The position numbers were made by a program, and so were the translations under genes. Below the pieces are notes generated by a model, which was given only the letters and a program-made list of their open reading frames with translations, was not told the origin of the DNA and did not search any database. A DNA stretch of 64,000 bases from Gammaproteobacteria bacterium (GTDB lineage Bacteria; Pseudomonadota; Gammaproteobacteria; HTCC5015), in the NCBI GenBank assembly GCA_013817245.1, contig JACDDA010000008.1, positions 1 through 64,000 on the forward strand. The letters run 5' to 3'. This document shows positions 1 through 64,000 of the stretch, piece by piece. Within the stretch, counting starts at the first letter, position 1. Every line of letters starts with the position of its first letter.

Positions 1-814
1 ACTCATGCATGGCCATATTGGCTTCATAAGTACCGTGCATCCCGAGCATACCGATAAAATATTTATCGGTAGAAGGATAAGCGCCTAAACCCATCAAAGT
101 ACCCGTGGTGGGATAAGCTAAAGCACGCACAAAACGCGTTAACTCATCGGAAGCACCGCCCAACACCACGCCACCGCCAAAATAAATCATCGGGCGTTTC
201 GCCGCTAATAACAAATCAACAGCTTTGCGAATTTGCCCAGAATGCCCCTGCACCGCCGGACGATAGGAGCGCAAACTGACTTCTTTGGGATATTCAAAAG
301 GAATCTTCACCTTGGGATCGGTCGCATCTTTAGTAATGTCGACCACTACCGGACCGGGGCGGCCAGAGGTTGCAATATAAAAAGCCTTCTTCATAGTCAC
401 CGCAATATCTTCCACGCGATTAACTAAAAAATTATGTTTTACGCAAGGACGCGTGATGCCGGTTGCATCCACTTCTTGAAACGCATCGCTGCCAATTAAC
501 GTGCTCGGCACCTGTCCCGTGATCACAACCATCGGGATCGAATCCATATACGCGGTCGCAATACCCGTAATGGCATTGGTCGCTCCTGGTCCCGAAGTTA
601 CTAAGGCAACACCAGGCCGACCCGTGGCACGGGCATAACCGTCAGCGGCGTGAACCCCGCCTTGCTCATGACGCACCAACACGTGCGCCACATCTTTCTG
701 CTGAAACATCGCATCATAAATGTGTAACACCGCGCCGCCCGGATAGCCGAAAACGTATTCCACGCCTTCGTGCTTCAGGCACTGCATCAAGATTTCGCCA
801 CCGGATAAAACCAC
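1..814 (-). CDS. ilvI: acetolactate synthase large subunit, N-terminal part (runs off left edge)
   Basis: Catalytic subunit of acetolactate synthase, the thiamine-diphosphate enzyme that starts valine/leucine synthesis and the parallel isoleucine step. About 271 N-terminal codons are present and the gene continues past the left edge. Visible are FGYPGGAVL (residues 22-30), RHEQ with the glutamate that activates thiamine diphosphate (E50), TSGPGATN (from 73) and GRPGPVVVDI. The start is GTG at 814, with GGAGG five bases upstream; no upstream ATG fits. The match is to the IlvI/IlvB family, closest in pattern to IlvI, and the small subunit would lie outside the window. The 240 bases upstream contain no gene. 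Confidence 0.93.
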   Translation of the reverse strand, partial: MVLSGGEILMQCLKHEGVEYVFGYPGGAVLHIYDAMFQQKDVAHVLVRHEQGGVHAADGYARATGRPGVALVTSGPGATNAITGIATAYMDSIPMVVITGQVPSTLIGSDAFQEVDATGITRPCVKHNFLVNRVEDIAVTMKKAFYIATSGRPGPVVVDITKDATDPKVKIPFEYPKEVSLRSYRPAVQGHSGQIRKAVDLLLAAKRPMIYFGGGVVLGGASDELTRFVRALAYPTTGTLMGLGAYPSTDKYFIGMLGMHGTYEANMAMHE

Positions 815-964
815 AATTGCCTCCAAAAGGGACGCTCGAACAGAAGTATAAAAAGAGTGCGTCAAAAGAACCGGCAAAACTACTGCTTCTAAGCGCGAAG
901 GTCAAGCGAATCAAGGGCTTGAAGGCTAAAACAGGCGGTAAATAGCGATTTCTAAAGGTGGCTT

Positions 965-990
965 GCCGGGATAGTCATAGCCCGGCTTTA
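965..990. other. short GC hairpin upstream of ilvI
   Basis: GCCGGG (965-970) pairs with CCCGGC (981-986) around a 10-base loop. On the plus strand only CTTTAT follows, so it is a weak terminator candidate. On the minus strand it lies between the small lipoprotein gene and ilvI and could end the lipoprotein transcript or belong to the ilvI leader. I see no leader peptide rich in branched-chain codons. Confidence 0.3.
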
Positions 991-1052
991 TGCAAAGCTA
1001 AAAACTATGAAACTTACTCAAACACTCACCCAACTATTACTCAATTCAGAAG

Positions 1053-1253
1053 TTAACGTCGTACTTCGTCTTGTTCACGCTTATATTGTTCATAACTTTT
1101 ATTCGCCGCGTCTAAACACAGTTCTCGTTCAGGACTCGTTAACACGTCTTGGCACTCTTGCTGACGCGCACCTTCTGACGAACTATAAATGTCTTTATTC
1201 GTGCAGCCCACAAGCAAACCCAAAATCAACCCACTTAACAATAATCCACGCAT
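1053..1253 (-). CDS. small lipoprotein of unknown function
   Basis: A 66-residue predicted lipoprotein. The N-terminus MRGLLLSGLILGLLVGC is a lipoprotein signal peptide with the lipidated cysteine at residue 17. The mature part is a short, charged, probably helical segment with two cysteines (QQEC and ELC) that could form a disulfide in the periplasm. The ATG at 1253 has GGAG six bases upstream; an in-frame TTG four codons earlier is less likely. It follows the HPP gene by about a dozen bases and is probably cotranscribed with it. I recognise no named family. Confidence 0.7.
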   Translation of the reverse strand: MRGLLLSGLILGLLVGCTNKDIYSSSEGARQQECQDVLTSPERELCLDAANKSYEQYKREQDEVRR

Positions 1254-1265
1254 ACCGTTCTCCAA

Positions 1266-2222
1266 TTAAATGTTAGACGTTAAACGCTGCCATTTATCGC
1301 CATTTGCTATCACAGCATACCGCGCCCAATTCGCAAATTCATCTCTAGTGCATTGCACATTATTATTCCCACGATCACGTCCAGCAACTACTTGATAATC
1401 TAGTTGATGCGCATCGTCTGCGGTCATCGTTTCACTCAATACTCGCCGCACTGCCCAATCATCGCCCAAACGACCATTACTATAAAAACCACCGACTTCG
1501 ATCAAACTCGTGTCTAAAGGTGTCATTTGCGCATGTTGATTCGCTAAAGCAAAAATTTGCGCAAGATCATCTTCACTGACATCAATAAAAGAATCAATTT
1601 GGCGCAACGCCCATGCAAAATCGCCGTGCGTAAATTGTGTTTGTGGCGGTGTGTTTATTTTCGTTTTACGCGCCCATGCGGCTGGATAACGTCGCCATGC
1701 AAACGGCGCATTCACTAGCAGCGCCACGATTAAAATAACGACTACATTGACGCCAATTGGAAACAACACATACTGCCAACCTAATGCGTGTACGGTTTCC
1801 CCACCAATCACCGCTGACAAAGCAGTGGCGCCACCCGGCGGATGAAGACAACGTGCGTAATGCATCGCGGCAATAGCGCAGCCCACCGCAATAGCGGCTG
1901 CGAATATAGGTTGCGAAATAAATTGCTGACAGGCAACGCCAATTAATGCGGATAATAAATGACCACCCACTAATGACCACGGTTGTGAAAGCGCGCCATG
2001 CGGTACTGCAAATAACAACACTGCACTCGCGCCCATGGATGCCACAATTAATACTTGTGCTTGCACGCCTAAACTGCGCGTACACTCCGTGCTGATTAGC
2101 AAAATAAATAAAATACCGCAGAAACCACCGATGGCAGAAATAATACGCTCTGCATGACTGACGGGGCTAAATTCTATGCCCCACCAATGTAATAATTTTG
2201 TTGACCAATGAACTGCTTGCAC
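1266..2222 (-). CDS. HPP family integral membrane protein
   Basis: A 318-residue membrane protein. Residues about 25-175 form a compact hydrophobic domain of four to five helices carrying the family signature HPPGGATAL (127-135). Residues about 190-318 are soluble, contain no recognisable CBS pair, and end close to the next gene. HPP proteins are bacterial and plastid inner-membrane proteins; some have been linked to nitrite or anion movement, but the substrate here cannot be read from sequence. It is probably the first gene of a short unit with the downstream lipoprotein. Confidence 0.8.
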   Translation of the reverse strand: MQAVHWSTKLLHWWGIEFSPVSHAERIISAIGGFCGILFILLISTECTRSLGVQAQVLIVASMGASAVLLFAVPHGALSQPWSLVGGHLLSALIGVACQQFISQPIFAAAIAVGCAIAAMHYARCLHPPGGATALSAVIGGETVHALGWQYVLFPIGVNVVVILIVALLVNAPFAWRRYPAAWARKTKINTPPQTQFTHGDFAWALRQIDSFIDVSEDDLAQIFALANQHAQMTPLDTSLIEVGGFYSNGRLGDDWAVRRVLSETMTADDAHQLDYQVVAGRDRGNNNVQCTRDEFANWARYAVIANGDKWQRLTSNI

Positions 2223-2281
2223 GCCATAAACCCTAATAACAATTGATCGTATTAATTCTGTATAAATTTTTCAGAACACAC

Positions 2282-3151
2282 TTACTTCGATTTATTTAAA
2301 ATATTAACAATTGATGGAGAAACCAATTCGATAGTTTCAAAAGGCATATTAATGCCTTCTTGCATGAAGGTTTTAAATATTTTTTCACGCAACTCATAAC
2401 GCTTGTGTATATGTTGGCGCTCATTTTCAAGCCAAACCTGCAATTCCAAAGCAACATTATAATCATTCAACTGCGTCACAACCATTCGAGGTTTTGGTTC
2501 CGTCATATAGTCGGTGTCATGATTCACTAATTGCAATAATACAGCACGTACACGATCTAAGTTTTCATTAACATCTATCGTCACTGCCACATCCAAACGC
2601 AAATGCGGAAAATTTGTATAGGATGCGACCGTTTTATTCATTACCTCGGCATTGGGTACCGCTAACATACGGCCGTCTATTGTTACAATCCGCGTGGTGC
2701 GCAAAGTAATTCGGTCCACACGGCCGTATTTTCCATCGATCTCAACTAAATCATCAATGGTAAAAGGTCTGTCCAAAAAAATCAGAAAACCCGAAATAAT
2801 ATTTGATAACGTATCGCGCAAAGCAAAACCAATCGTCAAACTCAACACGCCTAGGGATGCCAACATCGTTGTCGTTTGCACACCAGCAACGCTCAAAGCA
2901 ACTAAAATACCCGCGCCGATAAAAAAAGATCTAAATATTGCGTCCAATAAAGCCGCACTGGTCTTATCAACTTTTGCTCTAAACTTCGGCATTAATAAAT
3001 TTTGCAACAGTCGCCACAATACGTAAAACAGAACAAAAACTATGATTATCAACAACACATTAATTAATGAATTTGCCAAAAAACCGCCTATCCGTGCCGC
3101 CGAAAAATAATCTCTTATTTGAGCAACAAAACCATCTAACACATAATCCAT
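2282..3151 (-). CDS. mscS: small-conductance mechanosensitive channel, MscS family
   Basis: A 289-residue channel of the size of E. coli MscS (286). N-terminal helices at about 20-45 and 65-90 are followed by the pore helix around SLGVLSLTIGFALRDT (about 94-109) and then the beta domain with FLDRPFTIDDLVEI and GKYGRVDRITLRTT. The family forms homoheptamers in the inner membrane that open on membrane tension and release solutes during osmotic downshock. It stands alone, 60 bases from the HPP gene in the same orientation. I am confident of the family; the exact ortholog name is inferred from length. Confidence 0.9.
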   Translation of the reverse strand: MDYVLDGFVAQIRDYFSAARIGGFLANSLINVLLIIIVFVLFYVLWRLLQNLLMPKFRAKVDKTSAALLDAIFRSFFIGAGILVALSVAGVQTTTMLASLGVLSLTIGFALRDTLSNIISGFLIFLDRPFTIDDLVEIDGKYGRVDRITLRTTRIVTIDGRMLAVPNAEVMNKTVASYTNFPHLRLDVAVTIDVNENLDRVRAVLLQLVNHDTDYMTEPKPRMVVTQLNDYNVALELQVWLENERQHIHKRYELREKIFKTFMQEGINMPFETIELVSPSIVNILNKSK

Positions 3152-3669
3152 TTTATTCTCCCGCAGCGATGCCCTAGAAATACGTCAATGTCATTAAAAC
3201 AGCTTTACAAAGTCTACACCATCAGGATTAACGCTGGCTCTTCAAAGTGCTCGCTAAAGCGAAGCAGCTGAACTCTTGATTACTTTGTTTAAAAAAGATC
3301 GCTCAAAATTACAATAATCGACCCAAATAAACTTTCTACAATAAAAACCGCCGCATGATTCTCTTGGCGTAGAGGCAAATGCGTTCTTGGCAATACTTGC
3401 TTTAAAGAATTTTGCAATACACCAAGTTCTGATTCGCACGCCATTGTCATTTGTTAACAGACTTATTACCTGCACATCTCTAAATTAGGAAAACACCTGA
3501 TAATTAAATCAACAAGCTTATATTTAATTTCAATACTCACCAAACATTTTCCCAGAAAATTATCATCTTTCCAAGCCGAGCATTTTCTACTCTACCTGCC
3601 GCTATTTATTTCAAGGAGATAAGTTTATGTCAGAAACCAACACTATGATCGACAAAACGCGATTTGATT
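3152..3669. other. gene-poor interval with one short well-initiated ORF
   Basis: About 520 bases without a convincing gene. Near its right end, on the plus strand, AAGGAG lies seven bases before an ATG at 3627. That ORF (MSETNTMIDKTRFDF...) has only 35 codons, stops at 3734 and overlaps the 3' end of the minus-strand gene at 3670. It may be the stub of a gene whose remainder was lost, or chance. A 73-codon minus-strand frame at 3254-3475 has no ribosome site and no recognisable composition, and I do not call it. Confidence 0.35.
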
Positions 3670-3978
3670 TTAATCTCCATAGTCTCCACCAGCGTCATCA
3701 AATTCAACCGCTGACTCTTCTCGCTTGCGCCTAGGAATAGGATGAGACATTTCTATTGATGGTGATTCAGAATCGACGCCTTTATAGTTTTCTAGTTCAA
3801 TCACGCCTCTTCGCAAAGATCGCGCATATAAAAATCCAGAACCTAACAGAAAAAATAATGCACCTCCTATCGCTAGCCTACTATTTATCCACCAATACGT
3901 TGCAGCAAATACGCCGGCGCCAAGTGTCAAAATCAACACTATATTTTCATAAGCACTAAAGTTTCTTTTTTTAATCAT
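3670..3978 (-). CDS. small two-helix membrane protein, unknown function
   Basis: A 102-residue protein with two probable transmembrane helices (about residues 11-30 and 35-52), a basic stretch (YARSLRR), and an acidic hydrophilic tail ending in DDAGGDYGD. The positive-inside pattern suggests both ends lie in the cytoplasm. The start at 3978 is chosen because AAAGGGA lies six bases upstream; in-frame ATGs also exist at 3984 and 4020. No family is recognised. It is monocistronic and divergent from the bepA-like gene. Confidence 0.6.
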   Translation of the reverse strand: MIKKRNFSAYENIVLILTLGAGVFAATYWWINSRLAIGGALFFLLGSGFLYARSLRRGVIELENYKGVDSESPSIEMSHPIPRRKREESAVEFDDAGGDYGD

Positions 3979-4172
3979 TCGCATTCCCTTTGAGCGTGCG
4001 AGCAAAAATATATCGATCACTATTTATTCTTTTGTCGCCCAATCATTGAATATTTAGCGAAGACTATCAAGAACCCCTACGATAGAACCACAATATTCCC
4101 CACCAAGATATCTATTAATCGCAGACAAGATTAACCTTTGACTTTAATTTAATGAATTGTTAGCCAGCACAG

Positions 4173-5825
4173 ATGTCAGTAGGATTACGACATTGTGCTG
4201 AATTGGCCAATAACAGGATAAACCGGGTGCAGTTGCCGCTCTTACCAATACGAAACAAAAACTACCTAGCTCAACGCTGGCTTACGCTGCTGTGCACCTG
4301 CACTTTATTACTAGCAATGCCAACAAAGGCCGCGAGTCCTTTTACGTCATTGGAGCGCGAGCCTTTATTACCTTCCATTGGCGATCCGGCTGATCGACAT
4401 TTATCACCAAATGATGAACGTGTATTGGGCGCGGCTTTTATGCGCGAGCTGTATCGTCAAGGCAACATTTTAGATGATCCAGAAATTGTCGAATATATCC
4501 AACATTTGGGTAATACGCTGGTCACACATTTAGACGAACCCTTGTTTAATTTTCATTTTTTTGTGGTCAACGATGTTCGTATTAATGCATTTGCGGTACC
4601 CGGCGGTTACATCGGTGTTAATGCGGGTTTAATTTTCAACACGCGTAATGAAAGCGAATTAGCTGGCGTCGTTGGTCATGAAATTGCTCATGTCGAGCAA
4701 CGTCATATCGCACGACAAATTGCGGATGCAAAAAGTAAATCTATTCCAACCCTTGGTGCAATACTGGCGGGCATGCTATTGACAATGGGCGGCGCGGGTG
4801 ATGCAGGTGCCGCACTTATCTATGCGGGCATGGCAGGCGCGCAACAAAATCAAATTAACTTTACGCGCATCCATGAAATTGAAGCTGATCGGGTGGGCAT
4901 GCAATTATTACAACGCGCTGATTATGATCCACAAGGTATGGCCAATTTTTTTAAAGTACTACAAGGCAAAAGCACGAGTCGTACGCCTGATTATTTAGAA
5001 TTTTTACGTACTCATCCTTTAGATAATGATCGCATTGCTGAAGCTGAAGCACGCATCGCACAATTTCCAGCGCGCAAACACGTTAGCAGCGAACGCTACA
5101 CGCTTGCGAAAATTCGTTTGACTACATTAACGAGTAATGAACCTACCGAATTACTGCGTCGTACTGCAATAAATCATGACGCTAGTCCATTAGCGAATTA
5201 TGCTTATGCACAAGCCTTAGAACGGAATCGTAATTTTGCGGCCGCCGCTGACATACTAAAACTTTTGGTAAAACAATTTCCTGAAAATCTGCCGTATGTG
5301 TTGGCATTAGCCCGCGTGGAATTAGCGCAAAATCATGCGCAACAAGTGCAAGTTTTGTTATATAACGTGTTACAGCTTTATCCCGATCACTACGCCTTAG
5401 TCATGTTATACGCTGAAAGTTTAGCTAACAGCGAAAATGTAGTAGCAACGATTGCGGCAAATGATGAAATGCACAGCAATACTGAACCATTAAATAACAA
5501 AACACCTGAGCGACAAGATAAAAAAAATCTCTCTCCAGTTGCGCCGCTGCCACAAGCCATTCACGTTCTTGAACAATATTTACGTAAACACCCGCCGTTA
5601 ACACCGGTTTTTTATCGGCAACTGGCAGAACTTTATAATCGTAACAAACAAAGTATTTTGGCCAATCAACAAATGGCTGAATATTATTTTTGGAAAGGTG
5701 ATTATCAAGCGGCTATCGCGCAACTACGTGATGCCTTAAACGACAAACCTGGCATCATTACGCGTCGACAAATCGAAGAGCGTTTAAATGCTATTGTCAA
5801 AATGTCGCGTCGTGATAATAGCTAA
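4173..5825 (+). CDS. bepA: M48 metalloprotease with TPR tail, BepA-like
   Basis: Periplasmic zinc protease/chaperone of the BepA (YfgC) type, which in E. coli helps assemble or degrade stalled LptD and other beta-barrel proteins at the BAM complex. The 550 codons carry a hydrophobic signal segment (about 36-53, ending TKAAS), the M48 domain with HEIAH (H169, E170, H173) and the third zinc ligand in the EADR motif (E237), and a C-terminal TPR region (about 300-540). The true start may be further in than 4173, because about 30 residues precede the signal peptide. It resembles E. coli BepA (487 aa) but has a longer TPR part. Confidence 0.88.
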   Translation: MSVGLRHCAELANNRINRVQLPLLPIRNKNYLAQRWLTLLCTCTLLLAMPTKAASPFTSLEREPLLPSIGDPADRHLSPNDERVLGAAFMRELYRQGNILDDPEIVEYIQHLGNTLVTHLDEPLFNFHFFVVNDVRINAFAVPGGYIGVNAGLIFNTRNESELAGVVGHEIAHVEQRHIARQIADAKSKSIPTLGAILAGMLLTMGGAGDAGAALIYAGMAGAQQNQINFTRIHEIEADRVGMQLLQRADYDPQGMANFFKVLQGKSTSRTPDYLEFLRTHPLDNDRIAEAEARIAQFPARKHVSSERYTLAKIRLTTLTSNEPTELLRRTAINHDASPLANYAYAQALERNRNFAAAADILKLLVKQFPENLPYVLALARVELAQNHAQQVQVLLYNVLQLYPDHYALVMLYAESLANSENVVATIAANDEMHSNTEPLNNKTPERQDKKNLSPVAPLPQAIHVLEQYLRKHPPLTPVFYRQLAELYNRNKQSILANQQMAEYYFWKGDYQAAIAQLRDALNDKPGIITRRQIEERLNAIVKMSRRDNS

Positions 5826-6208
5826 CAAAACAGCATTAGCTATTGAGAATCGGACTTTAGAATGCAGCCATTAGGCAAGTCGCTCGTTTCCCTCTCTATA
5901 ATAAAGAAAACATTACACCACCGTCTTGGCGCCAAACCACATCCACCGCAAAATGATGAATGACGTGCGCTCGAATATTTTATGACGCCCATCAGCAACG
6001 ACCAACCATTACAAAGCCTCAGCCAGCGACCTTAAAAGCGCCATAAAATTGTCACTTTTCTGGTTTACAAGCACTACAGAACTTAAAAAAACGTTAATAT
6101 ATCCATCGTTAACAAAGCTTCAGCTCAACAGCTGGTCATTACTATTTGTAATCTCAACAATGGCGCCTCTTGGTATTTGGTTATAGCATGCGGTCGAATA
6201 ATTGACAG
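5826..6208. other. intergenic region, no gene seen
   Basis: About 380 bases between the protease and the HTH gene. There is no ORF with a ribosome site, no strong terminator hairpin and no repeat that I can support. It must contain the promoter of the HTH/HDOD pair, but I cannot assign its elements. Confidence 0.4.
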
Positions 6209-6229
6209 ATGTTCATAGAAGTCAACAAC

Positions 6230-6613
6230 ATGACCGAGCAATCCCCCTCCTTGATTGGAGCCGTGGTCCGCGCTTTGCGAAAAGCACGGGGTTTAGGCGT
6301 CAATCAACTTAGCGCTGCCCTAGAAGTAGAAGCTGCCAACCTATCCCGCTTTGAGCGCGGGTTGCCTGGTGGTGTCAGCATTGCGCGCTATTTAGATGCC
6401 ATCGCTTTTCGTTTAGGCACCTGTGGTTCGGTCATTTATGCCATTGCCGAATACACCAGTGATGATCCTGCTTTACTCGATAACCCAGAAAAACTCGGAC
6501 TGATGACCGATCATTTAACAAATTTGGTAAAAAATTACCTGACGCTGCCGCTAGCTGCACAACAGGATATCGATGGGATCATCAAACACCATGCCAACAC
6601 GCAAACTCAATGA
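6230..6613 (+). CDS. XRE-type helix-turn-helix protein
   Basis: A small protein of about 127 residues with a Cro/CI-like HTH in its first 65 residues (VRALRKARGLGVNQLSAALE followed by ANLSRFERG). The C-terminal half is helical without a known motif. It is probably a DNA-binding regulator. The start at ATG 6230 gives a normal N-terminus (MTEQSPSL); an in-frame ATG at 6209 adds seven residues, and neither has a strong ribosome site. Its last 41 bases overlap the following HDOD gene in another frame, which suggests translational coupling and a joint role. Confidence 0.75.
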   Translation: MTEQSPSLIGAVVRALRKARGLGVNQLSAALEVEAANLSRFERGLPGGVSIARYLDAIAFRLGTCGSVIYAIAEYTSDDPALLDNPEKLGLMTDHLTNLVKNYLTLPLAAQQDIDGIIKHHANTQTQ

Positions 6614-7421
6614 ACTAATCAATCAAGCCCAATTACCTTCGGCGGTTGATGTGATCGCCAAACTACAGCAAGCCGTTGCCGCCAGTAACAGCTCGACGCA
6701 ACACATTGCCAACACCCTCAAAACCGATGTAGGTCTAAGCGCACGCATATTACGTTTAGCGAATAGCGCGTTTTACGGCAGTCAATCCATTGAAACGGTG
6801 GAACAAGCCATTGTTTTGATTGGCACGGATGATTTAATCGCCTTGATTATTTCCACCGAAGTCATTGATGTGTTCCGTGGTTTAGAAATGCACCTCGACA
6901 TGCAGCGCTTTTGGCGCATTAATCTGTACGGGGCGCTCACCGCTAAACAATTGGGTCGCCGTACGCAATTAGATACTTCCAGCTTATTTACCGCTGGTTT
7001 ACTCCGCGGCGTAGGCGAGCTGGTGTTATTTCGCGCGCTGCCCGACCTCATGTCCGAATTATTAAGCGGTACTTGTGCGGATCATCCTCGTCATGAATTA
7101 GAAAAGAACACCTTGGGTTTTGATCACGCGGCCGTCGGCGCGGCGTTATTAGAACGCTGGAAATTGCCCGAAAGCGTGACCATACCGGTACGTTATTACT
7201 TAGAACCGGCGCAAATCACGGGGCCTTATCATTATCATGCGGCCATTTTGAATTTGGGCCATCAAACCGCCCTATTCGCACATGACGCCTGTGCGACACC
7301 CATTATTGATCATTATTTAGGTGAACTCACCGGCGTGGGTGATGATGAACTAGTGGCCGAGATCAAGCCCATGATTGATGCGCAATTCGAAGATGCCGCG
7401 GGCGTCCTGTTAGGTAATTAA
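6573..7421 (+). CDS. HDOD domain protein
   Basis: A 282-residue protein made almost entirely of an HDOD domain: LPSAVDVIAKL at the N-terminus, LSARILRLANSAFYG (about 54-68), then the HD-like core. HDOD proteins act as signalling or scaffolding proteins and mostly lack phosphodiesterase activity. Here the expected LLHDIG is LLRGVG, so the metal-binding HD pair is missing and catalysis is unlikely. Start: AGGA lies five bases before ATG 6573, inside the upstream gene. The coupling with the XRE gene suggests a sensor/regulator pair. Confidence 0.82.
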   Translation: MGSSNTMPTRKLNELINQAQLPSAVDVIAKLQQAVAASNSSTQHIANTLKTDVGLSARILRLANSAFYGSQSIETVEQAIVLIGTDDLIALIISTEVIDVFRGLEMHLDMQRFWRINLYGALTAKQLGRRTQLDTSSLFTAGLLRGVGELVLFRALPDLMSELLSGTCADHPRHELEKNTLGFDHAAVGAALLERWKLPESVTIPVRYYLEPAQITGPYHYHAAILNLGHQTALFAHDACATPIIDHYLGELTGVGDDELVAEIKPMIDAQFEDAAGVLLGN

Positions 7422-7546
7422 ATCCCATCTCTATAAGTTCCGATCCGAGCTATTCAATGAATTGAATAGGTTGAATGGGGGGGCGTTTAAACTTAGAATG
7501 GCCGCCCTAAATTTCCATTCATACTGACTCAAAATAGCCTAATCTG

Positions 7547-8296
7547 ATGAAAATTCTTGTCCCTATTAAGCGCGTCATTGATGCCTATGTCAGCATCCGC
7601 GTTAAGTCCGATGGCACGGGTGTTGAAACCGCCAATGTCAAAATGTCCATGAATCCATTTTGCGAAATCGCCGTTGAAGAAGCGGTGCGACTCAAAGAAG
7701 CCGGCAAAGCCAGCGAAGTCGTCGTCGTCACGATGGGTACACAAGCTTGCCAAGAAACTTTGCGTACGGCATTAGCGATGGGCGCTGATCGCGCTATCTT
7801 GATTCAAACCGATGTGGATGTGCAGCCGTTAGCAATCGCTAAAAGTTTAAAAGCATTAGTGGCTACTGAAGCGCCTGAATTAGTGATTTTAGGTAAACAA
7901 TCCATTGATGCGGAAAATAACCAAACCGGTCAAATGCTGGCGGCTTTATTAGAGTGGCCACAAGCCACTTTCATTTCAAAATTAGAATTACAAAGCGGTC
8001 GTGTACAAGCCACGCGTGAAATTGACGGCGGCTTAGAAACCATTTCAATTCAAACACCCGCCATTGTTACCACTGATTTACGTTTAAACGAACCACGTTA
8101 TGCAACGTTACCCAACATCATGAAAGCCAAAAAGAAACAGTTGGATATCGTTACGCCTGAAAGCTTAGGCGTTGATGTAACACCGCGCATCACCACTTTA
8201 AAAGTAGAAGAACCTGCCAAACGTTCCGCAGGTGTTATGCTCGAAAGCGTCGCCGATCTTATCGGTAAACTCAAAAATGAAGCCAAAGTGATTTAA
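7547..8296 (+). CDS. etfB: electron transfer flavoprotein beta subunit
   Basis: Beta subunit (249 aa) of the soluble ETF heterodimer, which accepts electrons from acyl-CoA dehydrogenases. Typical features are [12 protein letters not shown] at the N-terminus, the [23 protein letters not shown] region and the AMP-binding [16 protein letters not shown] segment. It is followed by etfA after three bases and then by ETF-quinone oxidoreductase, so this is one electron-transfer operon. It would serve the two acyl-CoA dehydrogenases at 22-25 kb. Confidence 0.96.
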
Positions 8297-8299
8297 ATC

Positions 8300-9229
8300 A
8301 TGAGCACAGTTTTAGTTGTCATTGAACACGATAATAGCCACCTTAAACCCGCCAGTCTCAACACGCTAGCGGCCAGCGCGCAACTCGGTGCGGTGACGGC
8401 ACTCGTCATTGGTCACAATGCAAAACCAGTTGCAGATGCTCTGACAAAAGTAACGGACGTCAGCAAAGTATTATTAGCCGATGCTCCACATTTTGCACAT
8501 CAATTAGCGGAAGATGTGGCTGCGCAAGTGATCGCAGTTGCAAAAGATTTTGATTATGTCATCGCACCCGCCACTACTTTCGGCAAAAACTTTTTACCGC
8601 GAGTCGCCGCCGTATTAGATGTTGCGCCTATTTCTGATATCACCAAAATTATTTCGGGCGACACTTTTATCCGTCCCATTTATGCCGGTAACGCGTTTGC
8701 AACTGTAAAAAGCAGTGATGCAAAAAAAGTATTAAGCATGCGTCCCACCGCATTTGATCCAGCGAAAACTGATGGCGGCAATGCCAGTGTTGAAACGATC
8801 AGCGCCACTGCATCAGCCGGCGTTTCGCAATTTGTGAGTCAAGAACTCACCAAATCTGAACGTCCTGATTTAGGCAGCGCGCGCGTTGTGGTGTCGGGTG
8901 GTCGCGGGGTTGGTAGCGCAGAAAATTTTCAACTCATCGAAAAACTCGCCGACAAATTAGGCGCAGCGATTGGTGCATCACGCGCAGCAGTAGATGCAGG
9001 TTATGTACCGAATGATTATCAGGTCGGTCAAACCGGTAAAATCGTTGCACCGGAATTATATATTGCGATCGGCATTTCCGGCGCTATTCAGCATCTCGCC
9101 GGTATGAAAGATAGCAAAGTAATTGTTGCGATTAATAAAGATCCTGAAGCTGCTATTTTCCAATTAGCCGATTACGGTTTAGTTGGTGACTTATTTAAAA
9201 TCATACCTGAGTTGGTTGACGCGCTGTAA
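8300..9229 (+). CDS. etfA: electron transfer flavoprotein alpha subunit
   Basis: Alpha subunit (309 aa) carrying the FAD of ETF. The C-terminal FAD domain is plain: SGGRGVGSAENF (about 194-205), GASRAAVDAGYVPNDYQVGQ and the ISGAIQHLAGM / INKDPEAAIF stretch. The N-terminal half is the usual alpha/beta domain. The short gap after etfB implies coupled expression of the heterodimer. No anomaly is seen. Confidence 0.96.
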   Translation: MSTVLVVIEHDNSHLKPASLNTLAASAQLGAVTALVIGHNAKPVADALTKVTDVSKVLLADAPHFAHQLAEDVAAQVIAVAKDFDYVIAPATTFGKNFLPRVAAVLDVAPISDITKIISGDTFIRPIYAGNAFATVKSSDAKKVLSMRPTAFDPAKTDGGNASVETISATASAGVSQFVSQELTKSERPDLGSARVVVSGGRGVGSAENFQLIEKLADKLGAAIGASRAAVDAGYVPNDYQVGQTGKIVAPELYIAIGISGAIQHLAGMKDSKVIVAINKDPEAAIFQLADYGLVGDLFKIIPELVDAL

Positions 9230-9288
9230 GCGTCAACCGACTGTACTTTATCTTCTAAATATCATTCATTATTAAAGTGGGAGTTGCC

Positions 9289-10938
9289 ATGGAACGCGAA
9301 TCGATGGAATTCGATGTTGTGATTGTGGGTGCAGGCCCAGCGGGTTTATCCGCCGCCATTAAACTCAAACAATTAGCCAATGCGGCTAATCATGAAATCA
9401 GCATTTGTGTCGTTGAAAAAGGTTCTGAAGTTGGCGCACATAGTTTATCCGGCGCCGTGTTTGAACCCAGCGCACTAAATGAATTAATTCCTGATTGGAA
9501 AAGCAAAGGCGCTCCACTACATACCGCTGTTATAAATGACGACGTGTATGTTTTTCACAATGCGACTAGCAGCATTAAAGTTCCCAATATTTTTGTACCA
9601 AAAACCATGCACAACGAAGGCAACTATCTTATTAGCCTCGGTAGTTTAGTGCGCTGGTTAGGCGAACAAGCTGAAGCATTAGGCATTGATATTTATCCTG
9701 GATTCCCTGCTGCAAGCATCGTTTACGCAGACAACGGCGCAGTGAAAGGTGTTGTTACTGGCGACATGGGTATTAGTAAAGAAGGCGAACACAAATCGAG
9801 TTTTGCGCCCGGCATGGAATTGCTCGCAAAATACACTGTCTTTGCAGAAGGTTGTCGCGGTCATTTAGGCCGCCGCTTAATTGAAAAATATCGTCTCAAC
9901 AAAGATAAAGATCCACAACATTACGGACTCGGCATTAAAGAATTGTGGGAAATTCCTGCGGCGCAACATCAGCAAGGTTTAGTAGTGCACACTGCCGGTT
10001 GGCCGTTAAATGAAACTGATTCAGCAGGCGGTGGCTTTTTATATCACTTAGAAAATAATATCGTCGCGCTAGGTTTGATTGCTGATTTGTCGTATAGCAA
10101 TCCACACATGAGCCCATTTGATGAATTCCAACGCTTCAAATTGCATCCTAAAATAAAACAATACATCACCGGTGGTAAACGCGTTTCTTACGGCGCACGC
10201 GCTATTACTAAAGGCGGCTTGCAATCACAACCAAAAATGCATTTTCCCGGCGGTTTATTAATTGGTGATGACGCGGGCACGATGAATTTCGCTAAAATTA
10301 AAGGCAATCACACCGCCATGAAATCGGGCATGGTCGCCGCCGAAAGTATTTTCAAAGCATTACAAGCCAATCGCGCCAATGACGATATCAAAGAATTTGC
10401 CGATGCTTACAAACAATCATCTGCTTATAAAGAATTATGGGCGCAACGCAATTTCGGTCCCGCACAACATAAATGGGGCAACATCATCGGCAGTGCTTAT
10501 GCCTTTATTGATATCAACATCTTTAATGGTTATTTACCGTGGACTTTGCGTGACCCAAAAGCCGATCACGAACAATTAAAACTCGCACAAGACTGCAAAA
10601 AAATCACTTATCCGAAACCGGATGGCGTTTTTGTATTCGACAAACTGTCTTCTGTGTTTTTATCAAACACATTTCATGAAGAAGACCAGCCCGGTCATCT
10701 AACGCTAAAAGATGAACGCATTCCTATTCAATATAATTTGAAACACTTTGATGCACCTGAGCAACGTTACTGCCCCGCAGGTGTTTATGAGATTGTTGAA
10801 GAAGGCGATCAACCGCGTTTACAAATTAATGCGCAAAATTGCGTACATTGCAAAACCTGTGACATCAAAGATCCGCATCAAAACATTGTTTGGGTAACAC
10901 CTGAAGGCGGCGGCGGGCCCAACTACTCGCAAATGTAA
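9289..10938 (+). CDS. electron transfer flavoprotein-ubiquinone oxidoreductase
   Basis: Membrane-associated iron-sulfur flavoprotein (549 aa) that oxidises reduced ETF and reduces ubiquinone. The N-terminal FAD-binding motif is VVIVGAGPAGLSAAIKL; the middle contains GLLIGDDAGTMNFAKIKG; the C-terminal [4Fe-4S] domain carries CPAG, NCVHCKTCDIKDP and GGGGPNYSQM. ATG 9289 is taken because GGGAG precedes it; an in-frame GTG four codons upstream overlaps that site. It follows etfBA by 60 bases and is closed by a strong terminator. Confidence 0.96.
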   Translation: MERESMEFDVVIVGAGPAGLSAAIKLKQLANAANHEISICVVEKGSEVGAHSLSGAVFEPSALNELIPDWKSKGAPLHTAVINDDVYVFHNATSSIKVPNIFVPKTMHNEGNYLISLGSLVRWLGEQAEALGIDIYPGFPAASIVYADNGAVKGVVTGDMGISKEGEHKSSFAPGMELLAKYTVFAEGCRGHLGRRLIEKYRLNKDKDPQHYGLGIKELWEIPAAQHQQGLVVHTAGWPLNETDSAGGGFLYHLENNIVALGLIADLSYSNPHMSPFDEFQRFKLHPKIKQYITGGKRVSYGARAITKGGLQSQPKMHFPGGLLIGDDAGTMNFAKIKGNHTAMKSGMVAAESIFKALQANRANDDIKEFADAYKQSSAYKELWAQRNFGPAQHKWGNIIGSAYAFIDINIFNGYLPWTLRDPKADHEQLKLAQDCKKITYPKPDGVFVFDKLSSVFLSNTFHEEDQPGHLTLKDERIPIQYNLKHFDAPEQRYCPAGVYEIVEEGDQPRLQINAQNCVHCKTCDIKDPHQNIVWVTPEGGGGPNYSQM

Positions 10939-10972
10939 TTCGCAAATACAATTCAATAATAACTTAACTAAT

Positions 10973-10999
10973 AAAAATGCCGGCGTTGCCGGCATTTTT
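10973..10999 (+). terminator. rho-independent terminator of the etf operon
   Basis: AAAAATGCCGGC (10973-10984) and GCCGGCATTTTT (10988-10999) form a perfect 12-bp stem around GTT and include an A tract and a T tract, so it can act in both directions. It lies 35 bases after the ETF-quinone oxidoreductase stop. Confidence 0.9.
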
Positions 11000-11029
11000 A
11001 TGCGTGATCAAACATTTATTTAGCTATAA

Positions 11030-11064
11030 AAAAACAACGCCGGCTACTGCGGAACCGGCGTTGT
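11030..11064 (-). terminator. rho-independent terminator after the CoA-transferase gene
   Basis: Read on the minus strand, ACAACGCCGG pairs with CCGGCGTTGT across an 11-12 base loop and is followed by TTTTTTTA. This is a canonical intrinsic terminator for the minus-strand CoA-transferase transcript, about 100 bases after its stop codon. The plus strand has only three T residues after the stem. Confidence 0.85.
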
Positions 11065-11180
11065 TTGGCTCTTCGGAGGAGGTAAGCCAACCTCTTGCTC
11101 AACATGCTCTAACTAACCATCTTCAGGGGGTGTTGGTTCCCAATCCATGAGCCCCAACGCTAAGTTAGAGCACCCCCTGT
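11030..11180 (-). ncRNA. structured 3' UTR element with pseudoknot potential
   Basis: On the minus strand the last CoA-transferase codons and the 100 bases after the stop contain several strong pairings. CAGGGGGTG (11179-11171) pairs with CACCCCCTG (11132-11124), and TGCTCTAACT (11172-11163) pairs with AGTTAGAGCA (11114-11105). The order is A-B-A'-B', as in an H-type pseudoknot. A GTTGG/CCAAC stem and a GAGGT/ACCTC hairpin add to it, and the element ends in the terminator at 11030-11064. It could be a 3' UTR-derived small RNA or a protective 3' structure. I could not match it to SRP RNA, 6S RNA or tmRNA. Function unknown. Confidence 0.45.
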
Positions 11181-12370
11181 TGGTGAAGTTCCAATAAGGT
11201 TTCATTTTTTTTAGCTAATAAACGCCTTAACACACCATCAGTATCCTCACCCAGGGTTGGCGGGGCTTTTTGACTTTGCGCGTTGGCTGCCGAAAATTTC
11301 ACTGGCTGCAGCACTTGCGGCACTGTGCCATGAATATGCGCAAGCGACTGCTGTAAACCGCGATGTTGTACTTGAGGATCGGCAAATACTTGCTGCAAAT
11401 TATTAATAGGTCCGGCGGGCACATGATGATTTTGTAATAGCATTAACCATTCCGCTACATTTTTTTTGCGTGTTTGTATTTGTAACAATGCAATCAGAGC
11501 TTCACGATGTTGCACGCGTGCCGCATTAGTCATAAAACGCGGATCTTCAGCAAGACTTGTACACTCCGCCAATCCGCAAAATTGTTGGAACTGCCGATCA
11601 TTACCAATTGCCAACATAAAATAACCATCAGCTGCCGGCATCGCTTGATAGGGCACAATGTTCGGATGCGCAGTGCCCTGACGCTGCGGTATTTCATCAC
11701 TCACCAAATAATTCAATGCTTGATTCGCTAACCATGCAACTTGTGTATCTAATAAAGCAACATCAAGGTGCTGACCAATGCCGGTACGTTGACGTTGATG
11801 CAACGCAGCCAAAATGGCATTACTCGCGTACATGCCTGCCATTAAATCCACTACGGCTACACCGACTTTTTGTGGTTGACCACTATTGTCACCCGTAATG
11901 CTCATCAATCCGCCCATGGCTTGAATCATCGCATCGTAACCGGCTTGCTGCGCATACGGTCCGGTTTGACCAAAACCAGTAATAGAACAATAAATCAAAC
12001 GCGGATTAAGCGCTGACAAACTCGCATAATCCAAACCATATTGACTCAATCCACCGACTTTATAATTTTCAATTAATACATCACTAATACTTACTAATTC
12101 ACGAATCAATGCTTGGCCCGCGGCTTGTGTAAAATCAATCGTCACCGAATGTTTACCACGATTCGCGGCTAAATAATAAGCGGACTCAGTAGTATCGTCG
12201 CCTTGCGCATTTTTTAAATACGGCGGGCCCCAACGACGCGTGTCATCACCCTCGCCTGGTTTTTCAATTTTGATAACCTCCGCACCATAATCAGCTAATA
12301 ACTGACTAGCCCAAGGCCCGGCTAATATGCGACTTAAATCTAATACTCGAATATCGTTTAATAAACTCAT
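11165..12370 (-). CDS. CaiB/BaiF (class III) CoA-transferase
   Basis: A 401-residue class III CoA-transferase that moves CoA between carboxylic acids. The start pattern LNDIRVLDLSRILAGPWA, then ADYGAEVIKIEKPGEGDDTR and GYDAMIQAMGGLMSITG, are typical; the catalytic aspartate should be the D of VAVVDLMAGMYA. Among subgroups it recalls succinyl-CoA:glutarate CoA-transferases, which would fit the glutaryl-CoA-dehydrogenase-like gene at 22 kb, but substrate cannot be set from sequence. ATG 12370 is chosen (GGAAATAGT precedes it) over a frame running 31 codons further upstream. It is divergent from the lipoprotein hydrolase. Confidence 0.9.
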   Translation of the reverse strand: MSLLNDIRVLDLSRILAGPWASQLLADYGAEVIKIEKPGEGDDTRRWGPPYLKNAQGDDTTESAYYLAANRGKHSVTIDFTQAAGQALIRELVSISDVLIENYKVGGLSQYGLDYASLSALNPRLIYCSITGFGQTGPYAQQAGYDAMIQAMGGLMSITGDNSGQPQKVGVAVVDLMAGMYASNAILAALHQRQRTGIGQHLDVALLDTQVAWLANQALNYLVSDEIPQRQGTAHPNIVPYQAMPAADGYFMLAIGNDRQFQQFCGLAECTSLAEDPRFMTNAARVQHREALIALLQIQTRKKNVAEWLMLLQNHHVPAGPINNLQQVFADPQVQHRGLQQSLAHIHGTVPQVLQPVKFSAANAQSQKAPPTLGEDTDGVLRRLLAKKNETLLELHQQGVL

Positions 12371-12469
12371 ACTATTTCCATTAATGAAGAGCACGGGACA
12401 CTTTCTATTACCAACAATCTTTGCTAACGTAAGCCATACTTTATAAAAAACTTCAGCAGACATAATACA

Positions 12470-13273
12470 ATGATTAATAAAAATAACTGCATTTCTTTAT
12501 TTAAAAACGCATCTTGGTTTAACCGCGTCGCTCGATATTGTTCACTCGTTTTTGCGGCAATATTATTCAGCGGATGTGTGCCACCGCCCGCCAAAACACC
12601 TATGGATGCCATTCATATTAGCGCCGCTAATAATCCCGCAGATGCTCACATCATATTACTCCCGGGACGCGGCGATCATGCAGAAGATTACGTCAAAAAT
12701 GGTTTTACAAAAATATTACAACAACGTTATCCGCATATTGGCATTACTGCGGCTGATGCACATATGGGTTATTACCGCGAACAACAACTGGATATTCGTT
12801 TGCAGCAAGACATTATTCAGCCAGCGCAAAGTGCTGGCCATAAAAAATTCATCTTGTGCGGTATTTCATTAGGTGGCTTGGGCGCATTGATTTATAGCAA
12901 AAATCATCCACAAGATATTAGCGAAATATGGTTAATTGCACCTTTTTTAGGTGAGGATAACATCATTGCAGAAATTAATGCAGCCGGTGGTCTTATGGAA
13001 TGGCAACCGCAAAACATTGCTGAGAATGATTGGCAACGCCAACTTTGGTTATGGATTAAACAATGGCATATTGAAGGCCAAACCATTCCTATTTATCTTG
13101 CCTATGGCGACAAAGATTATTTACACGAAGGTCATGTGTTGCTCAGTAGCATTTTACCCGCCGATAAAATCGTGCATATTCCGGGCAAACATCAGTGGAA
13201 TACCTGGCGGCAGCTGTGGCCTTTATTACTAAACAAGGTCGATCAACATTCTGCTAACTTAAAAAAACATTAA
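12470..13273 (+). CDS. lipoprotein alpha/beta hydrolase
   Basis: A 267-residue predicted envelope lipoprotein with an alpha/beta-hydrolase fold. The signal ends at the lipobox LFSGC (C36). The nucleophile elbow is GISLGG (S133), the acid is likely D in AYGDKDYL, and the base is H in GKHQWNTW. This supports an esterase or lipase acting at the membrane-periplasm boundary; substrate unknown. The signal sequence has a long, weakly basic front, so the start may lie slightly inside. Its last four bases overlap the convergent pbpC 3' end. Confidence 0.78.
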   Translation: MINKNNCISLFKNASWFNRVARYCSLVFAAILFSGCVPPPAKTPMDAIHISAANNPADAHIILLPGRGDHAEDYVKNGFTKILQQRYPHIGITAADAHMGYYREQQLDIRLQQDIIQPAQSAGHKKFILCGISLGGLGALIYSKNHPQDISEIWLIAPFLGEDNIIAEINAAGGLMEWQPQNIAENDWQRQLWLWIKQWHIEGQTIPIYLAYGDKDYLHEGHVLLSSILPADKIVHIPGKHQWNTWRQLWPLLLNKVDQHSANLKKH

Positions 13274-15459
13274 CGCACACTGAACTTAACTGCAGACAAT
13301 GTTTTAACTTCTTTAGTGCTTTTTAACCATATGGTCGCACTAAGAGAATATTGGCCGCGACGCACAGGCCATAAATAACGTCCGCCAGGACTGCTTTGCA
13401 ATTTCCCATTAATGCGCCATTCCGTTTTTAAAATATCTTCGGGTTTGTTAATGACAAACTCGAAGTATTGTTTGTTCTGCGGAATACGCGGGTCATACGC
13501 AAGCTGCAAACTCATATTGGGTTGTCGAATAAAATACGTACTGGCTAATTCACCCCACTGTATTTTATTTGTTGGTAGGTAACGTTTATCAAACCATTCG
13601 GGTTCTGCAGCACATTGTTTATCGGCTAAACGCCCATCTTCAATACACACCGAATAACGTACTAAACCGGCACTCATTTTTAAAGCGGCGGTGTCACGAA
13701 AACGATTTAGCTCAGCCATCATCGAACGCACTGCTAATGCCGGGCCTGTCGAACCTGTTAATTCTTGCATCGCTTGTTGATCAAGATCGCCAAACCATGC
13801 ACCGACTAAATAACGATCGTTAAACGCAAGCGTCCAAGCATCACGATAATTCGTTGACGTGCCGGTTTTAACCGCCGTTTGCGACGGATAATTTAATACG
13901 CCTGCATCGGAAAATTCTAAACTCCGAGCTTGTACGTCGGATAAAATATTGGCAATTAATGATGCGGATTGAGCGCTCAGCATTTGAGTATGTTGCATTG
14001 GCTGCGCTTGCAAACTCCGCAACGGCGAATAAACACCTTGGCGCGCCAATACAGAATACGCTTGCACTAATTCATACAAACTCAACTCACCATTACCTAA
14101 CGCTAAACCATCACCATAGACCTTCACCGTTTGTTCAAGATTACGTATCCCAACACGACGTAACCATTGCAACAAATCACTAGCACCAACAAACTGAATG
14201 GTCCTTACCGCCGGCACATTTAAGGAATTTGCCAACGCTTTGCGTAAACTAATCCAACCATAATACTGACGAGAATAATTTCTATAATCATGCTGACCAA
14301 AGCCCACTGCTTCTTTTAAAGGCGCATCGTTAATTCGCGTTGCAGGTGTCCAACCTTTTTCTAACGCTAGCGCATATACAAAAGGTTTAATCGCCGATCC
14401 CGGTTGTCGTACCACTGTTACCGTGTCATACCATTGCGCAGCAGATTTAGCGGAATCTTGTTTTTGATGTGCAACCGCCCACGCCAAAATAGCATTGTCT
14501 TTTAAATCCACGACCAACATACCCGCGGCACTGGCGTTGCGTTTATGTAAGTTATTTAAACGTTGCTGCAAAATTCGTTGCGCTACCGCTTGTATATCAA
14601 TATCCAAGGTCGTGGGCAGACGACCACGCTGTACCCCTGATGTTGGCGGCAAACTGTAAACATGTCGCGCAAAATACTCTGCGCCTTCTGGCGATTTCGG
14701 ATATTCAATGGCGAGTTTTTGTTGATTAATTTTATCGATTAGTGTTTTTTCAATTAGCGCCTGCGCATACATGCGCTTTAATAATTGTGCAATCGCTTTC
14801 TCGACTAAAATAGAGTTTCGATGTAAATCATAACGACCCGGCGCACGTACCAACACCACCAAAGCCAACATTTCTTTTTCATTTAAGGTATCTAAATCAC
14901 GCGCAAAATAATAACGTGCCGCTTGTACAACACCGCGTCGCTGCGCTGCATAAGGCACTTGATTAAAATAAAATTCTAATAACTCAATTTTGCTAAAACG
15001 TTGTTCAAATTGCTTAGCTTCAATTCCTTCTAACCAACGCGACCATAAGGTTCTCTCACGTGGATGCCATAAACGTACTACTTGTTCAGTCAGCGTACTA
15101 GCGCCGCGCACCGCATGACCCGCACGAATATTTTGCCAAACGGCATGGCCACGAGCCCGCCAATCAACACCGTTGTGTTTAAAAAATCGTGCGTCTTCCG
15201 AAATAACTAAGGCATTGACTAAAAAACGGGGCATCTCATGAATCGCGGCTACATCATATAAATTCCACTGATTTTCAAATGTCAGCGTTAAAATACGCCC
15301 GGCTTTATCCGTTAATTGTGGTTTTTGAATATGCTGGTAAACATTCAAACTTTTTGGTGCGGCTTGAATAAAAAAAACAGTCGCAATTAACACGCATAAA
15401 AAAACAGCGGCCAAAGTGGCCGCTGTATAAACAATGACACTTTTATAGTTGACTGCCAT
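13270..15459 (-). CDS. pbpC: penicillin-binding protein 1C
   Basis: Bifunctional class A PBP of the PBP1C type (729 aa). After one N-terminal transmembrane helix (about 8-32) comes the glycosyltransferase domain with EDARFFKHNGVDWRARG and GASTLTEQ. The transpeptidase domain follows with SAIK (S355, K358), SLN and KTGTS, and then a C-terminal BiPBP_C-like beta domain. It polymerises or repairs periplasmic peptidoglycan. Its ATG shares one base with the stop of the alpha-2-macroglobulin gene, so the two are translationally coupled, as in the known yfhM-pbpC pairing. Confidence 0.96.
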   Translation of the reverse strand: MAVNYKSVIVYTAATLAAVFLCVLIATVFFIQAAPKSLNVYQHIQKPQLTDKAGRILTLTFENQWNLYDVAAIHEMPRFLVNALVISEDARFFKHNGVDWRARGHAVWQNIRAGHAVRGASTLTEQVVRLWHPRERTLWSRWLEGIEAKQFEQRFSKIELLEFYFNQVPYAAQRRGVVQAARYYFARDLDTLNEKEMLALVVLVRAPGRYDLHRNSILVEKAIAQLLKRMYAQALIEKTLIDKINQQKLAIEYPKSPEGAEYFARHVYSLPPTSGVQRGRLPTTLDIDIQAVAQRILQQRLNNLHKRNASAAGMLVVDLKDNAILAWAVAHQKQDSAKSAAQWYDTVTVVRQPGSAIKPFVYALALEKGWTPATRINDAPLKEAVGFGQHDYRNYSRQYYGWISLRKALANSLNVPAVRTIQFVGASDLLQWLRRVGIRNLEQTVKVYGDGLALGNGELSLYELVQAYSVLARQGVYSPLRSLQAQPMQHTQMLSAQSASLIANILSDVQARSLEFSDAGVLNYPSQTAVKTGTSTNYRDAWTLAFNDRYLVGAWFGDLDQQAMQELTGSTGPALAVRSMMAELNRFRDTAALKMSAGLVRYSVCIEDGRLADKQCAAEPEWFDKRYLPTNKIQWGELASTYFIRQPNMSLQLAYDPRIPQNKQYFEFVINKPEDILKTEWRINGKLQSSPGGRYLWPVRRGQYSLSATIWLKSTKEVKTLSAVKFSVR

Positions 15460-18400
15460 TAAGGCGCCATTTTCTTATCAACTACCGTAGCAGCGTCACG
15501 CACTTTTAAAGTCGCAGGCGTGCCCTTACCAAACACATCTGGATCATACATTTCTTCTACATTTACCGGCATCACACTGAATTCGCCTTCGGCAATTACT
15601 TGCGCGCTATAGGACACATGATAATTACCTGCCGGCAAATAATCCGAATAAAAACGCACCGCATCATGACGTAGTTCTCTATGATAAAAATTCCAATAAG
15701 AAATGCCATAATCTTGCCAGTCACCAAATTTGAAATACCATGAACCACTCGCAGGTTTAAATGCACCTTTGTCCGTATCGATAGTAGAGCTAGTGGCTAA
15801 ATCACGATTTACAGGTTCCAAACCGCCAGGCACAGGATCATCAATCACAACAAAATGTCTGACCGTAGGCACGGACACATAAATATCCACACGCACTACA
15901 TCACCGCGTTGCAACAACATAGGCGTAGCCAATATTTCCCAGCCATTTTTACGTTCTATACTGTATTCACGATGTACTTCAATGCCGGCATTAATTGCTT
16001 TGCTCGACACTTCCGTATTAGCATATTGAAGACGCGTCGCATAATACATGCGGCCCGTGCCTTCGCGATTAACAGTTAAATTCGTCTTCAAGCCAGATTT
16101 TATTTCGGCTTGAGCATCTTTTAAGGTAACAGCAGGTTGACGCAAATCACTAAAGCTTGTTTTGCCAACCAAGCGTTTCTCTATCATCGCGGTAGCGGTG
16201 AAATTAACCGGATCTTTTTCATAAACTCTGGCGAATTCCAACAAGCTATTCATACAAAACATATTCTCTTGGGTATTTTCCCAATGATCTCTATTACCAC
16301 GACTTTGCGTAATGGCTCGCACCATTTTAAAAGGAATATCGCCAACTTTAGCGAAGCCCTTGTCAGTTACAGCCGTGACTAATAAAGCCGACAACACCGC
16401 ACAATTAGAACGCAAGGGCGTTGTTAATAATTGGCTATAGCCATCAGTCAAGGTTTCGTTAAATTGAAACTTACCGCCCGATTGACTAGCACTCGCTAAA
16501 ATATTATTTAATACCGTAGTTACTTCCGTTGAAGAGCCATCGATTCTATTCGCAGCCATTAATAAATGGGCTTTGCCAAACAAATCCATTTGCGTTGCAT
16601 AAGGAGCGTAACGCTTGATATCACTTGCATCGACCACGCCTTGATCTGCCAACGCGGCTAAAGCCACTGCACGCACCGTTGAAGCCATGCCTTTTGAATA
16701 AAAACTGGGCGCTGAATCTTCGCGTAAAAAGGTTTTTAAATAATCTTGCAGACGTTTCTCAACATCAGCAGGAATATCTTCACCAGCAGCGCGTAACCAA
16801 TTAAATGCTAAAGCCGTATATGCACTTAAATAAGGATCAACGTATTCGTTATTGGCAACCCAATACGTCATACCGCCATTAGGTGCTTGAAAACTTGCGG
16901 CATTGTCTAAGGTAGTTTGAGCTAAGGTTTTCGCATCCGCCCACATTAAGCTATCCGGTAAGTATTGACGCATACCATTGTAATGCGAAGCCATCACCGC
17001 TTTAGTTAAACGTTGCTCCCAACAGGCATATGGATAATCGCGCACATAATCAAATGCACCCGCAACATTGCCTATGACGCTAGGCGAAACAACGACACTA
17101 ATGCCACCGACATCGCTGTAAATATTTTGCGGAAATTGGATAACTTCGGTGACGTGATCTTGAGTCGTAGTGCCGTAATTTGCAGCAGTAATTAACGAAC
17201 GTCGTTTATTAATCGGCAGTTTGTATTCTAAAGCGTCACTGTCCACTGCATCGTTAGCATTCGCTCTGAAAACTAATTGACCCGCTTGTTTAGTTTTAAC
17301 ATTCAACCAAACCGATTCACGTTTATAAGGCAACAAAGTAATCGACTGCTCAAAAGTAGTTTGGCTTTGTGGATCTAACGCGGCACCACTGACGGCGGCG
17401 CGCACGGTTACTGTTTTCGCTTTATCAGTACGATTCATTACCGTAAAGCCCGCTTTAAATTGATCACCTTCCAATGCTTGATTCGGCATCACCGGACGAA
17501 TCTCGATGGGTTGATTGACGGTGAAGCGCGTTTCACCTAAACCCATACGTTCATTGGGCGTAACCGCTAATACAAAAATTCGCCAGCCGGTTAAATTATC
17601 CGGCACTTTAAATTCTATATTCACTTTGCCATTAACAGTTTTAATAGAAGGATTCCAATACGCGACGTATTTTATTAAGTTACGAAAATGTTCATTGGAG
17701 CTCGACAAACCATCACCGCCCGGATTCGCGCCTTTTTTCTCAAACTTTTGCAAACCAACTAATCGCGTCAGAGTATTAAAATTTTTCAAATCCAAAGAAT
17801 CTAATTGATTAAAGCCCGCATAAGGATCGTAATAATCACGCTTCTTGGTATTTAAATCCAAAACAGCTTCATCTAATACTACTACCGCTAATTCAATGGG
17901 CTCTTTTAATACGCTGGCATCTTTGGGATTAACTGTAATACTGGCTTTCACTATTTGACCCGGTTTATAAGTGCTTGCCGTAGTTTTTGCTTTTACTGTC
18001 AACGCACGACTATCATCTTTGACAATTACACGTGCATAACCTATTCGATAAGTAGGTTTACCTAAATCCACACCGGTGGGACTTAACGGTTGCTCGACAC
18101 GCGGCGATGTCACTAAGACCGACACGTACACGCCCGGGAAGTCATCTGGCTTTAAAGGCACTTCAATAATCGGCGTACTCGAATCCAATACTTTGATCCA
18201 TTGACGCATCACGCCATAACGCTCGACCGTGATTAATGCTGTTGCACCTGGAAATGGATTTTTAACTAAGAAGCGTGCGGTTTGACCAATTTTGTAATCT
18301 TCTTGTTCCGCGATCATGCTTAAACGCGCATCATCACTTTGTTCCCACACCACATTGCCTTTACCGCTTACCCACGTATGCGTAGTGGCGCTGTGTTTGC

Positions 18401-21368
18401 GCTTTTGAGTATCTTGAATATTGGCCGTGATTTTATAATAACCAGGATTTTTCGGCGTAAAGTGACAATTACTAATCACCAGTTGCGAGGACGCTTTACA
18501 ATTGGCAACATTCACCCATTCAGTAATATAACGCGTTAAATAAGCATTACCTGCGCCTTTAACTCGCGTTGCTTTAGTCTCTTGATATTCAATGGCAATC
18601 GTTACCGGTGTTGATGATTTTAATTTTCCATCGAGACCAATCACCGCATATTCTACGCGCGCAGGTTTATCTTGCTCATACACCCACTGCGTATTATGTA
18701 ACCCCACAAAACGATCACGGCCTGCGTATTCTGCGCTAACTAATGTAGCAATGGATTTGCCTCTATCATCACTAACCGCAGCCTCCACCTCGAGTCGGCC
18801 ATAAATAATATTATAATCATCCAGCTTTAATACGTCGTTAAGCTCACCCATGTTATTAGAAACGAGTTCTTGCTGATGAATCGTTTGTGAATTTCCATAA
18901 GCATCTGAGCCAAATTCAAAAGATTTTAATTTCGGATCGTTAACAGGAATATCCATCGTTTTTAATTGTACGGTCAGCCGCGTTTTAGCATTCGTATAAG
19001 GCCCGCCTGCATGCAATGCTGCACTCACGCGCATATCTAATTTATCATTAGGTTTAAATTGCTTACCATTCAAATCAGCAGAAACTTTAAACGCCGCAGG
19101 GACAAAATCCGTTACCAACACCGACATGGCCGACAGCGTATCGTCACTGCTTGATGCTTTTATAGAAAATTCATATTGGCCGGTCGTCGCGGCTTTTTCT
19201 AAAACTAATTGATCAGCAAAACTACCGAATTCATTTAAGCTAACATTTTCTTTTTCATAAACGGATTGTCCTTGCGGATCCATTATTTGAATTTTGTAGC
19301 CTTGCTTCGGCGGAGCAACCCAGCGCGTATTACTTTGGTTACGCACATAAATTTTAAATTGAATCGTATCGCCGGGTTTATAAATGCCTTGCGCTGTTGT
19401 ACCCCACGCTTTCATATGACCGTGTTGTTTTTGTAAACTCGGCCATATATCCGACACCGGCACATCAAACTGATTATCTAATGGTAAAACCGCCATATCC
19501 CGGCCATCATCAACACGCAGCATAAAACGCGCATGCTTATCATCATAACTTCTATCTACTATGCTTAATGAAGGATCCAAATTAACAATGCCCGGCAACC
19601 ACGCGCGACCTTGCGCATCGGTTTTAGCTTCCGCTAAAGCTTTGCCTTTTAAATTTAATTCAGTGTAAGCAGTTTGATAAATTTTTAACGTTGCGTTAGC
19701 TACCGGCTTGCCATTATCAAAACGCGTCACCCACGCTAATGAGGAAAAGTGTCCTAATTTCACATGCACCATAAAAGGCGAAATTTGCGTAAAAAATCGA
19801 TGCTGATTTTCATATGAGTTGATCGCAGGAACCGTTTGCAAATGCCCATACAACAAAGCACTTTTGCCCGCTAACAAGGGACGTACATTGAGTGGTGTCG
19901 CAAAAGCCACATCTTTTACTTTGGGTAATGTTAAGCGCGCCGTGCTATGGCCATCGCCTTCTGGAAAAACCACATGATAGCTGACATCAATATAATCAAG
20001 ATTGGTCACATACAGCGGCAATTCGCTATTCACATTTTTTTCTAGCACTGCAATATTATTCGGCATGCGCAAGTCAGGGCTGCGATGCGCCGTGGCAAAT
20101 TTCATATCAACATTATTAGTTAAACTACGGCCAAACTCGTCAACAATTTTTTTATCTATCAATAAAGTGTACAAGCGAAACGCTTTTAAATATTCGGGGA
20201 TCCAAACAATATATTCAGCACCTTTTTCATGCGGCGAATCTAGTCGACTATAGTCTTCTGAATTTTCCCAAGGATCATAATCTTTACGACCACCCGCTAA
20301 ATCGGGTGTTAGTTTCATCGACTTTTTAACTGCACTAGAAAGTACCGGCGCGGTGAATACTAAACCGACTGAAGATAAAGGGTTACATTGCATTTGTTCT
20401 GGCGTTGCATCTTTTGAATTTTTTATATCAGTGGGAGCAATTAATTTCTGCGTATAATTTTTTTCATCAGATTTTTCAGTATTTTTTGCCGCTGCTGCTT
20501 TAACTGTACAGCGCACACCTAAAAACTTAAATGCAGGGAATGTATTAAAACTTACGATGGCGCGTGATTCCTTGCCTTTTACAGGCCCTTCACTGGAAAT
20601 CAAGCCTGGTTTAATCCATAACGCAGTGGTGCTATCCAAGGGTAATTCTTTACTAGGTGCAATCCACCAAATAGTACTAGTCGTTTTATTTCCTGTTGAT
20701 TGCGTCGCGTGTTTTTTTACGGCTACCCAAATGTCAGTAAAGGTACCACTTATCCACGGCTGATCTGCATTTGCTCGTAAATTTTCGGCATCATCAATAA
20801 TGTCCACGGGCACTGAGCGACCATCAGCATCAAATACAAAATTTTCGATTACGGATTCACGAGTTACGGCTTGATTAAATACAACTTGTATGACGGGCAG
20901 GCTCGGCGACAACCATGTTTGAAAATTATAATAATCAACAACGGGACGTTGTGTGTTAAAAACATGTTCATACGCTGTATTTAAAACAGAGCCATCTTCT
21001 GCGGTGATGCCGGCTTTTATTTTAAGCGTATAGTGGTGTGCTAATTTGAAGCGGTTTTTTTCTGTCAACTGACACGCTAATGCACTGGTATTTAACCAAC
21101 GCCATTCGCAATTAATAGTCGGTTCAATCGTAATGCCTAGTTCTTTACTACTAGCAGCCATGTCACCAATAGGTACCACTGGCCGATCAAATTGAATAAC
21201 GATTTGACGTTCGGCAGGAGCGTCATCACCTTCCGGTGTAATACGCTGGATGCGCAGTTCTTTATCTTGTGGCACTAAAGCCGAATCAAATGCACGGGGG
21301 GGTGCGGCTGCGCTGCTGCCCAGCAATAAAATACTACTGATGACACAAACCAAAATACTGCTGCGCAT
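15459..21368 (-). CDS. yfhM: bacterial alpha-2-macroglobulin with thioester motif
   Basis: A giant periplasmic protein (1969 aa) of the bacterial alpha-2-macroglobulin family, thought to trap proteases that breach the outer membrane while its partner PBP1C repairs the wall. The thioester motif CWEQ is at C1449-Q1452, so covalent trapping is likely retained. MG-type beta domains fill the N-terminal two thirds, and a helical thioester domain and receptor-like end follow. The signal peptide ends SSAAA-PPR and lacks a lipobox cysteine, unlike the lipoprotein E. coli YfhM. It is also about 300 residues longer than that protein. AAGG lies six bases before the ATG. It is the first gene of the unit with pbpC. 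Confidence 0.95.
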   Translation of the reverse strand: MRSSILVCVISSILLLGSSAAAPPRAFDSALVPQDKELRIQRITPEGDDAPAERQIVIQFDRPVVPIGDMAASSKELGITIEPTINCEWRWLNTSALACQLTEKNRFKLAHHYTLKIKAGITAEDGSVLNTAYEHVFNTQRPVVDYYNFQTWLSPSLPVIQVVFNQAVTRESVIENFVFDADGRSVPVDIIDDAENLRANADQPWISGTFTDIWVAVKKHATQSTGNKTTSTIWWIAPSKELPLDSTTALWIKPGLISSEGPVKGKESRAIVSFNTFPAFKFLGVRCTVKAAAAKNTEKSDEKNYTQKLIAPTDIKNSKDATPEQMQCNPLSSVGLVFTAPVLSSAVKKSMKLTPDLAGGRKDYDPWENSEDYSRLDSPHEKGAEYIVWIPEYLKAFRLYTLLIDKKIVDEFGRSLTNNVDMKFATAHRSPDLRMPNNIAVLEKNVNSELPLYVTNLDYIDVSYHVVFPEGDGHSTARLTLPKVKDVAFATPLNVRPLLAGKSALLYGHLQTVPAINSYENQHRFFTQISPFMVHVKLGHFSSLAWVTRFDNGKPVANATLKIYQTAYTELNLKGKALAEAKTDAQGRAWLPGIVNLDPSLSIVDRSYDDKHARFMLRVDDGRDMAVLPLDNQFDVPVSDIWPSLQKQHGHMKAWGTTAQGIYKPGDTIQFKIYVRNQSNTRWVAPPKQGYKIQIMDPQGQSVYEKENVSLNEFGSFADQLVLEKAATTGQYEFSIKASSSDDTLSAMSVLVTDFVPAAFKVSADLNGKQFKPNDKLDMRVSAALHAGGPYTNAKTRLTVQLKTMDIPVNDPKLKSFEFGSDAYGNSQTIHQQELVSNNMGELNDVLKLDDYNIIYGRLEVEAAVSDDRGKSIATLVSAEYAGRDRFVGLHNTQWVYEQDKPARVEYAVIGLDGKLKSSTPVTIAIEYQETKATRVKGAGNAYLTRYITEWVNVANCKASSQLVISNCHFTPKNPGYYKITANIQDTQKRKHSATTHTWVSGKGNVVWEQSDDARLSMIAEQEDYKIGQTARFLVKNPFPGATALITVERYGVMRQWIKVLDSSTPIIEVPLKPDDFPGVYVSVLVTSPRVEQPLSPTGVDLGKPTYRIGYARVIVKDDSRALTVKAKTTASTYKPGQIVKASITVNPKDASVLKEPIELAVVVLDEAVLDLNTKKRDYYDPYAGFNQLDSLDLKNFNTLTRLVGLQKFEKKGANPGGDGLSSSNEHFRNLIKYVAYWNPSIKTVNGKVNIEFKVPDNLTGWRIFVLAVTPNERMGLGETRFTVNQPIEIRPVMPNQALEGDQFKAGFTVMNRTDKAKTVTVRAAVSGAALDPQSQTTFEQSITLLPYKRESVWLNVKTKQAGQLVFRANANDAVDSDALEYKLPINKRRSLITAANYGTTTQDHVTEVIQFPQNIYSDVGGISVVVSPSVIGNVAGAFDYVRDYPYACWEQRLTKAVMASHYNGMRQYLPDSLMWADAKTLAQTTLDNAASFQAPNGGMTYWVANNEYVDPYLSAYTALAFNWLRAAGEDIPADVEKRLQDYLKTFLREDSAPSFYSKGMASTVRAVALAALADQGVVDASDIKRYAPYATQMDLFGKAHLLMAANRIDGSSTEVTTVLNNILASASQSGGKFQFNETLTDGYSQLLTTPLRSNCAVLSALLVTAVTDKGFAKVGDIPFKMVRAITQSRGNRDHWENTQENMFCMNSLLEFARVYEKDPVNFTATAMIEKRLVGKTSFSDLRQPAVTLKDAQAEIKSGLKTNLTVNREGTGRMYYATRLQYANTEVSSKAINAGIEVHREYSIERKNGWEILATPMLLQRGDVVRVDIYVSVPTVRHFVVIDDPVPGGLEPVNRDLATSSTIDTDKGAFKPASGSWYFKFGDWQDYGISYWNFYHRELRHDAVRFYSDYLPAGNYHVSYSAQVIAEGEFSVMPVNVEEMYDPDVFGKGTPATLKVRDAATVVDKKMAP

Positions 21369-21417
21369 ATCGTACCTTTTTTTTAAAAAGTGACTTTATT
21401 GACGTGCCAGAAAAATA

Positions 21418-21924
21418 TTACAACGACAATCCGCGTTCATTTAATTCGACAGCGGAGGATTTTATTTTATTGAGTAATAGCATCAGCGTTTCTAATTCTT
21501 CTGTGCTGAGACAAGCAAATATTTTGCGCACATAATCTTCGTGCATTTTTGCCATGGTTTTAAACTCAAGCAAACCTTTATCGGTTAATTTCAAATAATG
21601 CGTGCGCCTATCATCGGGTGACGGCCAACGCTCTACTGAACCATCTTTAACTAAGCGATCTGCGATATTAGTAATGTTGGCATTGGTAACCATTAACCAA
21701 TGTGACAATTCGCCCATGCTTAAACCTTCCGGCGCACGTTCGAGTGCCGCCATCACATCAAAACGTGGCAAGGTAGTATCATGACGAGTGCGTAATAAAG
21801 TACGAATACCATGAGTAATATGGTGTGAACAAGTGAGTAAGCGCAACCAACCACGCAATACTTGCTTACGACCCGCAACATTGCCGAGTTTATCGTCCGC
21901 AAAATCCAATCGGTTTGTTGCCAT
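21418..21924 (-). CDS. MarR family transcriptional regulator
   Basis: A 168-residue winged-helix regulator. LPRFDVMAALERAPEGLSMGELSHWLMVTNANITNIADRL is the helix-turn-helix, and GSVERWPSPDDRRTHYLKLTDKG is the wing with the conserved DDRR. MarR proteins of aromatic-acid operons usually repress until the CoA thioester binds. The gene lies at the far end of the catabolic operon, separated from it by a terminator, so it probably has its own promoter. The likely target is the double palindrome at 26627-26664. Confidence 0.92.
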   Translation of the reverse strand: MATNRLDFADDKLGNVAGRKQVLRGWLRLLTCSHHITHGIRTLLRTRHDTTLPRFDVMAALERAPEGLSMGELSHWLMVTNANITNIADRLVKDGSVERWPSPDDRRTHYLKLTDKGLLEFKTMAKMHEDYVRKIFACLSTEELETLMLLLNKIKSSAVELNERGLSL

Positions 21925-21968
21925 TTTATTTAGCCAGGTTATCTATAAAGAACTTTCACTTTCTAAGA

Positions 21969-21996
21969 TAAAGGCCTGCTGTATGCAGGCCTTTAT
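21969..21996 (-). terminator. terminator of the catabolic operon
   Basis: TAAAGGCCTGC (21969-21979) and GCAGGCCTTTA (21985-21995) form an 11-bp stem with a five-base loop. It lies 26 bases after the acyl-CoA dehydrogenase stop at 22021 and separates that operon from the marR gene. T tracts are short, but the arrangement fits an intrinsic terminator. Confidence 0.75.
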
Positions 21997-22020
21997 GTAT
22001 TTCTATCACTTCAATAATAT

Positions 22021-23181
22021 TTAAAACGCGTTTTCACCCGTTAAGGCCATGCCCACTACTAATTCGTGCACAGTTTGTGTGCCTTCATAGGTGATCACGC
22101 TTTCTAAGTTCAATGCATGACGAATCGCGCTGTATTCTAGTGAAATACCTGCGCCACCCAACATGTCACGTGCATCACGTGCAATGTCGATTGCCATACG
22201 AATATTATTCCACTTCGCCATTGAAACTTGTGCTGGTTGCAATTGGCCTTTGTCTTTCAAACGACCTAAACGCAATGACAATAATTGCGCCATGGTAATT
22301 TGACGCGACCATTCGGCTAAACGAGTTTGAATAGTTTGCGTTTTATTTAATGAACGACCGAACACTTCTCGTGTTTTGGTGTAGTCCAACAATTCTGCTA
22401 AGCAAGCCTGCGCTGCGCCAATACCACCCCAGGTTATGCCATAACGCGCATTGGTTAAACACATCAACGGCGATTTTAAACCTGCCGCTTTCGGCAAACG
22501 CGCAGATTCTGGCAAACGTACATCTTCAAAAAACAATTGTGACGTTACTGATGCACGTAATGACATTTTGTGTTTAATTTCCATCGCCGTAAAACCTTTA
22601 GTATCGGTTGGGACGATGAAACCGCGAATACCTTCTTCGGTATCTGCCCAAACAATCGCGATGTTGGCGATGTTGCCATTGGTAATCCACATCTTCGCGC
22701 CATTCAGAACCCAATCTGAACCAACACGCTTAGCTTTGGTTCTCATGTTTGACGGATCAGAACCACCGTGCGGCTCAGTCAAACCGAAACAACCAATGAC
22801 TTCACCACGCGCCATGCGCGGTAAGTATTGTTGTTTTTGTTCTTCAGAACCAAATTCATAAATCGGATACATGCACAAGCTAGATTGCACAGAAGCAAAA
22901 CTACGCAAACCAGAATCACCGCGCTCTAATTCTTGGCAAATCAAACCATATTGCACGTAATTCAAACCCGCGCAGTCATAACCTTCAATGGTCGCGCCCA
23001 GCAAACCTAAATCGGCCATACCTTTAATTAATTCTTTTGGAAACTTACCTTCTTCGAAGCATTCGCCAATAATCGGCAATACTTTGTCGTCTACAAAACG
23101 TGCAACAGAATCTTGCACCATACGTTCGTCTTCGCTGAGCTCATCACGAACATTGTAAAAATCCATCGGGTTAATCGCCAT
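22021..23181 (-). CDS. acyl-CoA dehydrogenase, glutaryl-CoA dehydrogenase-like
   Basis: An FAD acyl-CoA dehydrogenase (386 aa). Signatures are CFGLTEPHGGSDPS (substrate/FAD site), WITNGNIANIAIVWA, and the C-terminal ITYEGTQTVHELVVGMALTG, where the E of YEGT is the catalytic base. The TYEGT and final TGxxAF pattern is that of the glutaryl-CoA dehydrogenase branch, whose enzymes can oxidise and decarboxylate. It is the last gene of the five-gene operon. In a 2-aminobenzoyl-CoA pathway it would act late in beta-oxidation of the ring-derived dicarboxylic chain. Electrons would go to EtfAB. The precise substrate is inferred. Confidence 0.92.
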   Translation of the reverse strand: MAINPMDFYNVRDELSEDERMVQDSVARFVDDKVLPIIGECFEEGKFPKELIKGMADLGLLGATIEGYDCAGLNYVQYGLICQELERGDSGLRSFASVQSSLCMYPIYEFGSEEQKQQYLPRMARGEVIGCFGLTEPHGGSDPSNMRTKAKRVGSDWVLNGAKMWITNGNIANIAIVWADTEEGIRGFIVPTDTKGFTAMEIKHKMSLRASVTSQLFFEDVRLPESARLPKAAGLKSPLMCLTNARYGITWGGIGAAQACLAELLDYTKTREVFGRSLNKTQTIQTRLAEWSRQITMAQLLSLRLGRLKDKGQLQPAQVSMAKWNNIRMAIDIARDARDMLGGAGISLEYSAIRHALNLESVITYEGTQTVHELVVGMALTGENAF

Positions 23182-23233
23182 GGCTTTATCTCCAGTAAAA
23201 TTCTAAAAATGCAGGTTAATAAAATGAATCAGA

Positions 23234-23623
23234 TTAGCCGTCGATAACGGCAGTGGTTTCAATTTCAATCTTGGCGCGATCTTCCATCAAGGCAACAACT
23301 TGTAACATTGCCATCGGTGGAAAAACCTTACCGAGAACTTCGCGATAAGCTTGGCCAATTTCTTTTTGGCGGCTTATATATTCTTTTTTATCTGTAATAA
23401 AACAAGTCATGCGCACGATGTGCTTAGGCTCTGCACCACCCTCTTTCAACACCGCAACGGTGTTAATTAAGGTTTGTCTAAATTGTTCAACAAAGTCATC
23501 CGTTTCAAATTTGCATTCGGCATTCCAACCGATCATGCCTGCAACATAAAGTGTGTTGCCCGTTTTAACGCCGTTTGAATAACCAAGTGGTTTTGCCCAA
23601 CCTGCGGGTTGCAATACTTGCAT
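23234..23623 (-). CDS. RidA/YjgF family enamine-imine deaminase
   Basis: A 129-residue RidA-superfamily protein (VKTGNTLYVAGMIGWN near the N-terminus; VVALMEDRAKIEIETTAVI at the end). RidA enzymes hydrolyse reactive enamines and imines to ketones and ammonia. The position between two acyl-CoA dehydrogenases in a putative aminobenzoyl-CoA operon suggests a dedicated role in removing the amino group from the enamine formed after ring reduction. Start: GAGG lies upstream of ATG 23623. The RidA-type catalytic arginine is not clear, so it may belong to another Rid subgroup. Confidence 0.85.
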   Translation of the reverse strand: MQVLQPAGWAKPLGYSNGVKTGNTLYVAGMIGWNAECKFETDDFVEQFRQTLINTVAVLKEGGAEPKHIVRMTCFITDKKEYISRQKEIGQAYREVLGKVFPPMAMLQVVALMEDRAKIEIETTAVIDG

Positions 23624-23647
23624 TGTTTTTCCTCGTTAAGTAAATAC

Positions 23648-24823
23648 TTATTCGCCTGCAAAATCGCTTAAGACTGCGCGGGCAATAATGATTTTTTGAA
23701 CTTCACTTGCGCCTTCATAAATACGCAAAGCGCGAATTTCACGATACAACTCTTCAACCACACTGCCGACTTTAACGCCAAGTCCGCCAAACATTTGCAA
23801 CGCTTTATCAATGGTTTCTTGCGCATGATCGGTTGCATACAACTTCGCCATTGCCGCTTCGCGCGTGACGCGTTCTTGCACGCAATCTTTCGTCCAGGCA
23901 GAGCGATAAACTAACAACGCACTCACATCAATATCTAAAGCCATCTCGGCTAACTTCGATTGCGTAATTTGCATTTCTGACAACGGCGCACCAAACAAAA
24001 TACGTTTAGTCACACGACCTAAGGCTTCATCTAATGCACGTCGCGCAAAACCTAATGCGGCTGCGCCGACAGTGCCACGAAAAATATCTAAGGTGGCCAT
24101 CGCAATTTTAAAACCTTGACCAGGTTTGCCTAACATGCGCGTAGCAGGTACGCGCATGTTAGTAAATTTCAAACGCGCTAAAGGATGAGGTGCAATCACT
24201 TCAATACGTTCTTCGATTTCCAAACCCTGCGTATTAGCGTCTACAACAAATACACTTAAACCTTTTGCACCAGGGCCTTCGCCGGTACGCACAAACACGG
24301 TGTAATAATCGGCAATGCCACCGTTGGAAATCCAAACTTTACCACCGTTGATAATATAATCATCACCGTCTTTAATCGCCGTGGTTTTTAATGCAGCGAC
24401 ATCTGAACCCGCTTCTTCTTCGGTTAATGCAAAGGCAGCAATTTTTTCGCCCGTTGCAACTTTAGTAAGAAATTCTTTTTTAATACTGTCCGATGCAAAT
24501 AAGGACAATGCACCTGAACCTAAACCTTGCATGGCTAACGCAAAATCCGCTAAGCCCGAATAATAAGCCAAAGTTTCGCGCAACAAACTAATGCTACGCA
24601 CATCCAGTTTTTCATTAACGCCGCCGTAAGGCGCAATCACACAATGTTTTAACCAACCTGCTTTGCCCAGTAATTTCACTAAGCGCTTACAAGCTGCGTC
24701 AGTGCCGCCACTGTGATCTTCAAGCTCAGCATGATGCGCTTGGCACCAAGTTTCTAATTCAGCTTTGAGTTGACGATGACTATCATCAAGAAAAGGCCAC
24801 TGTAGATAAGATTTTTCTGCCAT
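23648..24823 (-). CDS. acyl-CoA dehydrogenase
   Basis: A second FAD acyl-CoA dehydrogenase (391 aa). [17 protein letters not shown] and [14 protein letters not shown] form the flavin/substrate region. Near the C-terminus are [40 protein letters not shown] with the catalytic glutamate in YEGAS. It starts one base after the enoyl-CoA hydratase stop and is therefore coupled to it. It likely introduces a double bond into an alicyclic or ring-opened CoA ester and feeds ETF. Confidence 0.93.
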
Positions 24824-24824
24824 C

Positions 24825-25658
24825 TTAATTACCTTCGAATTTAGCTTTTTCTTTATTTACAAAAGCCTGATAAGCACGTTCAAAATCTTTGGTCTTCATG
24901 CAAATCGCTTGCGCTTGTGCTTCCATTTCAATCGCGGTATCTAATGACACATCCCATTCGATATTTAATTGATTTTTAGTCATCGCATGCGCGAAGTTAG
25001 GACCTTCTGCTAAACGCTTCGCCGTTGATTTGGCTTTTTCTAATAACTGATCGGCTGGCACGATTTCATTAAAGAAACCCCAACGCTCGCCTTCTTCCGC
25101 ACTCATGATGCGACCGGTAAATAATAATTCCGAAGTGCGACCTTGACCAATCAGACGCGGCAATATTGCGCACGCACCCATATCACACCCAGCTAAACCT
25201 ACGCGCGTAAACAAGAAACCCGTTTTAGTATCGGGCGTGCCATAACGCATATCAGATGCCATCGCGATAATTGCGCCCGCGCCTACCGCAATACCATCCG
25301 CTGCACAAATAACCGGTTGCGGACAATGACGAATCGCTTTTACTAAATCACCGGTCATGCGTGTGAATTTTAATAAATTACCCATGTCCATATCAGTCAA
25401 AGGCCCGATAATATCTAGCACGTCGCCACCCGAACAAAAGTTGCCGCCCGCGCCAGTGATAATCACGACTTTAATTTCATCGATATAAACTAATTTGCGA
25501 AAGGTATCGCGTAACTCGGCATACGATTCAAACGTTAAGGGATTTTTACGATCAGGACGGTTCAAAGTCACAATCGCAACTTCGCCTTCAACTTCCCACA
25601 AGAAATGTTGCGGCTTAATATCTTTTAAACTTGCATCGCTTACCGTAATGTCTGTCAC
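24825..25658 (-). CDS. enoyl-CoA hydratase/isomerase family protein
   Basis: A crotonase-fold enzyme (277 aa): [30 protein letters not shown] as the oxyanion-hole segment, and [22 protein letters not shown] for the second. Crotonases hydrate, isomerise or hydrolyse CoA esters; alicyclic-ring hydrolases belong to the same family. In the position usually holding the hydratase glutamate the sequence reads [10 protein letters not shown], so the reaction may be atypical. It lies second in the operon, and could hydrate or open the cyclohexene ring intermediate. Confidence 0.9.
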
Positions 25659-25691
25659 GCGTGATCCTCTTTGTTGCTTTTAACTATAGAG

Positions 25692-26486
25692 CTACATTAC
25701 TTCGCCGCCGGAAACCGAAATGGCTTGACCGGTAATTGCATCTGAACCTGCACCACATAACCATCCGACCGCTGTTGCAACTTCCGCAGGTTTTACTAAA
25801 CGTGCTTGTGGATTATCAGCGGTTAACGCTTGTAGTGCTTGCGCTTCTGTTTGGCCCGTTTTGGCCACGATGTTTTGTAAAGAACTGGCGACGATGTCGG
25901 TGTCAGTATAACCCGGACATACTGCATTCACGGTGACGCCTTTACGCGCCAATTCCAACGCCAACGCGCGGGTTAAACCGATCACTGCGTGTTTGGATGC
26001 AACATAAGCCGTCACATACCGATAACCTTTTAAACCAGCGGTGCTAGCAACCGTGACAATGCGCCCCCAACCCGCTTCCACCATCCCGGATATCACTTGT
26101 TGGCAGCACAAAAACACGCCGGTCGCATTCACGTCCATGGTTTTTTGCCAACTGGCTAAAGACGTTTTAGCAAAAGGTGCTGACTCAGCAACCCCCGCAT
26201 TATTGACCAAAATATTGATAGGCCCGAATTGTTTAACGGCGGTAGCAAAAGCGCTTTTAACCGAAGCCTCATCACTAACATCAACTTGCACGCCTTGGGC
26301 TTCAACGCCGGACTGCTCAGCTAATTGAGCCGCTTGCGCCTGTACCCGTTCTTGGTTGCGGGCCATCAAAGTGACTTTCGCACCGGCATCGGCTAATTCT
26401 CGCGCAATCGCCAAACCGATGCCTGTGCCGCCGCCGGTGACCACGGCATGTTTATCTTTCAAACTGGCCAAATTCGCTGTGTTCAT
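25692..26486 (-). CDS. SDR family 3-hydroxyacyl-CoA dehydrogenase-like
   Basis: A classical short-chain dehydrogenase (264 aa). The nucleotide motif is TGGGTGIGLAIAREL (from about 18), NNAG follows at about 97, the catalytic Ser is in VASTAG, and Tyr-Lys is YVASK. It ends in the usual ITGQAISVSGGE. It is probably an NAD(P)-dependent oxidoreductase for a hydroxyacyl- or oxo-cyclohexene-CoA intermediate. It is the first gene of the operon, reading away from the control region shared with the monooxygenase gene. Confidence 0.93.
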   Translation of the reverse strand: MNTANLASLKDKHAVVTGGGTGIGLAIARELADAGAKVTLMARNQERVQAQAAQLAEQSGVEAQGVQVDVSDEASVKSAFATAVKQFGPINILVNNAGVAESAPFAKTSLASWQKTMDVNATGVFLCCQQVISGMVEAGWGRIVTVASTAGLKGYRYVTAYVASKHAVIGLTRALALELARKGVTVNAVCPGYTDTDIVASSLQNIVAKTGQTEAQALQALTADNPQARLVKPAEVATAVGWLCGAGSDAITGQAISVSGGEVM

Positions 26487-26626
26487 GACTTAAATATCGT
26501 CTCGTTTGCTGTTTATTCTGCTTAATAATCAATAGCTAAGCGTTTGGTGACGGCGCGGATCCCGCTTGCAGCGTTAACTTACTGCTGTCACTCAAAAACC
26601 CGCCGTGGTGCAAAATCTACTAGAAA

Positions 26627-26664
26627 TTAGTTTAAACTTAAAATAATATTAGTTTAAGCTTAAA
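26627..26664. promoter_or_regulatory. double palindromic operator, probable MarR site
   Basis: Two 16-mers, TTAGTTTAAACTTAAA (26627-26642) and TTAGTTTAAGCTTAAA (26649-26664), differ at one base and are 22 bp apart, about two helical turns. Each has a palindromic core (AGTTTAAACT; TTTAAGCTTAAA). They lie in the 308-bp gap between the divergent SDR operon and the monooxygenase gene. I infer that the MarR protein binds here as two dimers and controls both directions. The rest of the gap holds the promoters, which I cannot place exactly. Confidence 0.7.
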
Positions 26665-26794
26665 GTAATTCGCGGGTATTGTAAGCTTTGCGGCGATAAG
26701 TTCAAGCCAAAACCCGATCCCGGCTCATCGTGCTGGGGCTATTATCACTCGAATTTTACAGCTGGCGTAAACGTCAACTCACCGGAGAACCAAC

Positions 26795-29212
26795 ATGGCA
26801 AAAGGCCTGAAAATAGTCTGCCTGGGCGGCGGCCCATCATCCTTGTATTTCTCGATTTTGATGAAAAAACAGAATCCAAATCACGATATCACCGTCATTG
26901 AACGCGGTCCGCGTCATGCGACCTGGGGTTTTGGCGTGGTATTTTCCGATGAAACCTTAAAAGGCTTCATGGAAGCTGATGCGCCTACCTACAAGCGCAT
27001 TGTTGAACAGTTTGCGTACTGGTCGGAAATCGACACTGTCATTCATGATAAAAAAATTACTTCTGACGGCCACGGTTTTTGCGGCATGTCACGTTTACGT
27101 TTGCTCAATACTTTCCATGATCGTTGCGATGAACTCGGTGTGAAATTACGTTTTGAAACCGACATTACCAATCTCGATCAATTGGAAATGGATCAATACG
27201 ATTTAGTATTAGCCGGTGACGGCGTTGCATCGATGTTACGCGAAAAATACAAAACCGAATTCGGCGCTGACATGGATTGGCGTGCGAATAAATTTTGTTG
27301 GCTCGGCACCACATTACCACTCGATGCGTTCACGTTTATTTTCCGCAAAAACGAGCACGGCTGGTGGTGGGTACACGCCTATCGTTACGAAGAAGGCATG
27401 AGCACGTGGATTGTAGAATGCTCTGAACAAACCTGGCGTAATGCTGGTTTAGATAAACTCGAAGGCGATGTTGCAAAAACAGAAGCGTTTACCAAAGCGT
27501 ATATGGAAAAATTATGGGCGCCGGATTTAAAAGGACATCCATTAATTACCAATCGTTCTATTTGGCGCACCTTCCCCGTGGTTAGTAACCAAAAATGGTT
27601 CCACAAAAATATTGTGTTAATGGGTGACGCAGTACGTTCAGCGCATTTCTCCATTGGTTCCGGTACCAAATTAGCAATGGAAGATGCAATTCATTTAAAC
27701 AATTCGCTGAAACAACATAGCGATGTACAAACCGCATTACAAAGTTATCAAGATAGTCGCAAACCTGATGCCGATCGTTTGATTCGCACCGCGATTACCA
27801 GCTTGAGTTGGTTTGAACATTTAGATCGTTATGCTGAAACCCAAAGCGCTGAACAATTCACTTTCAATATGTTGGCGCGTTCTAAACGCATCACTTATGA
27901 AAATTTACGTTTACGTGACCCTGCTTACATTAAATCCGTTGATCGCTGGTTTGCTGAAGAAGCCAAAGCGGCGAGCGGCTTTGATGATATCGATTTAGAA
28001 AATCCTACCGTGCCCATGTTTCAACCTTTCAAGATTGGCAATATGCGCGTAGAAAATCGCACTGAGTTATCGGCGATGTGCCAATACTGCGCAACCGATG
28101 GCTTACCGGATGATTGGCATTTGATGCATTACGGTTCGCGTGCAGTTGGTGGTACCGGTTTAATCAATACTGAAATGACGTGCATTTCACCTGAAGCGCG
28201 CATCACTCCCGGGTGCACCGGCATTTGGAATGATGAACAAACGCAACAATGGAAACGCATTGTGGATTTTGTGCACGCACACAGCAAATCCAAAATTAGT
28301 TTGCAGTTAGGTCACGCCGGTCGCAAAGGCTCGACCTGCGTACCGTGGAATGGCGGTATCGATCAGCCATTAAAAGAAGGTGCATGGGAAATTATTGCGC
28401 CGTCCGCGATTCCTTATTTGAAAAACAGCCAAGTGCCACGCGAAGCAACGATTGCTGACATGGATAAATACGTTGCTGATTTTATCAACGCTACCAAGAA
28501 CGCTGAAAAAGCCGGCTTTGATATGATCGAAGTGCATTTTGCACACGGTTATTTATTGTCAGGTTTCATCAGTCCTTACACCAATAAACGCACCGATGAA
28601 TTTGGTGGTTCTATCGAGAACCGTTTGAAATTTCCGTTGCGCGTTTTAAAAGCAGCACGTGATACGTGGCCAAAAAACAAACCTATTTCAGTGCGTATTT
28701 CTGCAACGGATTGGGTTGGTGAAGGTGGTTTAACCGAAGCGGAAATGTTAATCGTTGCGCGCAAGATTAAAGAATACGGTGGCGACATCATTAACGTTTC
28801 AACGGGTCAGGTTACTAAAGACGAACAACCTATGTATGGTCGTATGTTCCAAGTGCCATTTGCAGATCAAGTGCGTAACGAAATTGGTATTCCTACCATT
28901 GTTGCCGGTAACTTCACGACAGCAGATCAAGTGAACACGGTGATTGCTGCAGGCCGTACTGACATCGTGGCATTGGGTCGTCCGATTATGAACGAACCAC
29001 ACTTTGCATTAACCGCCGCTGCGCATTACGGTTTTGATAAACAGTATTGGCCACCGCAATATATCTCCGGCAAATTCGCCGCGAAGATTAAAGCTAAAAC
29101 CGAAAATGCAGATTTGTTGGAATTACGTTTAGCTGCGAAGCCGCCGAAACCCCAAGAAGCGTTAGCGATTGCATTGGCACGGGGTGAGTTACTCGCGAAA
29201 GATAAAAAATAA
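26795..29212 (+). CDS. bifunctional aryl-CoA monooxygenase/reductase (2-aminobenzoyl-CoA type)
   Basis: A two-domain flavoenzyme (805 aa). Residues 1 to about 385 are a PHBH-like FAD monooxygenase (VCLGGGPSSLYFSIL at the N-terminus; GDAVRSAHFSIGSGTKLAMED at about 280). Residues about 405-770 are an Old Yellow Enzyme-type FMN reductase (SAMCQYCATDG, LQLGHAGRKGST, VHFAHGYLLSGFISP, VALGRPIMNEP). This fusion is known from 2-aminobenzoyl-CoA monooxygenase/reductase of Azoarcus evansii and the related salicylyl-CoA 5-hydroxylase/oxidoreductases. The neighbours favour the aminobenzoyl role. It is preceded by GGAGAACC and followed by a terminator. Confidence 0.9.
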   Translation: MAKGLKIVCLGGGPSSLYFSILMKKQNPNHDITVIERGPRHATWGFGVVFSDETLKGFMEADAPTYKRIVEQFAYWSEIDTVIHDKKITSDGHGFCGMSRLRLLNTFHDRCDELGVKLRFETDITNLDQLEMDQYDLVLAGDGVASMLREKYKTEFGADMDWRANKFCWLGTTLPLDAFTFIFRKNEHGWWWVHAYRYEEGMSTWIVECSEQTWRNAGLDKLEGDVAKTEAFTKAYMEKLWAPDLKGHPLITNRSIWRTFPVVSNQKWFHKNIVLMGDAVRSAHFSIGSGTKLAMEDAIHLNNSLKQHSDVQTALQSYQDSRKPDADRLIRTAITSLSWFEHLDRYAETQSAEQFTFNMLARSKRITYENLRLRDPAYIKSVDRWFAEEAKAASGFDDIDLENPTVPMFQPFKIGNMRVENRTELSAMCQYCATDGLPDDWHLMHYGSRAVGGTGLINTEMTCISPEARITPGCTGIWNDEQTQQWKRIVDFVHAHSKSKISLQLGHAGRKGSTCVPWNGGIDQPLKEGAWEIIAPSAIPYLKNSQVPREATIADMDKYVADFINATKNAEKAGFDMIEVHFAHGYLLSGFISPYTNKRTDEFGGSIENRLKFPLRVLKAARDTWPKNKPISVRISATDWVGEGGLTEAEMLIVARKIKEYGGDIINVSTGQVTKDEQPMYGRMFQVPFADQVRNEIGIPTIVAGNFTTADQVNTVIAAGRTDIVALGRPIMNEPHFALTAAAHYGFDKQYWPPQYISGKFAAKIKAKTENADLLELRLAAKPPKPQEALAIALARGELLAKDKK

Positions 29213-29231
29213 TATTTTAAGTAATGCCATC

Positions 29232-29266
29232 AAAAAGCCCCGTAGCTAGACCACGGGGCTTTTTTT
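29232..29266 (+). terminator. terminator after the monooxygenase/reductase gene
   Basis: AAAAAGCCCCGT (29232-29243) pairs with ACGGGGCTTTTT across a nine-base loop and is followed by further T residues. It is a strong intrinsic terminator 20 bases after the stop. The A tract makes it usable from the tRNA side as well. Confidence 0.9.
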
Positions 29267-29356
29267 ATGTCGGATGGTTTTGATAAATAACCGCTATCAG
29301 TTACGAACAGAAAAACCAGCAGCGGCGCAACGAATCGACAAAAGACGTAGAGAAAA

Positions 29357-29432
29357 TGGTGGGTCGTGCAAGATTCGAACTTGCGACCAATTGGTTAAAA
29401 GCCAACTGCTCTACCGGCTGAGCTAACGACCC
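29357..29432 (-). tRNA. tRNA-Lys (anticodon TTT)
   Basis: A 76-base minus-strand cloverleaf including an encoded CCA end. It starts GGGTCGTTAGCTCAG and has the anticodon loop CTTTTAA and the T arm GTTCGAATC. Acceptor strands GGGTCGT and ACGACCC pair fully. It closely follows the E. coli tRNA-Lys sequence. It lies downstream of queC, as in other gammaproteobacteria. Confidence 0.97.
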
Positions 29433-29565
29433 GATATGACAGCGGAACAGGTTCCGCAAAAGAGCGCGCATGATAGCGAAGTCAGGCAGCAGGGACAAGA
29501 GAGAAAAGACCGACCGCGCCAGATTTCTATAGGACTTCTATAGAATTTCTTTGGCAAATTCACGC

Positions 29566-30246
29566 TTATTGATAACGCGTAGGATCCACCACGGCAGCAG
29601 CGGCAAAACCCGCTTTGCGCAAACGACACGCATCACACACCCCACAAGCAAGACCTGTGGATGTAGGTTGATAACACGATACCGTCAGGCTGTAATCCAC
29701 ACCTAACGCCATACCTTGCTGAATAATTTCAGCTTTGCTCATGTTAATCAGCGGTGTTTCAATCTTAAACCGCCTGCCTTCTACACCCGCTTTCGTGGCA
29801 AGATTCGCCGTCGCTTCAAAAGCTTCAATAAACTCAGGGCGACAATCAGGATAACCCGAATAATCGACTGCATTCACACCAATAAATATATGTCGCGCTT
29901 CCAAGACTTCAGCCCAACCTAACGCAATCGACAGAAATACCGTGTTGCGTGCAGGTACGTACGTCACTGGAATGCCACTGCTCAAGGTTTCGGGTACTTC
30001 AATAGCATCATCGGTTAATGCAGAACCACCAATAGTGCGCAAATCTAAGGTCACGGTTTTATGTGTTAACGCGCCCACCGTTTCAGCAATCTGTTTTGCG
30101 GCAATTAATTCTGCGCGATGTCGTTGGCCATAATCAAAGCTCAAGGTGTAACACGCAAAACCCGCTTGTCGCGCCATCGCCAACACGGTCGCCGAATCTA
30201 AACCACCGGAAACTAATACGACTGCTTTTTTATTTTGATTCATCAA
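29566..30246 (-). CDS. queC: 7-cyano-7-deazaguanine synthase
   Basis: QueC (226 aa) converts 7-carboxy-7-deazaguanine to preQ0 with ATP and ammonia in queuosine synthesis. The ATP pyrophosphatase loop is [10 protein letters not shown] (12-21), and zinc is bound by the C-terminal cysteines in [21 protein letters not shown]. Length is normal. It follows queE by a dozen bases and precedes the tRNA-Lys gene, giving a small tRNA-modification unit at the end of the tol-pal block. Confidence 0.96.
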
Positions 30247-30258
30247 TATAAAACCGAG

Positions 30259-30954
30259 TTAATGACCAGGCGTATCGCCCCAAATATATTTATGCAATTG
30301 CACCTGAAAACGTACCGGCACACCGTCTTGCAATATCCACTCAGCTAATTCGCGATTAGATAATTGTCCATGACTAGGCGAAAACAATAACTCGCAGCGA
30401 CTGCTTAACGCATATTGTTGCAAAATAGTTTTAGCCCATGCGTAATCAGCGCGACTACAAATTACAAATTTAATTTGATCGTGCTTAGTAATGTAATCTA
30501 AATTAGTCCACAGATTCCGCGCTTGTTCACCTGAATCGGGCGTTTTGATATCTAACACTTTGCTGACACGCACATCGACTTTGCTAACATCAATCGCACC
30601 ACTGGTTTCTAAAGAAACCTCATAACCCGCATCACACAATTTTTCTAACAAACCAAAACAATTTTTCTGCGCCAACGGTTCGCCGCCGGTGACCGTCACA
30701 TAACGCGCAGAATAACTCGCCACTTTTGCTAATACGTCTTCACATGTCCACCATTCGCCACCGGTAAAAGCATAAGCTGTATCGCAATAATGACAACGTA
30801 AAGGACAACCGGTTAAACGCACAAACACCGTGGGCAAACCCACCGTGCGCGCTTCACCTTGCAAAGAGAAAAAAATTTCTGTTAGTTTGAGTCGTTGTCC
30901 AGCCGCTTCAGGCTGAACATTCACCCGAATAGATTCGAGAATAGATTCGAGCAT
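30259..30954 (-). CDS. queE: 7-carboxy-7-deazaguanine synthase
   Basis: Radical SAM enzyme QueE (231 aa), which contracts 6-carboxytetrahydropterin to 7-carboxy-7-deazaguanine. The cluster motif is CPLRCHYC (C50, C54, C57), and the SAM-binding motif is TVTGGEPL. The N-terminus begins with a slightly longer lead than usual before LTEIFFSLQGEA. It lies three bases after cpoB. Its partners queD and queF are not in the window. Confidence 0.95.
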   Translation of the reverse strand: MLESILESIRVNVQPEAAGQRLKLTEIFFSLQGEARTVGLPTVFVRLTGCPLRCHYCDTAYAFTGGEWWTCEDVLAKVASYSARYVTVTGGEPLAQKNCFGLLEKLCDAGYEVSLETSGAIDVSKVDVRVSKVLDIKTPDSGEQARNLWTNLDYITKHDQIKFVICSRADYAWAKTILQQYALSSRCELLFSPSHGQLSNRELAEWILQDGVPVRFQVQLHKYIWGDTPGH

Positions 30955-30957
30955 TGA

Positions 30958-31806
30958 TTAATGACCTTCTTGCGTCATTCTTAATAAACGTTTTTCCGCC
31001 AAAGGCGCGACCGATGAGGCTGCATGTTGCTGAACAACCATATTTAAATATTGGCGCGCGTTGTCCCACTGCTGCATTTCATAATAGGTATAACCTAACT
31101 TCAAACGCGTATCTGCAATTTTTGAGCTTTGCGGATATTTTTCAATCACGGTAGTGAACTCTTTAATCGCTTGATTAAAATTTTTCGAAACATAATTCGC
31201 CTCACCCAACCAATATTGCGCATTATCAATTAACTTGCCGTTGGGATATTTTTTTAGAAATGCCTGAAACCCTGCAATCGCTTGATCGTAACGACCATTG
31301 CGCAATAAATTAAAAGCCGATTGGTAATCGGCTTTTTCTTGCGCGGGATCTACACTGACAGAACCCTCTATAGGCACAGGTGGAACACCACCAGTGGAAC
31401 TTATCGGCATGCCCGGCGTAATGGGAGTAACAGGCGTAATGGGTGTAGCGGGCGTAACTGCATCAGTGGTAGGTGGCGCACTCGTTTGGCCGCCGCCTAA
31501 TTGCAGATCATTTAAACGTCGATCAATATCCAGATACAAATCTTTCTGCCGTTTTTTAATACCTTCAATATCATTGCGCTGCACTTCCAATTCGCCGCGC
31601 AGTGCTTGCAAATCGGCACGCACACTTTCTATTTGTTGCTGCAAATCTGTTAATACCTGATTTTGCAAAACTGCTTCTAAACGCTGCAAACGCTGATCCA
31701 TCTGCACCAGACGCTGCTCAGCAACAATGTTCGCAGCTGCGGCATTACCCAAGATGGGTAATGCCAACAATGCTGTAAACAGTGTTACCTTATTAACGAG
31801 CGTCAT
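30958..31806 (-). CDS. cpoB: Tol-Pal associated periplasmic protein CpoB
   Basis: CpoB (YbgF; 282 aa) links Tol-Pal constriction to PBP1B-driven wall synthesis. It has a signal peptide ending GNAAA, an N-terminal coiled coil (about 30-95) for trimerisation, a low-complexity linker made of TPITPVTPITPG-type repeats (about 110-140), and three TPR units at the C-terminus (DYQSAFNLLRNGRYDQA, NAQYWLGEANYVSKNF, DTRLKLGYTYYEMQQW). Its start overlaps the pal end by 14 bases, as is common in this cluster. Confidence 0.94.
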   Translation of the reverse strand: MTLVNKVTLFTALLALPILGNAAAANIVAEQRLVQMDQRLQRLEAVLQNQVLTDLQQQIESVRADLQALRGELEVQRNDIEGIKKRQKDLYLDIDRRLNDLQLGGGQTSAPPTTDAVTPATPITPVTPITPGMPISSTGGVPPVPIEGSVSVDPAQEKADYQSAFNLLRNGRYDQAIAGFQAFLKKYPNGKLIDNAQYWLGEANYVSKNFNQAIKEFTTVIEKYPQSSKIADTRLKLGYTYYEMQQWDNARQYLNMVVQQHAASSVAPLAEKRLLRMTQEGH

Positions 31807-32344
31807 AAACTAATTCAACACGACGATTTTTTCCCCATGCTTCATCACTATGATTTACATCAATAGGTAATTCTTCACCAAAGCTCGTAACACCGATGTT
31901 GTCTTTAGGTGCGCCTTGCAACAATAAAAATTGTTGTACAGATTTTGCACGCTGTTCGCCTAACGCTAAATTGTATTCACGCGAACCACGTTCATCGGTA
32001 TGACCTTCTAAACGAACTTTAACACTAGGATTCGAAACCAAGTATTGGCTATGTTTAATTAACAATTCTTGATATTCAGGTGCAATATCTGCTTTATCAA
32101 ATTCAAAATACACGACGCGCTTAGCTAATGGGCTATTAGGATCATCAATTGCGCTTTTTGGAAAAGTACATGGCGGCAAACAATCATTTAAACCGCTCGT
32201 TTCTACACCAGCAGTATCCGTTGCAGCTGCTTGGTTAGCATCTGCCGCTGCGGCATCTTCTGGTTTGGTAGGACTAGCTGTTTCACAACCACTAAACAAA
32301 ACGGTTGCTGCTAATAGTGCAAGTGTGGCTATACGTAGTTTCAT
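31793..32344 (-). CDS. pal: peptidoglycan-associated lipoprotein
   Basis: Pal (183 aa) anchors the outer membrane to peptidoglycan. The lipobox LFSGC gives a lipidated C20. A spacer rich in Ala/Asp follows, then the OmpA-like domain with VYFEFDKADI and LEGHTDERGSREYNLALGEQRA, which binds diaminopimelate. An added segment with two cysteines (NDCLPPCTFP, about 54-63) lies just before the OmpA domain and may form a disulfide. It is part of the tolQRAB-pal-cpoB operon. Confidence 0.96.
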   Translation of the reverse strand: MKLRIATLALLAATVLFSGCETASPTKPEDAAAADANQAAATDTAGVETSGLNDCLPPCTFPKSAIDDPNSPLAKRVVYFEFDKADIAPEYQELLIKHSQYLVSNPSVKVRLEGHTDERGSREYNLALGEQRAKSVQQFLLLQGAPKDNIGVTSFGEELPIDVNHSDEAWGKNRRVELVYDAR

Positions 32345-32382
32345 ATTAAGACTCCTAAATAAACAATAAAAAAAACAAAAAA

Positions 32383-33675
32383 TTAATCAGTAATAAAAGG
32401 ACCCCAGGTCGGCTCGCGAATATCGCCTTCACTGGAACTAAAACGCTGTTGCACGCGCCCATCTATGGACACCGTTGCTAATACACCTCTGCCGCGATAC
32501 TCGGTAGCGTACAGCAACATCGCACCATTCGGTGCAAAACTCGGTGATTCATCTAATTTACCGCGGGTTAACACGCGCAAAAATCCACGCGCACGATCCA
32601 ATACACCCACATGATAACCGCTACCATCACGAGTGATAAAGGCTAAGGATTTACCATCCGGTGATAATGATGCGCTCGCATTATAATTACCTTCAAAGGT
32701 TATGCGTTTAGCACGCGCATCGCCATCACTGACGGGCATTTGATACAACTGCGGCGCGCCACTACGTCCTGAAGTAAAAATAATATCTTGACCATCTTTT
32801 GTCCATACGGGTTCAGTATCAATCGCACCGTTTCGTGTTAGCTGACGTACTGCTTTAGTCTTTACATTTAATACGTAAATATCAGGATTACCGCCGTAAG
32901 AAAGCGTCAACGCTAATTGTTGCCCATCAGGTGAAAAACGCGGCGCACCATTAATACCGGCAAAGCCTGCTAATTTTTCCCGCGCGGCGGTTGCAACATC
33001 TTGCAAGAAAATTTCTGGTCTGCGATTTTCAAATGACACATAAACTAATTTACGACCATCAGGCGACCAAGCAACGGACATCATAGGTTGTCGCGATTTC
33101 AAAATAGTCCGTGGGTTACGGCCATCGGAATCCGCTACTTGCAAAATATATTTACGCACGCCGGCTTCACTCACCGCTTCTATATAAGCAATTCGTGTAT
33201 TAAACGCGCCTTTAGTGCCGGTGATAGCTTCATAAATTAAATCGGCTATCGCATGCGAAGTGCTCACTAAACGATCCGGTTTAGCTGGCAAACGATGACC
33301 TAACAGTTGTTTTTCAGTGGCGACATCAAACAATTGAAACTCAGCAACATACTGACCGTCTTGTAATAACAAACGACCAATCGCCACATGTTGAATGCCT
33401 AGGGCACGCCAATTTTTAAAATTGATTTGATTCGCTTGCGTGGGTTTTTCTAACATATCGGCGGGCGCTAGCGTTTTAAATTGTCCACTGCGATTTAAAT
33501 CAGCTGAAATAATATCGGCCATCTGCAATGGCGTAGCCGTTGTACCATTCCATGCAAACGGCACAATCGCAATCGGTCGCGCAGCATCGCTGCCCCCGAC
33601 AATTTCAAATTGAATAACCGCATTCGCGGTCAGTGGCAACATACTTAATAATATTAAACACCAACGTAATATCAT
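32383..33675 (-). CDS. tolB: Tol-Pal system protein TolB
   Basis: Periplasmic beta-propeller protein (430 aa) that binds Pal and is freed or recharged by TolA. A Sec signal peptide ends TANA. The N-terminal domain (about 25-165) precedes a propeller with repeated SPDG motifs (SVAWSPDGRKLVYVS, GAPRFSPDGQQLALT, SASLSPDGKSLAFIT). Length matches E. coli TolB (430). It starts two bases after tolA. Confidence 0.97.
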   Translation of the reverse strand: MILRWCLILLSMLPLTANAVIQFEIVGGSDAARPIAIVPFAWNGTTATPLQMADIISADLNRSGQFKTLAPADMLEKPTQANQINFKNWRALGIQHVAIGRLLLQDGQYVAEFQLFDVATEKQLLGHRLPAKPDRLVSTSHAIADLIYEAITGTKGAFNTRIAYIEAVSEAGVRKYILQVADSDGRNPRTILKSRQPMMSVAWSPDGRKLVYVSFENRRPEIFLQDVATAAREKLAGFAGINGAPRFSPDGQQLALTLSYGGNPDIYVLNVKTKAVRQLTRNGAIDTEPVWTKDGQDIIFTSGRSGAPQLYQMPVSDGDARAKRITFEGNYNASASLSPDGKSLAFITRDGSGYHVGVLDRARGFLRVLTRGKLDESPSFAPNGAMLLYATEYRGRGVLATVSIDGRVQQRFSSSEGDIREPTWGPFITD

Positions 33676-33677
33676 GC

Positions 33678-34466
33678 TTATTCCTGTTTAGGACGAATAT
33701 AAAATTCAATGCTTCGATCAAATAATGCGGCATTCTGTGGTTCTGGTAAAGGTGAGGCGCGATAAGCAGCGGCTTCAATAGACTGCTTAAATGCATCATC
33801 CCCATTACACTGACTTAAGGTGACATCTACTACTTCACCTCCGGGTATTTGTTTTACAAACACCTTGCATACATAGTCCGCTTGAGTCGACGGTGGTTCA
33901 ATCCAATTCCGCTGAATTTTCTGTTTTATCGCCTCAATATACAAGGCACGCTCAGCTGATAATGTTTTTGCGCGTGCTGCTTGCTCATTGGCTAGTTGAT
34001 CAGCACGGTGTTTTTCATCGGCTAGGCGCTGTTGTTCTTGTACGCGCTGTTGTTCTTGTACGCGCTGTTGTTCTTGTAATTGTTTTTGCTGCGCTAGTTT
34101 TTCTGCAACTTTAGGATCGGGTAACGCAGGCACCGAAGGTTTTACAGGTACTGGTTTTGGTTTCGGCGGTTCCGGTTTAGGCGCAGGTTTAGGTGGTTCG
34201 GGTATAGGTTCTGGTTTGGGTGGCTCAGGTATAGGTTCTGGCTCTTCTGGTTTTACCGGCGCTGGTTTTGCCGGTTCAACTTGTTCAATGGCTTTACCTT
34301 CTATAACAAAGGCATCGATTATTTTGGCGGGCATTTCTTCGTTAGCACGTAAACGAAAATCCAAATTAATCCCCAATACCGCTAATAATCCTACGTGAAT
34401 CAAAATAGAAATCACTAATGGTGCAATATACGATTGCTGCTGTGTTTGCTCTGTTCGCTGGCGCAC
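33678..34466 (-). CDS. tolA: TolA, short proline-rich form
   Basis: TolA (262 aa) spans the periplasm and links the TolQR motor to TolB-Pal. A transmembrane helix is at about 15-35. Domain II is short. It begins with a proline-rich run of PEP/PKP units (about 65-115) in place of a long alanine-lysine helix, followed by a charged coiled segment with QEQQRV repeats. The C-terminal domain III (about 165-262) has the usual CKVFVKQIPGGEVVDV segment. E. coli TolA has 421 residues, so the reach here is shorter. Confidence 0.92.
   Translation of the reverse strand: MRQRTEQTQQQSYIAPLVISILIHVGLLAVLGINLDFRLRANEEMPAKIIDAFVIEGKAIEQVEPAKPAPVKPEEPEPIPEPPKPEPIPEPPKPAPKPEPPKPKPVPVKPSVPALPDPKVAEKLAQQKQLQEQQRVQEQQRVQEQQRLADEKHRADQLANEQAARAKTLSAERALYIEAIKQKIQRNWIEPPSTQADYVCKVFVKQIPGGEVVDVTLSQCNGDDAFKQSIEAAAYRASPLPEPQNAALFDRSIEFYIRPKQE
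34026..34079 (-). repeat. 18-bp tandem repeat inside tolA
   Basis: Three direct copies of an 18-base unit (gcgctgttgttcttgtac; the last differs in its final base) encode successive QEQQRV/L hexapeptides of the TolA coiled segment. Copy-number change would alter TolA length in frame. Confidence 0.9.
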
Positions 34467-34494
34467 GCTCTATAATCTCACATCACTACGCACA

Positions 34495-34938
34495 TTAACG
34501 AACAGAATTAGCATGTTTCGCCGGTTCCGTCATAAGGCCCACTTTTTCTGCGCCCGCGGTTTGTAATGCGACCATCGCCTGCACTACTTTGCCATAATCA
34601 GTTTTATGATCGCCTTTCACCACTACCGGCGTTGTTGGTTTGTGTTTTAACACCGTGCTGACGGTTTTTTGAATCGCAGATAAATCGGACGGCTTATTCG
34701 GCGCTTTGCCAATATTTAAATAATAACGTCCTTTCGCATCAACGCTGACAACGATAGGTTCTAACTTATCAGGCGGCAAAGGTTTCGCGCTCGCTTCCGG
34801 CAACGTCACTTCCACACCTTGCTGCAACATCGGTGCAGTCACCATAAAAATAATTAGCAACACCAGCATAACGTCGATATAAGGCACAACATTAATGTCA
34901 GACATTGGTTTACGACGTTTATTTGTAGAGCTCGCCAT
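34495..34938 (-). CDS. tolR: Tol-Pal system protein TolR
   Basis: Inner-membrane motor subunit (147 aa) of the ExbD/TolR family. The motif INVVPYIDVMLVLLIIFMV (about 15-33) contains the transmembrane aspartate (D23) that conducts protons. The periplasmic domain runs to the end. It lies between tolQ and tolA in the expected order. Confidence 0.96.
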   Translation of the reverse strand: MASSTNKRRKPMSDINVVPYIDVMLVLLIIFMVTAPMLQQGVEVTLPEASAKPLPPDKLEPIVVSVDAKGRYYLNIGKAPNKPSDLSAIQKTVSTVLKHKPTTPVVVKGDHKTDYGKVVQAMVALQTAGAEKVGLMTEPAKHANSVR

Positions 34939-34978
34939 AGCTATAACTCTCGATCTTTAATCAACGCGAATAAAATTA

Positions 34979-35656
34979 TCATTCTTTTGCAAACGCTTGA
35001 CGTTGAATCAAGGTAGAAAACTCATCAACAAAGTTTTCATAACGATTTGCTAAACGTTCAACTACATTTGTAAATCGGTTATAGGCAACCACCGCAGGAA
35101 TCGCCGCGAATAAACCAATAGCGGTTGCGACTAACGCTTCTGAAATACCGGGCGCCACCATGCTTAATGTCGCTTGTTGCACATTCGCTAAACCACGAAA
35201 CGAATTCATAATGCCCCACACGGTGCCAAACAATCCCACATAAGGACTGGTTGAACCTACCGTTGCTAAAAAATTTAAATGGGTTTCGAGTCGATCAATT
35301 TCACGCGATAACGCAACTTTCATTACCCGCTGCGTGGTTTCGACAATGCGTTCAGGGGATTTCTGAGTGCGGCTTAAACGCGCATACTCAGCAAAACCTG
35401 CTTCAAAAATCCGTTCCACTCCCGACAAACTACCGGCACGTTCATTCACTGCGGTGTACAGCTCTCGCAGATCACCACCTGACCAAAAGGCTTCTTCAAA
35501 ATTATTAGCTTGGCGTTTGGCTTCCGACAACATGCGAATTTTTTGCACAATGAATAACCACGATGCTATTGAAACTATCAATAACAAGGCCATTACGCAC
35601 TGCACCACAAAACTAGCTTGAGTAATTAAATGTAAAAAAGACATATCAGTATTCAC
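34979..35656 (-). CDS. tolQ: Tol-Pal system protein TolQ
   Basis: Inner-membrane motor subunit (225 aa), three transmembrane helices; helices two and three are in LATVGSTSPYVGLFGTVWGIM and EALVATAIGLFAAIPAVVAYNRF. GTG at 35656, one base after the ybgC stop, is chosen because GGAGAG lies eight bases upstream and because it gives an N-terminus like E. coli MTDM; an ATG four codons on is the alternative. The frame open further upstream overlaps ybgC and is not used. Confidence 0.94.
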   Translation of the reverse strand: MNTDMSFLHLITQASFVVQCVMALLLIVSIASWLFIVQKIRMLSEAKRQANNFEEAFWSGGDLRELYTAVNERAGSLSGVERIFEAGFAEYARLSRTQKSPERIVETTQRVMKVALSREIDRLETHLNFLATVGSTSPYVGLFGTVWGIMNSFRGLANVQQATLSMVAPGISEALVATAIGLFAAIPAVVAYNRFTNVVERLANRYENFVDEFSTLIQRQAFAKE

Positions 35657-35657
35657 G

Positions 35658-36107
35658 TTAGAAACTCTCCAAAACAGCATCTGGTATACGTACAGGTTTA
35701 AAACGACTCGCACTTAAGCAAGCCAGTTTGATAGTAGCATCTAATAAAAGTTCTTGCGGCTGCTGCACTCCATCGGCGCGCCAAATTTGTTGCGCAAATA
35801 TTAAAGTAACGCGACTTGCTTCAAGGGGTTTAGCGATGATGATTAATTGATCACTTAAACGCGCCGGTTTAATATATTTAACGTGAGCTTCGGCGACCGC
35901 AAACATAATATCGTCTTTATGCTGCATTACTGACAATTCAAAACCACGCACAGATAAAAATTCGCTGCGCGCATGATCCAAGTATTTCAAATAGTTCGCA
36001 TGATAAACCACACCGCCGCCGTCGGTATCATCAAAAAAAACTTTTCGATGAATTCGGTGCTCGTTAACTAACGCCTGACTCACGAAGGGACTCACAAATT
36101 GATTCAC
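35658..36107 (-). CDS. ybgC: acyl-CoA thioesterase YbgC
   Basis: Hotdog-fold thioesterase (149 aa) of the tol-pal cluster, thought to act in phospholipid metabolism. FFDDTDGGGVVYHANYLKYLDHARSEFL (about 25-52) carries the catalytic aspartate in DTDGGG. The N-terminus has about ten residues more than E. coli YbgC. It precedes tolQ with a one-base spacing. Confidence 0.94.
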   Translation of the reverse strand: MNQFVSPFVSQALVNEHRIHRKVFFDDTDGGGVVYHANYLKYLDHARSEFLSVRGFELSVMQHKDDIMFAVAEAHVKYIKPARLSDQLIIIAKPLEASRVTLIFAQQIWRADGVQQPQELLLDATIKLACLSASRFKPVRIPDAVLESF

Positions 36108-36126
36108 GAAATTCTGCTCATATTAA

Positions 36127-37194
36127 TTACGGTAACAACGATGGCTGCGTCAAGGAGACATCGACATTACTTGTCACATCATTAGCTGCATCACGTGACG
36201 GCGCTTTTAAACCGAAATGCTGATACGCCAAATCAGTGGCGACCCGACCGCGTGGCGTACGCATCATAAAACCTTCTTGAATTAAATACGGCTCCACAAC
36301 TTCTTCTAAGGTACCGCGCTCTTCACCAATCGCCGCCGCTAAATTATCTAAGCCTACCGGCCCGCCGGAAAATTTTTCAATCATGGTTAACAATAAACGT
36401 CTGTCCATGTTATCCAAACCGTGCATATCAACGGCCAGCATATCCAAGGCTTTGCTCGCGACGTCTAAACTAATAATCCCATCAGCTTTAACTTCAGCGT
36501 AATCTCGCACGCGTCGCAATAAACGATTAGCAATGCGCGGCGTACCACGCGCACGCCGTGCAATCTCGCGCGCGCCTTTTAAGTCCGTTTGCAAACCTAA
36601 AATATTCGCCGAACGCGTTACAATACTAGTCAAGTCATCTATTGAATAAAATTCTAAACGTTGCACAATGCCAAAACGATCACGCAACGGTGATGTCAAC
36701 AAACCCGCACGCGTGGTGGCACCTACTAATGTGAACGGCGGCAAATCTAATTTAATCGAACGCGCGGCAGGTCCTTCGCCAATCATAATATCTAATTGAT
36801 AATCTTCCATCGCGGGATATAACACTTCTTCAATCACGGGACTTAAACGATGAATTTCATCAATAAATAATACATCGTTGGTTTCAAGATTGGTTAACAA
36901 CGCCGCCAAATCACCCGGGCGTTCTAACACGGGCCCGGAAGTGTGACGAATATTCACGTTCATTTCATTGGCAATAATATTGGCGAGCGTCGTTTTACCT
37001 AAACCCGGCGGGCCAAAAATCAATACATGATCCAACGCTTCATTGCGTGAGCGCGCAGCAGAAATAAAAATTTCCATTTGCTCGTGTACGACTGGCTGAC
37101 CGATATAATCAACTAAACGCTTAGGACGAATCGCCCGATCCACCGCATCGTCATCGTGTTGCGTGCGCGGCGCGATCAGTCGTTCATCTGACAT
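36127..37194 (-). CDS. ruvB: Holliday junction branch migration ATPase RuvB
   Basis: Hexameric AAA+ motor (355 aa) that drives branch migration with RuvA. Walker A is GPPGLGKT (61-68), Walker B is DEIH (112-115), sensor I is in VGATTRAG, and the C-terminal winged helix includes [29 protein letters not shown]. Length matches the family with a short extra tail. It follows ruvA. Confidence 0.97.
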
Positions 37195-37239
37195 GAAAAA
37201 TTATCCTTATTAACGCTAATGACATGATACGCATAAGCA

Positions 37240-37884
37240 TTATTTATTAACGCTAGGTCTAACTGATTGTTTCAGCGCTTGGCGAATTAAATCTTCGACG
37301 CTGCTTTCTTCTTTGCTTCCTTCTTTGCTTCCTTCTGTACTGGCACCCTCTACTTTAGCGATCATGCGACTGGCTTCAGCGGGTTTATACCCTAATGCAA
37401 TCAGTGCATTCACCGCTTCATCTACTGGCGAACTGTTACTCACTTGAATGCGCGTATTATTCTGCGGCAAACTAACATGAGCATTTTTCAAACGATCTTT
37501 TAATTCAATAATTAAACGTTGCGCCGTTTTAGTACCCACGCCCGGTAGACGTGTTAACAACGCGGCATCTTCGCGTTGCACACATTGAATAAAGGCCGCT
37601 GCATCCATGCCCGATAAAATCGTTAAAGCCATACGCGCACCAACACCGCTGACTTTTATTAATTCACGAAACAAACTACGATCGGCGTCTGCCATAAAGC
37701 CATACAATTGCAAAGCGTCTTCACGCACATGCGTGTGTATCCACAAACTTACTGACTCGCCTAGCGCAGGCAACACATAAAACGTCGACATCGGCGCTTC
37801 AATTTCATAACCCACACCTTGCACATCCACCACCAAACCGGGCGGTTGTTTGTGAATTAAAATACCTGATAAACGTCCGATCAT
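37240..37884 (-). CDS. ruvA: Holliday junction DNA helicase RuvA
   Basis: Tetrameric junction-binding protein (214 aa): MIGRLSGILIHK OB-fold, helix-hairpin-helix motifs in LIKVSGVGARMALTILSG and LTRLPGVGTKTAQRLIIELKDRL, and the C-terminal RuvB-binding domain (DEAVNALIALGYKPAEASRMI). The linker to the C-terminal end carries a duplicated EGSK tetrapeptide encoded by two identical 12-base units at 37309-37332, an insertion absent from E. coli RuvA (203 aa). Confidence 0.96.
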   Translation of the reverse strand: MIGRLSGILIHKQPPGLVVDVQGVGYEIEAPMSTFYVLPALGESVSLWIHTHVREDALQLYGFMADADRSLFRELIKVSGVGARMALTILSGMDAAAFIQCVQREDAALLTRLPGVGTKTAQRLIIELKDRLKNAHVSLPQNNTRIQVSNSSPVDEAVNALIALGYKPAEASRMIAKVEGASTEGSKEGSKEESSVEDLIRQALKQSVRPSVNK

Positions 37885-37902
37885 ATTGTTTTTATACTCT
37901 GC

Positions 37903-38427
37903 TTAAATACTTTGGCGACGCACAACACGACGGCGTGTCGTTTGTAATGCAATGCCGCCGCGCAATTGCCGACTATGCCCATGACATAATGCAACCGCTA
38001 AAGCATCTGCGGCATCGGCTTGGATCTCGCCTTTAAAATTTAATAACGTTTTTACCATGTGCTGCACTTGTGTTTTAGTGGCATTACCATTACCCACAAC
38101 CGATTGCTTCACTGACTTTGCAGAGTACTCTGCAACGGGCAAACCATTTATCACACAGGCGCAAATCGCCACACCACGTGCTTGACCTAGTTTTAATGCT
38201 GATGCAGCATTGTTATTCATAAACACTTGTTCAACCGCCGATTCAGTGGGTTGCCATTCGCGAATTTTTTCGCCCAGTGTTGCAAAAATAGTCGCCAAGC
38301 GATCTGGCATCTCGCCATCACCTAAGCGCACACTACCATGCGCAATATAACGATTGATGACACCATCGCTTTCAATAACCCCATAACCGGTTACTACTGA
38401 ACCAGGGTCAATGCCAATGATGCGAAT
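37903..38427 (-). CDS. ruvC: crossover junction endodeoxyribonuclease RuvC, probable AUU start
   Basis: Holliday junction resolvase (174 aa). The conserved N-terminus RIIGIDPGSVVTGYGVI contains the first catalytic aspartate; further acidic sites are in EQVF and DAADALAVALCH. No ATG, GTG, TTG or CTG exists in frame between a TAG stop eight codons upstream and this conserved segment. ATT at 38427 gives exactly the family length (E. coli 173 aa) and the usual start MRI. The first conventional in-frame starts (GTG or ATG about 33-40 codons later) would lose the catalytic aspartate. Either AUU initiation or a one-base error in the T run just upstream explains it. It lies 17 bases after yebC. Confidence 0.88.
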   Translation of the reverse strand: MRIIGIDPGSVVTGYGVIESDGVINRYIAHGSVRLGDGEMPDRLATIFATLGEKIREWQPTESAVEQVFMNNNAASALKLGQARGVAICACVINGLPVAEYSAKSVKQSVVGNGNATKTQVQHMVKTLLNFKGEIQADAADALAVALCHGHSRQLRGGIALQTTRRRVVRRQSI

Positions 38428-38443
38428 TAAAGCAGCGATGCAA

Positions 38444-39190
38444 CTACCCTACCGCTGCCCAAGCATCATCAGCAATATCTGCATTGGTATAGACTTCTTG
38501 CACATCATCTAAATCTTCGAGCATATCAATCAGCTTAATAATTTTGGCGGCATCATCGCCACTCGCAACAACATCGAGCGTTGCGCGCATAGTGACTTCT
38601 GCATGCACAGCGATTAAACCCGCTTTGAGTAATGTTTCTTTAACATCGATAAAACGATCACGCGTCGTTAACACATCAATCGAACCATCATCATGGCTTT
38701 GAATATCATCCGCACCAGCGTCTAATGCTATTTCCATAATTTTGTCTTCGCTGATGCCGGGCGCAAAACTAATCACGCCTTGCTGCAAAAATAAATACGC
38801 CACCGAACCATCAGTACCTAAATTACCGCCGCATTTAGTCAGCGCATGACGCACATCTGAAACCGTGCGTTGCCGATTGTCCGTCATACAATCAACCATT
38901 ACCGCCACACCACCCGGCGCATAACCTTCGTAACGAATTTCTTCAAAATTATCGGCATCCATTGCACCGGAGCCGCGTTTAATTGCGCGCTCAATGGTGT
39001 CACGCGTCATGTTAGCGGTCAGCGCTTTATCCATCACTAAACGTAAACGCGGATTGGTTGCAGCATCGCCGCCACCTAACCGTGCCGCCGTCGTAATTTC
39101 GCGAATTAATTTGGTGAATAACTTGCCGCGCTTAGAGTCTTGGGCATTTTTACGATGTTGAATATTCGCCCATTTACTATGGCCTGCCAT
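38444..39190 (-). CDS. yebC: YebC/PmpR family translation/transcription factor
   Basis: A 248-residue YebC family protein: [32 protein letters not shown] at the N-terminus is diagnostic. Recent work ties YebC proteins to translation of difficult sequences, and older work to transcription control. It is the first gene of the yebC-ruvCAB run. Confidence 0.96.
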
Positions 39191-39293
39191 ATTACGCTCA
39201 CACGTTAGAGTAGCTGGATGGTCACCATTTTAACATTGCTTTGGCATTGCGTTCGATAAGATCGCCGCTAACACAAAACCCAATAACGGAAAT

Positions 39294-40394
39294 CTATTGG
39301 CTAATATCCAACATCCGTTGCAAGGCAATCACCGCTTCGCGCGCTTCGTGCTCCGGCACTTTCACTTGATTGATCACTTTCCCGGCAACCAATGATTCCA
39401 ACACCCAGGCTAAATGCTGCGGATCCGTACGAAACATAGTCGAACACATACACACCGTCGGCGACATGAAATGCACGTGTTTGCCATCGGCTTTAAGTTG
39501 TTCAGCTAAGCGGTTCACCAAATTCAGTTCGGTGCCCACCAACCAACGCGTGCCCGCAGGTGCAGCAGTAATCGTCTTTACTATATATTCAGTAGATCCC
39601 ACATAGTCCGATTTTTGACAAACCTCTAAACTGGCTTCAGGATGCGAAATAACTAATGTTTCTGGATACTTTTCTTTAAATTTGTCGATCTGCGATGGCT
39701 TAAACATCTGATGCACTGAGCAATGGCCTTTCCACAAAATCATGCGTGCTTTTTGAATTTGCTCAACGCTTAAACCACCCATAGGCTGGTCATAATCCCA
39801 CACCACCATTTCATCTAATGGAATACCCATGCGAAAACCGGTGTTACGACCCAAATGCTGATCCGGGAAAAACAGGATTTTTGGGCGACGCGCAAAACCC
39901 CAATTAATGACGCGTTCGGCATTCGACGAAGTACACACAACACCGCCATGCCGACCACAAAATGCTTTCAAATCAGCGGCTGAATTAATATAAGTAACCG
40001 GCGTGACCATCTCGTCCGGTGCCAACACGGTGGCCAGCTCCTGCCAACAACGCTCAACATTGGTTAAATTGGCCATATCCGCCATCGAACAACCGGCGGC
40101 CATATCAGGCAAGATACTAATCTGATCCGGCCGCGACAAAATATCCGCCACCTCGGCCATAAAATGCACACCGCAAAATACAATATATTGAGCAGTGGAG
40201 TCAGCCGCGTAACGTGACAGCTTCAAAGAATCACCCGTCACATCGGCGTGCCGATAAACCTCATCACGTTGATAGTGATGACCCAAAATCACCACCTTAT
40301 CGCCCAATGCTTTTTTAGCAGCCACAATACGGCGCTCGCATTCCTCATCGGAAAGCATGGCATAACGGTTAATTTCGACAGCGACTGCAGACAT
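39294..40394 (-). CDS. nadA: quinolinate synthase A
   Basis: NadA (366 aa), the [4Fe-4S] enzyme that condenses iminoaspartate with dihydroxyacetone phosphate in NAD synthesis. Cluster cysteines lie in FCGVHFMAE, GHCSVHQMF or EVCQK, and SPTVCMCSTM; ILGHHYQRDEV is at about 36-46. It lies upstream of yebC in the same orientation but with a 100-base gap, so it is probably a separate transcript. Confidence 0.95.
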   Translation of the reverse strand: MSAVAVEINRYAMLSDEECERRIVAAKKALGDKVVILGHHYQRDEVYRHADVTGDSLKLSRYAADSTAQYIVFCGVHFMAEVADILSRPDQISILPDMAAGCSMADMANLTNVERCWQELATVLAPDEMVTPVTYINSAADLKAFCGRHGGVVCTSSNAERVINWGFARRPKILFFPDQHLGRNTGFRMGIPLDEMVVWDYDQPMGGLSVEQIQKARMILWKGHCSVHQMFKPSQIDKFKEKYPETLVISHPEASLEVCQKSDYVGSTEYIVKTITAAPAGTRWLVGTELNLVNRLAEQLKADGKHVHFMSPTVCMCSTMFRTDPQHLAWVLESLVAGKVINQVKVPEHEAREAVIALQRMLDISQ

Positions 40395-40542
40395 AGCGGC
40401 TCCGCATCAGAGGTATAAAAAAGGCCTTGCAGTATACACCAAGAATTTGGGGAGTACCTGATTGAAATACTAGGGTATTAACTAACGACTGATCCCTCTT
40501 TTGCGAAGGATAGTGTGCGAAAAATGCGATCAAATCACGCTT

Positions 40543-40740
40543 TTAAGCGGCAATTTGCTCAAAAGAAAAATGGGGAATATCCGCACGTTCACTCGCATGC
40601 TCAATGGTAATGCTGACAATGTTTTGAGCCGCATCTAAATCCAACACGGTGTTTTCATCTAAATCTTTCGACTCAACCACCGCCGCAGGCCGTAGCTCTA
40701 TATATAGAGTATCTGTTTCTTGGAAATACTGAATTTTCAT
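40543..40740 (-). CDS. DUF2283 family small protein
   Basis: A 65-residue DUF2283 protein (MKIQYFQETDTLYIELRP...), a compact fold often encoded directly after a DUF4258-type gene. The pair is often treated as a toxin-antitoxin-like or detoxification module, but the function is not settled. Its ATG overlaps the TGA of the upstream gene (ATGA), the usual coupling. Because the upstream partner has a nonsense codon, this may be an orphan survivor. Confidence 0.82.
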   Translation of the reverse strand: MKIQYFQETDTLYIELRPAAVVESKDLDENTVLDLDAAQNIVSITIEHASERADIPHFSFEQIAA

Positions 40741-40976
40741 GGCTCAAACCCGCGATCAAAAAAAGCATTCTGAATCGTTTCACCGTCACTCAAGAGTATA
40801 ACCCGTACATACCGGCCGTCCATCTGTTCAATCCTCGCCCAACGACGAATGCGACCGTCAGCCTAAATATGTTCTTTGAGGGGATATTTCACAACATAAT
40901 CTATCCATTCAAGCCGAATATCTGCCCTATCAGATCGTTGACGCATCAACTCAAAATAACGGGTGGTTTTAATCAT
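40737..40976 (-). pseudogene. DUF4258-like gene broken by an internal TAG
   Basis: Reading from ATG 40976 gives MIKTTRYFELMRQRSDRADI..., 37 residues to a TAG at 40865-40863. The same frame then continues ADGRIRRWARIEQMDGRYVRV...NAFFDRGFEP and ends in a TGA that overlaps the next ATG. The family normally has a glutamine before ADGRIRRW, so one C-to-T change (CAG to TAG) explains the break. There is no frameshift. Each half is too short for routine gene calling. Unless the stop is suppressed, the protein is lost. Confidence 0.85.
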
Positions 40977-41000
40977 TATCCATTCTCAATGTCCACGATG

Positions 41001-41435
41001 TCACAACTCTAATAATAAACGCTGAATCGCCTGCCGATTAGTCCACGCCCACGTCAATTTCGCCGCTTCGGCCGCCGACACCCACTGACTAGCGTCATGC
41101 TCTGTGGGATCCAACTGAATCGCTTGCACTGCGGGCAACTCAACTCGAAACACATGCTCCAAATTTTGCGTCGTACCCGGCGGATAACGATGGCGTGACT
41201 CCGGCACAATCTCAAACCACGCATTCATACCGCAATCTTCCACCACGCAATTCTGCAATCCCGTTTCTTCCGCTAACTCACGCACCGCAGCGGCGGCCGG
41301 CAATTCATCCCACTCCAAACTACCCGTCACCGATTGCCAAATACCTACCGGCGGCAAACGTCTGCGCAATAACAATACCTGCTGCTCCGCATGCACTAAC
41401 ACCAACACAGATTCCGGTCGTTTATAAATTTGCAT
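41001..41435 (-). CDS. nudB: dihydroneopterin triphosphate pyrophosphatase (NudB-like NUDIX)
   Basis: A 144-residue NUDIX hydrolase. The opening YKRPESVLVLVHAEQQVLLLRR, WQSVTGSLEWDE and RHRYPPGTTQN match NudB, which removes pyrophosphate from dihydroneopterin triphosphate in folate synthesis. The NUDIX box is GSLEWDELPAAAAVRELAEETGL with the REL..EE core intact. In E. coli nudB also lies between aspS and yebC, so this gene supports the idea that the sequence around it was added. Confidence 0.9.
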   Translation of the reverse strand: MQIYKRPESVLVLVHAEQQVLLLRRRLPPVGIWQSVTGSLEWDELPAAAAVRELAEETGLQNCVVEDCGMNAWFEIVPESRHRYPPGTTQNLEHVFRVELPAVQAIQLDPTEHDASQWVSAAEAAKLTWAWTNRQAIQRLLLEL

Positions 41436-41513
41436 GATTACCCATCATTTGCGTTCACACGTTACACTAGCGTTATTCTGTTAACGTTAAATACTGCCAA
41501 CCCTAAAAATATT

Positions 41514-42266
41514 ATGTCATCAATACTTAAAGTTTTAACTTACAACATCCACAAAGGTTTTAGCGTCGGCAACATGCGCTTTGTGTTGCATCAGATTCGC
41601 GAACACCTGCAACATCTTGATGCCGATTTAGTATTCCTGCAAGAAATTCTCGGCGCACACAGCAAACACGCACAAACGATTAGCGATTGGCCTGCTGCCA
41701 CCCAACTCGAATTTCTCGCCGATAAATTATGGCAACATCATGCCTATGCAAAAAATGCCATCTATGCCGACGGTCATCATGGTAACGCCATTTTAAGTCG
41801 CTATCCCATCATCAGCTGGGAAAACATCAATGTGTCATCCATGAAATTCGCCAGTCGCAGCTTCTTACACGGCATCATTCACATTCCTCACTTACAACGT
41901 AAAGTCCACGTCATCTGCGTACATTTTGATTTATTCGAACACCATCGCAAACGCCAAATCAACATCCTCAGCGAACGCATTCACTCACACATACCCAGTG
42001 ACGAACCCTTAATTATCGCAGGTGACTTTAACGATTGGCGCGGTCGCGCCAGCGGCTACTTCGCAGAAAATTTAAACTTACAAGAAGCCTTCAAAACACA
42101 ACACGGCAACTACGCACGGAGCTTCCCCGCATGGTTTCCCACGCTACCGGTAGATCGTATTTATTATCGCGGCATTCAACCGATAAAAGCAGAATTACTA
42201 AAAGATCGCGGCTGGAAAAAACTTTCCGATCACATGCCGCTGTATGCGGAGTTTGAGCTAGTTTAA
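41514..42266 (+). CDS. endonuclease/exonuclease/phosphatase family protein
   Basis: A 250-residue metal-dependent EEP-fold hydrolase: LKVLTYNIHKGFS at the N-terminus, LVFLQEIL with the metal-binding Glu, GNAILSRYPI, IIAGDFNDW and a final SDHMPLYAEFEL. Related proteins act on DNA, RNA or phospholipids; the target is unknown here. ATG 41514 is chosen at the conserved start; the frame extends 28 codons upstream and overlaps nudB without conserved content. No signal peptide is seen. Confidence 0.85.
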   Translation: MSSILKVLTYNIHKGFSVGNMRFVLHQIREHLQHLDADLVFLQEILGAHSKHAQTISDWPAATQLEFLADKLWQHHAYAKNAIYADGHHGNAILSRYPIISWENINVSSMKFASRSFLHGIIHIPHLQRKVHVICVHFDLFEHHRKRQINILSERIHSHIPSDEPLIIAGDFNDWRGRASGYFAENLNLQEAFKTQHGNYARSFPAWFPTLPVDRIYYRGIQPIKAELLKDRGWKKLSDHMPLYAEFELV

Positions 42267-42402
42267 AAAAGAACATGCCGCACAACGCGATCATAACAAT
42301 CGCCACTCAACTTTACAGACGGCTTGATTTTTTCAATCTCTTTATATATGGTTGCCGCCGTCAAATAAGTTTAAAAAATAAAATTACAAAATGAGAAACA
42401 GT

Positions 42403-43128
42403 ATGCGTAACGGGCTAATATTCCTCTGCTTTTTATTAAGTCAATCCACCGCTATAGCGGGCGATTTTTATTACGGCGTAGCGCTGGGTTTAAGTCATGC
42501 AGACTGGACTGAAGCCTACGAAGAAACTTCTGAATACAGTACATATATAACAAATGAAAGCTATGGCGTTTCCAACTCGTCCACCAGAATCGAACATCAG
42601 CTTGAAAAAGATAATAATAATTTACAACTACGCGTCTTTAGCGGTTATGCATTTAATGGACGTTATGCTTTAGAACTCGGCTGGGTAGATTTTGGCAGTA
42701 GCAAAACCGAAGATACAATAAGCGAATCTGGAACGGCGCTATGGCTGAACACTATTAATACGGAAGCCACCGGCTTTTATCTTGTGCCGACGACAACATT
42801 ATCAATTAACAAACATTCTAATCTCACAATTAAAGTGGGATTATTAATATGGAAAATGAATGTTGAACACAATTCTACTTCGCTCACCGCCCCTATAGTA
42901 TTCTCAATTCCAAACCCTAATATGTCCGTGCCAACTCTTGATTTACCTGCCACTGAAACGACACCAAACAATTCGCCGGATTTATATGCGGATCGCAATG
43001 GAGTTTCTCCGTTTATCGGCATTCAATATCACTATCGCAGCATTCTTGTCGGCTGGCATCACTATGTATTGGCCGATGGCAATATCGGCGTGAATGTTGA
43101 TACATTAGAATTCGGTTATCAGTTTTAA
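42403..43128 (+). CDS. outer-membrane beta-barrel protein, paralog 1
   Basis: A 241-residue exported protein (signal ending STAIAG). The pattern of alternating residues, GDFYYGVALGLSHADWTEAYEE at the start, LRVFSGYAFNGRYALELGWVDFG in the middle and a last strand LEFGYQF ending in phenylalanine indicate a small, probably eight-stranded, OmpA/OprF-like or opacity-type barrel. ATG 42403 is chosen by alignment with the next gene. It is followed after 25 bases by a paralog with about half the residues the same by eye. Function unknown. Confidence 0.8.
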   Translation: MRNGLIFLCFLLSQSTAIAGDFYYGVALGLSHADWTEAYEETSEYSTYITNESYGVSNSSTRIEHQLEKDNNNLQLRVFSGYAFNGRYALELGWVDFGSSKTEDTISESGTALWLNTINTEATGFYLVPTTTLSINKHSNLTIKVGLLIWKMNVEHNSTSLTAPIVFSIPNPNMSVPTLDLPATETTPNNSPDLYADRNGVSPFIGIQYHYRSILVGWHHYVLADGNIGVNVDTLEFGYQF

Positions 43129-43153
43129 CAGCATATATAAAAGAGAAAAAACT

Positions 43154-43870
43154 ATGCGTATCGAACTACTTTTAATCTGTATTTTACTCGCGCCACCAGC
43201 AGTCAATGCCAGTAAATTTTATTACGGCGCATCGATTGGCTTAACTTACGCCGACTGGGCGGATGCTTATGAAGAAACCGAGTTATACGCCATCTATCTC
43301 AATCCTTATTCCGCAGCGTTTCCCAGTATCGACCATAAACTTGAAACAGATTACGACCGTCAATCTTTGCGTATTTTTACAGGCTACTCATTAAGCGAAA
43401 GCTACGCTTTGGAACTCGGGTGGATAGATTTAGGTAATAGCGAAACACGTTATACTAGTGATTCTATCTATTACACAGACACGACGATATTAAGCGTGAT
43501 CGACGCAGACGCCAGCGGATTTTATATTGCCCCGATAGCTATATTGCCCATTTCTCCACGATCGCATGTTGCGCTACGCGGCGGTATATTAAATTGGCGA
43601 TTGGATGTAGAAGAAAAGACAACTACCTCCAATGGCTTGCCTGCTATACCAGAACCTATTAACAACTTTCCAATCGTTCAACCTCTTGAACCACAAGAAA
43701 ACATTGAACCTGAGCCCCCTAATCTTTATAAAAATCGCAGTGGCCTCTCGCCGTTTTTTGGAATTGAATACCATCATCACGATATTATTCTTGGATGGCA
43801 CTATTATGTATTAAATGATGGCAATGTTAATTCCACTATCAACAACTTCGAAGTGGGTTATCAATTTTAG
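43154..43870 (+). CDS. outer-membrane beta-barrel protein, paralog 2
   Basis: A 238-residue exported protein (signal ending PAVNAS) with the same plan as its upstream neighbour: KFYYGASIGLTYADWADAYEE, LRIFTGYSLSESYALELGWIDLG, LSPFFGIEYHHHDIILGWHYYVLNDG and terminal VGYQF. Differences concentrate in the regions expected to be external loops (about 45-60 and 165-195). This is a tandem duplication with loop divergence. It probably shares the transcript of paralog 1. Confidence 0.8.
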   Translation: MRIELLLICILLAPPAVNASKFYYGASIGLTYADWADAYEETELYAIYLNPYSAAFPSIDHKLETDYDRQSLRIFTGYSLSESYALELGWIDLGNSETRYTSDSIYYTDTTILSVIDADASGFYIAPIAILPISPRSHVALRGGILNWRLDVEEKTTTSNGLPAIPEPINNFPIVQPLEPQENIEPEPPNLYKNRSGLSPFFGIEYHHHDIILGWHYYVLNDGNVNSTINNFEVGYQF

Positions 43871-44087
43871 TGAAGTCATTGCCATCACGTTCAAGCCGAA
43901 CCAATTTCAAACCAAGATAATTTAAATTAACCCTAACAAAGTCGCAACGTTGATTGCACCTTGGCTTATTATCGTGGCATTATCTCGGAACAGAATTCTA
44001 TAAGGTCAACATTAAAAAACGTCATAACGCCTCTTAAAAAAACATATAGCGTAATAACACTTATTAATCACTCTCAGGAGAAGAAAA

Positions 44088-44894
44088 ATGTCAGGGCTCT
44101 CATACACAATCCACGGTTCAGATTTGCAATATGTAGAAGTTGTATTGCCGCCTAATGCCGCTTTTATTGGCGAGCAAGGCGCCATGATGTATATGGATGA
44201 CAGAATTACGGTCACCACTGTATTGGGTGATGGCTCGCAATCGGCTTTTGGTGCTTTAGGTCGTTTTTACAAAGCAGTAAAACGCAAATTTACTGGCGAA
44301 GCTTTATTCAGCAGTCGTTATAGCAATGAATCAAATACGCCTCAGCGCGTCGCGTTTGCTACGTCCAGTATTAGCAAAATCGTCGCGATTGATTTAGATA
44401 GTTTAGGTGGCGAATTGATTTGCCAAAAAGGCGCTTATTTAGCCGGTGAAGAAGGCATAGAAGTAAATTTAGCGTGGCAAAAAAGATTGCGCGTCGGTTT
44501 CTTTGGTGGTGAAGGTTTCATCATGCAGCGCATCACCGGACACGGCGTAACATTTATTAGTTCTAATGGTGCATTAACTGAAATGACGCTAGCACCCGGC
44601 CAATCATTAAAAGTAGATAGCGGCTGTTTAGTGGCATTAAGTCCTACGGTCTCTTACGAAATTAATTATGCCGGTAAATTAAAAACCGCTTTTTTTGGCG
44701 GCGAAGGTTTGTTTTACGCTAGCTTAAACGGCCCTGGCAAAGTATGGCTGCAATCATTACCAGAACGTCGTTTGGGCGCAGCACTCATGCGCGCGGCCAC
44801 GCTGGGACAAACTAAAGGCATAGGCGGAAAAATTTATCTGTTGCTGATTATCATCGTCGTCATTGCGTCTATAGCGGGCGGTTTAGAAAAATAA
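44088..44894 (+). CDS. TIGR00266/AIM24 family protein
   Basis: A 268-residue protein of the TIGR00266 (AIM24-like) beta-rich family: YVEVVLPPNAAFIGEQGAMMYMDD, FFGGEGFIMQRITGHGVTFI and FFGGEGLFYASLNGPGKVWLQSLP are typical. Unusually it ends in a hydrophobic helix (about 247-264, KIYLLLIIIVVIASIAGG), so it is likely tail-anchored. An AGGAG sequence precedes ATG 44088. It lies 10 bases before the M48 protease gene, which has its own membrane helix; the two are likely cotranscribed and may work together at the membrane. Confidence 0.85.
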   Translation: MSGLSYTIHGSDLQYVEVVLPPNAAFIGEQGAMMYMDDRITVTTVLGDGSQSAFGALGRFYKAVKRKFTGEALFSSRYSNESNTPQRVAFATSSISKIVAIDLDSLGGELICQKGAYLAGEEGIEVNLAWQKRLRVGFFGGEGFIMQRITGHGVTFISSNGALTEMTLAPGQSLKVDSGCLVALSPTVSYEINYAGKLKTAFFGGEGLFYASLNGPGKVWLQSLPERRLGAALMRAATLGQTKGIGGKIYLLLIIIVVIASIAGGLEK

Positions 44895-44904
44895 AATATT
44901 AATT

Positions 44905-46005
44905 ATGCAAACATTTAAAGCAAAGTTATTTGGTGCGGAATTACCGCTTACGGGTATGGATGTCGAAGCTTACTTCTCAGGAGAAAGCTTGCGCATCACT
45001 ACCATGTCAATAGTAGTCAATACGAATGACATCTCGCCTCGCGTAGGCGGTTTTGAACACGATGATCTTTTTTTAAATTGGCGTACAGCTGACGATATTT
45101 CTTATGCTTTAAAACCTACCAGCAAAAACGATACTGCATTAGTCATCGCTAACGCTCCGCCCTCGCTCCAAAAACAATTTAAACAATGGCATCAGCGCAA
45201 ATCGACTATTAAATGGGTATGGGGGACTTTAGCTACGGTAACCGTAGTCTTCATATTATCCATAAGTCTTTTATGGTGGCGTTATGATCAAGCAATTTCG
45301 TGGGTAACTGATCAAGTCTCAATCAAAAATGAAGAAAAACTAGGAAATTCAGTATTAGAACAAATTGAAAGTGAAGGCGACATTATCAAAACGGGGTTAG
45401 CGGCGGATGCCGTTAAACAAATTGGTACGCGTTTAACTAAAGATTCTAAATTTCACTATCGCTGGTTTATCCAAAAAGACAAAAAAATTAATGCGTTTGC
45501 ATTACCGGGCGGCATTATCATTATCAACTCCGGACTAATAACCAAAACCGACAACGCAGAAGAACTAGCCGCGGTCTTAGCGCATGAAGTACAACATGTA
45601 GAACAACGCCACGCATTAAAAAATATGATTAAAAGTATGGGCTGGGCAGCAGGTTTAATGTTGGTGTTAGGCGACGTAAACGCCGCCACCGCCGTCATTG
45701 CTCACCAAATGGGCAATATGTACTTTAGCCGCGAAGTAGAAGCAGAAGCAGATCGACTAGGATATCAAAACTTAATCAAGGCAAACATCTTGCCAAGCGG
45801 CATGGTGACCTTGTTACAAAAACTCGAAAAAGAAAATCGCGTAAACAAAACACCGCAATGGCTTTCATCTCATCCTGATATTGCCGAACGCATAAAAAAA
45901 ATTGAAGCGCTACACGCTCAACAACCTTGCCCCGCTTGTAAGCCATTGACGCTTGATTGGAAGAAAATACAGCAAGATAAGATGTTGTTGCGAAAAGATA
46001 TATAA
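44905..46005 (+). CDS. membrane-anchored M48 family metalloprotease
   Basis: A 366-residue M48 protease. The first 95 residues are a soluble domain without a match, a transmembrane helix follows at about 104-125, then the protease domain with HEVQH (H227, E228, H231) and the third zinc ligand in EAEADR (E281). The topology puts the catalytic domain outside the cytoplasm if the N-terminus is inside. TIGR00266 and M48 genes commonly occur side by side. A decayed copy of its last codons lies at 46932-46998. Confidence 0.88.
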   Translation: MQTFKAKLFGAELPLTGMDVEAYFSGESLRITTMSIVVNTNDISPRVGGFEHDDLFLNWRTADDISYALKPTSKNDTALVIANAPPSLQKQFKQWHQRKSTIKWVWGTLATVTVVFILSISLLWWRYDQAISWVTDQVSIKNEEKLGNSVLEQIESEGDIIKTGLAADAVKQIGTRLTKDSKFHYRWFIQKDKKINAFALPGGIIIINSGLITKTDNAEELAAVLAHEVQHVEQRHALKNMIKSMGWAAGLMLVLGDVNAATAVIAHQMGNMYFSREVEAEADRLGYQNLIKANILPSGMVTLLQKLEKENRVNKTPQWLSSHPDIAERIKKIEALHAQQPCPACKPLTLDWKKIQQDKMLLRKDI

Positions 46006-46025
46006 TTGAAGCAGACCAAGCGCAG
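45959..46025 (+). repeat. direct repeat, copy R1 (protease 3' end)
   Basis: The last 16 codons of the M48 gene and about 20 bases beyond match 46932-46998 in the same orientation at roughly nine positions in ten. R1 is the intact functional copy, coding WKKIQQDKMLLRKDI and stop. Confidence 0.85.
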
Positions 46026-46188
46026 CTTTGGATTTATTGTGCTGCAATGTGGTTTCTTTATTGATGTATAAAGACTGGCACTGTCAACATCATCGTTTTT
46101 ATTTCAGCCTCTATAATCATAAAACATACCGCTTTATTCACACAACATTTTTGAAAGTACTCGGCTAATAGACCCCTTAAACCAAGAA

Positions 46189-46518
46189 TTAACTTGAGCT
46201 CATAAAACGTCTTATCAACAACGATTGTAAGTCACGTCGACCATCTACGATTAAATAAATAATTACTCGCTTATCTATCACTCGATAAATTACGCGATAA
46301 GGCTTAAAAAACACTTGTCTATACTCATGAATGCCTAACGCTGCCAATTCTTTTGGATACGATCCGCGATTTGGATTTATTATTAGTTTTTGCACTAATC
46401 CCATTAGTTGATCTAAGACATGATCAGCATGTTTTCTAGAATCAGATGTGGCTATATAGTCGTAAATATCTTCCAAATCATAGCGCGCGCCTGTTGTTAA
46501 AAAAACCTCATGGCGCAT
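46189..46518 (-). CDS. RelE/ParE family toxin
   Basis: A 109-residue toxin of the RelE/ParE superfamily: ARYDLEDIYDYIATSD at the N-terminus, NPNRGSYPKELAALGIHEYRQVFFKPYRVIYRV in the middle and a C-terminal IVDGRRDLQSLLIRR. The family blocks translation or gyrase; the exact target cannot be read. Its ATG shares one base with the antitoxin stop. The module lies between an intact protease gene and a duplicate of that gene's 3' end. Confidence 0.88.
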   Translation of the reverse strand: MRHEVFLTTGARYDLEDIYDYIATSDSRKHADHVLDQLMGLVQKLIINPNRGSYPKELAALGIHEYRQVFFKPYRVIYRVIDKRVIIYLIVDGRRDLQSLLIRRFMSSS

Positions 46519-46793
46519 TAATCTTCGAGCTCTTTGTTACGCAAATGCTCAATAACATCTTTAATAGGTTTTATTTTGCCAGCACTAACATCCTGATTAC
46601 CCAAGGCTAATATCTTTAATAAGGCCAAGGTTTCTTGAGTTTCTTCATAACTAGTCAAATCTTGCAGCACCGCTTTCGCTTCACCATTTTGAGTAATCAC
46701 AAACGGCTGCCGCTGCTCTGCCAATTCCAACAAAACCTCAGCAGCATTGGCTTTCAAATAACTAATCGGTTTTATTTGAGATGAATATCGCAT
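46518..46793 (-). CDS. Phd/YefM family antitoxin
   Basis: A 91-residue Phd/YefM-type antitoxin (YLKANAAEVLLELAEQRQPFVITQNGEAKAVLQDLTSYEE). The N-terminal half should bind DNA and repress the module; the C-terminal half should wrap the toxin. It is transcribed first, overlapping the toxin start, as expected for autoregulated pairs. Confidence 0.88.
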   Translation of the reverse strand: MRYSSQIKPISYLKANAAEVLLELAEQRQPFVITQNGEAKAVLQDLTSYEETQETLALLKILALGNQDVSAGKIKPIKDVIEHLRNKELED

Positions 46794-46931
46794 ATGTATA
46801 CCCTCTGCTCTGCAAAATAGAGGTCTAAATATAGTCCTTTAAAAGACTTCGTGCAAGCCGCCCAAAACTAAAAACTCAGAGGCTCCTGAAGGTATCGCGT
46901 TACTCAATCCTTACTGACCTTAACGTTTAAG

Positions 46932-46998
46932 GGAAGAAAACACAGCAAGATAAAATGTTGCTGCGAAAAGATATATAATTAAAACAAGCGAAGCGCAG
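46932..46998 (+). repeat. direct repeat, copy R2 (decayed protease 3' end)
   Basis: A remnant of the M48 protease C-terminus. In frame it still reads GKKTQQDKMLLRKDI and stop, and the sequence just before it shows fading similarity. With R1 it brackets the toxin-antitoxin module at a distance of 973 bases. It lies 36 bases before the large hairpin repeat. Confidence 0.8.
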
Positions 46999-47033
46999 TA
47001 CATAGTTCCGCATGTTTTAATTAAAAATCAGAA

Positions 47034-47639
47034 CGTTTCGCTCGTCGCTGCGCGACTACAGCGAGTAACTTTTGATTACCATGGATGGTATGAATGCAGA
47101 TTTTGCAGGAGCAAAAATCTGCTGTCGTAACAAAAAGTCACCAAAAAGTACTGTGCCGGATGTTGCGTACTTGAATGAAATTACATTTCATTCAAGTATT
47201 CCCTCGCAGTGTTTAAGGGCTCACGCGTCGCCTCAACGCAACATCCTGTTGCGCTCGGCTCACATGAACATCCCTGTTCATGTGTCGCTATCCCTTAAAC
47301 ACAACTCGGCACACCATAACGGGCATTATCCCTTCGTTTGAGCACAAAAAGATTTTTAACCTCTCAAGATGTTTATTCATTCGTGAATTTAAACAAAGGA
47401 ACATTCCCCTCATGGCTCGCCGAGTGTTGCGAGGCTTGTCGGGGAAAACAAACAGGAGGTTTGTTTTAGCCCCGCCGCGACAAGGACGTCGCGTCGGGAC
47501 GCCCCGTTACAAGTCACGCCATACGAGGGTACTGCGCGTGTTGTTTACGCGCAGCGAGACATTGGGGAAAGTATTTTTTGGTGACTTTTTGTTATGACAA
47601 AAAGTTACTCGCTATAGTCGCGTAGCGACGGGCGAAACG
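47034..47639 (+). repeat. hairpin-rich structured repeat, copy 1
   Basis: A 606-bp element with imperfect ~40-bp terminal inverted repeats (CGTTTCGC...GCGAAACG). It contains nested hairpins: 47168-47198 (31-base palindrome), an enclosing stem 47209-47219/47292-47302 holding hairpins 47237-47253 and 47262-47283, then 47445-47467, 47476-47493 and an ACTTTTTGT/ACAAAAAGT hairpin near the right end. It matches 59861-60429 in inverted orientation. Relative to that copy it has about 50 extra bases at 47074-47123 forming two more hairpins (47077-47090, 47096-47122). It carries no transposase gene. It fills most of the 940-base gap between the antitoxin and the 91-residue membrane protein. Confidence 0.85.
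47412..47597 (+). CDS. short ORF inside structured repeat copy 1 (doubtful gene)
   Basis: A 61-codon frame from ATG 47412 whose product contains LSGKTNRRFVL and PRQGRRV. The equivalent frame is open in the second copy of the repeat and gives a clearly similar peptide. AAAGGA lies upstream but too far for a normal ribosome site. The frame runs through strong hairpins, so it may be a by-product of palindromic sequence. I list it because it is preserved in both copies. Confidence 0.25.
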   Translation: MARRVLRGLSGKTNRRFVLAPPRQGRRVGTPRYKSRHTRVLRVLFTRSETLGKVFFGDFLL

Positions 47640-47705
47640 CTTATGTTCTTTGATTTCAACAGCATGTTGCCTACCACTTTATTTCACATGCTTACAAAAA
47701 CATGC

Positions 47706-47732
47706 GGCGCAATGCGCTACGCTTATTGCACC
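47706..47732. repeat. REP-like imperfect palindrome next to repeat copy 1
   Basis: GGCGCAATGCGC...GCTTATTGCACC, a 27-base imperfect palindrome. A related, shortened form occurs at 59822-59845 beside repeat copy 2, on the matching side when orientation is considered. Confidence 0.6.
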
Positions 47733-48008
47733 CTACATTACTAGATAAATAATTAAGCCAACAATACACCAAAACATAAGACCTAAAAACGTGCCGGCGT
47801 CTGCGCTAATAACGCGCGGCTCACTTACATCAAGGCGCATATTTTTTAATGATGACCGGTATTTTGGTTTTCGCACAATGCGCTCAACTCGAAAAAGCCC
47901 AAAACTAAATGCTGGAACAACAATACAACCTGTAAGATAACCAAACACTTGAAGAACTAACTCGAATAAAAATCGAAGAAAAACTTCACCTGTTGCATTT
48001 ATTGGCAT
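47733..48008 (-). CDS. small membrane protein, unknown function
   Basis: A 91-residue protein with two hydrophobic segments (about 8-40 and 73-91) joined by a basic stretch (RVERIVRKPKYRSSLKNMR). ATG 48008 has AGG six bases upstream. Composition and the ribosome site suggest a real gene. No family is recognised; the fold could resemble DUF4282-type proteins, but that is a guess. Confidence 0.55.
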   Translation of the reverse strand: MPINATGEVFLRFLFELVLQVFGYLTGCIVVPAFSFGLFRVERIVRKPKYRSSLKNMRLDVSEPRVISADAGTFLGLMFWCIVGLIIYLVM

Positions 48009-48095
48009 TTGATACCTGGCGATTAAAATAAATTACATTATCAATCTAATTCAACAATGCAAAATAATGGATATTCTATATTTATATAAAACATA

Positions 48096-48123
48096 AACCC
48101 CGAATGTCTGACCACTCGAGGTT
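48096..48123 (-). terminator. probable terminator after aspS
   Basis: AACCCCGA (48096-48103) and TCGAGGTT (48116-48123) pair over eight bases including one wobble, 11 bases after the aspS stop. The following minus-strand sequence TTTATGTTTTATA is only moderately T-rich. Confidence 0.55.
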
Positions 48124-48133
48124 TATTTTATTA

Positions 48134-49924
48134 TTATTTTTCTGTTTTTTCTATCGCTGGTTGCCGCACTCTTATTGATAGTTCTTTTAACTGCGCCTCC
48201 GACACATTCGCTGGTGCGTCGGTTAACAAGCATGCAGCGGATTGTGTTTTGGGGAATGCCATAACGTCACGAATGGATTGTGCGCCAGCCATTAACATGA
48301 CTAAGCGATCTAAACCAAATGCTAAACCGCCGTGTGGTGGTGCGCCGTATTTAAGTGCTTTTAATAAGAAGCCAAATTTTTCTTCGGCTGCTTCGGCTTC
48401 GATGCCTAAAAGTTTAAATACGGTTTGTTGCATGTCGTTGTTGTGAATACGAATCGAGCCGCCGCCAATTTCGGTGCCGTTTAATACCATGTCGTAAGCG
48501 CGCGAAACTGCATGACCTGGATCGGCCATTAATGCATCAATAGAAGGTACTTTGGGCGCGGTGAACGGATGGTGTAATGCTGCCCAACGTTTGTCTTTTG
48601 CATCCCATTCAAACATGGGAAAGTCGATGACCCATAAGAAACGCCAATCGCCTTCGATGAGTTTTAAGTCGTGACCAATTTTGACGCGTAATGCGCCCAG
48701 TGATTCATTGACGATATTCGCTTTGTCGGCACCGAAGAAAACAAGATCGCCGTTTTGTGCTTGCGTGCGTTGCAAGATAGTGGCGATAACGTCGTCTGGT
48801 AAAAATTTCAAAATCGGTGATTGCAAACCTTCGCGACCTTGCGCGAGGTCGTTGCATTTTATATACGCTAAACCTTTTGCACCGTAACGACTGACAAATT
48901 GCGTGTAGTCGTCAATATCTTTACGACTGAGTTTTTCGCCGCCATTGGGTACACGCAATGCTGCGATGCGACCTTCTGGATCATTCGCGGGACCGCTGAA
49001 TACTTTGAAATCTACGCTGCGCATCGCATCGGTTAAGGTGACCAGTTCTAATGGAATACGTAAATCCGGTTTGTCGGATGCAAAACGTTCTATGGCTTCT
49101 GCATAGGTCATGCGTTGCACGGGACGCGGAATGTCGATGTTCATGATGTCTTTAAATAAACTCACAATCATGCTTTCCATTAAATCCATGATGACGGTTT
49201 CGTCGATGAACGACATCTCGATATCGAGTTGAGTAAATTCAGGTTGACGATCAGCGCGTAAATCTTCATCACGAAAACACCGCACGATTTGGTAATAACG
49301 ATCTAAACCACCCATCATCAATAATTGTTTAAACAATTGTGGTGATTGCGGTAATGCAAAAAAACTGCCGGGATGCGTGCGACTGGGAACAATATAGTCG
49401 CGTGCACCTTCGGGTGTGGCTTTGGTTAGCATCGGGGTTTCGATATCTAGAAAACCATTGGCTTCTAAAAAGTTGCGCATTTTATGCGTGACATTGGCGC
49501 GCAGACGCAGCCGTTGTTGCATTTGCGGACGACGCAAGTCGATATAACGAAAACGTAAACGCACATCTTCGTTAACGTCGTTATCATCAATTTGGAACGG
49601 CGGTGTTTCAGCGGTGTTGAGTACTTCAACATCCAGCGCGAGGATTTCAATTTGACCGGTGCTTAATTCTGCATTCACAGTACCTGCAGGACGTGCGCGT
49701 ACACGTCCGCGAATTTTTAATACGTATTCGCTACGTGCGCGTTCGGCTTTTGCAAATATGTCGGCACGGTCCGGATCAAAAACGATTTGTAATAAACCGG
49801 TGTGATCGCGCAGATCGATAAAAATAACACCACCGTGATCGCGACGACGATGTACCCAGCCACAAGCCACAATTTCTTGATCAATTTCGCGTTCAGAAAC
49901 AACGCCACAATAATGAGAACGCAT
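48134..49924 (-). CDS. aspS: aspartyl-tRNA synthetase
   Basis: Class II bacterial-type AspRS (596 aa). The N-terminal OB-fold anticodon domain contains [19 protein letters not shown]. Motif 2 is [19 protein letters not shown], a GAD insertion domain lies in the middle, and motif 3 is [16 protein letters not shown]. The start is taken at ATG 49924 (MRSHYCG, GGGA five bases upstream) rather than the ATG two codons earlier. If the genome lacks AsnRS it could be non-discriminating; that is not visible here. fmdB lies upstream in the same orientation, as in many gammaproteobacteria. Confidence 0.97.
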
Positions 49925-50140
49925 GGTCATCCCAATAATTTAACTAACGATAAAGTGAGCAGCCCTACCCGGGGCGGACTACCCTACGTGATTTATGTGT
50001 TTGCTTAATGTATCCGGCCAAATATATCTGGCCAATGATCCCAATGAATCGTTTACTACACATTCACTAGACGCTAAGCAGTACACAAAGTGTGTGGAAT
50101 ATTACGGATTGGTCTAGCTGATCGCAATGCGCAGCGGCAA

Positions 50141-50470
50141 TTATTCCTTGCTGGCAGCGGGTTTAGCTTTGGTTTCGGTTTTCGGTTCACTGCTACCACT
50201 GCTGCTACCACTGCTGCTACCACTGCTGCTGCCACTACTGGCGTCACTGCTGCTGGTGCTACTGCCCTCGACCACATTCCGTTTGTTTTTGCTTTTAAAA
50301 TCCGTTTCATACCAACCACCGCCTTTTAAGCGAAAACCGGGGGCGGAGACGCATTTTCTCAATTCGGGCTTGCCGCACGCGGGACAATCGACGAGGGCAT
50401 CTTCGGACATTTTTTGCAGCGCTTCGAGCGCATGGCCACAGGCTTTACATTCGTATTCATAAATAGGCAC
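50141..50470 (-). CDS. FmdB family zinc-ribbon regulatory protein
   Basis: A 109-residue FmdB-family protein. PIYEYECKACGHALEALQ and DCPACGKPELRKCVSAPGFRLKGGGWYETDF form the zinc ribbon with CxxC pairs. The tail is a low-complexity Ser/Gly stretch (SSGSSSGSS...) followed by a Lys/Ala end. GTG 50470 is chosen because it gives the family start MPIYEYE and has GAGG eight bases upstream; an in-frame GTG three codons earlier overlaps that site. It is the usual neighbour upstream of aspS. Confidence 0.9.
   Translation of the reverse strand: MPIYEYECKACGHALEALQKMSEDALVDCPACGKPELRKCVSAPGFRLKGGGWYETDFKSKNKRNVVEGSSTSSSDASSGSSSGSSSGSSSGSSEPKTETKAKPAASKE
50194..50241 (-). repeat. 12-bp tandem repeat in the fmdB tail
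   Basis: A 12-base unit (CCACTGCTGCTA on the plus strand) is repeated about three to four times and encodes successive SGSS units. Such arrays change length by replication slippage in frame. The boundaries are approximate. Confidence 0.75.
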
Positions 50471-50688
50471 GACTAACACCTCATTGCCAAGAAGAAGCGC
50501 GATTATAGGGATAGGTGCACAGGATGCAATTTCAATTTAGCCATCGGATAAGGAAAGTTAGTCAAGATAGATCAACACTGGTCGGCCTTAGTAAGTTCGT
50601 ATAAAATCCGCGCCACTTGTGAGGTCTTTGTGCAGTGATGGCACAGCTTCTTCGCCTAACTCAATACTCTAGAAATGGGGATTTACCC

Positions 50689-51333
50689 GTGATCAAGTCT
50701 ACTTTCAACGCTATTTTCGCCCTGCTCTTAGCCGCTAACACCCTGCCCGCTCTTGCGAATGGTGACGCTGTTGCCGGTAAATCCAAAGCCGAAACGTGCT
50801 TGGGTTGCCATGCACAAGCTGGCTATTTCAATGTTTATCCTTCTTATCGTGTGCCGAAATTGGGCAATCAAAATGAAGCGTACATTCTGGATGCTTTAAA
50901 AGAATACAAAAGCGGTGAACGTAGTCATCAAACCATGCGCGCCAATGCCAGCGGCTGGACTGCACAGGACATGGCGGATATCGCTGCGTTCTTAACCCAA
51001 GCGGGTAGAGGCAAAAGCTCATTCATCGGAACAGCCGGAAACGTTGCGGACGGTGAGAAAAAATCGGCTACTTGTGTTTCTTGTCATGGCCCTGCGGGCG
51101 CTAAACCCATTTTGCCGCAATACCCTATTTTAGCGGGTCAATACGCGGATTATCTTTATCAAGTATTACAGGCTTACAAAATCAAAGACCATTACGCGTC
51201 GCGTAATCATCAGATCATGAACAGCCAAGTTGTTAATTTAAGCGATCAAGATATGCACGACTTAGCGGCTTATTTCGCCAGCCAAGAAGGTTTAACGGTA
51301 GTCGCACGTTCTGGTAAAGAACCTCAGCAATAA
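50689..51333 (+). CDS. di-heme cytochrome c (c4-like)
   Basis: A 214-residue periplasmic cytochrome with a signal peptide (about 1-24, ending ALA-NGD) and two class I heme domains, CLGCH (C37, C40, H41) and CVSCH in the second half, with methionine ligands likely in the MRANAS and MNSQVV regions. This is the cytochrome c4 plan, which carries electrons between bc1-type complexes and terminal oxidases. GTG 50689 gives the natural signal peptide; a longer in-frame reading from 50635 does not. A terminator follows. Confidence 0.88.
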   Translation: MIKSTFNAIFALLLAANTLPALANGDAVAGKSKAETCLGCHAQAGYFNVYPSYRVPKLGNQNEAYILDALKEYKSGERSHQTMRANASGWTAQDMADIAAFLTQAGRGKSSFIGTAGNVADGEKKSATCVSCHGPAGAKPILPQYPILAGQYADYLYQVLQAYKIKDHYASRNHQIMNSQVVNLSDQDMHDLAAYFASQEGLTVVARSGKEPQQ

Positions 51334-51357
51334 CAATATTATCTGATTTAAAAACCC

Positions 51358-51387
51358 AGCCCGTCCTGTTTCAGGGCGGGCTTTTTT
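51358..51387 (+). terminator. terminator after the cytochrome gene
   Basis: AGCCCGTCCTG pairs with CAGGGCGGGCT (one wobble) around TTT and is followed by TTTTT. It lies 24 bases after the cytochrome stop. Confidence 0.9.
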
Positions 51388-51409
51388 ATAAGCGCAAGAT
51401 GCATCTGTC

Positions 51410-52198
51410 ATGATAAAACTAAACAGCATTAGTTTCGGCGAACAACATTCCACAACACCGTTGATTGTGTTGCACGGTTTATTGGGCTCAGCGAGTAATT
51501 GGCGCTTGCTAGCAAAACAATGGGGTGAATACCGCCCCGTGCATGCGCTAGATTTGCGTAACCACGGACAATCACCGCACACCGACAGCATGTCGTATCA
51601 CGAGATGGCGGATGATATTCGATGGTTTATGGATGAACATAAGATTGAACGCACGCATTTGCTCGGCCATTCCATGGGCGGCAAAGTCGCTATGCAATTT
51701 GCGATGGACTTTGCTACGCGCTTAGATCATTTAATCATTGCCGATATTGCACCCAAACAATATCCCCGTAGTCATGATGCCGTTTTTGCAGCGCTGCAAC
51801 GCATTGCCGCCATGAATATTCTTTCGCGTCAACAAGCCGACGATGCCATTCGTGATTTAATCCCCGACCTGAGCACACGCCAATTTTTATTAACTAATTT
51901 AGTTCGTACTGAACAAGATGATTATCGTTGGCGTGTAAATGTAACAGTGATTCAAAATAGTTATGAACAAAATATTTTAGCCGTGCCGGATTTCGCAGCA
52001 AAACAAACGTTTACAGGAGCGACTTTATTTATAGGCGGCGGTGATTCGCCTTATATCCAAACCAACGATCATGCTTTGATTAAACGCTATTTTCCGCAAG
52101 CAGAAATAACCATGATTCCAAATGCTGGTCATTGGTTACACGTCGATCAAACTGCATTATTTGATCAACAGGTACGAGATTTTTTAGCTGACCATTAG
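51410..52198 (+). CDS. ybfF: alpha/beta hydrolase, YbfF-like esterase
   Basis: A 262-residue cytosolic esterase. LIVLHGLLGSASNWRLLAK carries the oxyanion HG, DLRNHGQSPH follows, the nucleophile elbow is GHSMGG, and the catalytic His is in PNAGHWLHVD. The pattern is that of YbfF, an esterase active on short acyl thioesters in vitro. The gene is monocistronic and its end overlaps the convergent elyC-like gene by four bases. Confidence 0.9.
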   Translation: MIKLNSISFGEQHSTTPLIVLHGLLGSASNWRLLAKQWGEYRPVHALDLRNHGQSPHTDSMSYHEMADDIRWFMDEHKIERTHLLGHSMGGKVAMQFAMDFATRLDHLIIADIAPKQYPRSHDAVFAALQRIAAMNILSRQQADDAIRDLIPDLSTRQFLLTNLVRTEQDDYRWRVNVTVIQNSYEQNILAVPDFAAKQTFTGATLFIGGGDSPYIQTNDHALIKRYFPQAEITMIPNAGHWLHVDQTALFDQQVRDFLADH

Positions 52199-52965
52199 TA
52201 ATACATTTCCCCGCAAGCAACTGACCACAAAATGCCGACGTATTCATAGACGGCCTTCTCAGCTTTTTGCAAACTAAATGTATTGGGCAAAAACGAACGA
52301 ATGGTAAAACTATTGGCATCTTTAACCATATAACCCGCCGGTGCAGCGATCGGTTTGGCTTCTAATTTTTCAAACATGCGCATAGAACGAAACATGTGCG
52401 AGGCCGAGGTCACTAAAATAAAACGATCTTTGCCTAAAATAACACTCACTAATTTAGCTTGTTCATAAATATCACGCGAAATAGTTTCAAGAATAATATC
52501 TTGTTGGCGCACGCCTAATTGTTTAGCAACATCCGCCATAATTTTAGCGGCGGGCGCGCGATCAAAAATAGTGCCGCCCGATAACACTAATTTGCTATTA
52601 GGATAAGCGCGATGAATTTTTACGCCTTCCACCAACCGCACCATTGAGCCTTCATCTAATTGGCTAGTGACCGGCAATTCCGGATCCGAAGCATAACCCG
52701 CACTTAACACCACGATATATTTTATAGCAGTACGATCGTGCTGATTAACATGATAAGGCTGATAACGACTTTCCAAAGGGCCTAACATCTGATTTGAAAC
52801 GGGATCAAGGCTCAAAGCCAACAACAATAAAATACCGATCGTCACAATAAAACGGCCGGTTTTTTGTTGTTTGGTAAACCATAAGAAATACAGCCCCGAG
52901 ATCGGCAATAACAAAGTTACGGGGAAAGGCATGAGCACACGGGCGAAAATGCTTTTAAACATCAA
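52195..52965 (-). CDS. elyC: DUF218/YdcF family protein, ElyC-like
   Basis: A 256-residue membrane protein: two N-terminal transmembrane helices (about 10-30 and 36-56), then a DUF218 domain with YIVVLSAGYASDPELP, SKLVLSGGTIFDR and LVTSASHMFRSMRMFEK. ElyC affects peptidoglycan and lipid-carrier metabolism in E. coli. The two helices plus large domain favour ElyC over SanA or YdcF. It is monocistronic. Confidence 0.82.
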   Translation of the reverse strand: MMFKSIFARVLMPFPVTLLLPISGLYFLWFTKQQKTGRFIVTIGILLLLALSLDPVSNQMLGPLESRYQPYHVNQHDRTAIKYIVVLSAGYASDPELPVTSQLDEGSMVRLVEGVKIHRAYPNSKLVLSGGTIFDRAPAAKIMADVAKQLGVRQQDIILETISRDIYEQAKLVSVILGKDRFILVTSASHMFRSMRMFEKLEAKPIAAPAGYMVKDANSFTIRSFLPNTFSLQKAEKAVYEYVGILWSVACGEMYY

Positions 52966-53042
52966 AACTGTCTCGCTAAAAAATTAATAAACGCGGCTAG
53001 CACGAACGGTCTATTTTAACCCAAGTGCGTTCTATATATTAG

Positions 53043-53456
53043 CTAATCATCCGTTTTTCGACGCAGTGATTTAAGTTTTCCGTGTTTAGTTTTACTGTCC
53101 ATGCGTCGGGTTTGTGAAGATTTTGTCGGTTTAGTTGCTTTGCGTTTTTTACGCACAATGCCGACGCCAATAATTAATTCTTGTAAGCGCAATAAAGCAT
53201 CCGCTTTGTTTTGTTCTTGACTACGATATTGTTGCGCTTTAATAACAATGATGCCATCGGTAGAAACACGTTGATCATTTAACGCTAATAACTTTCCTTT
53301 ATACATATCCGGCAATGATGAGGCGGCAATGTCAAAACGCAAATGAATAGCGCTAGACACTTTATTAACATTTTGCCCACCACTGCCTTGCGCGCGAATA
53401 GCTTGAATGTCTATTTCATTTTCAGGAATAATAATATGGCTATTAATTTTTAACAT
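53043..53456 (-). CDS. arfB: alternative ribosome rescue factor ArfB
   Basis: A 137-residue peptidyl-tRNA hydrolase (YaeJ). The GGQ motif is GSGGQNVNKVSSAIHLRF (GGQ at about 27-29), and the basic C-terminal tail (KKRKATKPTKSSQTRRMDSKTKHGKLKSLRRK) is the part that enters the empty mRNA channel of stalled ribosomes. Length matches E. coli ArfB (140). It follows yaeQ by five bases. Confidence 0.93.
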   Translation of the reverse strand: MLKINSHIIIPENEIDIQAIRAQGSGGQNVNKVSSAIHLRFDIAASSLPDMYKGKLLALNDQRVSTDGIIVIKAQQYRSQEQNKADALLRLQELIIGVGIVRKKRKATKPTKSSQTRRMDSKTKHGKLKSLRRKTDD

Positions 53457-53461
53457 GTTAC

Positions 53462-54025
53462 TTATGCCGATTTAAGCCAATACTCTAATTCAATGTCAAC
53501 GACATCGGTGCCATCACTTAAACTCATAACATTTTCTTGAATAGTGCATTGCAATTGCATACTGCGTTTAATTAATTTACACAAGCCTTGTGTGGCTTCA
53601 GCGGCAAGATATACCACCGTTAAATTATCGAAGCGGGAAAGTTTGTTGTGTATATCGTTCCACCACGCTTGTGGCGCACGACCACCATAGGTATAAATCC
53701 AAACGTGTTTGGCGCGCCCACACGCTTTACGAATACGTTTTTCATCAGGCTGGCCCAGATCGATCCATAATTCCACTTCATCAATTAAAGATTTTTTCCA
53801 CACATCGGGTTCGTGTTCATCACTCAAGCCCTTGGCAAAAGTTAGCTGTTCATCTGCGTGTTGCGCAAATGCAACTAAACGCACCATGACACGTTCATCG
53901 GTTTCGGAAGGATGTTGCGCAATGGTTAAAGCATGATCGTGATAATATTGTCTGTCCAAATCGGCTATCTGCACATGCACTTTCAAAATAGTTGCGTTTA
54001 ACGCCATAAAATTACTCACTAACAC
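53462..54025 (-). CDS. yaeQ: YaeQ family protein
   Basis: A 187-residue YaeQ protein (MALNATILKVHVQIADLDRQYYHDHALTIAQHPSETDERVMVRL is the family N-terminus; DEVELWIDLGQPDEKRIRKA follows). The fold resembles PD-(D/E)XK nucleases, but the function is unresolved. In E. coli yaeQ and yaeJ (arfB) are neighbours, so this pairing is conserved. The start at 54025 gives five residues more than the family start; MALNATILK (ATG 54007) is the more usual one. Confidence 0.92.
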   Translation of the reverse strand: MLVSNFMALNATILKVHVQIADLDRQYYHDHALTIAQHPSETDERVMVRLVAFAQHADEQLTFAKGLSDEHEPDVWKKSLIDEVELWIDLGQPDEKRIRKACGRAKHVWIYTYGGRAPQAWWNDIHNKLSRFDNLTVVYLAAEATQGLCKLIKRSMQLQCTIQENVMSLSDGTDVVDIELEYWLKSA

Positions 54026-54138
54026 GGAATCTGTGCTTCACATTCTAGCATTGTCACCGGTAACATAGCGCTCCGCTTTACGTGACTTTGAGCGGTTTTA
54101 TCGAAGTCCATTCACTGAACATCGCGACAGGAAATAAC

Positions 54139-55341
54139 ATGACGCTAATAGGCACACCACTGACAGCTAACGCAAAACGCATTATGTTGTTAGGCAGCGG
54201 CGAACTCGGCAAAGAACTCGCCATTGAATTACAACGCTTGGGTTGCGAGATCATTGCAGTGGATCGTTATGCGAACGCCCCTGCTATGCACGTCGCTCAT
54301 CGCAGTCATGTGATTAATATGTTAGATGGCGTGGCTTTGCGGCGCGTAGTCGAATTAGAAAAACCGCACTTAATTGTGCCCGAGATTGAAGCTATCGCAA
54401 CCGATACTTTGATTGCATTAGAACAAGAAGGCTACACGGTTATTCCTACCGCGCGCGCCGCACGTTTAACCATGAACCGTGAAGGCATTCGGCGTTTAGC
54501 GGCTGAAAAACTAAAACTGCCGACGTCGCCTTATCATTTTGCAAATAATTATGCAGATTTTACAGTCAGCATTAATGCGATTGGCTTGCCTTGCGTAGTG
54601 AAACCGATCATGAGCAGTTCAGGCAAAGGTCAAAGTATTATTAAAACCAAGAACGATATACAAAGTGCGTGGGATTACGCACAAGCCGGCGGCCGCGCAG
54701 GTCAAGGCACCGTTATTATCGAAGGTTTTATTGAATTTGATTATGAAATTACTTTATTAACGATTCGTACTACAACCGGCACACAATTTTGTGCACCGAT
54801 TGGCCATGCCCAAATCGCCGGAGATTATCGTGAGTCTTGGCAGCCCCAAGCCATGCCCGCTTCGGCTTTAGGTGCGGCTGAAGATATTGCTAAAAAAATT
54901 ACCGATGCTTTAGGTGGTTACGGATTATTTGGCGTGGAATTATTTATCAAAGGTGATAAAGCCATTTTCAGTGAAGTGTCGCCGCGACCACACGACACTG
55001 GCATGGTGACTTTAATTTCACAAGACTTATCAGAATTCGCTTTGCACGCGCGCGCTATTTTAGGTTTACCGATTCCTTCGATTCGACAACGCGGCGCTGC
55101 TGCATCCTGCGCATTACTCGCCGAAGGCGATAGCAATAATGTGGTATTTGAAAATCTAGACGTTGCGTTAGCCGAAGCCGATACGCGTTTACATTTATTC
55201 GGCAAACCCACCGTTCAAGGCAAACGTCGCATGGGCGTGGCATTAGCCTTAGCAGATACTATTGAAGCGGCACGCGCCAAAGCCATCCGTTGTGCAAGCG
55301 CTGTTAAAATGCGTAATGCAAAAAACATCTCGCAGCCGTAA
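54139..55341 (+). CDS. purT: formate-dependent GAR transformylase
   Basis: PurT (400 aa), an ATP-grasp enzyme that makes formylglycinamide ribonucleotide from GAR, formate and ATP in purine synthesis. [21 protein letters not shown] is at the N-terminus, the ATP-grasp part includes [14 protein letters not shown] and [31 protein letters not shown] 54139 is preceded by AGGAAATAAC; the frame open further upstream is not conserved. Monocistronic. Confidence 0.96.
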
Positions 55342-55348
55342 TGTAATA

Positions 55349-56017
55349 TTACTCGCGCAGAAAATAACTGTGCTGAATAAAATGCAGCGCCTGCGCAATG
55401 GCCTTGTCATCACGCATAATAAAAGGATGTGAAACCGGCAACACGAGAAAATCTTTCATGCCGCTTAATTTTGCACGATCCACAGAAACCTTGCCGTCAT
55501 TTTCGGTTTTAAAACACAATGACAATAATTTATTAACTGAATGATTGCCGGTGATAATGCCCAACTCAAAATCAGCGGCGCCTAACGTGTTCGGCACACT
55601 ATCGGGTGCAGTCCCTAATGAACGTCCCGCTTGACCATATAACAGTCCAAACAACCACCATTTACCTATCGTGTCCACTACTTCACTGCCTTGATTAGGC
55701 GGTGCGAGCATGACGACACGACCACAGTTTTTTATTAATTTATCGTGGCGCATTTGACGCAGCAAAATGCCACCCATTGAATGCGTAATAAAATTAATTT
55801 TTTCAGATGAATCAGAAGTAGACGCAACAGCCGCGTGAATTTTTGGATAAATATAATGATGCGCTAAATCATGCACCGTGTGACGACGAGAGGGATAACC
55901 AATATTAATAACATTATAACCCGCTTGCTGCGCAGCACTTTCAATCTTACTCATGGCTAACGCGGTACGACCTAAGCCATGCAATAAAACTAGATTTTGC
56001 TTAACATTTATATTCAT
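55349..56017 (-). CDS. alpha/beta hydrolase (lipase-like)
   Basis: A 222-residue hydrolase without a signal peptide. NLVLLHGLGRTALAMSKIE gives the oxyanion region, FITHSMGGILLRQ the nucleophile elbow, and LPVSHPFIMRD the likely catalytic His. It resembles PGAP1-like or triacylglycerol lipase-type cytosolic hydrolases. Substrate unknown. Its 3' end converges on purT with seven bases between the stops. Confidence 0.8.
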   Translation of the reverse strand: MNINVKQNLVLLHGLGRTALAMSKIESAAQQAGYNVINIGYPSRRHTVHDLAHHYIYPKIHAAVASTSDSSEKINFITHSMGGILLRQMRHDKLIKNCGRVVMLAPPNQGSEVVDTIGKWWLFGLLYGQAGRSLGTAPDSVPNTLGAADFELGIITGNHSVNKLLSLCFKTENDGKVSVDRAKLSGMKDFLVLPVSHPFIMRDDKAIAQALHFIQHSYFLRE

Positions 56018-56102
56018 ATGTTAATCGTCACAACAATCACCACATTGCATACTTATGCCGCTCATTTCGTTAATAAGGACTTGCAAGGATAATGTCTACA
56101 AT

Positions 56103-56131
56103 AAAAAAACGAGCATGCAGACGCATGCTCG
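56103..56131 (-). terminator. terminator after the APC transporter gene
   Basis: CGAGCATGC and GCATGCTCG pair around AGAC; the minus strand continues with TTTTTTT. It lies about 13 bases after the transporter stop. Confidence 0.9.
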
Positions 56132-56143
56132 CCTTATAAAAAA

Positions 56144-57526
56144 TTAACGTGCGGCTAATTGGCTATTTTTGCGACTGTAAAAGAAATACACAACCAAACC
56201 TATTAATAACCAAACACCAAAACGCAACCAAGTCTGTAGTGGCAGGCTATACATTAAATAGCCACAAGAAAGAATGCCTAATACTGGAACGACTGGATTA
56301 AATGCAATCCGAAAAGGTCGCGGCAAATCCGGTCGGGTGTAACGCAAAATTAATACGCCTACACAGACCATTACAAATGCAGCCAGTGTGCCGATGCTAA
56401 CTAATTTAGCCACTGCATCAATCGGCATAAAACCTGCGACTAATGCCATTAATACACCGCAAGCAGCAATGACCCGAGCCGGCGTTTGTGTTTTTGGATA
56501 TAAGGTTTGAAATGCAAAGGGTAATAAACCATCCCGTGACATTGCCAATATCACGCGTGTTAATGCGTAAAATAATACCAACATCACCGTAGTTAAACCC
56601 GCGATAGCACCCGCTGCAATAAAACCAGCTGCAACGCGATGACCTAAGCTCAACAACGCTTCCGCAACCGGTGACGCTACATTCAATGATGTGTAAGGCA
56701 CGATGCCGGTTAATAAACCTGCAACCACTACATAAATTACTGTGCAAATGCCTAGCGATGTCAAAATACCAATGGGTAAATCGCGCTGTGGATTTTTCGC
56801 TTCTTCGGCTGCGGTCGAAACCGCATCAAAACCAATATAAGCAAAGAAAATAAACGCCGCGCCTTGCATGACACCTTCCCAACCAAATGGCATAAACGGT
56901 TGCCAGTGCATTGGATTCACATTAAAGACAGCAACTGCAATAAATATCGCAATCGCTAATAATTTAATCACTACCATCATCGCGTTAAAACGTGCGCTGA
57001 CTTGCACGCCAATGACCAATACTACTGTTAACAACAAAATAATTAATAGAGCCGGTAAATTAACAATCCCGCCAGCATCCGGCGCCGCTGTTAATGCAGC
57101 AGGTAATGCGATGTTCAGCGCGCTCAATGCATTCGTCACATAGCCCGACCAACCAATCGCTACCGCAGGCGTTGCAACACCGTATTCTAAAATTAAATCC
57201 CAACCAATCATCCAAGCGACTATTTCACCCAAACCTGCATACGCATAACCATAGGCACTTCCACAACCGCCGACTGCAGATGCTAATTCGGCATAACACA
57301 AGGCAGCGAATGCACAGGCAAAACCCGCTACAACATACGACAGCACAATCGCCGGACCTGCTTCAGTTGCCGCAGCAACGCCCGTCAAAACAAAAATACC
57401 AGCACCGATAATGGCGCCAATGCCTAACAGTGTTAAATCCAGCGCACTCAAACAGCGCTTCAAGCCGGTATCAACAACTAAATCAGCATTAATGGGTTTG
57501 GTACGTAACAACGACATGAATGACAT
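56144..57526 (-). CDS. APC family amino acid transporter (CAT-type)
   Basis: A 460-residue amino acid permease with about 12 helices. LTLLGIGAIIGAGIFVLTG (about 32-50) is the substrate-binding TM1 motif, and FIFFAYIGFDAVSTAAEEAKNPQRDLPIGI is the TM6 region with the cytosolic loop. The pattern is that of the cationic amino acid transporter/YfnA group. The substrate is not certain. Single gene with its own terminator. Confidence 0.92.
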   Translation of the reverse strand: MSFMSLLRTKPINADLVVDTGLKRCLSALDLTLLGIGAIIGAGIFVLTGVAAATEAGPAIVLSYVVAGFACAFAALCYAELASAVGGCGSAYGYAYAGLGEIVAWMIGWDLILEYGVATPAVAIGWSGYVTNALSALNIALPAALTAAPDAGGIVNLPALLIILLLTVVLVIGVQVSARFNAMMVVIKLLAIAIFIAVAVFNVNPMHWQPFMPFGWEGVMQGAAFIFFAYIGFDAVSTAAEEAKNPQRDLPIGILTSLGICTVIYVVVAGLLTGIVPYTSLNVASPVAEALLSLGHRVAAGFIAAGAIAGLTTVMLVLFYALTRVILAMSRDGLLPFAFQTLYPKTQTPARVIAACGVLMALVAGFMPIDAVAKLVSIGTLAAFVMVCVGVLILRYTRPDLPRPFRIAFNPVVPVLGILSCGYLMYSLPLQTWLRFGVWLLIGLVVYFFYSRKNSQLAAR

Positions 57527-57607
57527 AGCCCGGTCCTCGATGCAAAGTCGTATAAAAAATCAATTAGAATATTAGCGCGATTCTGCGCACGGGGCAAAAA
57601 TGATTGT

Positions 57608-58405
57608 TTATGATTCGCGCAGAATAAATCCAGTAATGCGCGTCACCCACGCACGTGGCAATAAGCGCGTCGTAAATGCCATGAGTTTATTTGCAATACC
57701 AGGAATACCCACGGTGCGATGCGACAACATTAATTCAATACCATATTGTGCAACTTGCTGACTACTCATCAACGCACGATCACGCAAAGGATTGCCACGC
57801 GAACCCGAAGCAGCCCAAAATTCCGTACGCGTACTGCCGGGACACAATACTTTAATGCGAACGTTAGTCGACGCTAATTCAGCATTCACTGCTTCCGATA
57901 AACTTAGAACATAGGCTTTAGTTGCAGCATAAACTGCAAAATAAGGTGCGGGTTGAAAGCTGAGCAACGAAGCAATATTTAAAATACACCCTTGATTACG
58001 AGTCAGCATTGCTGGCAAAAATAATGTCATTAAGGTCTGTAAGGTGCGCACATTCACATTCAACATGTCCGCAACATCATCTGATGCGATATCTAAAAAT
58101 CGCCCTACTTTACCAAAGCCTGCATTGTTAATCAGAAAATCAATCGCGTGTTTTTTGGCTTGAATATACTGATGCAATTTTGCTGGCGCATTGATATCCG
58201 ATAAGTCTAATGCCAGCACTTCAACTAATACGCCATACTCTTTTATTAGTTGGCGCTGCAACGCTTCTAAACGATCAACGCTACGCGCCACAATGATAAG
58301 ATTACAACCACGCTGCGCTAATAGCGTTGCAAAATCAACGCCTAATCCACTGGATGCGCCAGTGACAATCGCCCATTTATTATTTAAATTTTTCATATCA
58401 ATCAC
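57608..58405 (-). CDS. SDR family oxidoreductase
   Basis: A 265-residue classical SDR: WAIVTGASSGLGVDFATLLAQRG is the cofactor motif, NNAGFGK, NIASLLSF and YAATKAYV give the catalytic Ser, Tyr and Lys. The C-terminal part (about 220-265) is hydrophobic, as in DltE/YqjQ-like SDRs. GTG at 58405 or ATG at 58396 may be the start. It is cotranscribed after the EamA transporter (10-base spacing). Confidence 0.88.
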   Translation of the reverse strand: MIDMKNLNNKWAIVTGASSGLGVDFATLLAQRGCNLIIVARSVDRLEALQRQLIKEYGVLVEVLALDLSDINAPAKLHQYIQAKKHAIDFLINNAGFGKVGRFLDIASDDVADMLNVNVRTLQTLMTLFLPAMLTRNQGCILNIASLLSFQPAPYFAVYAATKAYVLSLSEAVNAELASTNVRIKVLCPGSTRTEFWAASGSRGNPLRDRALMSSQQVAQYGIELMLSHRTVGIPGIANKLMAFTTRLLPRAWVTRITGFILRES

Positions 58406-58414
58406 GTTAACCTA

Positions 58415-59338
58415 TCAAACGTTAGTTTTTTTATTCAACACATAAACAGCAGTAATACCGACCAAGCCGCCCGTAATCGTATGCAGGTTGGGCACCTCAC
58501 CTAAAAATACCCAAGCACCTAATGCCGCCGAAGTCGGTACCAAAAAAATAAAACTACTCGCACGACTAGCGCCCAATTGCGTCGTGATGTAAAAATAAAA
58601 ACTCGTAGCCAGCGCCGTGGTAATCGTCGCACTAAAAAACAGATTACCCCAAAACAAACCATCTGCCTGTTGTGCAATATGGAATATTTTTTGGCTGTCG
58701 ATTAAAAACATCACTTGCAGCACCGATAACAAATACAGCCATAATGAAAATGTTAATGGTGACCCATACTTTTCAGTACGCGCGGTTAACAAACTAATAA
58801 TGGCCCAAATGAAAGCCGCCAACAAAAAATAAACATTGCCAGATTCAAACACCTTTTGCCAATCAGCGATCAGATTTAATAACAAACACGCAGCCACCAA
58901 ACCCAGTACTATTCCTAGCGTTTCTTGCTTATCCGGCAAACGCCGCGCCAGTAACAACATAATGACATACGACATCACCGGACAGAGCGTCGTCACTAAA
59001 ACACCACCTGCTCCCGCATAACCCTGCAGCAAACCTTTAAAAAACAATACTGAATACGCCGTCATCAACACCGAGGTAATTAATAAACTCGGCAGTCCTC
59101 TACGACTAATAGTCCACTTCACTCGAAACAAGGGCAAAATGAATAACAGCGACAACACCGTAAACGCAAATCGATAAAACGTTATTTCAGTTGCTGCACC
59201 ATAATGAGACAGCACTTTGCCGGATGTCCAACTGAGCCCCCAACAAAACATGCTCAGCATCATGCCGGGCAATAATAGTTTTTGATAATCACTAGAAGGT
59301 GATGAAGTATTTTGAGACAGATTAATGGGAGTCGACAT
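58415..59338 (-). CDS. EamA/DMT family transporter
   Basis: A 307-residue membrane protein with ten predicted helices in two EamA repeats (MLSMFCWGLSWTSGKVLSHYGAATEITFYRFA; FLVPTSAALGAWVFLGEVPNLHTITGGLVGI). This family exports or imports small metabolites; the substrate cannot be assigned. It is the first gene of a two-gene unit with the SDR. Confidence 0.9.
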   Translation of the reverse strand: MSTPINLSQNTSSPSSDYQKLLLPGMMLSMFCWGLSWTSGKVLSHYGAATEITFYRFAFTVLSLLFILPLFRVKWTISRRGLPSLLITSVLMTAYSVLFFKGLLQGYAGAGGVLVTTLCPVMSYVIMLLLARRLPDKQETLGIVLGLVAACLLLNLIADWQKVFESGNVYFLLAAFIWAIISLLTARTEKYGSPLTFSLWLYLLSVLQVMFLIDSQKIFHIAQQADGLFWGNLFFSATITTALATSFYFYITTQLGASRASSFIFLVPTSAALGAWVFLGEVPNLHTITGGLVGITAVYVLNKKTNV

Positions 59339-59415
59339 AGAGGTCTTTTAACTACATAAGAATAAGCAATCGCGGGCGAAGCATACAATTAGCAGTGATT
59401 GCGAAGCAATCACTA

Positions 59416-59706
59416 TTATTGAATGGGTTTATTAGTCAAGTGTCGCTTTTTCCATCCCTGAATCATGGCAGGCGTGACATCTTTAGAATAACAAAGTGGC
59501 GCATACCCGTTCTGCCTGGTGTAAGCACTTCTTCTTCCACATTTTGCCCCATTACTTGCTAAATTATATGGGCATGGGCATTTGCGCGGATAATTCGCAA
59601 TAGATTCCTGAATTATGCTTTCAGTAATAAATTGTTCTGATAATTGCGGGTCGCTTGCCCATAATAAGCAAGGCATTAACAACATTCCTAACACCAAATT
59701 TTTCAT
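59416..59706 (-). CDS. small secreted cysteine-rich protein
   Basis: A 96-residue exported protein: signal peptide (MKNLVLGMLLMPCLLWASD) and a mature part with four cysteines in KCPCPYN, AKCGRRSAY and PLCYSKDVT, likely two disulfides. The arrangement CPCPYN...CGxRSAY...CYxxDVT looks like a recurring family of unnamed periplasmic proteins, but I know no function. ATG 59706 starts the signal peptide; a ten-codon upstream extension is open but lacks a site. Confidence 0.7.
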   Translation of the reverse strand: MKNLVLGMLLMPCLLWASDPQLSEQFITESIIQESIANYPRKCPCPYNLASNGAKCGRRSAYTRQNGYAPLCYSKDVTPAMIQGWKKRHLTNKPIQ

Positions 59707-59821
59707 CTTACTTTCATTCGTTAGTAGTATCGTCATAATGATAGTGAAGCATTATTACGAATACGTTATTATTTGAGTTTACTTCCTTATAAAAATTCGT
59801 TCGCTGCTGCGCAGATTTTGT

Positions 59822-59845
59822 AGGGTGCAATAAGCGCAGCGCACC
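59822..59845. repeat. REP-like palindrome next to repeat copy 2
   Basis: AGGGTGCAATAAGCGCAGCGCACC, the inverted and partly shortened counterpart of the 47706-47732 palindrome. It lies 15 bases before repeat copy 2. Confidence 0.55.
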
Positions 59846-59860
59846 AAATATCTTTAATAA

Positions 59861-60429
59861 ATAAAAGCGTTTCGCTCGTCGCTACGCGACTACAGCGAGT
59901 AACTTTTTGTCGTAACAAAAAGTCACCAAAAAATACTCCCCTGATGTCTCGCTGCGCGTAAGTATTACGCGCAGTTCCCTCGTGTTTGATCTGTTGTTGC
60001 GGGTCGTCACGACGCGACGTCCTTGTCGCGGCGTGACTAAAACAAACTTCCTGTTTGTTTTCCCCGACAACCGCTCAAACACTAGGCGAGCCATATGGAC
60101 GTTTGCTTCGTTTTAGTTTTAAAGAAAACCAATAGCATGAAAGTGTTTTAAGTTACGTAGATACAAACTAAAGGGATAATGCCCGTCATGATGTGCCGAG
60201 AAGTGTTTAAGGGGTAGCGACACATGAACAGGGATGTTCATGTGAGCCGATCGCAACAGGATGTTGCGTGGAGGCGACGCGTTAGCCCTTAAACACTACG
60301 AGGGCATACTGTAATGAAATGCAATTCCATTACAGTACACAACATTGGGGCAAGTATTTTTTGGTGACTTTTTGTTACGACAAAAAGTTACTCGCTGTAG
60401 TCGCGTAGCGACGAGCGAAACGCTTTTAT
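59861..60429 (-). repeat. hairpin-rich structured repeat, copy 2, with 77-bp perfect terminal inverted repeats
   Basis: A 569-bp element, inverted relative to copy 1. Its ends, 59861-59937 and 60353-60429, are perfect inverted repeats of 77 bases (ATAAAAGCGTTTCGCTCGTC... outermost). Inside are hairpins matching copy 1: 60039-60061, CGCGACGTCCTTGTCGCG at about 60014-60031, 60222-60243, 60252-60268 and 60307-60337, the TGTTTAAGGGG/CCCTTAAACA enclosing stem, and CTGCGCGT/ACGCGCAG. No target duplication is obvious. It fills most of the 750-base gap between the secreted protein and the 131-residue membrane protein. Confidence 0.88.
59882..60094 (-). CDS. short ORF inside structured repeat copy 2 (doubtful gene)
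   Basis: A 70-codon frame from ATG 60094 giving MARLVFERLSGKTNRKFVL..., the counterpart of the copy 1 frame (LSGKTNR, PRQGRRV, TRSET shared). It has no ribosome site and runs into the terminal repeat. It may be a by-product of palindromic sequence or a real small peptide. Confidence 0.22.
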   Translation of the reverse strand: MARLVFERLSGKTNRKFVLVTPRQGRRVVTTRNNRSNTRELRVILTRSETSGEYFLVTFCYDKKLLAVVA

Positions 60430-60491
60430 GTTTTATCAAAACATTTGACACGTGAGAACACGACCATTCCCACCCTCCTTAGCTGCCTGGC

Positions 60492-60887
60492 TTAATAAGC
60501 AGTCAATCGAGATATTGCAACAAAAGATCCTATACCAAAAAATATTATGCCTAGCCCAACACATACGACAAGCCCATTAAACCAATATACATGCACAGGA
60601 GAATCTTTCTTATTTACTAGTTGGCTATAAATAGTTAGCTGAGTCCAATATGCCAAACATAACGCTATTCCACTTACCAATAAACCTAAAATGAAAAATA
60701 TTAGAGGCTGCCGCATATCTGGCACATGTTCACCATCTGCCTTTGAAACCATATCACCTATAAAAGTAAGTATGGCAATAATCGCTCCGCCATTAATTAT
60801 AAAAACGTAACGTAATACAGCATGCCCATATGTGATCAAAGATTTATATGTCTCTAAAGCATGCCAACTTTGATTTGATTCCGACAT
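60492..60887 (-). CDS. three-helix membrane protein, unknown function
   Basis: A 131-residue protein with three hydrophobic helices (about 26-45, 62-85 and 102-127). The N-terminal MSESNQSWHALETYKSLITYGHAVLRY is helical and resembles the start of several small membrane effectors with the arrangement helix plus TM bundle, but I recognise no family. It lies 40 bases downstream of clpB in the same orientation and beside the repeat copy 2. Confidence 0.65.
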   Translation of the reverse strand: MSESNQSWHALETYKSLITYGHAVLRYVFIINGGAIIAILTFIGDMVSKADGEHVPDMRQPLIFFILGLLVSGIALCLAYWTQLTIYSQLVNKKDSPVHVYWFNGLVVCVGLGIIFFGIGSFVAISRLTAY

Positions 60888-60928
60888 GTCATCCCTCTAA
60901 AAATGTAATAGAATTAAAAAACTAAAAA

Positions 60929-63532
60929 TCAATGCAGCTTCCCCTTGGTAAAACTCAACGCCTCGCCATCCACATCAATCACCACCACATCCTTCGCTCC
61001 AAACTCCCCTGCTAATATTTTGTGCGCAAGTGGATTTTCCAATCGTTGTTGAATAACACGTTTCAGTGGTCGTGCGCCATAAACTGGATCAAACCCGGCT
61101 TCGCCTAATCTATCTAATGCCGCGATGCTAATTTCAAGTTTAATTTCTCGCTCTAGCAAACGTGCTCGCAGGTGTTCTAGTTGCACGTCGGCAATCGCAC
61201 GAATGTGTTCTTTGGCTAATGGATGAAACACGACGACGTCATCAACGCGATTAATGAATTCTGGTCGGAAGTGTGTCGCCACTACTTCCATTACCGCTTG
61301 TTTCATTTTGTCGTAGTTATGTTCACCGCTTAATTCTTGGATAATTTGACTACCAAGATTTGAAGTCATCACAATCACAGTGTTACGAAAATCCACGGTG
61401 CGACCTTGACCATCGGTTAAGCGGCCATCATCTAATACTTGTAACAACACATTAAAGACATCGGGATGTGCTTTTTCGACTTCATCGAGTAACACAACGG
61501 AATACGGTTTGCGGCGCACGGCTTCGGTTAAATAACCGCCTTCTTCGTAGCCTACGTAACCGGGTGGTGCGCCGATTAAACGGGCAACAGAATGTTTTTC
61601 CATAAACTCGGACATGTCTATCCGTATCATCGCGTCTTCGGTATCAAATAAAAATCCCGCTAGTGCTTTGCTTAATTCGGTTTTACCAACGCCGGTAGGA
61701 CCTAAAAATAAAAATGAACCATTCGGACGCTTAGGATCCGACAAACCTGCACGCGAACGACGAATCGCATTGGCTACAGCAGTCACCGCTTCGGTCTGAC
61801 CAATCACGCGTAATGCCAAAGCCTCTTCCATGCGTAATAATTTATCGCGCTCGCCTTCCAGCATTTTAGAAACGGGAATGCCCGTCCATTTAGAAACAAT
61901 TTCCGCAATTTCTTCTTCAGTGACTTTATTGCGCATTAACTGCGGTTCATTATCATCGAGCTTTGTATGCTCTGATGCTTGCAAACGTTTTTCTAATTCG
62001 GGAATACGACCATATTGCAATTCAGACATGCGCGTTAAGTTGCCGGCGCGGCGCGCAGTTTCTAATTCTAAACGCGCGCGGTCGAGTTCTTCTTTAATAT
62101 GCGCTGAACCTTGCACTGCCGACTTTTCTGCTTTCCAAATTTCTTCGAAGTCCGCATATTCTTTTTCTAGCGTCTTAATACTGGCTTGCAATATTTTCAA
62201 TCTATTTTTCGATGCTTCGTCATGTTCTTTTTTCAACGCTTCACGTTCAATTTTTAATTGAATCAAACGTCTGTCGAGTTTATCCATCACTTCCGGCTTG
62301 GAATCAATTTCCATGCGAATCAAACTGGCGGCTTCGTCAATCAAGTCAATGGCTTTATCTGGCAATTGTCTATCGCTAATATAACGATGCGACAAAGTTG
62401 CTGCCGCAATAATGGCAGGATCGGTTATATTTACGCCGTGATGCACTTCATAACGTTCTTTTAAACCGCGTAGAATCGCAATGGTATCTTCCACGTTCGG
62501 TTCATCTACTAAAACTTTTTGAAAACGCCGTTCGAGTGCGGCATCTTTTTCAATATATTTTCTATATTCATCTAACGTGGTAGCGCCCACGCAATGCAAT
62601 TCGCCGCGTGCTAACGCAGGTTTCAACATATTGCCGGCATCCATTGCACCGTCAGCTTTACCGGCACCTACCATCGTATGAATTTCATCAATAAATAAAA
62701 TGATTTGGCCTTCTTGTTTGGCTAAATCTTTTAATACGGCTTTCAGACGTTCTTCAAATTCACCGCGAAATTTTGCGCCCGCGATTAACGCACCCATGTC
62801 GAGCGACAATACACGTTTGTTTTTTAAACCTTCCGGCACTTCACCATTAATAATACGTTGCGCAAGACCTTCAACGATGGCGGTTTTACCCACGCCAGGT
62901 TCGCCGATTAATACGGGATTATTTTTAGTGCGGCGTTGTAACACTTGAATAGCGCGACGAATTTCATCATCGCGACCAATGACGGGATCTAGCTTGCCTT
63001 GTTCAGCGCGTTGCGTCAGATCGATAGTGTATTTTTCTAACGCTTGTCGATTTTCTTCTGCGTTCGCATCGTCCACACGCTGACCTCCGCGCAATTCATC
63101 TATGTTTTTTTCGATTAATTTTTTCAAGCCATCCGGTCTAGGACTAAGCTTTTTTAATATTTCAGCAGCTGCACCGCCCGCCTCTAAGATTGCAGGCAAT
63201 AATAATTCGCTGGCAATAAATTGATCTTTGCGTTGTTGCGCAAGTTTGTCGCAAATATTAAATACTTTATTAAGCTCATTCGCGATTTGTAAATCGCCAC
63301 CCGCTCCTTGCACGTGTGGCAAGCTATCTAAATAAGCATTCAACTCGGTACGTAACGCAGCGGTTTTGATTTCTGATTGCGTCAGCAAGTGATTAAAGGT
63401 GCTGTCTTGTTGATTTAGAATTGCAGCTAATACATGCGCCGATTCAATGAACTGATGTTCGCGTCCTACTGCTAATGACTGCGCATCGGCTAATGCTGCT
63501 TGAAATTTGCTGGTTAATTTCTCGATCCGCAT
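60929..63532 (-). CDS. clpB: chaperone ClpB
   Basis: Hexameric Hsp100 disaggregase (867 aa) that works with DnaK. The N-terminal domain begins [24 protein letters not shown]1 has GEPGVGKT and FIDEIH; the coiled-coil M domain is at about 400-530; NBD2 has GPTGVGKT and [12 protein letters not shown]; the arginine-finger region [17 protein letters not shown] is intact. ATG 63532 is chosen as the family start; the 13 codons upstream lack conservation. A sigma-32-like promoter lies upstream. Confidence 0.97.
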
Positions 63533-63605
63533 CTGCAAAACCCTACCTTGTAAATGATTGATACCGGCCACTAAGACTTATGCTTTTAGCACTGAGTGAG
63601 CACAG

Positions 63606-63634
63606 AAGTATAGACGAAGGCAGGAAGTTTCAAG
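63606..63634 (-). promoter_or_regulatory. possible heat-shock (sigma-32-like) promoter of clpB
   Basis: On the minus strand CTTGAAA (63634-63628) matches the sigma-32 -35 element exactly and CTATACTT (63613-63606) follows after 14 bases. The -10 is a weak match to CCCCATNT and equally resembles a sigma-70 TATACT with a short spacer. It starts just after the RND gene stop. Confidence 0.45.
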
Positions 63635-63639
63635 AGGAC

Positions 63640-64000
63640 TTACAAAATTTCGCCTTCCCGTTGCAACTGCTGAGTGATTTGGCCAGGAGCTGCAACAAAA
63701 CGTGCTAACACTATATAAACCGCTGGGATTAGAAACAAACTAACAAAGGTAGCAAACATCATCCCACCAATAATCACTATGGCTAATGCACTACGACTTT
63801 CTGCGCCTGCACCACTCGATAAAACTAATGGGACGGCGCCTAAGATAGTGGCAATAGTGGTCATCATAATAGGACGAAAGCGTTGTTTAGTGGCTTGCAA
63901 TGCTGCATCGGCTACAGCATAACCTTCGCCGCGCAATTGATTAGCAAATTCCACAATCAAAATACCATTCTTAGCTACTAATCCAACCAGCATCAGCAAA
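63640..64000 (-). CDS. RND efflux transporter, C-terminal part (runs off right edge)
   Basis: The last ~119 codons of an AcrB/MexB-type resistance-nodulation-division pump: LVGLVAKNGILIVEFANQL, RFRPIMMTTIATILGAVPLVLSSGAG and GGMMFATFVSLFLIPAVYIVL are the terminal helices TM10-TM12 of this family. The substrate is unknown because the binding domains lie outside the window. Confidence 0.93.
   Translation of the reverse strand, partial: LLMLVGLVAKNGILIVEFANQLRGEGYAVADAALQATKQRFRPIMMTTIATILGAVPLVLSSGAGAESRSALAIVIIGGMMFATFVSLFLIPAVYIVLARFVAAPGQITQQLQREGEIL

Follow-up and report, generated by a model that had tools for sequence, protein, structure and literature searches.

A tandem palindromic repeat beside a predicted anthranilate-CoA gene cluster is probably the operator of a MarR-family regulator

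Introduction

Which protein would recognize a nearly exact twin repeat placed between two divergent gene sets, and does the spacing of its halves carry meaning? The question is raised by a contig of a gammaproteobacterium of the HTCC5015 lineage (JACDDA010000008.1, assembly GCA_013817245.1), of which positions 1 to 64,000 were analysed; this whole 64,000 nt stretch is called the window below. Here TTAGTTTAAACTTAAA at 26627–26642 and TTAGTTTAAGCTTAAA at 26649–26664 differ at a single base and lie 22 bp apart, flanked by an SDR gene (25692–26486, minus strand) and a monooxygenase gene (26795–29212, plus strand). The original prediction had reported just such a pair of 16-mers between divergent units, which was confirmed. 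In the open-access literature, which omits most subscription journals, no operator was found for the MarR subfamily concerned, and a search there for tandem MarR operators gave nothing judged pertinent. Comparison with orthologous loci makes it highly likely that the local MarR-family repressor has its operator in the twin repeat and would control a cluster for the catabolism of anthranilate via its CoA thioester.

Flanking genes and predicted pathway

The gene on the plus strand (26795–29212) encodes an 805 aa bifunctional FAD aryl-CoA monooxygenase/OYE-type reductase with PF01494 and PF00724 domains. Its best NCBIfam match is NF006101 (salicylyl-CoA 5-hydroxylase/oxidoreductase) with 1047.3 bits, 31 below the cutoff of 1078. 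Genomic context favours anthranilate over salicylyl-CoA, and the product is likely a 2-aminobenzoyl-CoA monooxygenase/reductase. On the minus strand, a presumed operon starts with the SDR-family dehydrogenase (25692–26486; PF00106/PF13561) and continues with an enoyl-CoA hydratase family protein (24825–25658; NF006107, 467.9 bits, cutoff 330), an acyl-CoA dehydrogenase (23648–24823; PF00441/PF02770), a RidA-type protein (23234–23623; PF01042, E 1.1e-21) and a second acyl-CoA dehydrogenase (22021–23181; PF02771/PF00441). The last gene of this operon is marR (21418–21924, minus strand), whose 168 aa product is the presumed binder (PF01047, E 1.1e-10, 41.6 bits against a cutoff of 24.6). Beyond it, at 15459–21368, lies an ORF of 1969 aa that adjoins a PBP1C-like gene and has no NCBIfam match at E 1e-20.

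The same set of monooxygenase/reductase, SDR, enoyl-CoA hydratase, acyl-CoA dehydrogenase and RidA genes recurs in many orthologous loci. Kynureninase genes stand beside the orthologous cluster in Aminobacter and Thalassospira, in the latter together with tryptophan 2,3-dioxygenase; since the pathway of these enzymes yields anthranilate, their adjacency favours an anthranilate role. The RidA gene fits 2-aminobenzoyl-CoA catabolism as well, because a RidA protein would suit an enamine intermediate. The flanking genes are thus probably a cluster for 2-aminobenzoyl-CoA (anthranilate) degradation. On another contig of this genome (G000:C3:173510–174922), the encoded product is 60 % identical to a protein of genome G017 that is read as a CoA ligase and lies beside the monooxygenase there.

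Structure of the twin repeat

The repeat is larger than first described and consists of two abutting 22-mers, 26626–26647 and 26648–26669, identical at 20 of 22 positions (91 %). Palindromes of approximately 16–22 bp are typical of MarR-family operators, and both 22-mers are palindromic. Predicted operator site 1, ATTAGTTTAAACTTAAAATAAT, pairs at 9 of 11 positions around a dyad at 26636.5; predicted operator site 2, ATTAGTTTAAGCTTAAAGTAAT, pairs at 10 of 11 around a dyad at 26658.5. A third 22-mer, starting at 26637 and centred between the two sites at 26647.5, also has 10 of 11 pairs, and the register of the palindromes is therefore taken from the conserved ortholog motif described below. The 10 bp palindromic core claimed in the original prediction is centred approximately 3 bp off these dyads. 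Its reading as AGTTTAAACT was rejected, since its counterpart in site 2 is an imperfect palindrome and the centre of the conserved motif lies 3 bp away from it.

Chance was gauged with 2000 dinucleotide shuffles of the 308 bp divergent intergenic control region (26487–26794). A tandem 22 bp repeat with at least 20 of 22 identities arose in none, nor did abutting 22-mers with at least 9 pairs each; a single 22-mer with at least 10 pairs arose in 14. The pattern WTTANTTTAARYTTAAANTAAW matches exactly at the two sites and nowhere else in the 2.27 Mb genome, though the pattern was itself derived from those sites. The looser WTNNTTYANRYNTRAANNAW, taken from the ortholog motif, matches exactly at eight places in the genome among the matches listed, two of which are these sites.

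A motif shared by orthologous control regions

Orthologous loci were gathered from a scan of genome contigs (38 loci), a search of the class in which 16 of 369 genomes matched (that of the window included), longer stretches from ten of these class-search genomes and 15 plasmid records. Plasmids aside, this gave 50 loci in 25 clusters once duplicates had been removed, together with one locus that lacked a gene start and two that retained the reductase half alone. A palindromic motif was trained on the sequence preceding the monooxygenase gene, 350 bp at most, in one member of each of the 25 clusters, with the window excluded.

The resulting motif, printed as the consensus ATATTTTAgATcTAAAATAT, has a log-likelihood ratio of 185.9, compared with 35.2–44.5 in 12 shuffled sets. 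Site 1 (25.2 bits) and site 2 (22.6 bits) are precisely its two top matches over the 64 kb window, where the third scores 14.9 bits; within the intergenic region, nothing besides the two sites reaches 5 bits. Among 5000 versions of the intergenic region shuffled by dinucleotide, a single one held one site of at least 22.6 bits, and none held two. When the whole window was shuffled by mononucleotide 200 times, the best score averaged 15.8 bits and reached at most 23.2, above the score of site 2. A stretch of 64 kb could thus, on rare occasions, yield site 2 alone by chance. For the loci themselves, control sequence gave 3 sites of at least 12 bits in an 854 kb mononucleotide shuffle and 14 in the reversed sequences. 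With each cluster left out of training in turn, 20 of the 25 clusters had a member with more than 12 bits ahead of the monooxygenase, a test that is only partly independent in that the sites had been chosen with the full motif. The search for a common motif upstream of orthologous operons, proposed alongside the original prediction, was thus positive.

Spacing of paired sites

Given 10.5 bp per turn, the 22 bp between the two dyads amount to approximately 2.1 helical turns, near a whole number. The geometry permits two dimers on one face of the helix with cooperative control of both promoters, as was first proposed, and such an arrangement is possible. Orthologous loci do not conserve the spacing. 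Where two sites of at least 12 bits lie within 200 bp of each other, seven clusters and four plasmid loci space them at 14–16 bp, three clusters at 55–59 bp, and one cluster together with one plasmid locus at 135–152 bp. An extra overlapping match, 7 bp off, occurs in one plasmid locus, and many loci carry a single site of at least 12 bits. Overlapping doublets of 14–16 bp, which would put two dimers on roughly opposite faces, recur in L045, L047, L054, L065, L069–L072, L080, L082, L089 and L090.

Placement differs as well. Alphaproteobacterial clusters 4, 5 and 10 have the same divergent gene order with one site near each start codon: the monooxygenase start follows its site by approximately 26–68 bp, and the SDR start has one no more than approximately 20 bp away. 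Both dyads of the window lie mid-region, 136–172 bp from the two start codons and farther than in most relatives. Across the 369 genomes of the class, a pattern for the 22 bp doublet matched in one, namely this genome at this operator, and its backward control also in one; a pattern for the 14 bp doublet matched in three, the two inspected having it just upstream of the monooxygenase, and its control in four. Because the backward controls match as often, these genome-wide counts alone indicate nothing beyond rarity.

It is nearly an even call whether the repeat is a MarR operator whose dimers act independently, or whose second site merely raises local occupancy, so that the 22 bp spacing has no meaning. 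The diversity of ortholog spacings and the many single-site loci speak for such independence. Against it, the two sites are near-identical and abut exactly, which would suggest a recent duplication kept in phase. The reading that gives spacing a role, which we put forward tentatively and at somewhat below even chances, is that one operator word serves a MarR subfamily which, in Alpha-, Beta- and Gammaproteobacteria alike, guards the catabolism of anthranilate-CoA, and that this word has been rearranged by lineage. Some lineages would keep one operator near each divergent start and others the overlapping 14–16 bp doublets on roughly opposite faces; here, alone among the loci searched, the word would form an in-phase, abutting, shared central switch approximately 150 bp from both starts.

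Association with the MarR-family regulator

The nearest solved chain to the MarR protein of the window is 3boq_A (E 7.9e-22), and the MarR proteins of orthologous clusters are 36–51 % identical to it over the matched part. The stretch V-[ST]-[NG]-[GA]-N-[VI]-T, presumed from its place in the protein to be the recognition helix, is present in 31 of 34 MarR rows, the window included. The monooxygenase of the window is approximately 70 % identical to those of two Woeseiaceae loci, L003 and L006; its MarR is 44–46 % identical to theirs and groups apart from them, on a long branch. This mismatch suggests that the catabolic cluster is a mosaic.

A profile built from the cluster MarR proteins found a regulator of this type in 33 of the 50 loci, and all 33 have a site of at least 12 bits near the monooxygenase, SDR or marR start. 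The association is partly circular because monooxygenase upstream regions had served to train the motif; the training sequences included none of the plasmid loci and none of the sites that precede SDR or marR in L003, L006, L010, L065 and L068. When the fixed motif was applied to the 15 plasmid loci, each of the eight with a cluster-type MarR had a site (14.1–27.9 bits) no more than approximately 150 bp upstream of the monooxygenase; for each locus, no more than one shuffle in 1000 scored as high. A site was present in two of the seven plasmid loci lacking this MarR, one of the seven encoding a more distant MarR. Of the 50 loci, 17 lack the cluster-type MarR in the piece examined, and 7 of these have a site of at least 12 bits ahead of the monooxygenase; two of the 7 are pieces shorter than 4.5 kb, and short pieces also make up several of the 10 without a site. 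Among those with the motif and no such MarR in the piece are L015, L030, L031, L036 and L038, where the motif upstream of the monooxygenase is strong and a MarR may be encoded elsewhere, and plasmid loci L082 and L085. In L011, which has no MarR, a 12.1 bit match approximately 1.5 kb from the SDR start was not counted as a site.

The eight-locus cluster with the closest monooxygenases (69–72 % identical) has no site of at least 10 bits ahead of the monooxygenase gene, over stretches of up to 350 bp (83 bp in L008). Six of the eight lack marR in the piece examined; the two that bear it have sites before SDR and marR (L006) or before marR (L003). In the window, nothing resembling the operator precedes marR itself (best 1.6 bits in 21925–22120). 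No site of at least 12 bits was found beside the candidate CoA ligase of this genome (best 9.9, L099). On the Sinorhizobium meliloti plasmid locus L091, a 22.2 bit match at 3628–3647 lies approximately 220 bp upstream of a gene for an AMP-binding protein, and a CoA ligase may therefore join the regulon there. The motif is absent from the three actinobacterial loci scanned, two of which are annotated with PaaX-type regulators, the third being unannotated.

These distributions bear on whether the sites are bound by some other regulator of this pathway, with MarR linked to the cluster for another reason. The loci that keep the motif without a cluster-type MarR in the piece examined, plasmid loci L082 and L085 among them, would fit this explanation, yet it is unlikely: the motif accompanies the MarR in 33 of 33 and 8 of 8 loci and is missing from the actinobacterial loci, including those with annotated PaaX. 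The symmetry of the sites also suits MarR dimers, which, according to PMC5487221, insert their recognition helices into successive major grooves of a palindrome. The twin repeat is very probably the operator of the MarR encoded at 21418–21924, because the motif is conserved together with marR in orthologous clusters and the sites lie between the divergent units. In this respect the original prediction of a MarR operator between divergent units is strongly supported by motif–marR conservation, its core register excepted.

Motif matches elsewhere in the genome

This genome is AT-rich, and matches of 25.0, 23.2 and 23.2 bits were found in two of eight further stretches examined. They lie beside or inside genes read as flagellar and upstream of a gene read as mraZ. 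A wider regulon in this genome was considered and set aside, as in the eight stretches inspected, among the matches listed, the adjoining genes have no evident link to the pathway. The strong matches elsewhere are taken as chance for this reason and because the DNA is AT-rich. It is most improbable that the repeat has no dedicated binder and is either a tandem duplication due to chance or AT-rich DNA of a promoter or UP element, for although the sites are AT-rich and equal scores occur elsewhere in the genome, neither the tandem repeat nor the abutting palindromes arose in any of the 2000 shuffles, and the same motif is prominent in plasmid loci of 55–71 % G+C.

Promoters and proposed mechanism

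A promoter scan of the region returned one candidate, TTGAAC-16-TACAAT towards the SDR operon (26678–26705, minus strand). With 0.9 such candidates expected from shuffled sequence, this single one is no better than chance, and the scan located neither promoter. If genuine, the candidate would set the operator just downstream of its −10 element.

For the MarR operator, the following course can be proposed. By analogy, each 22 bp palindrome would take one MarR dimer, and the abutting sites would then hold two dimers side by side between the divergent promoters, covering 44 bp. From this single doublet the two dimers could block both promoters. An early pathway compound, probably 2-aminobenzoyl-CoA, would release them; pathway context and characterized MarR proteins point to an aryl-CoA as the ligand. 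As marR ends the presumed minus-strand operon, the circuit would be autoregulated. Binding, repression, ligand, cooperativity and control of both promoters by one doublet are thus what we infer for this locus. According to PMC5487221, MarR regulators can act as repressors of divergent units, and several are responsive to aryl-CoA.

The operator word is now tied to a MarR subfamily, which makes its regulon predictable in many proteobacteria. If operators have indeed been rearranged by lineage, spacing would set the sharpness with which the pathway switches, and the natural range of spacings offers a ready comparison for the effect of operator geometry on a MarR switch.

Comparison with known regulators

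In Arthrobacter sp. Rue61a, a plasmid stretch likewise carries genes for an anthranilate CoA ligase and a 2-aminobenzoyl-CoA monooxygenase/reductase, and PaaX-related regulators are said in PMC3534580 to control quinaldine degradation. It differs from the window in having PaaX-related regulators in place of MarR, and the motif is absent from its 16 kb locus. Another regulator to compare is IadR (MarR_73) of Variovorax, described in PMC9613470 for indole-3-acetate degradation, where a MarR dimer has a site upstream of the degradation genes and is released by a pathway compound. That route ends at anthranilate and the ligand is the free acid indole-3-acetate; the likeness drawn here is one of function.

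CouR, FerC and HcaR (PMC5487221 and PMC9594313) resemble the window in that a MarR-family gene accompanies genes for CoA-dependent aromatic catabolism and the operator is palindromic. Repressors of this type respond to aryl-CoA thioesters, and release by a CoA thioester would be expected in the window by analogy. They differ in serving another pathway, and the MarR of the window matches CouR weakly (6c28_A, E 1.1e-6). Set beside these systems, the MarR repressor and its operator are of a known kind, and the 22 bp spacing variant, with its shared central doublet, is the sole unusual part.
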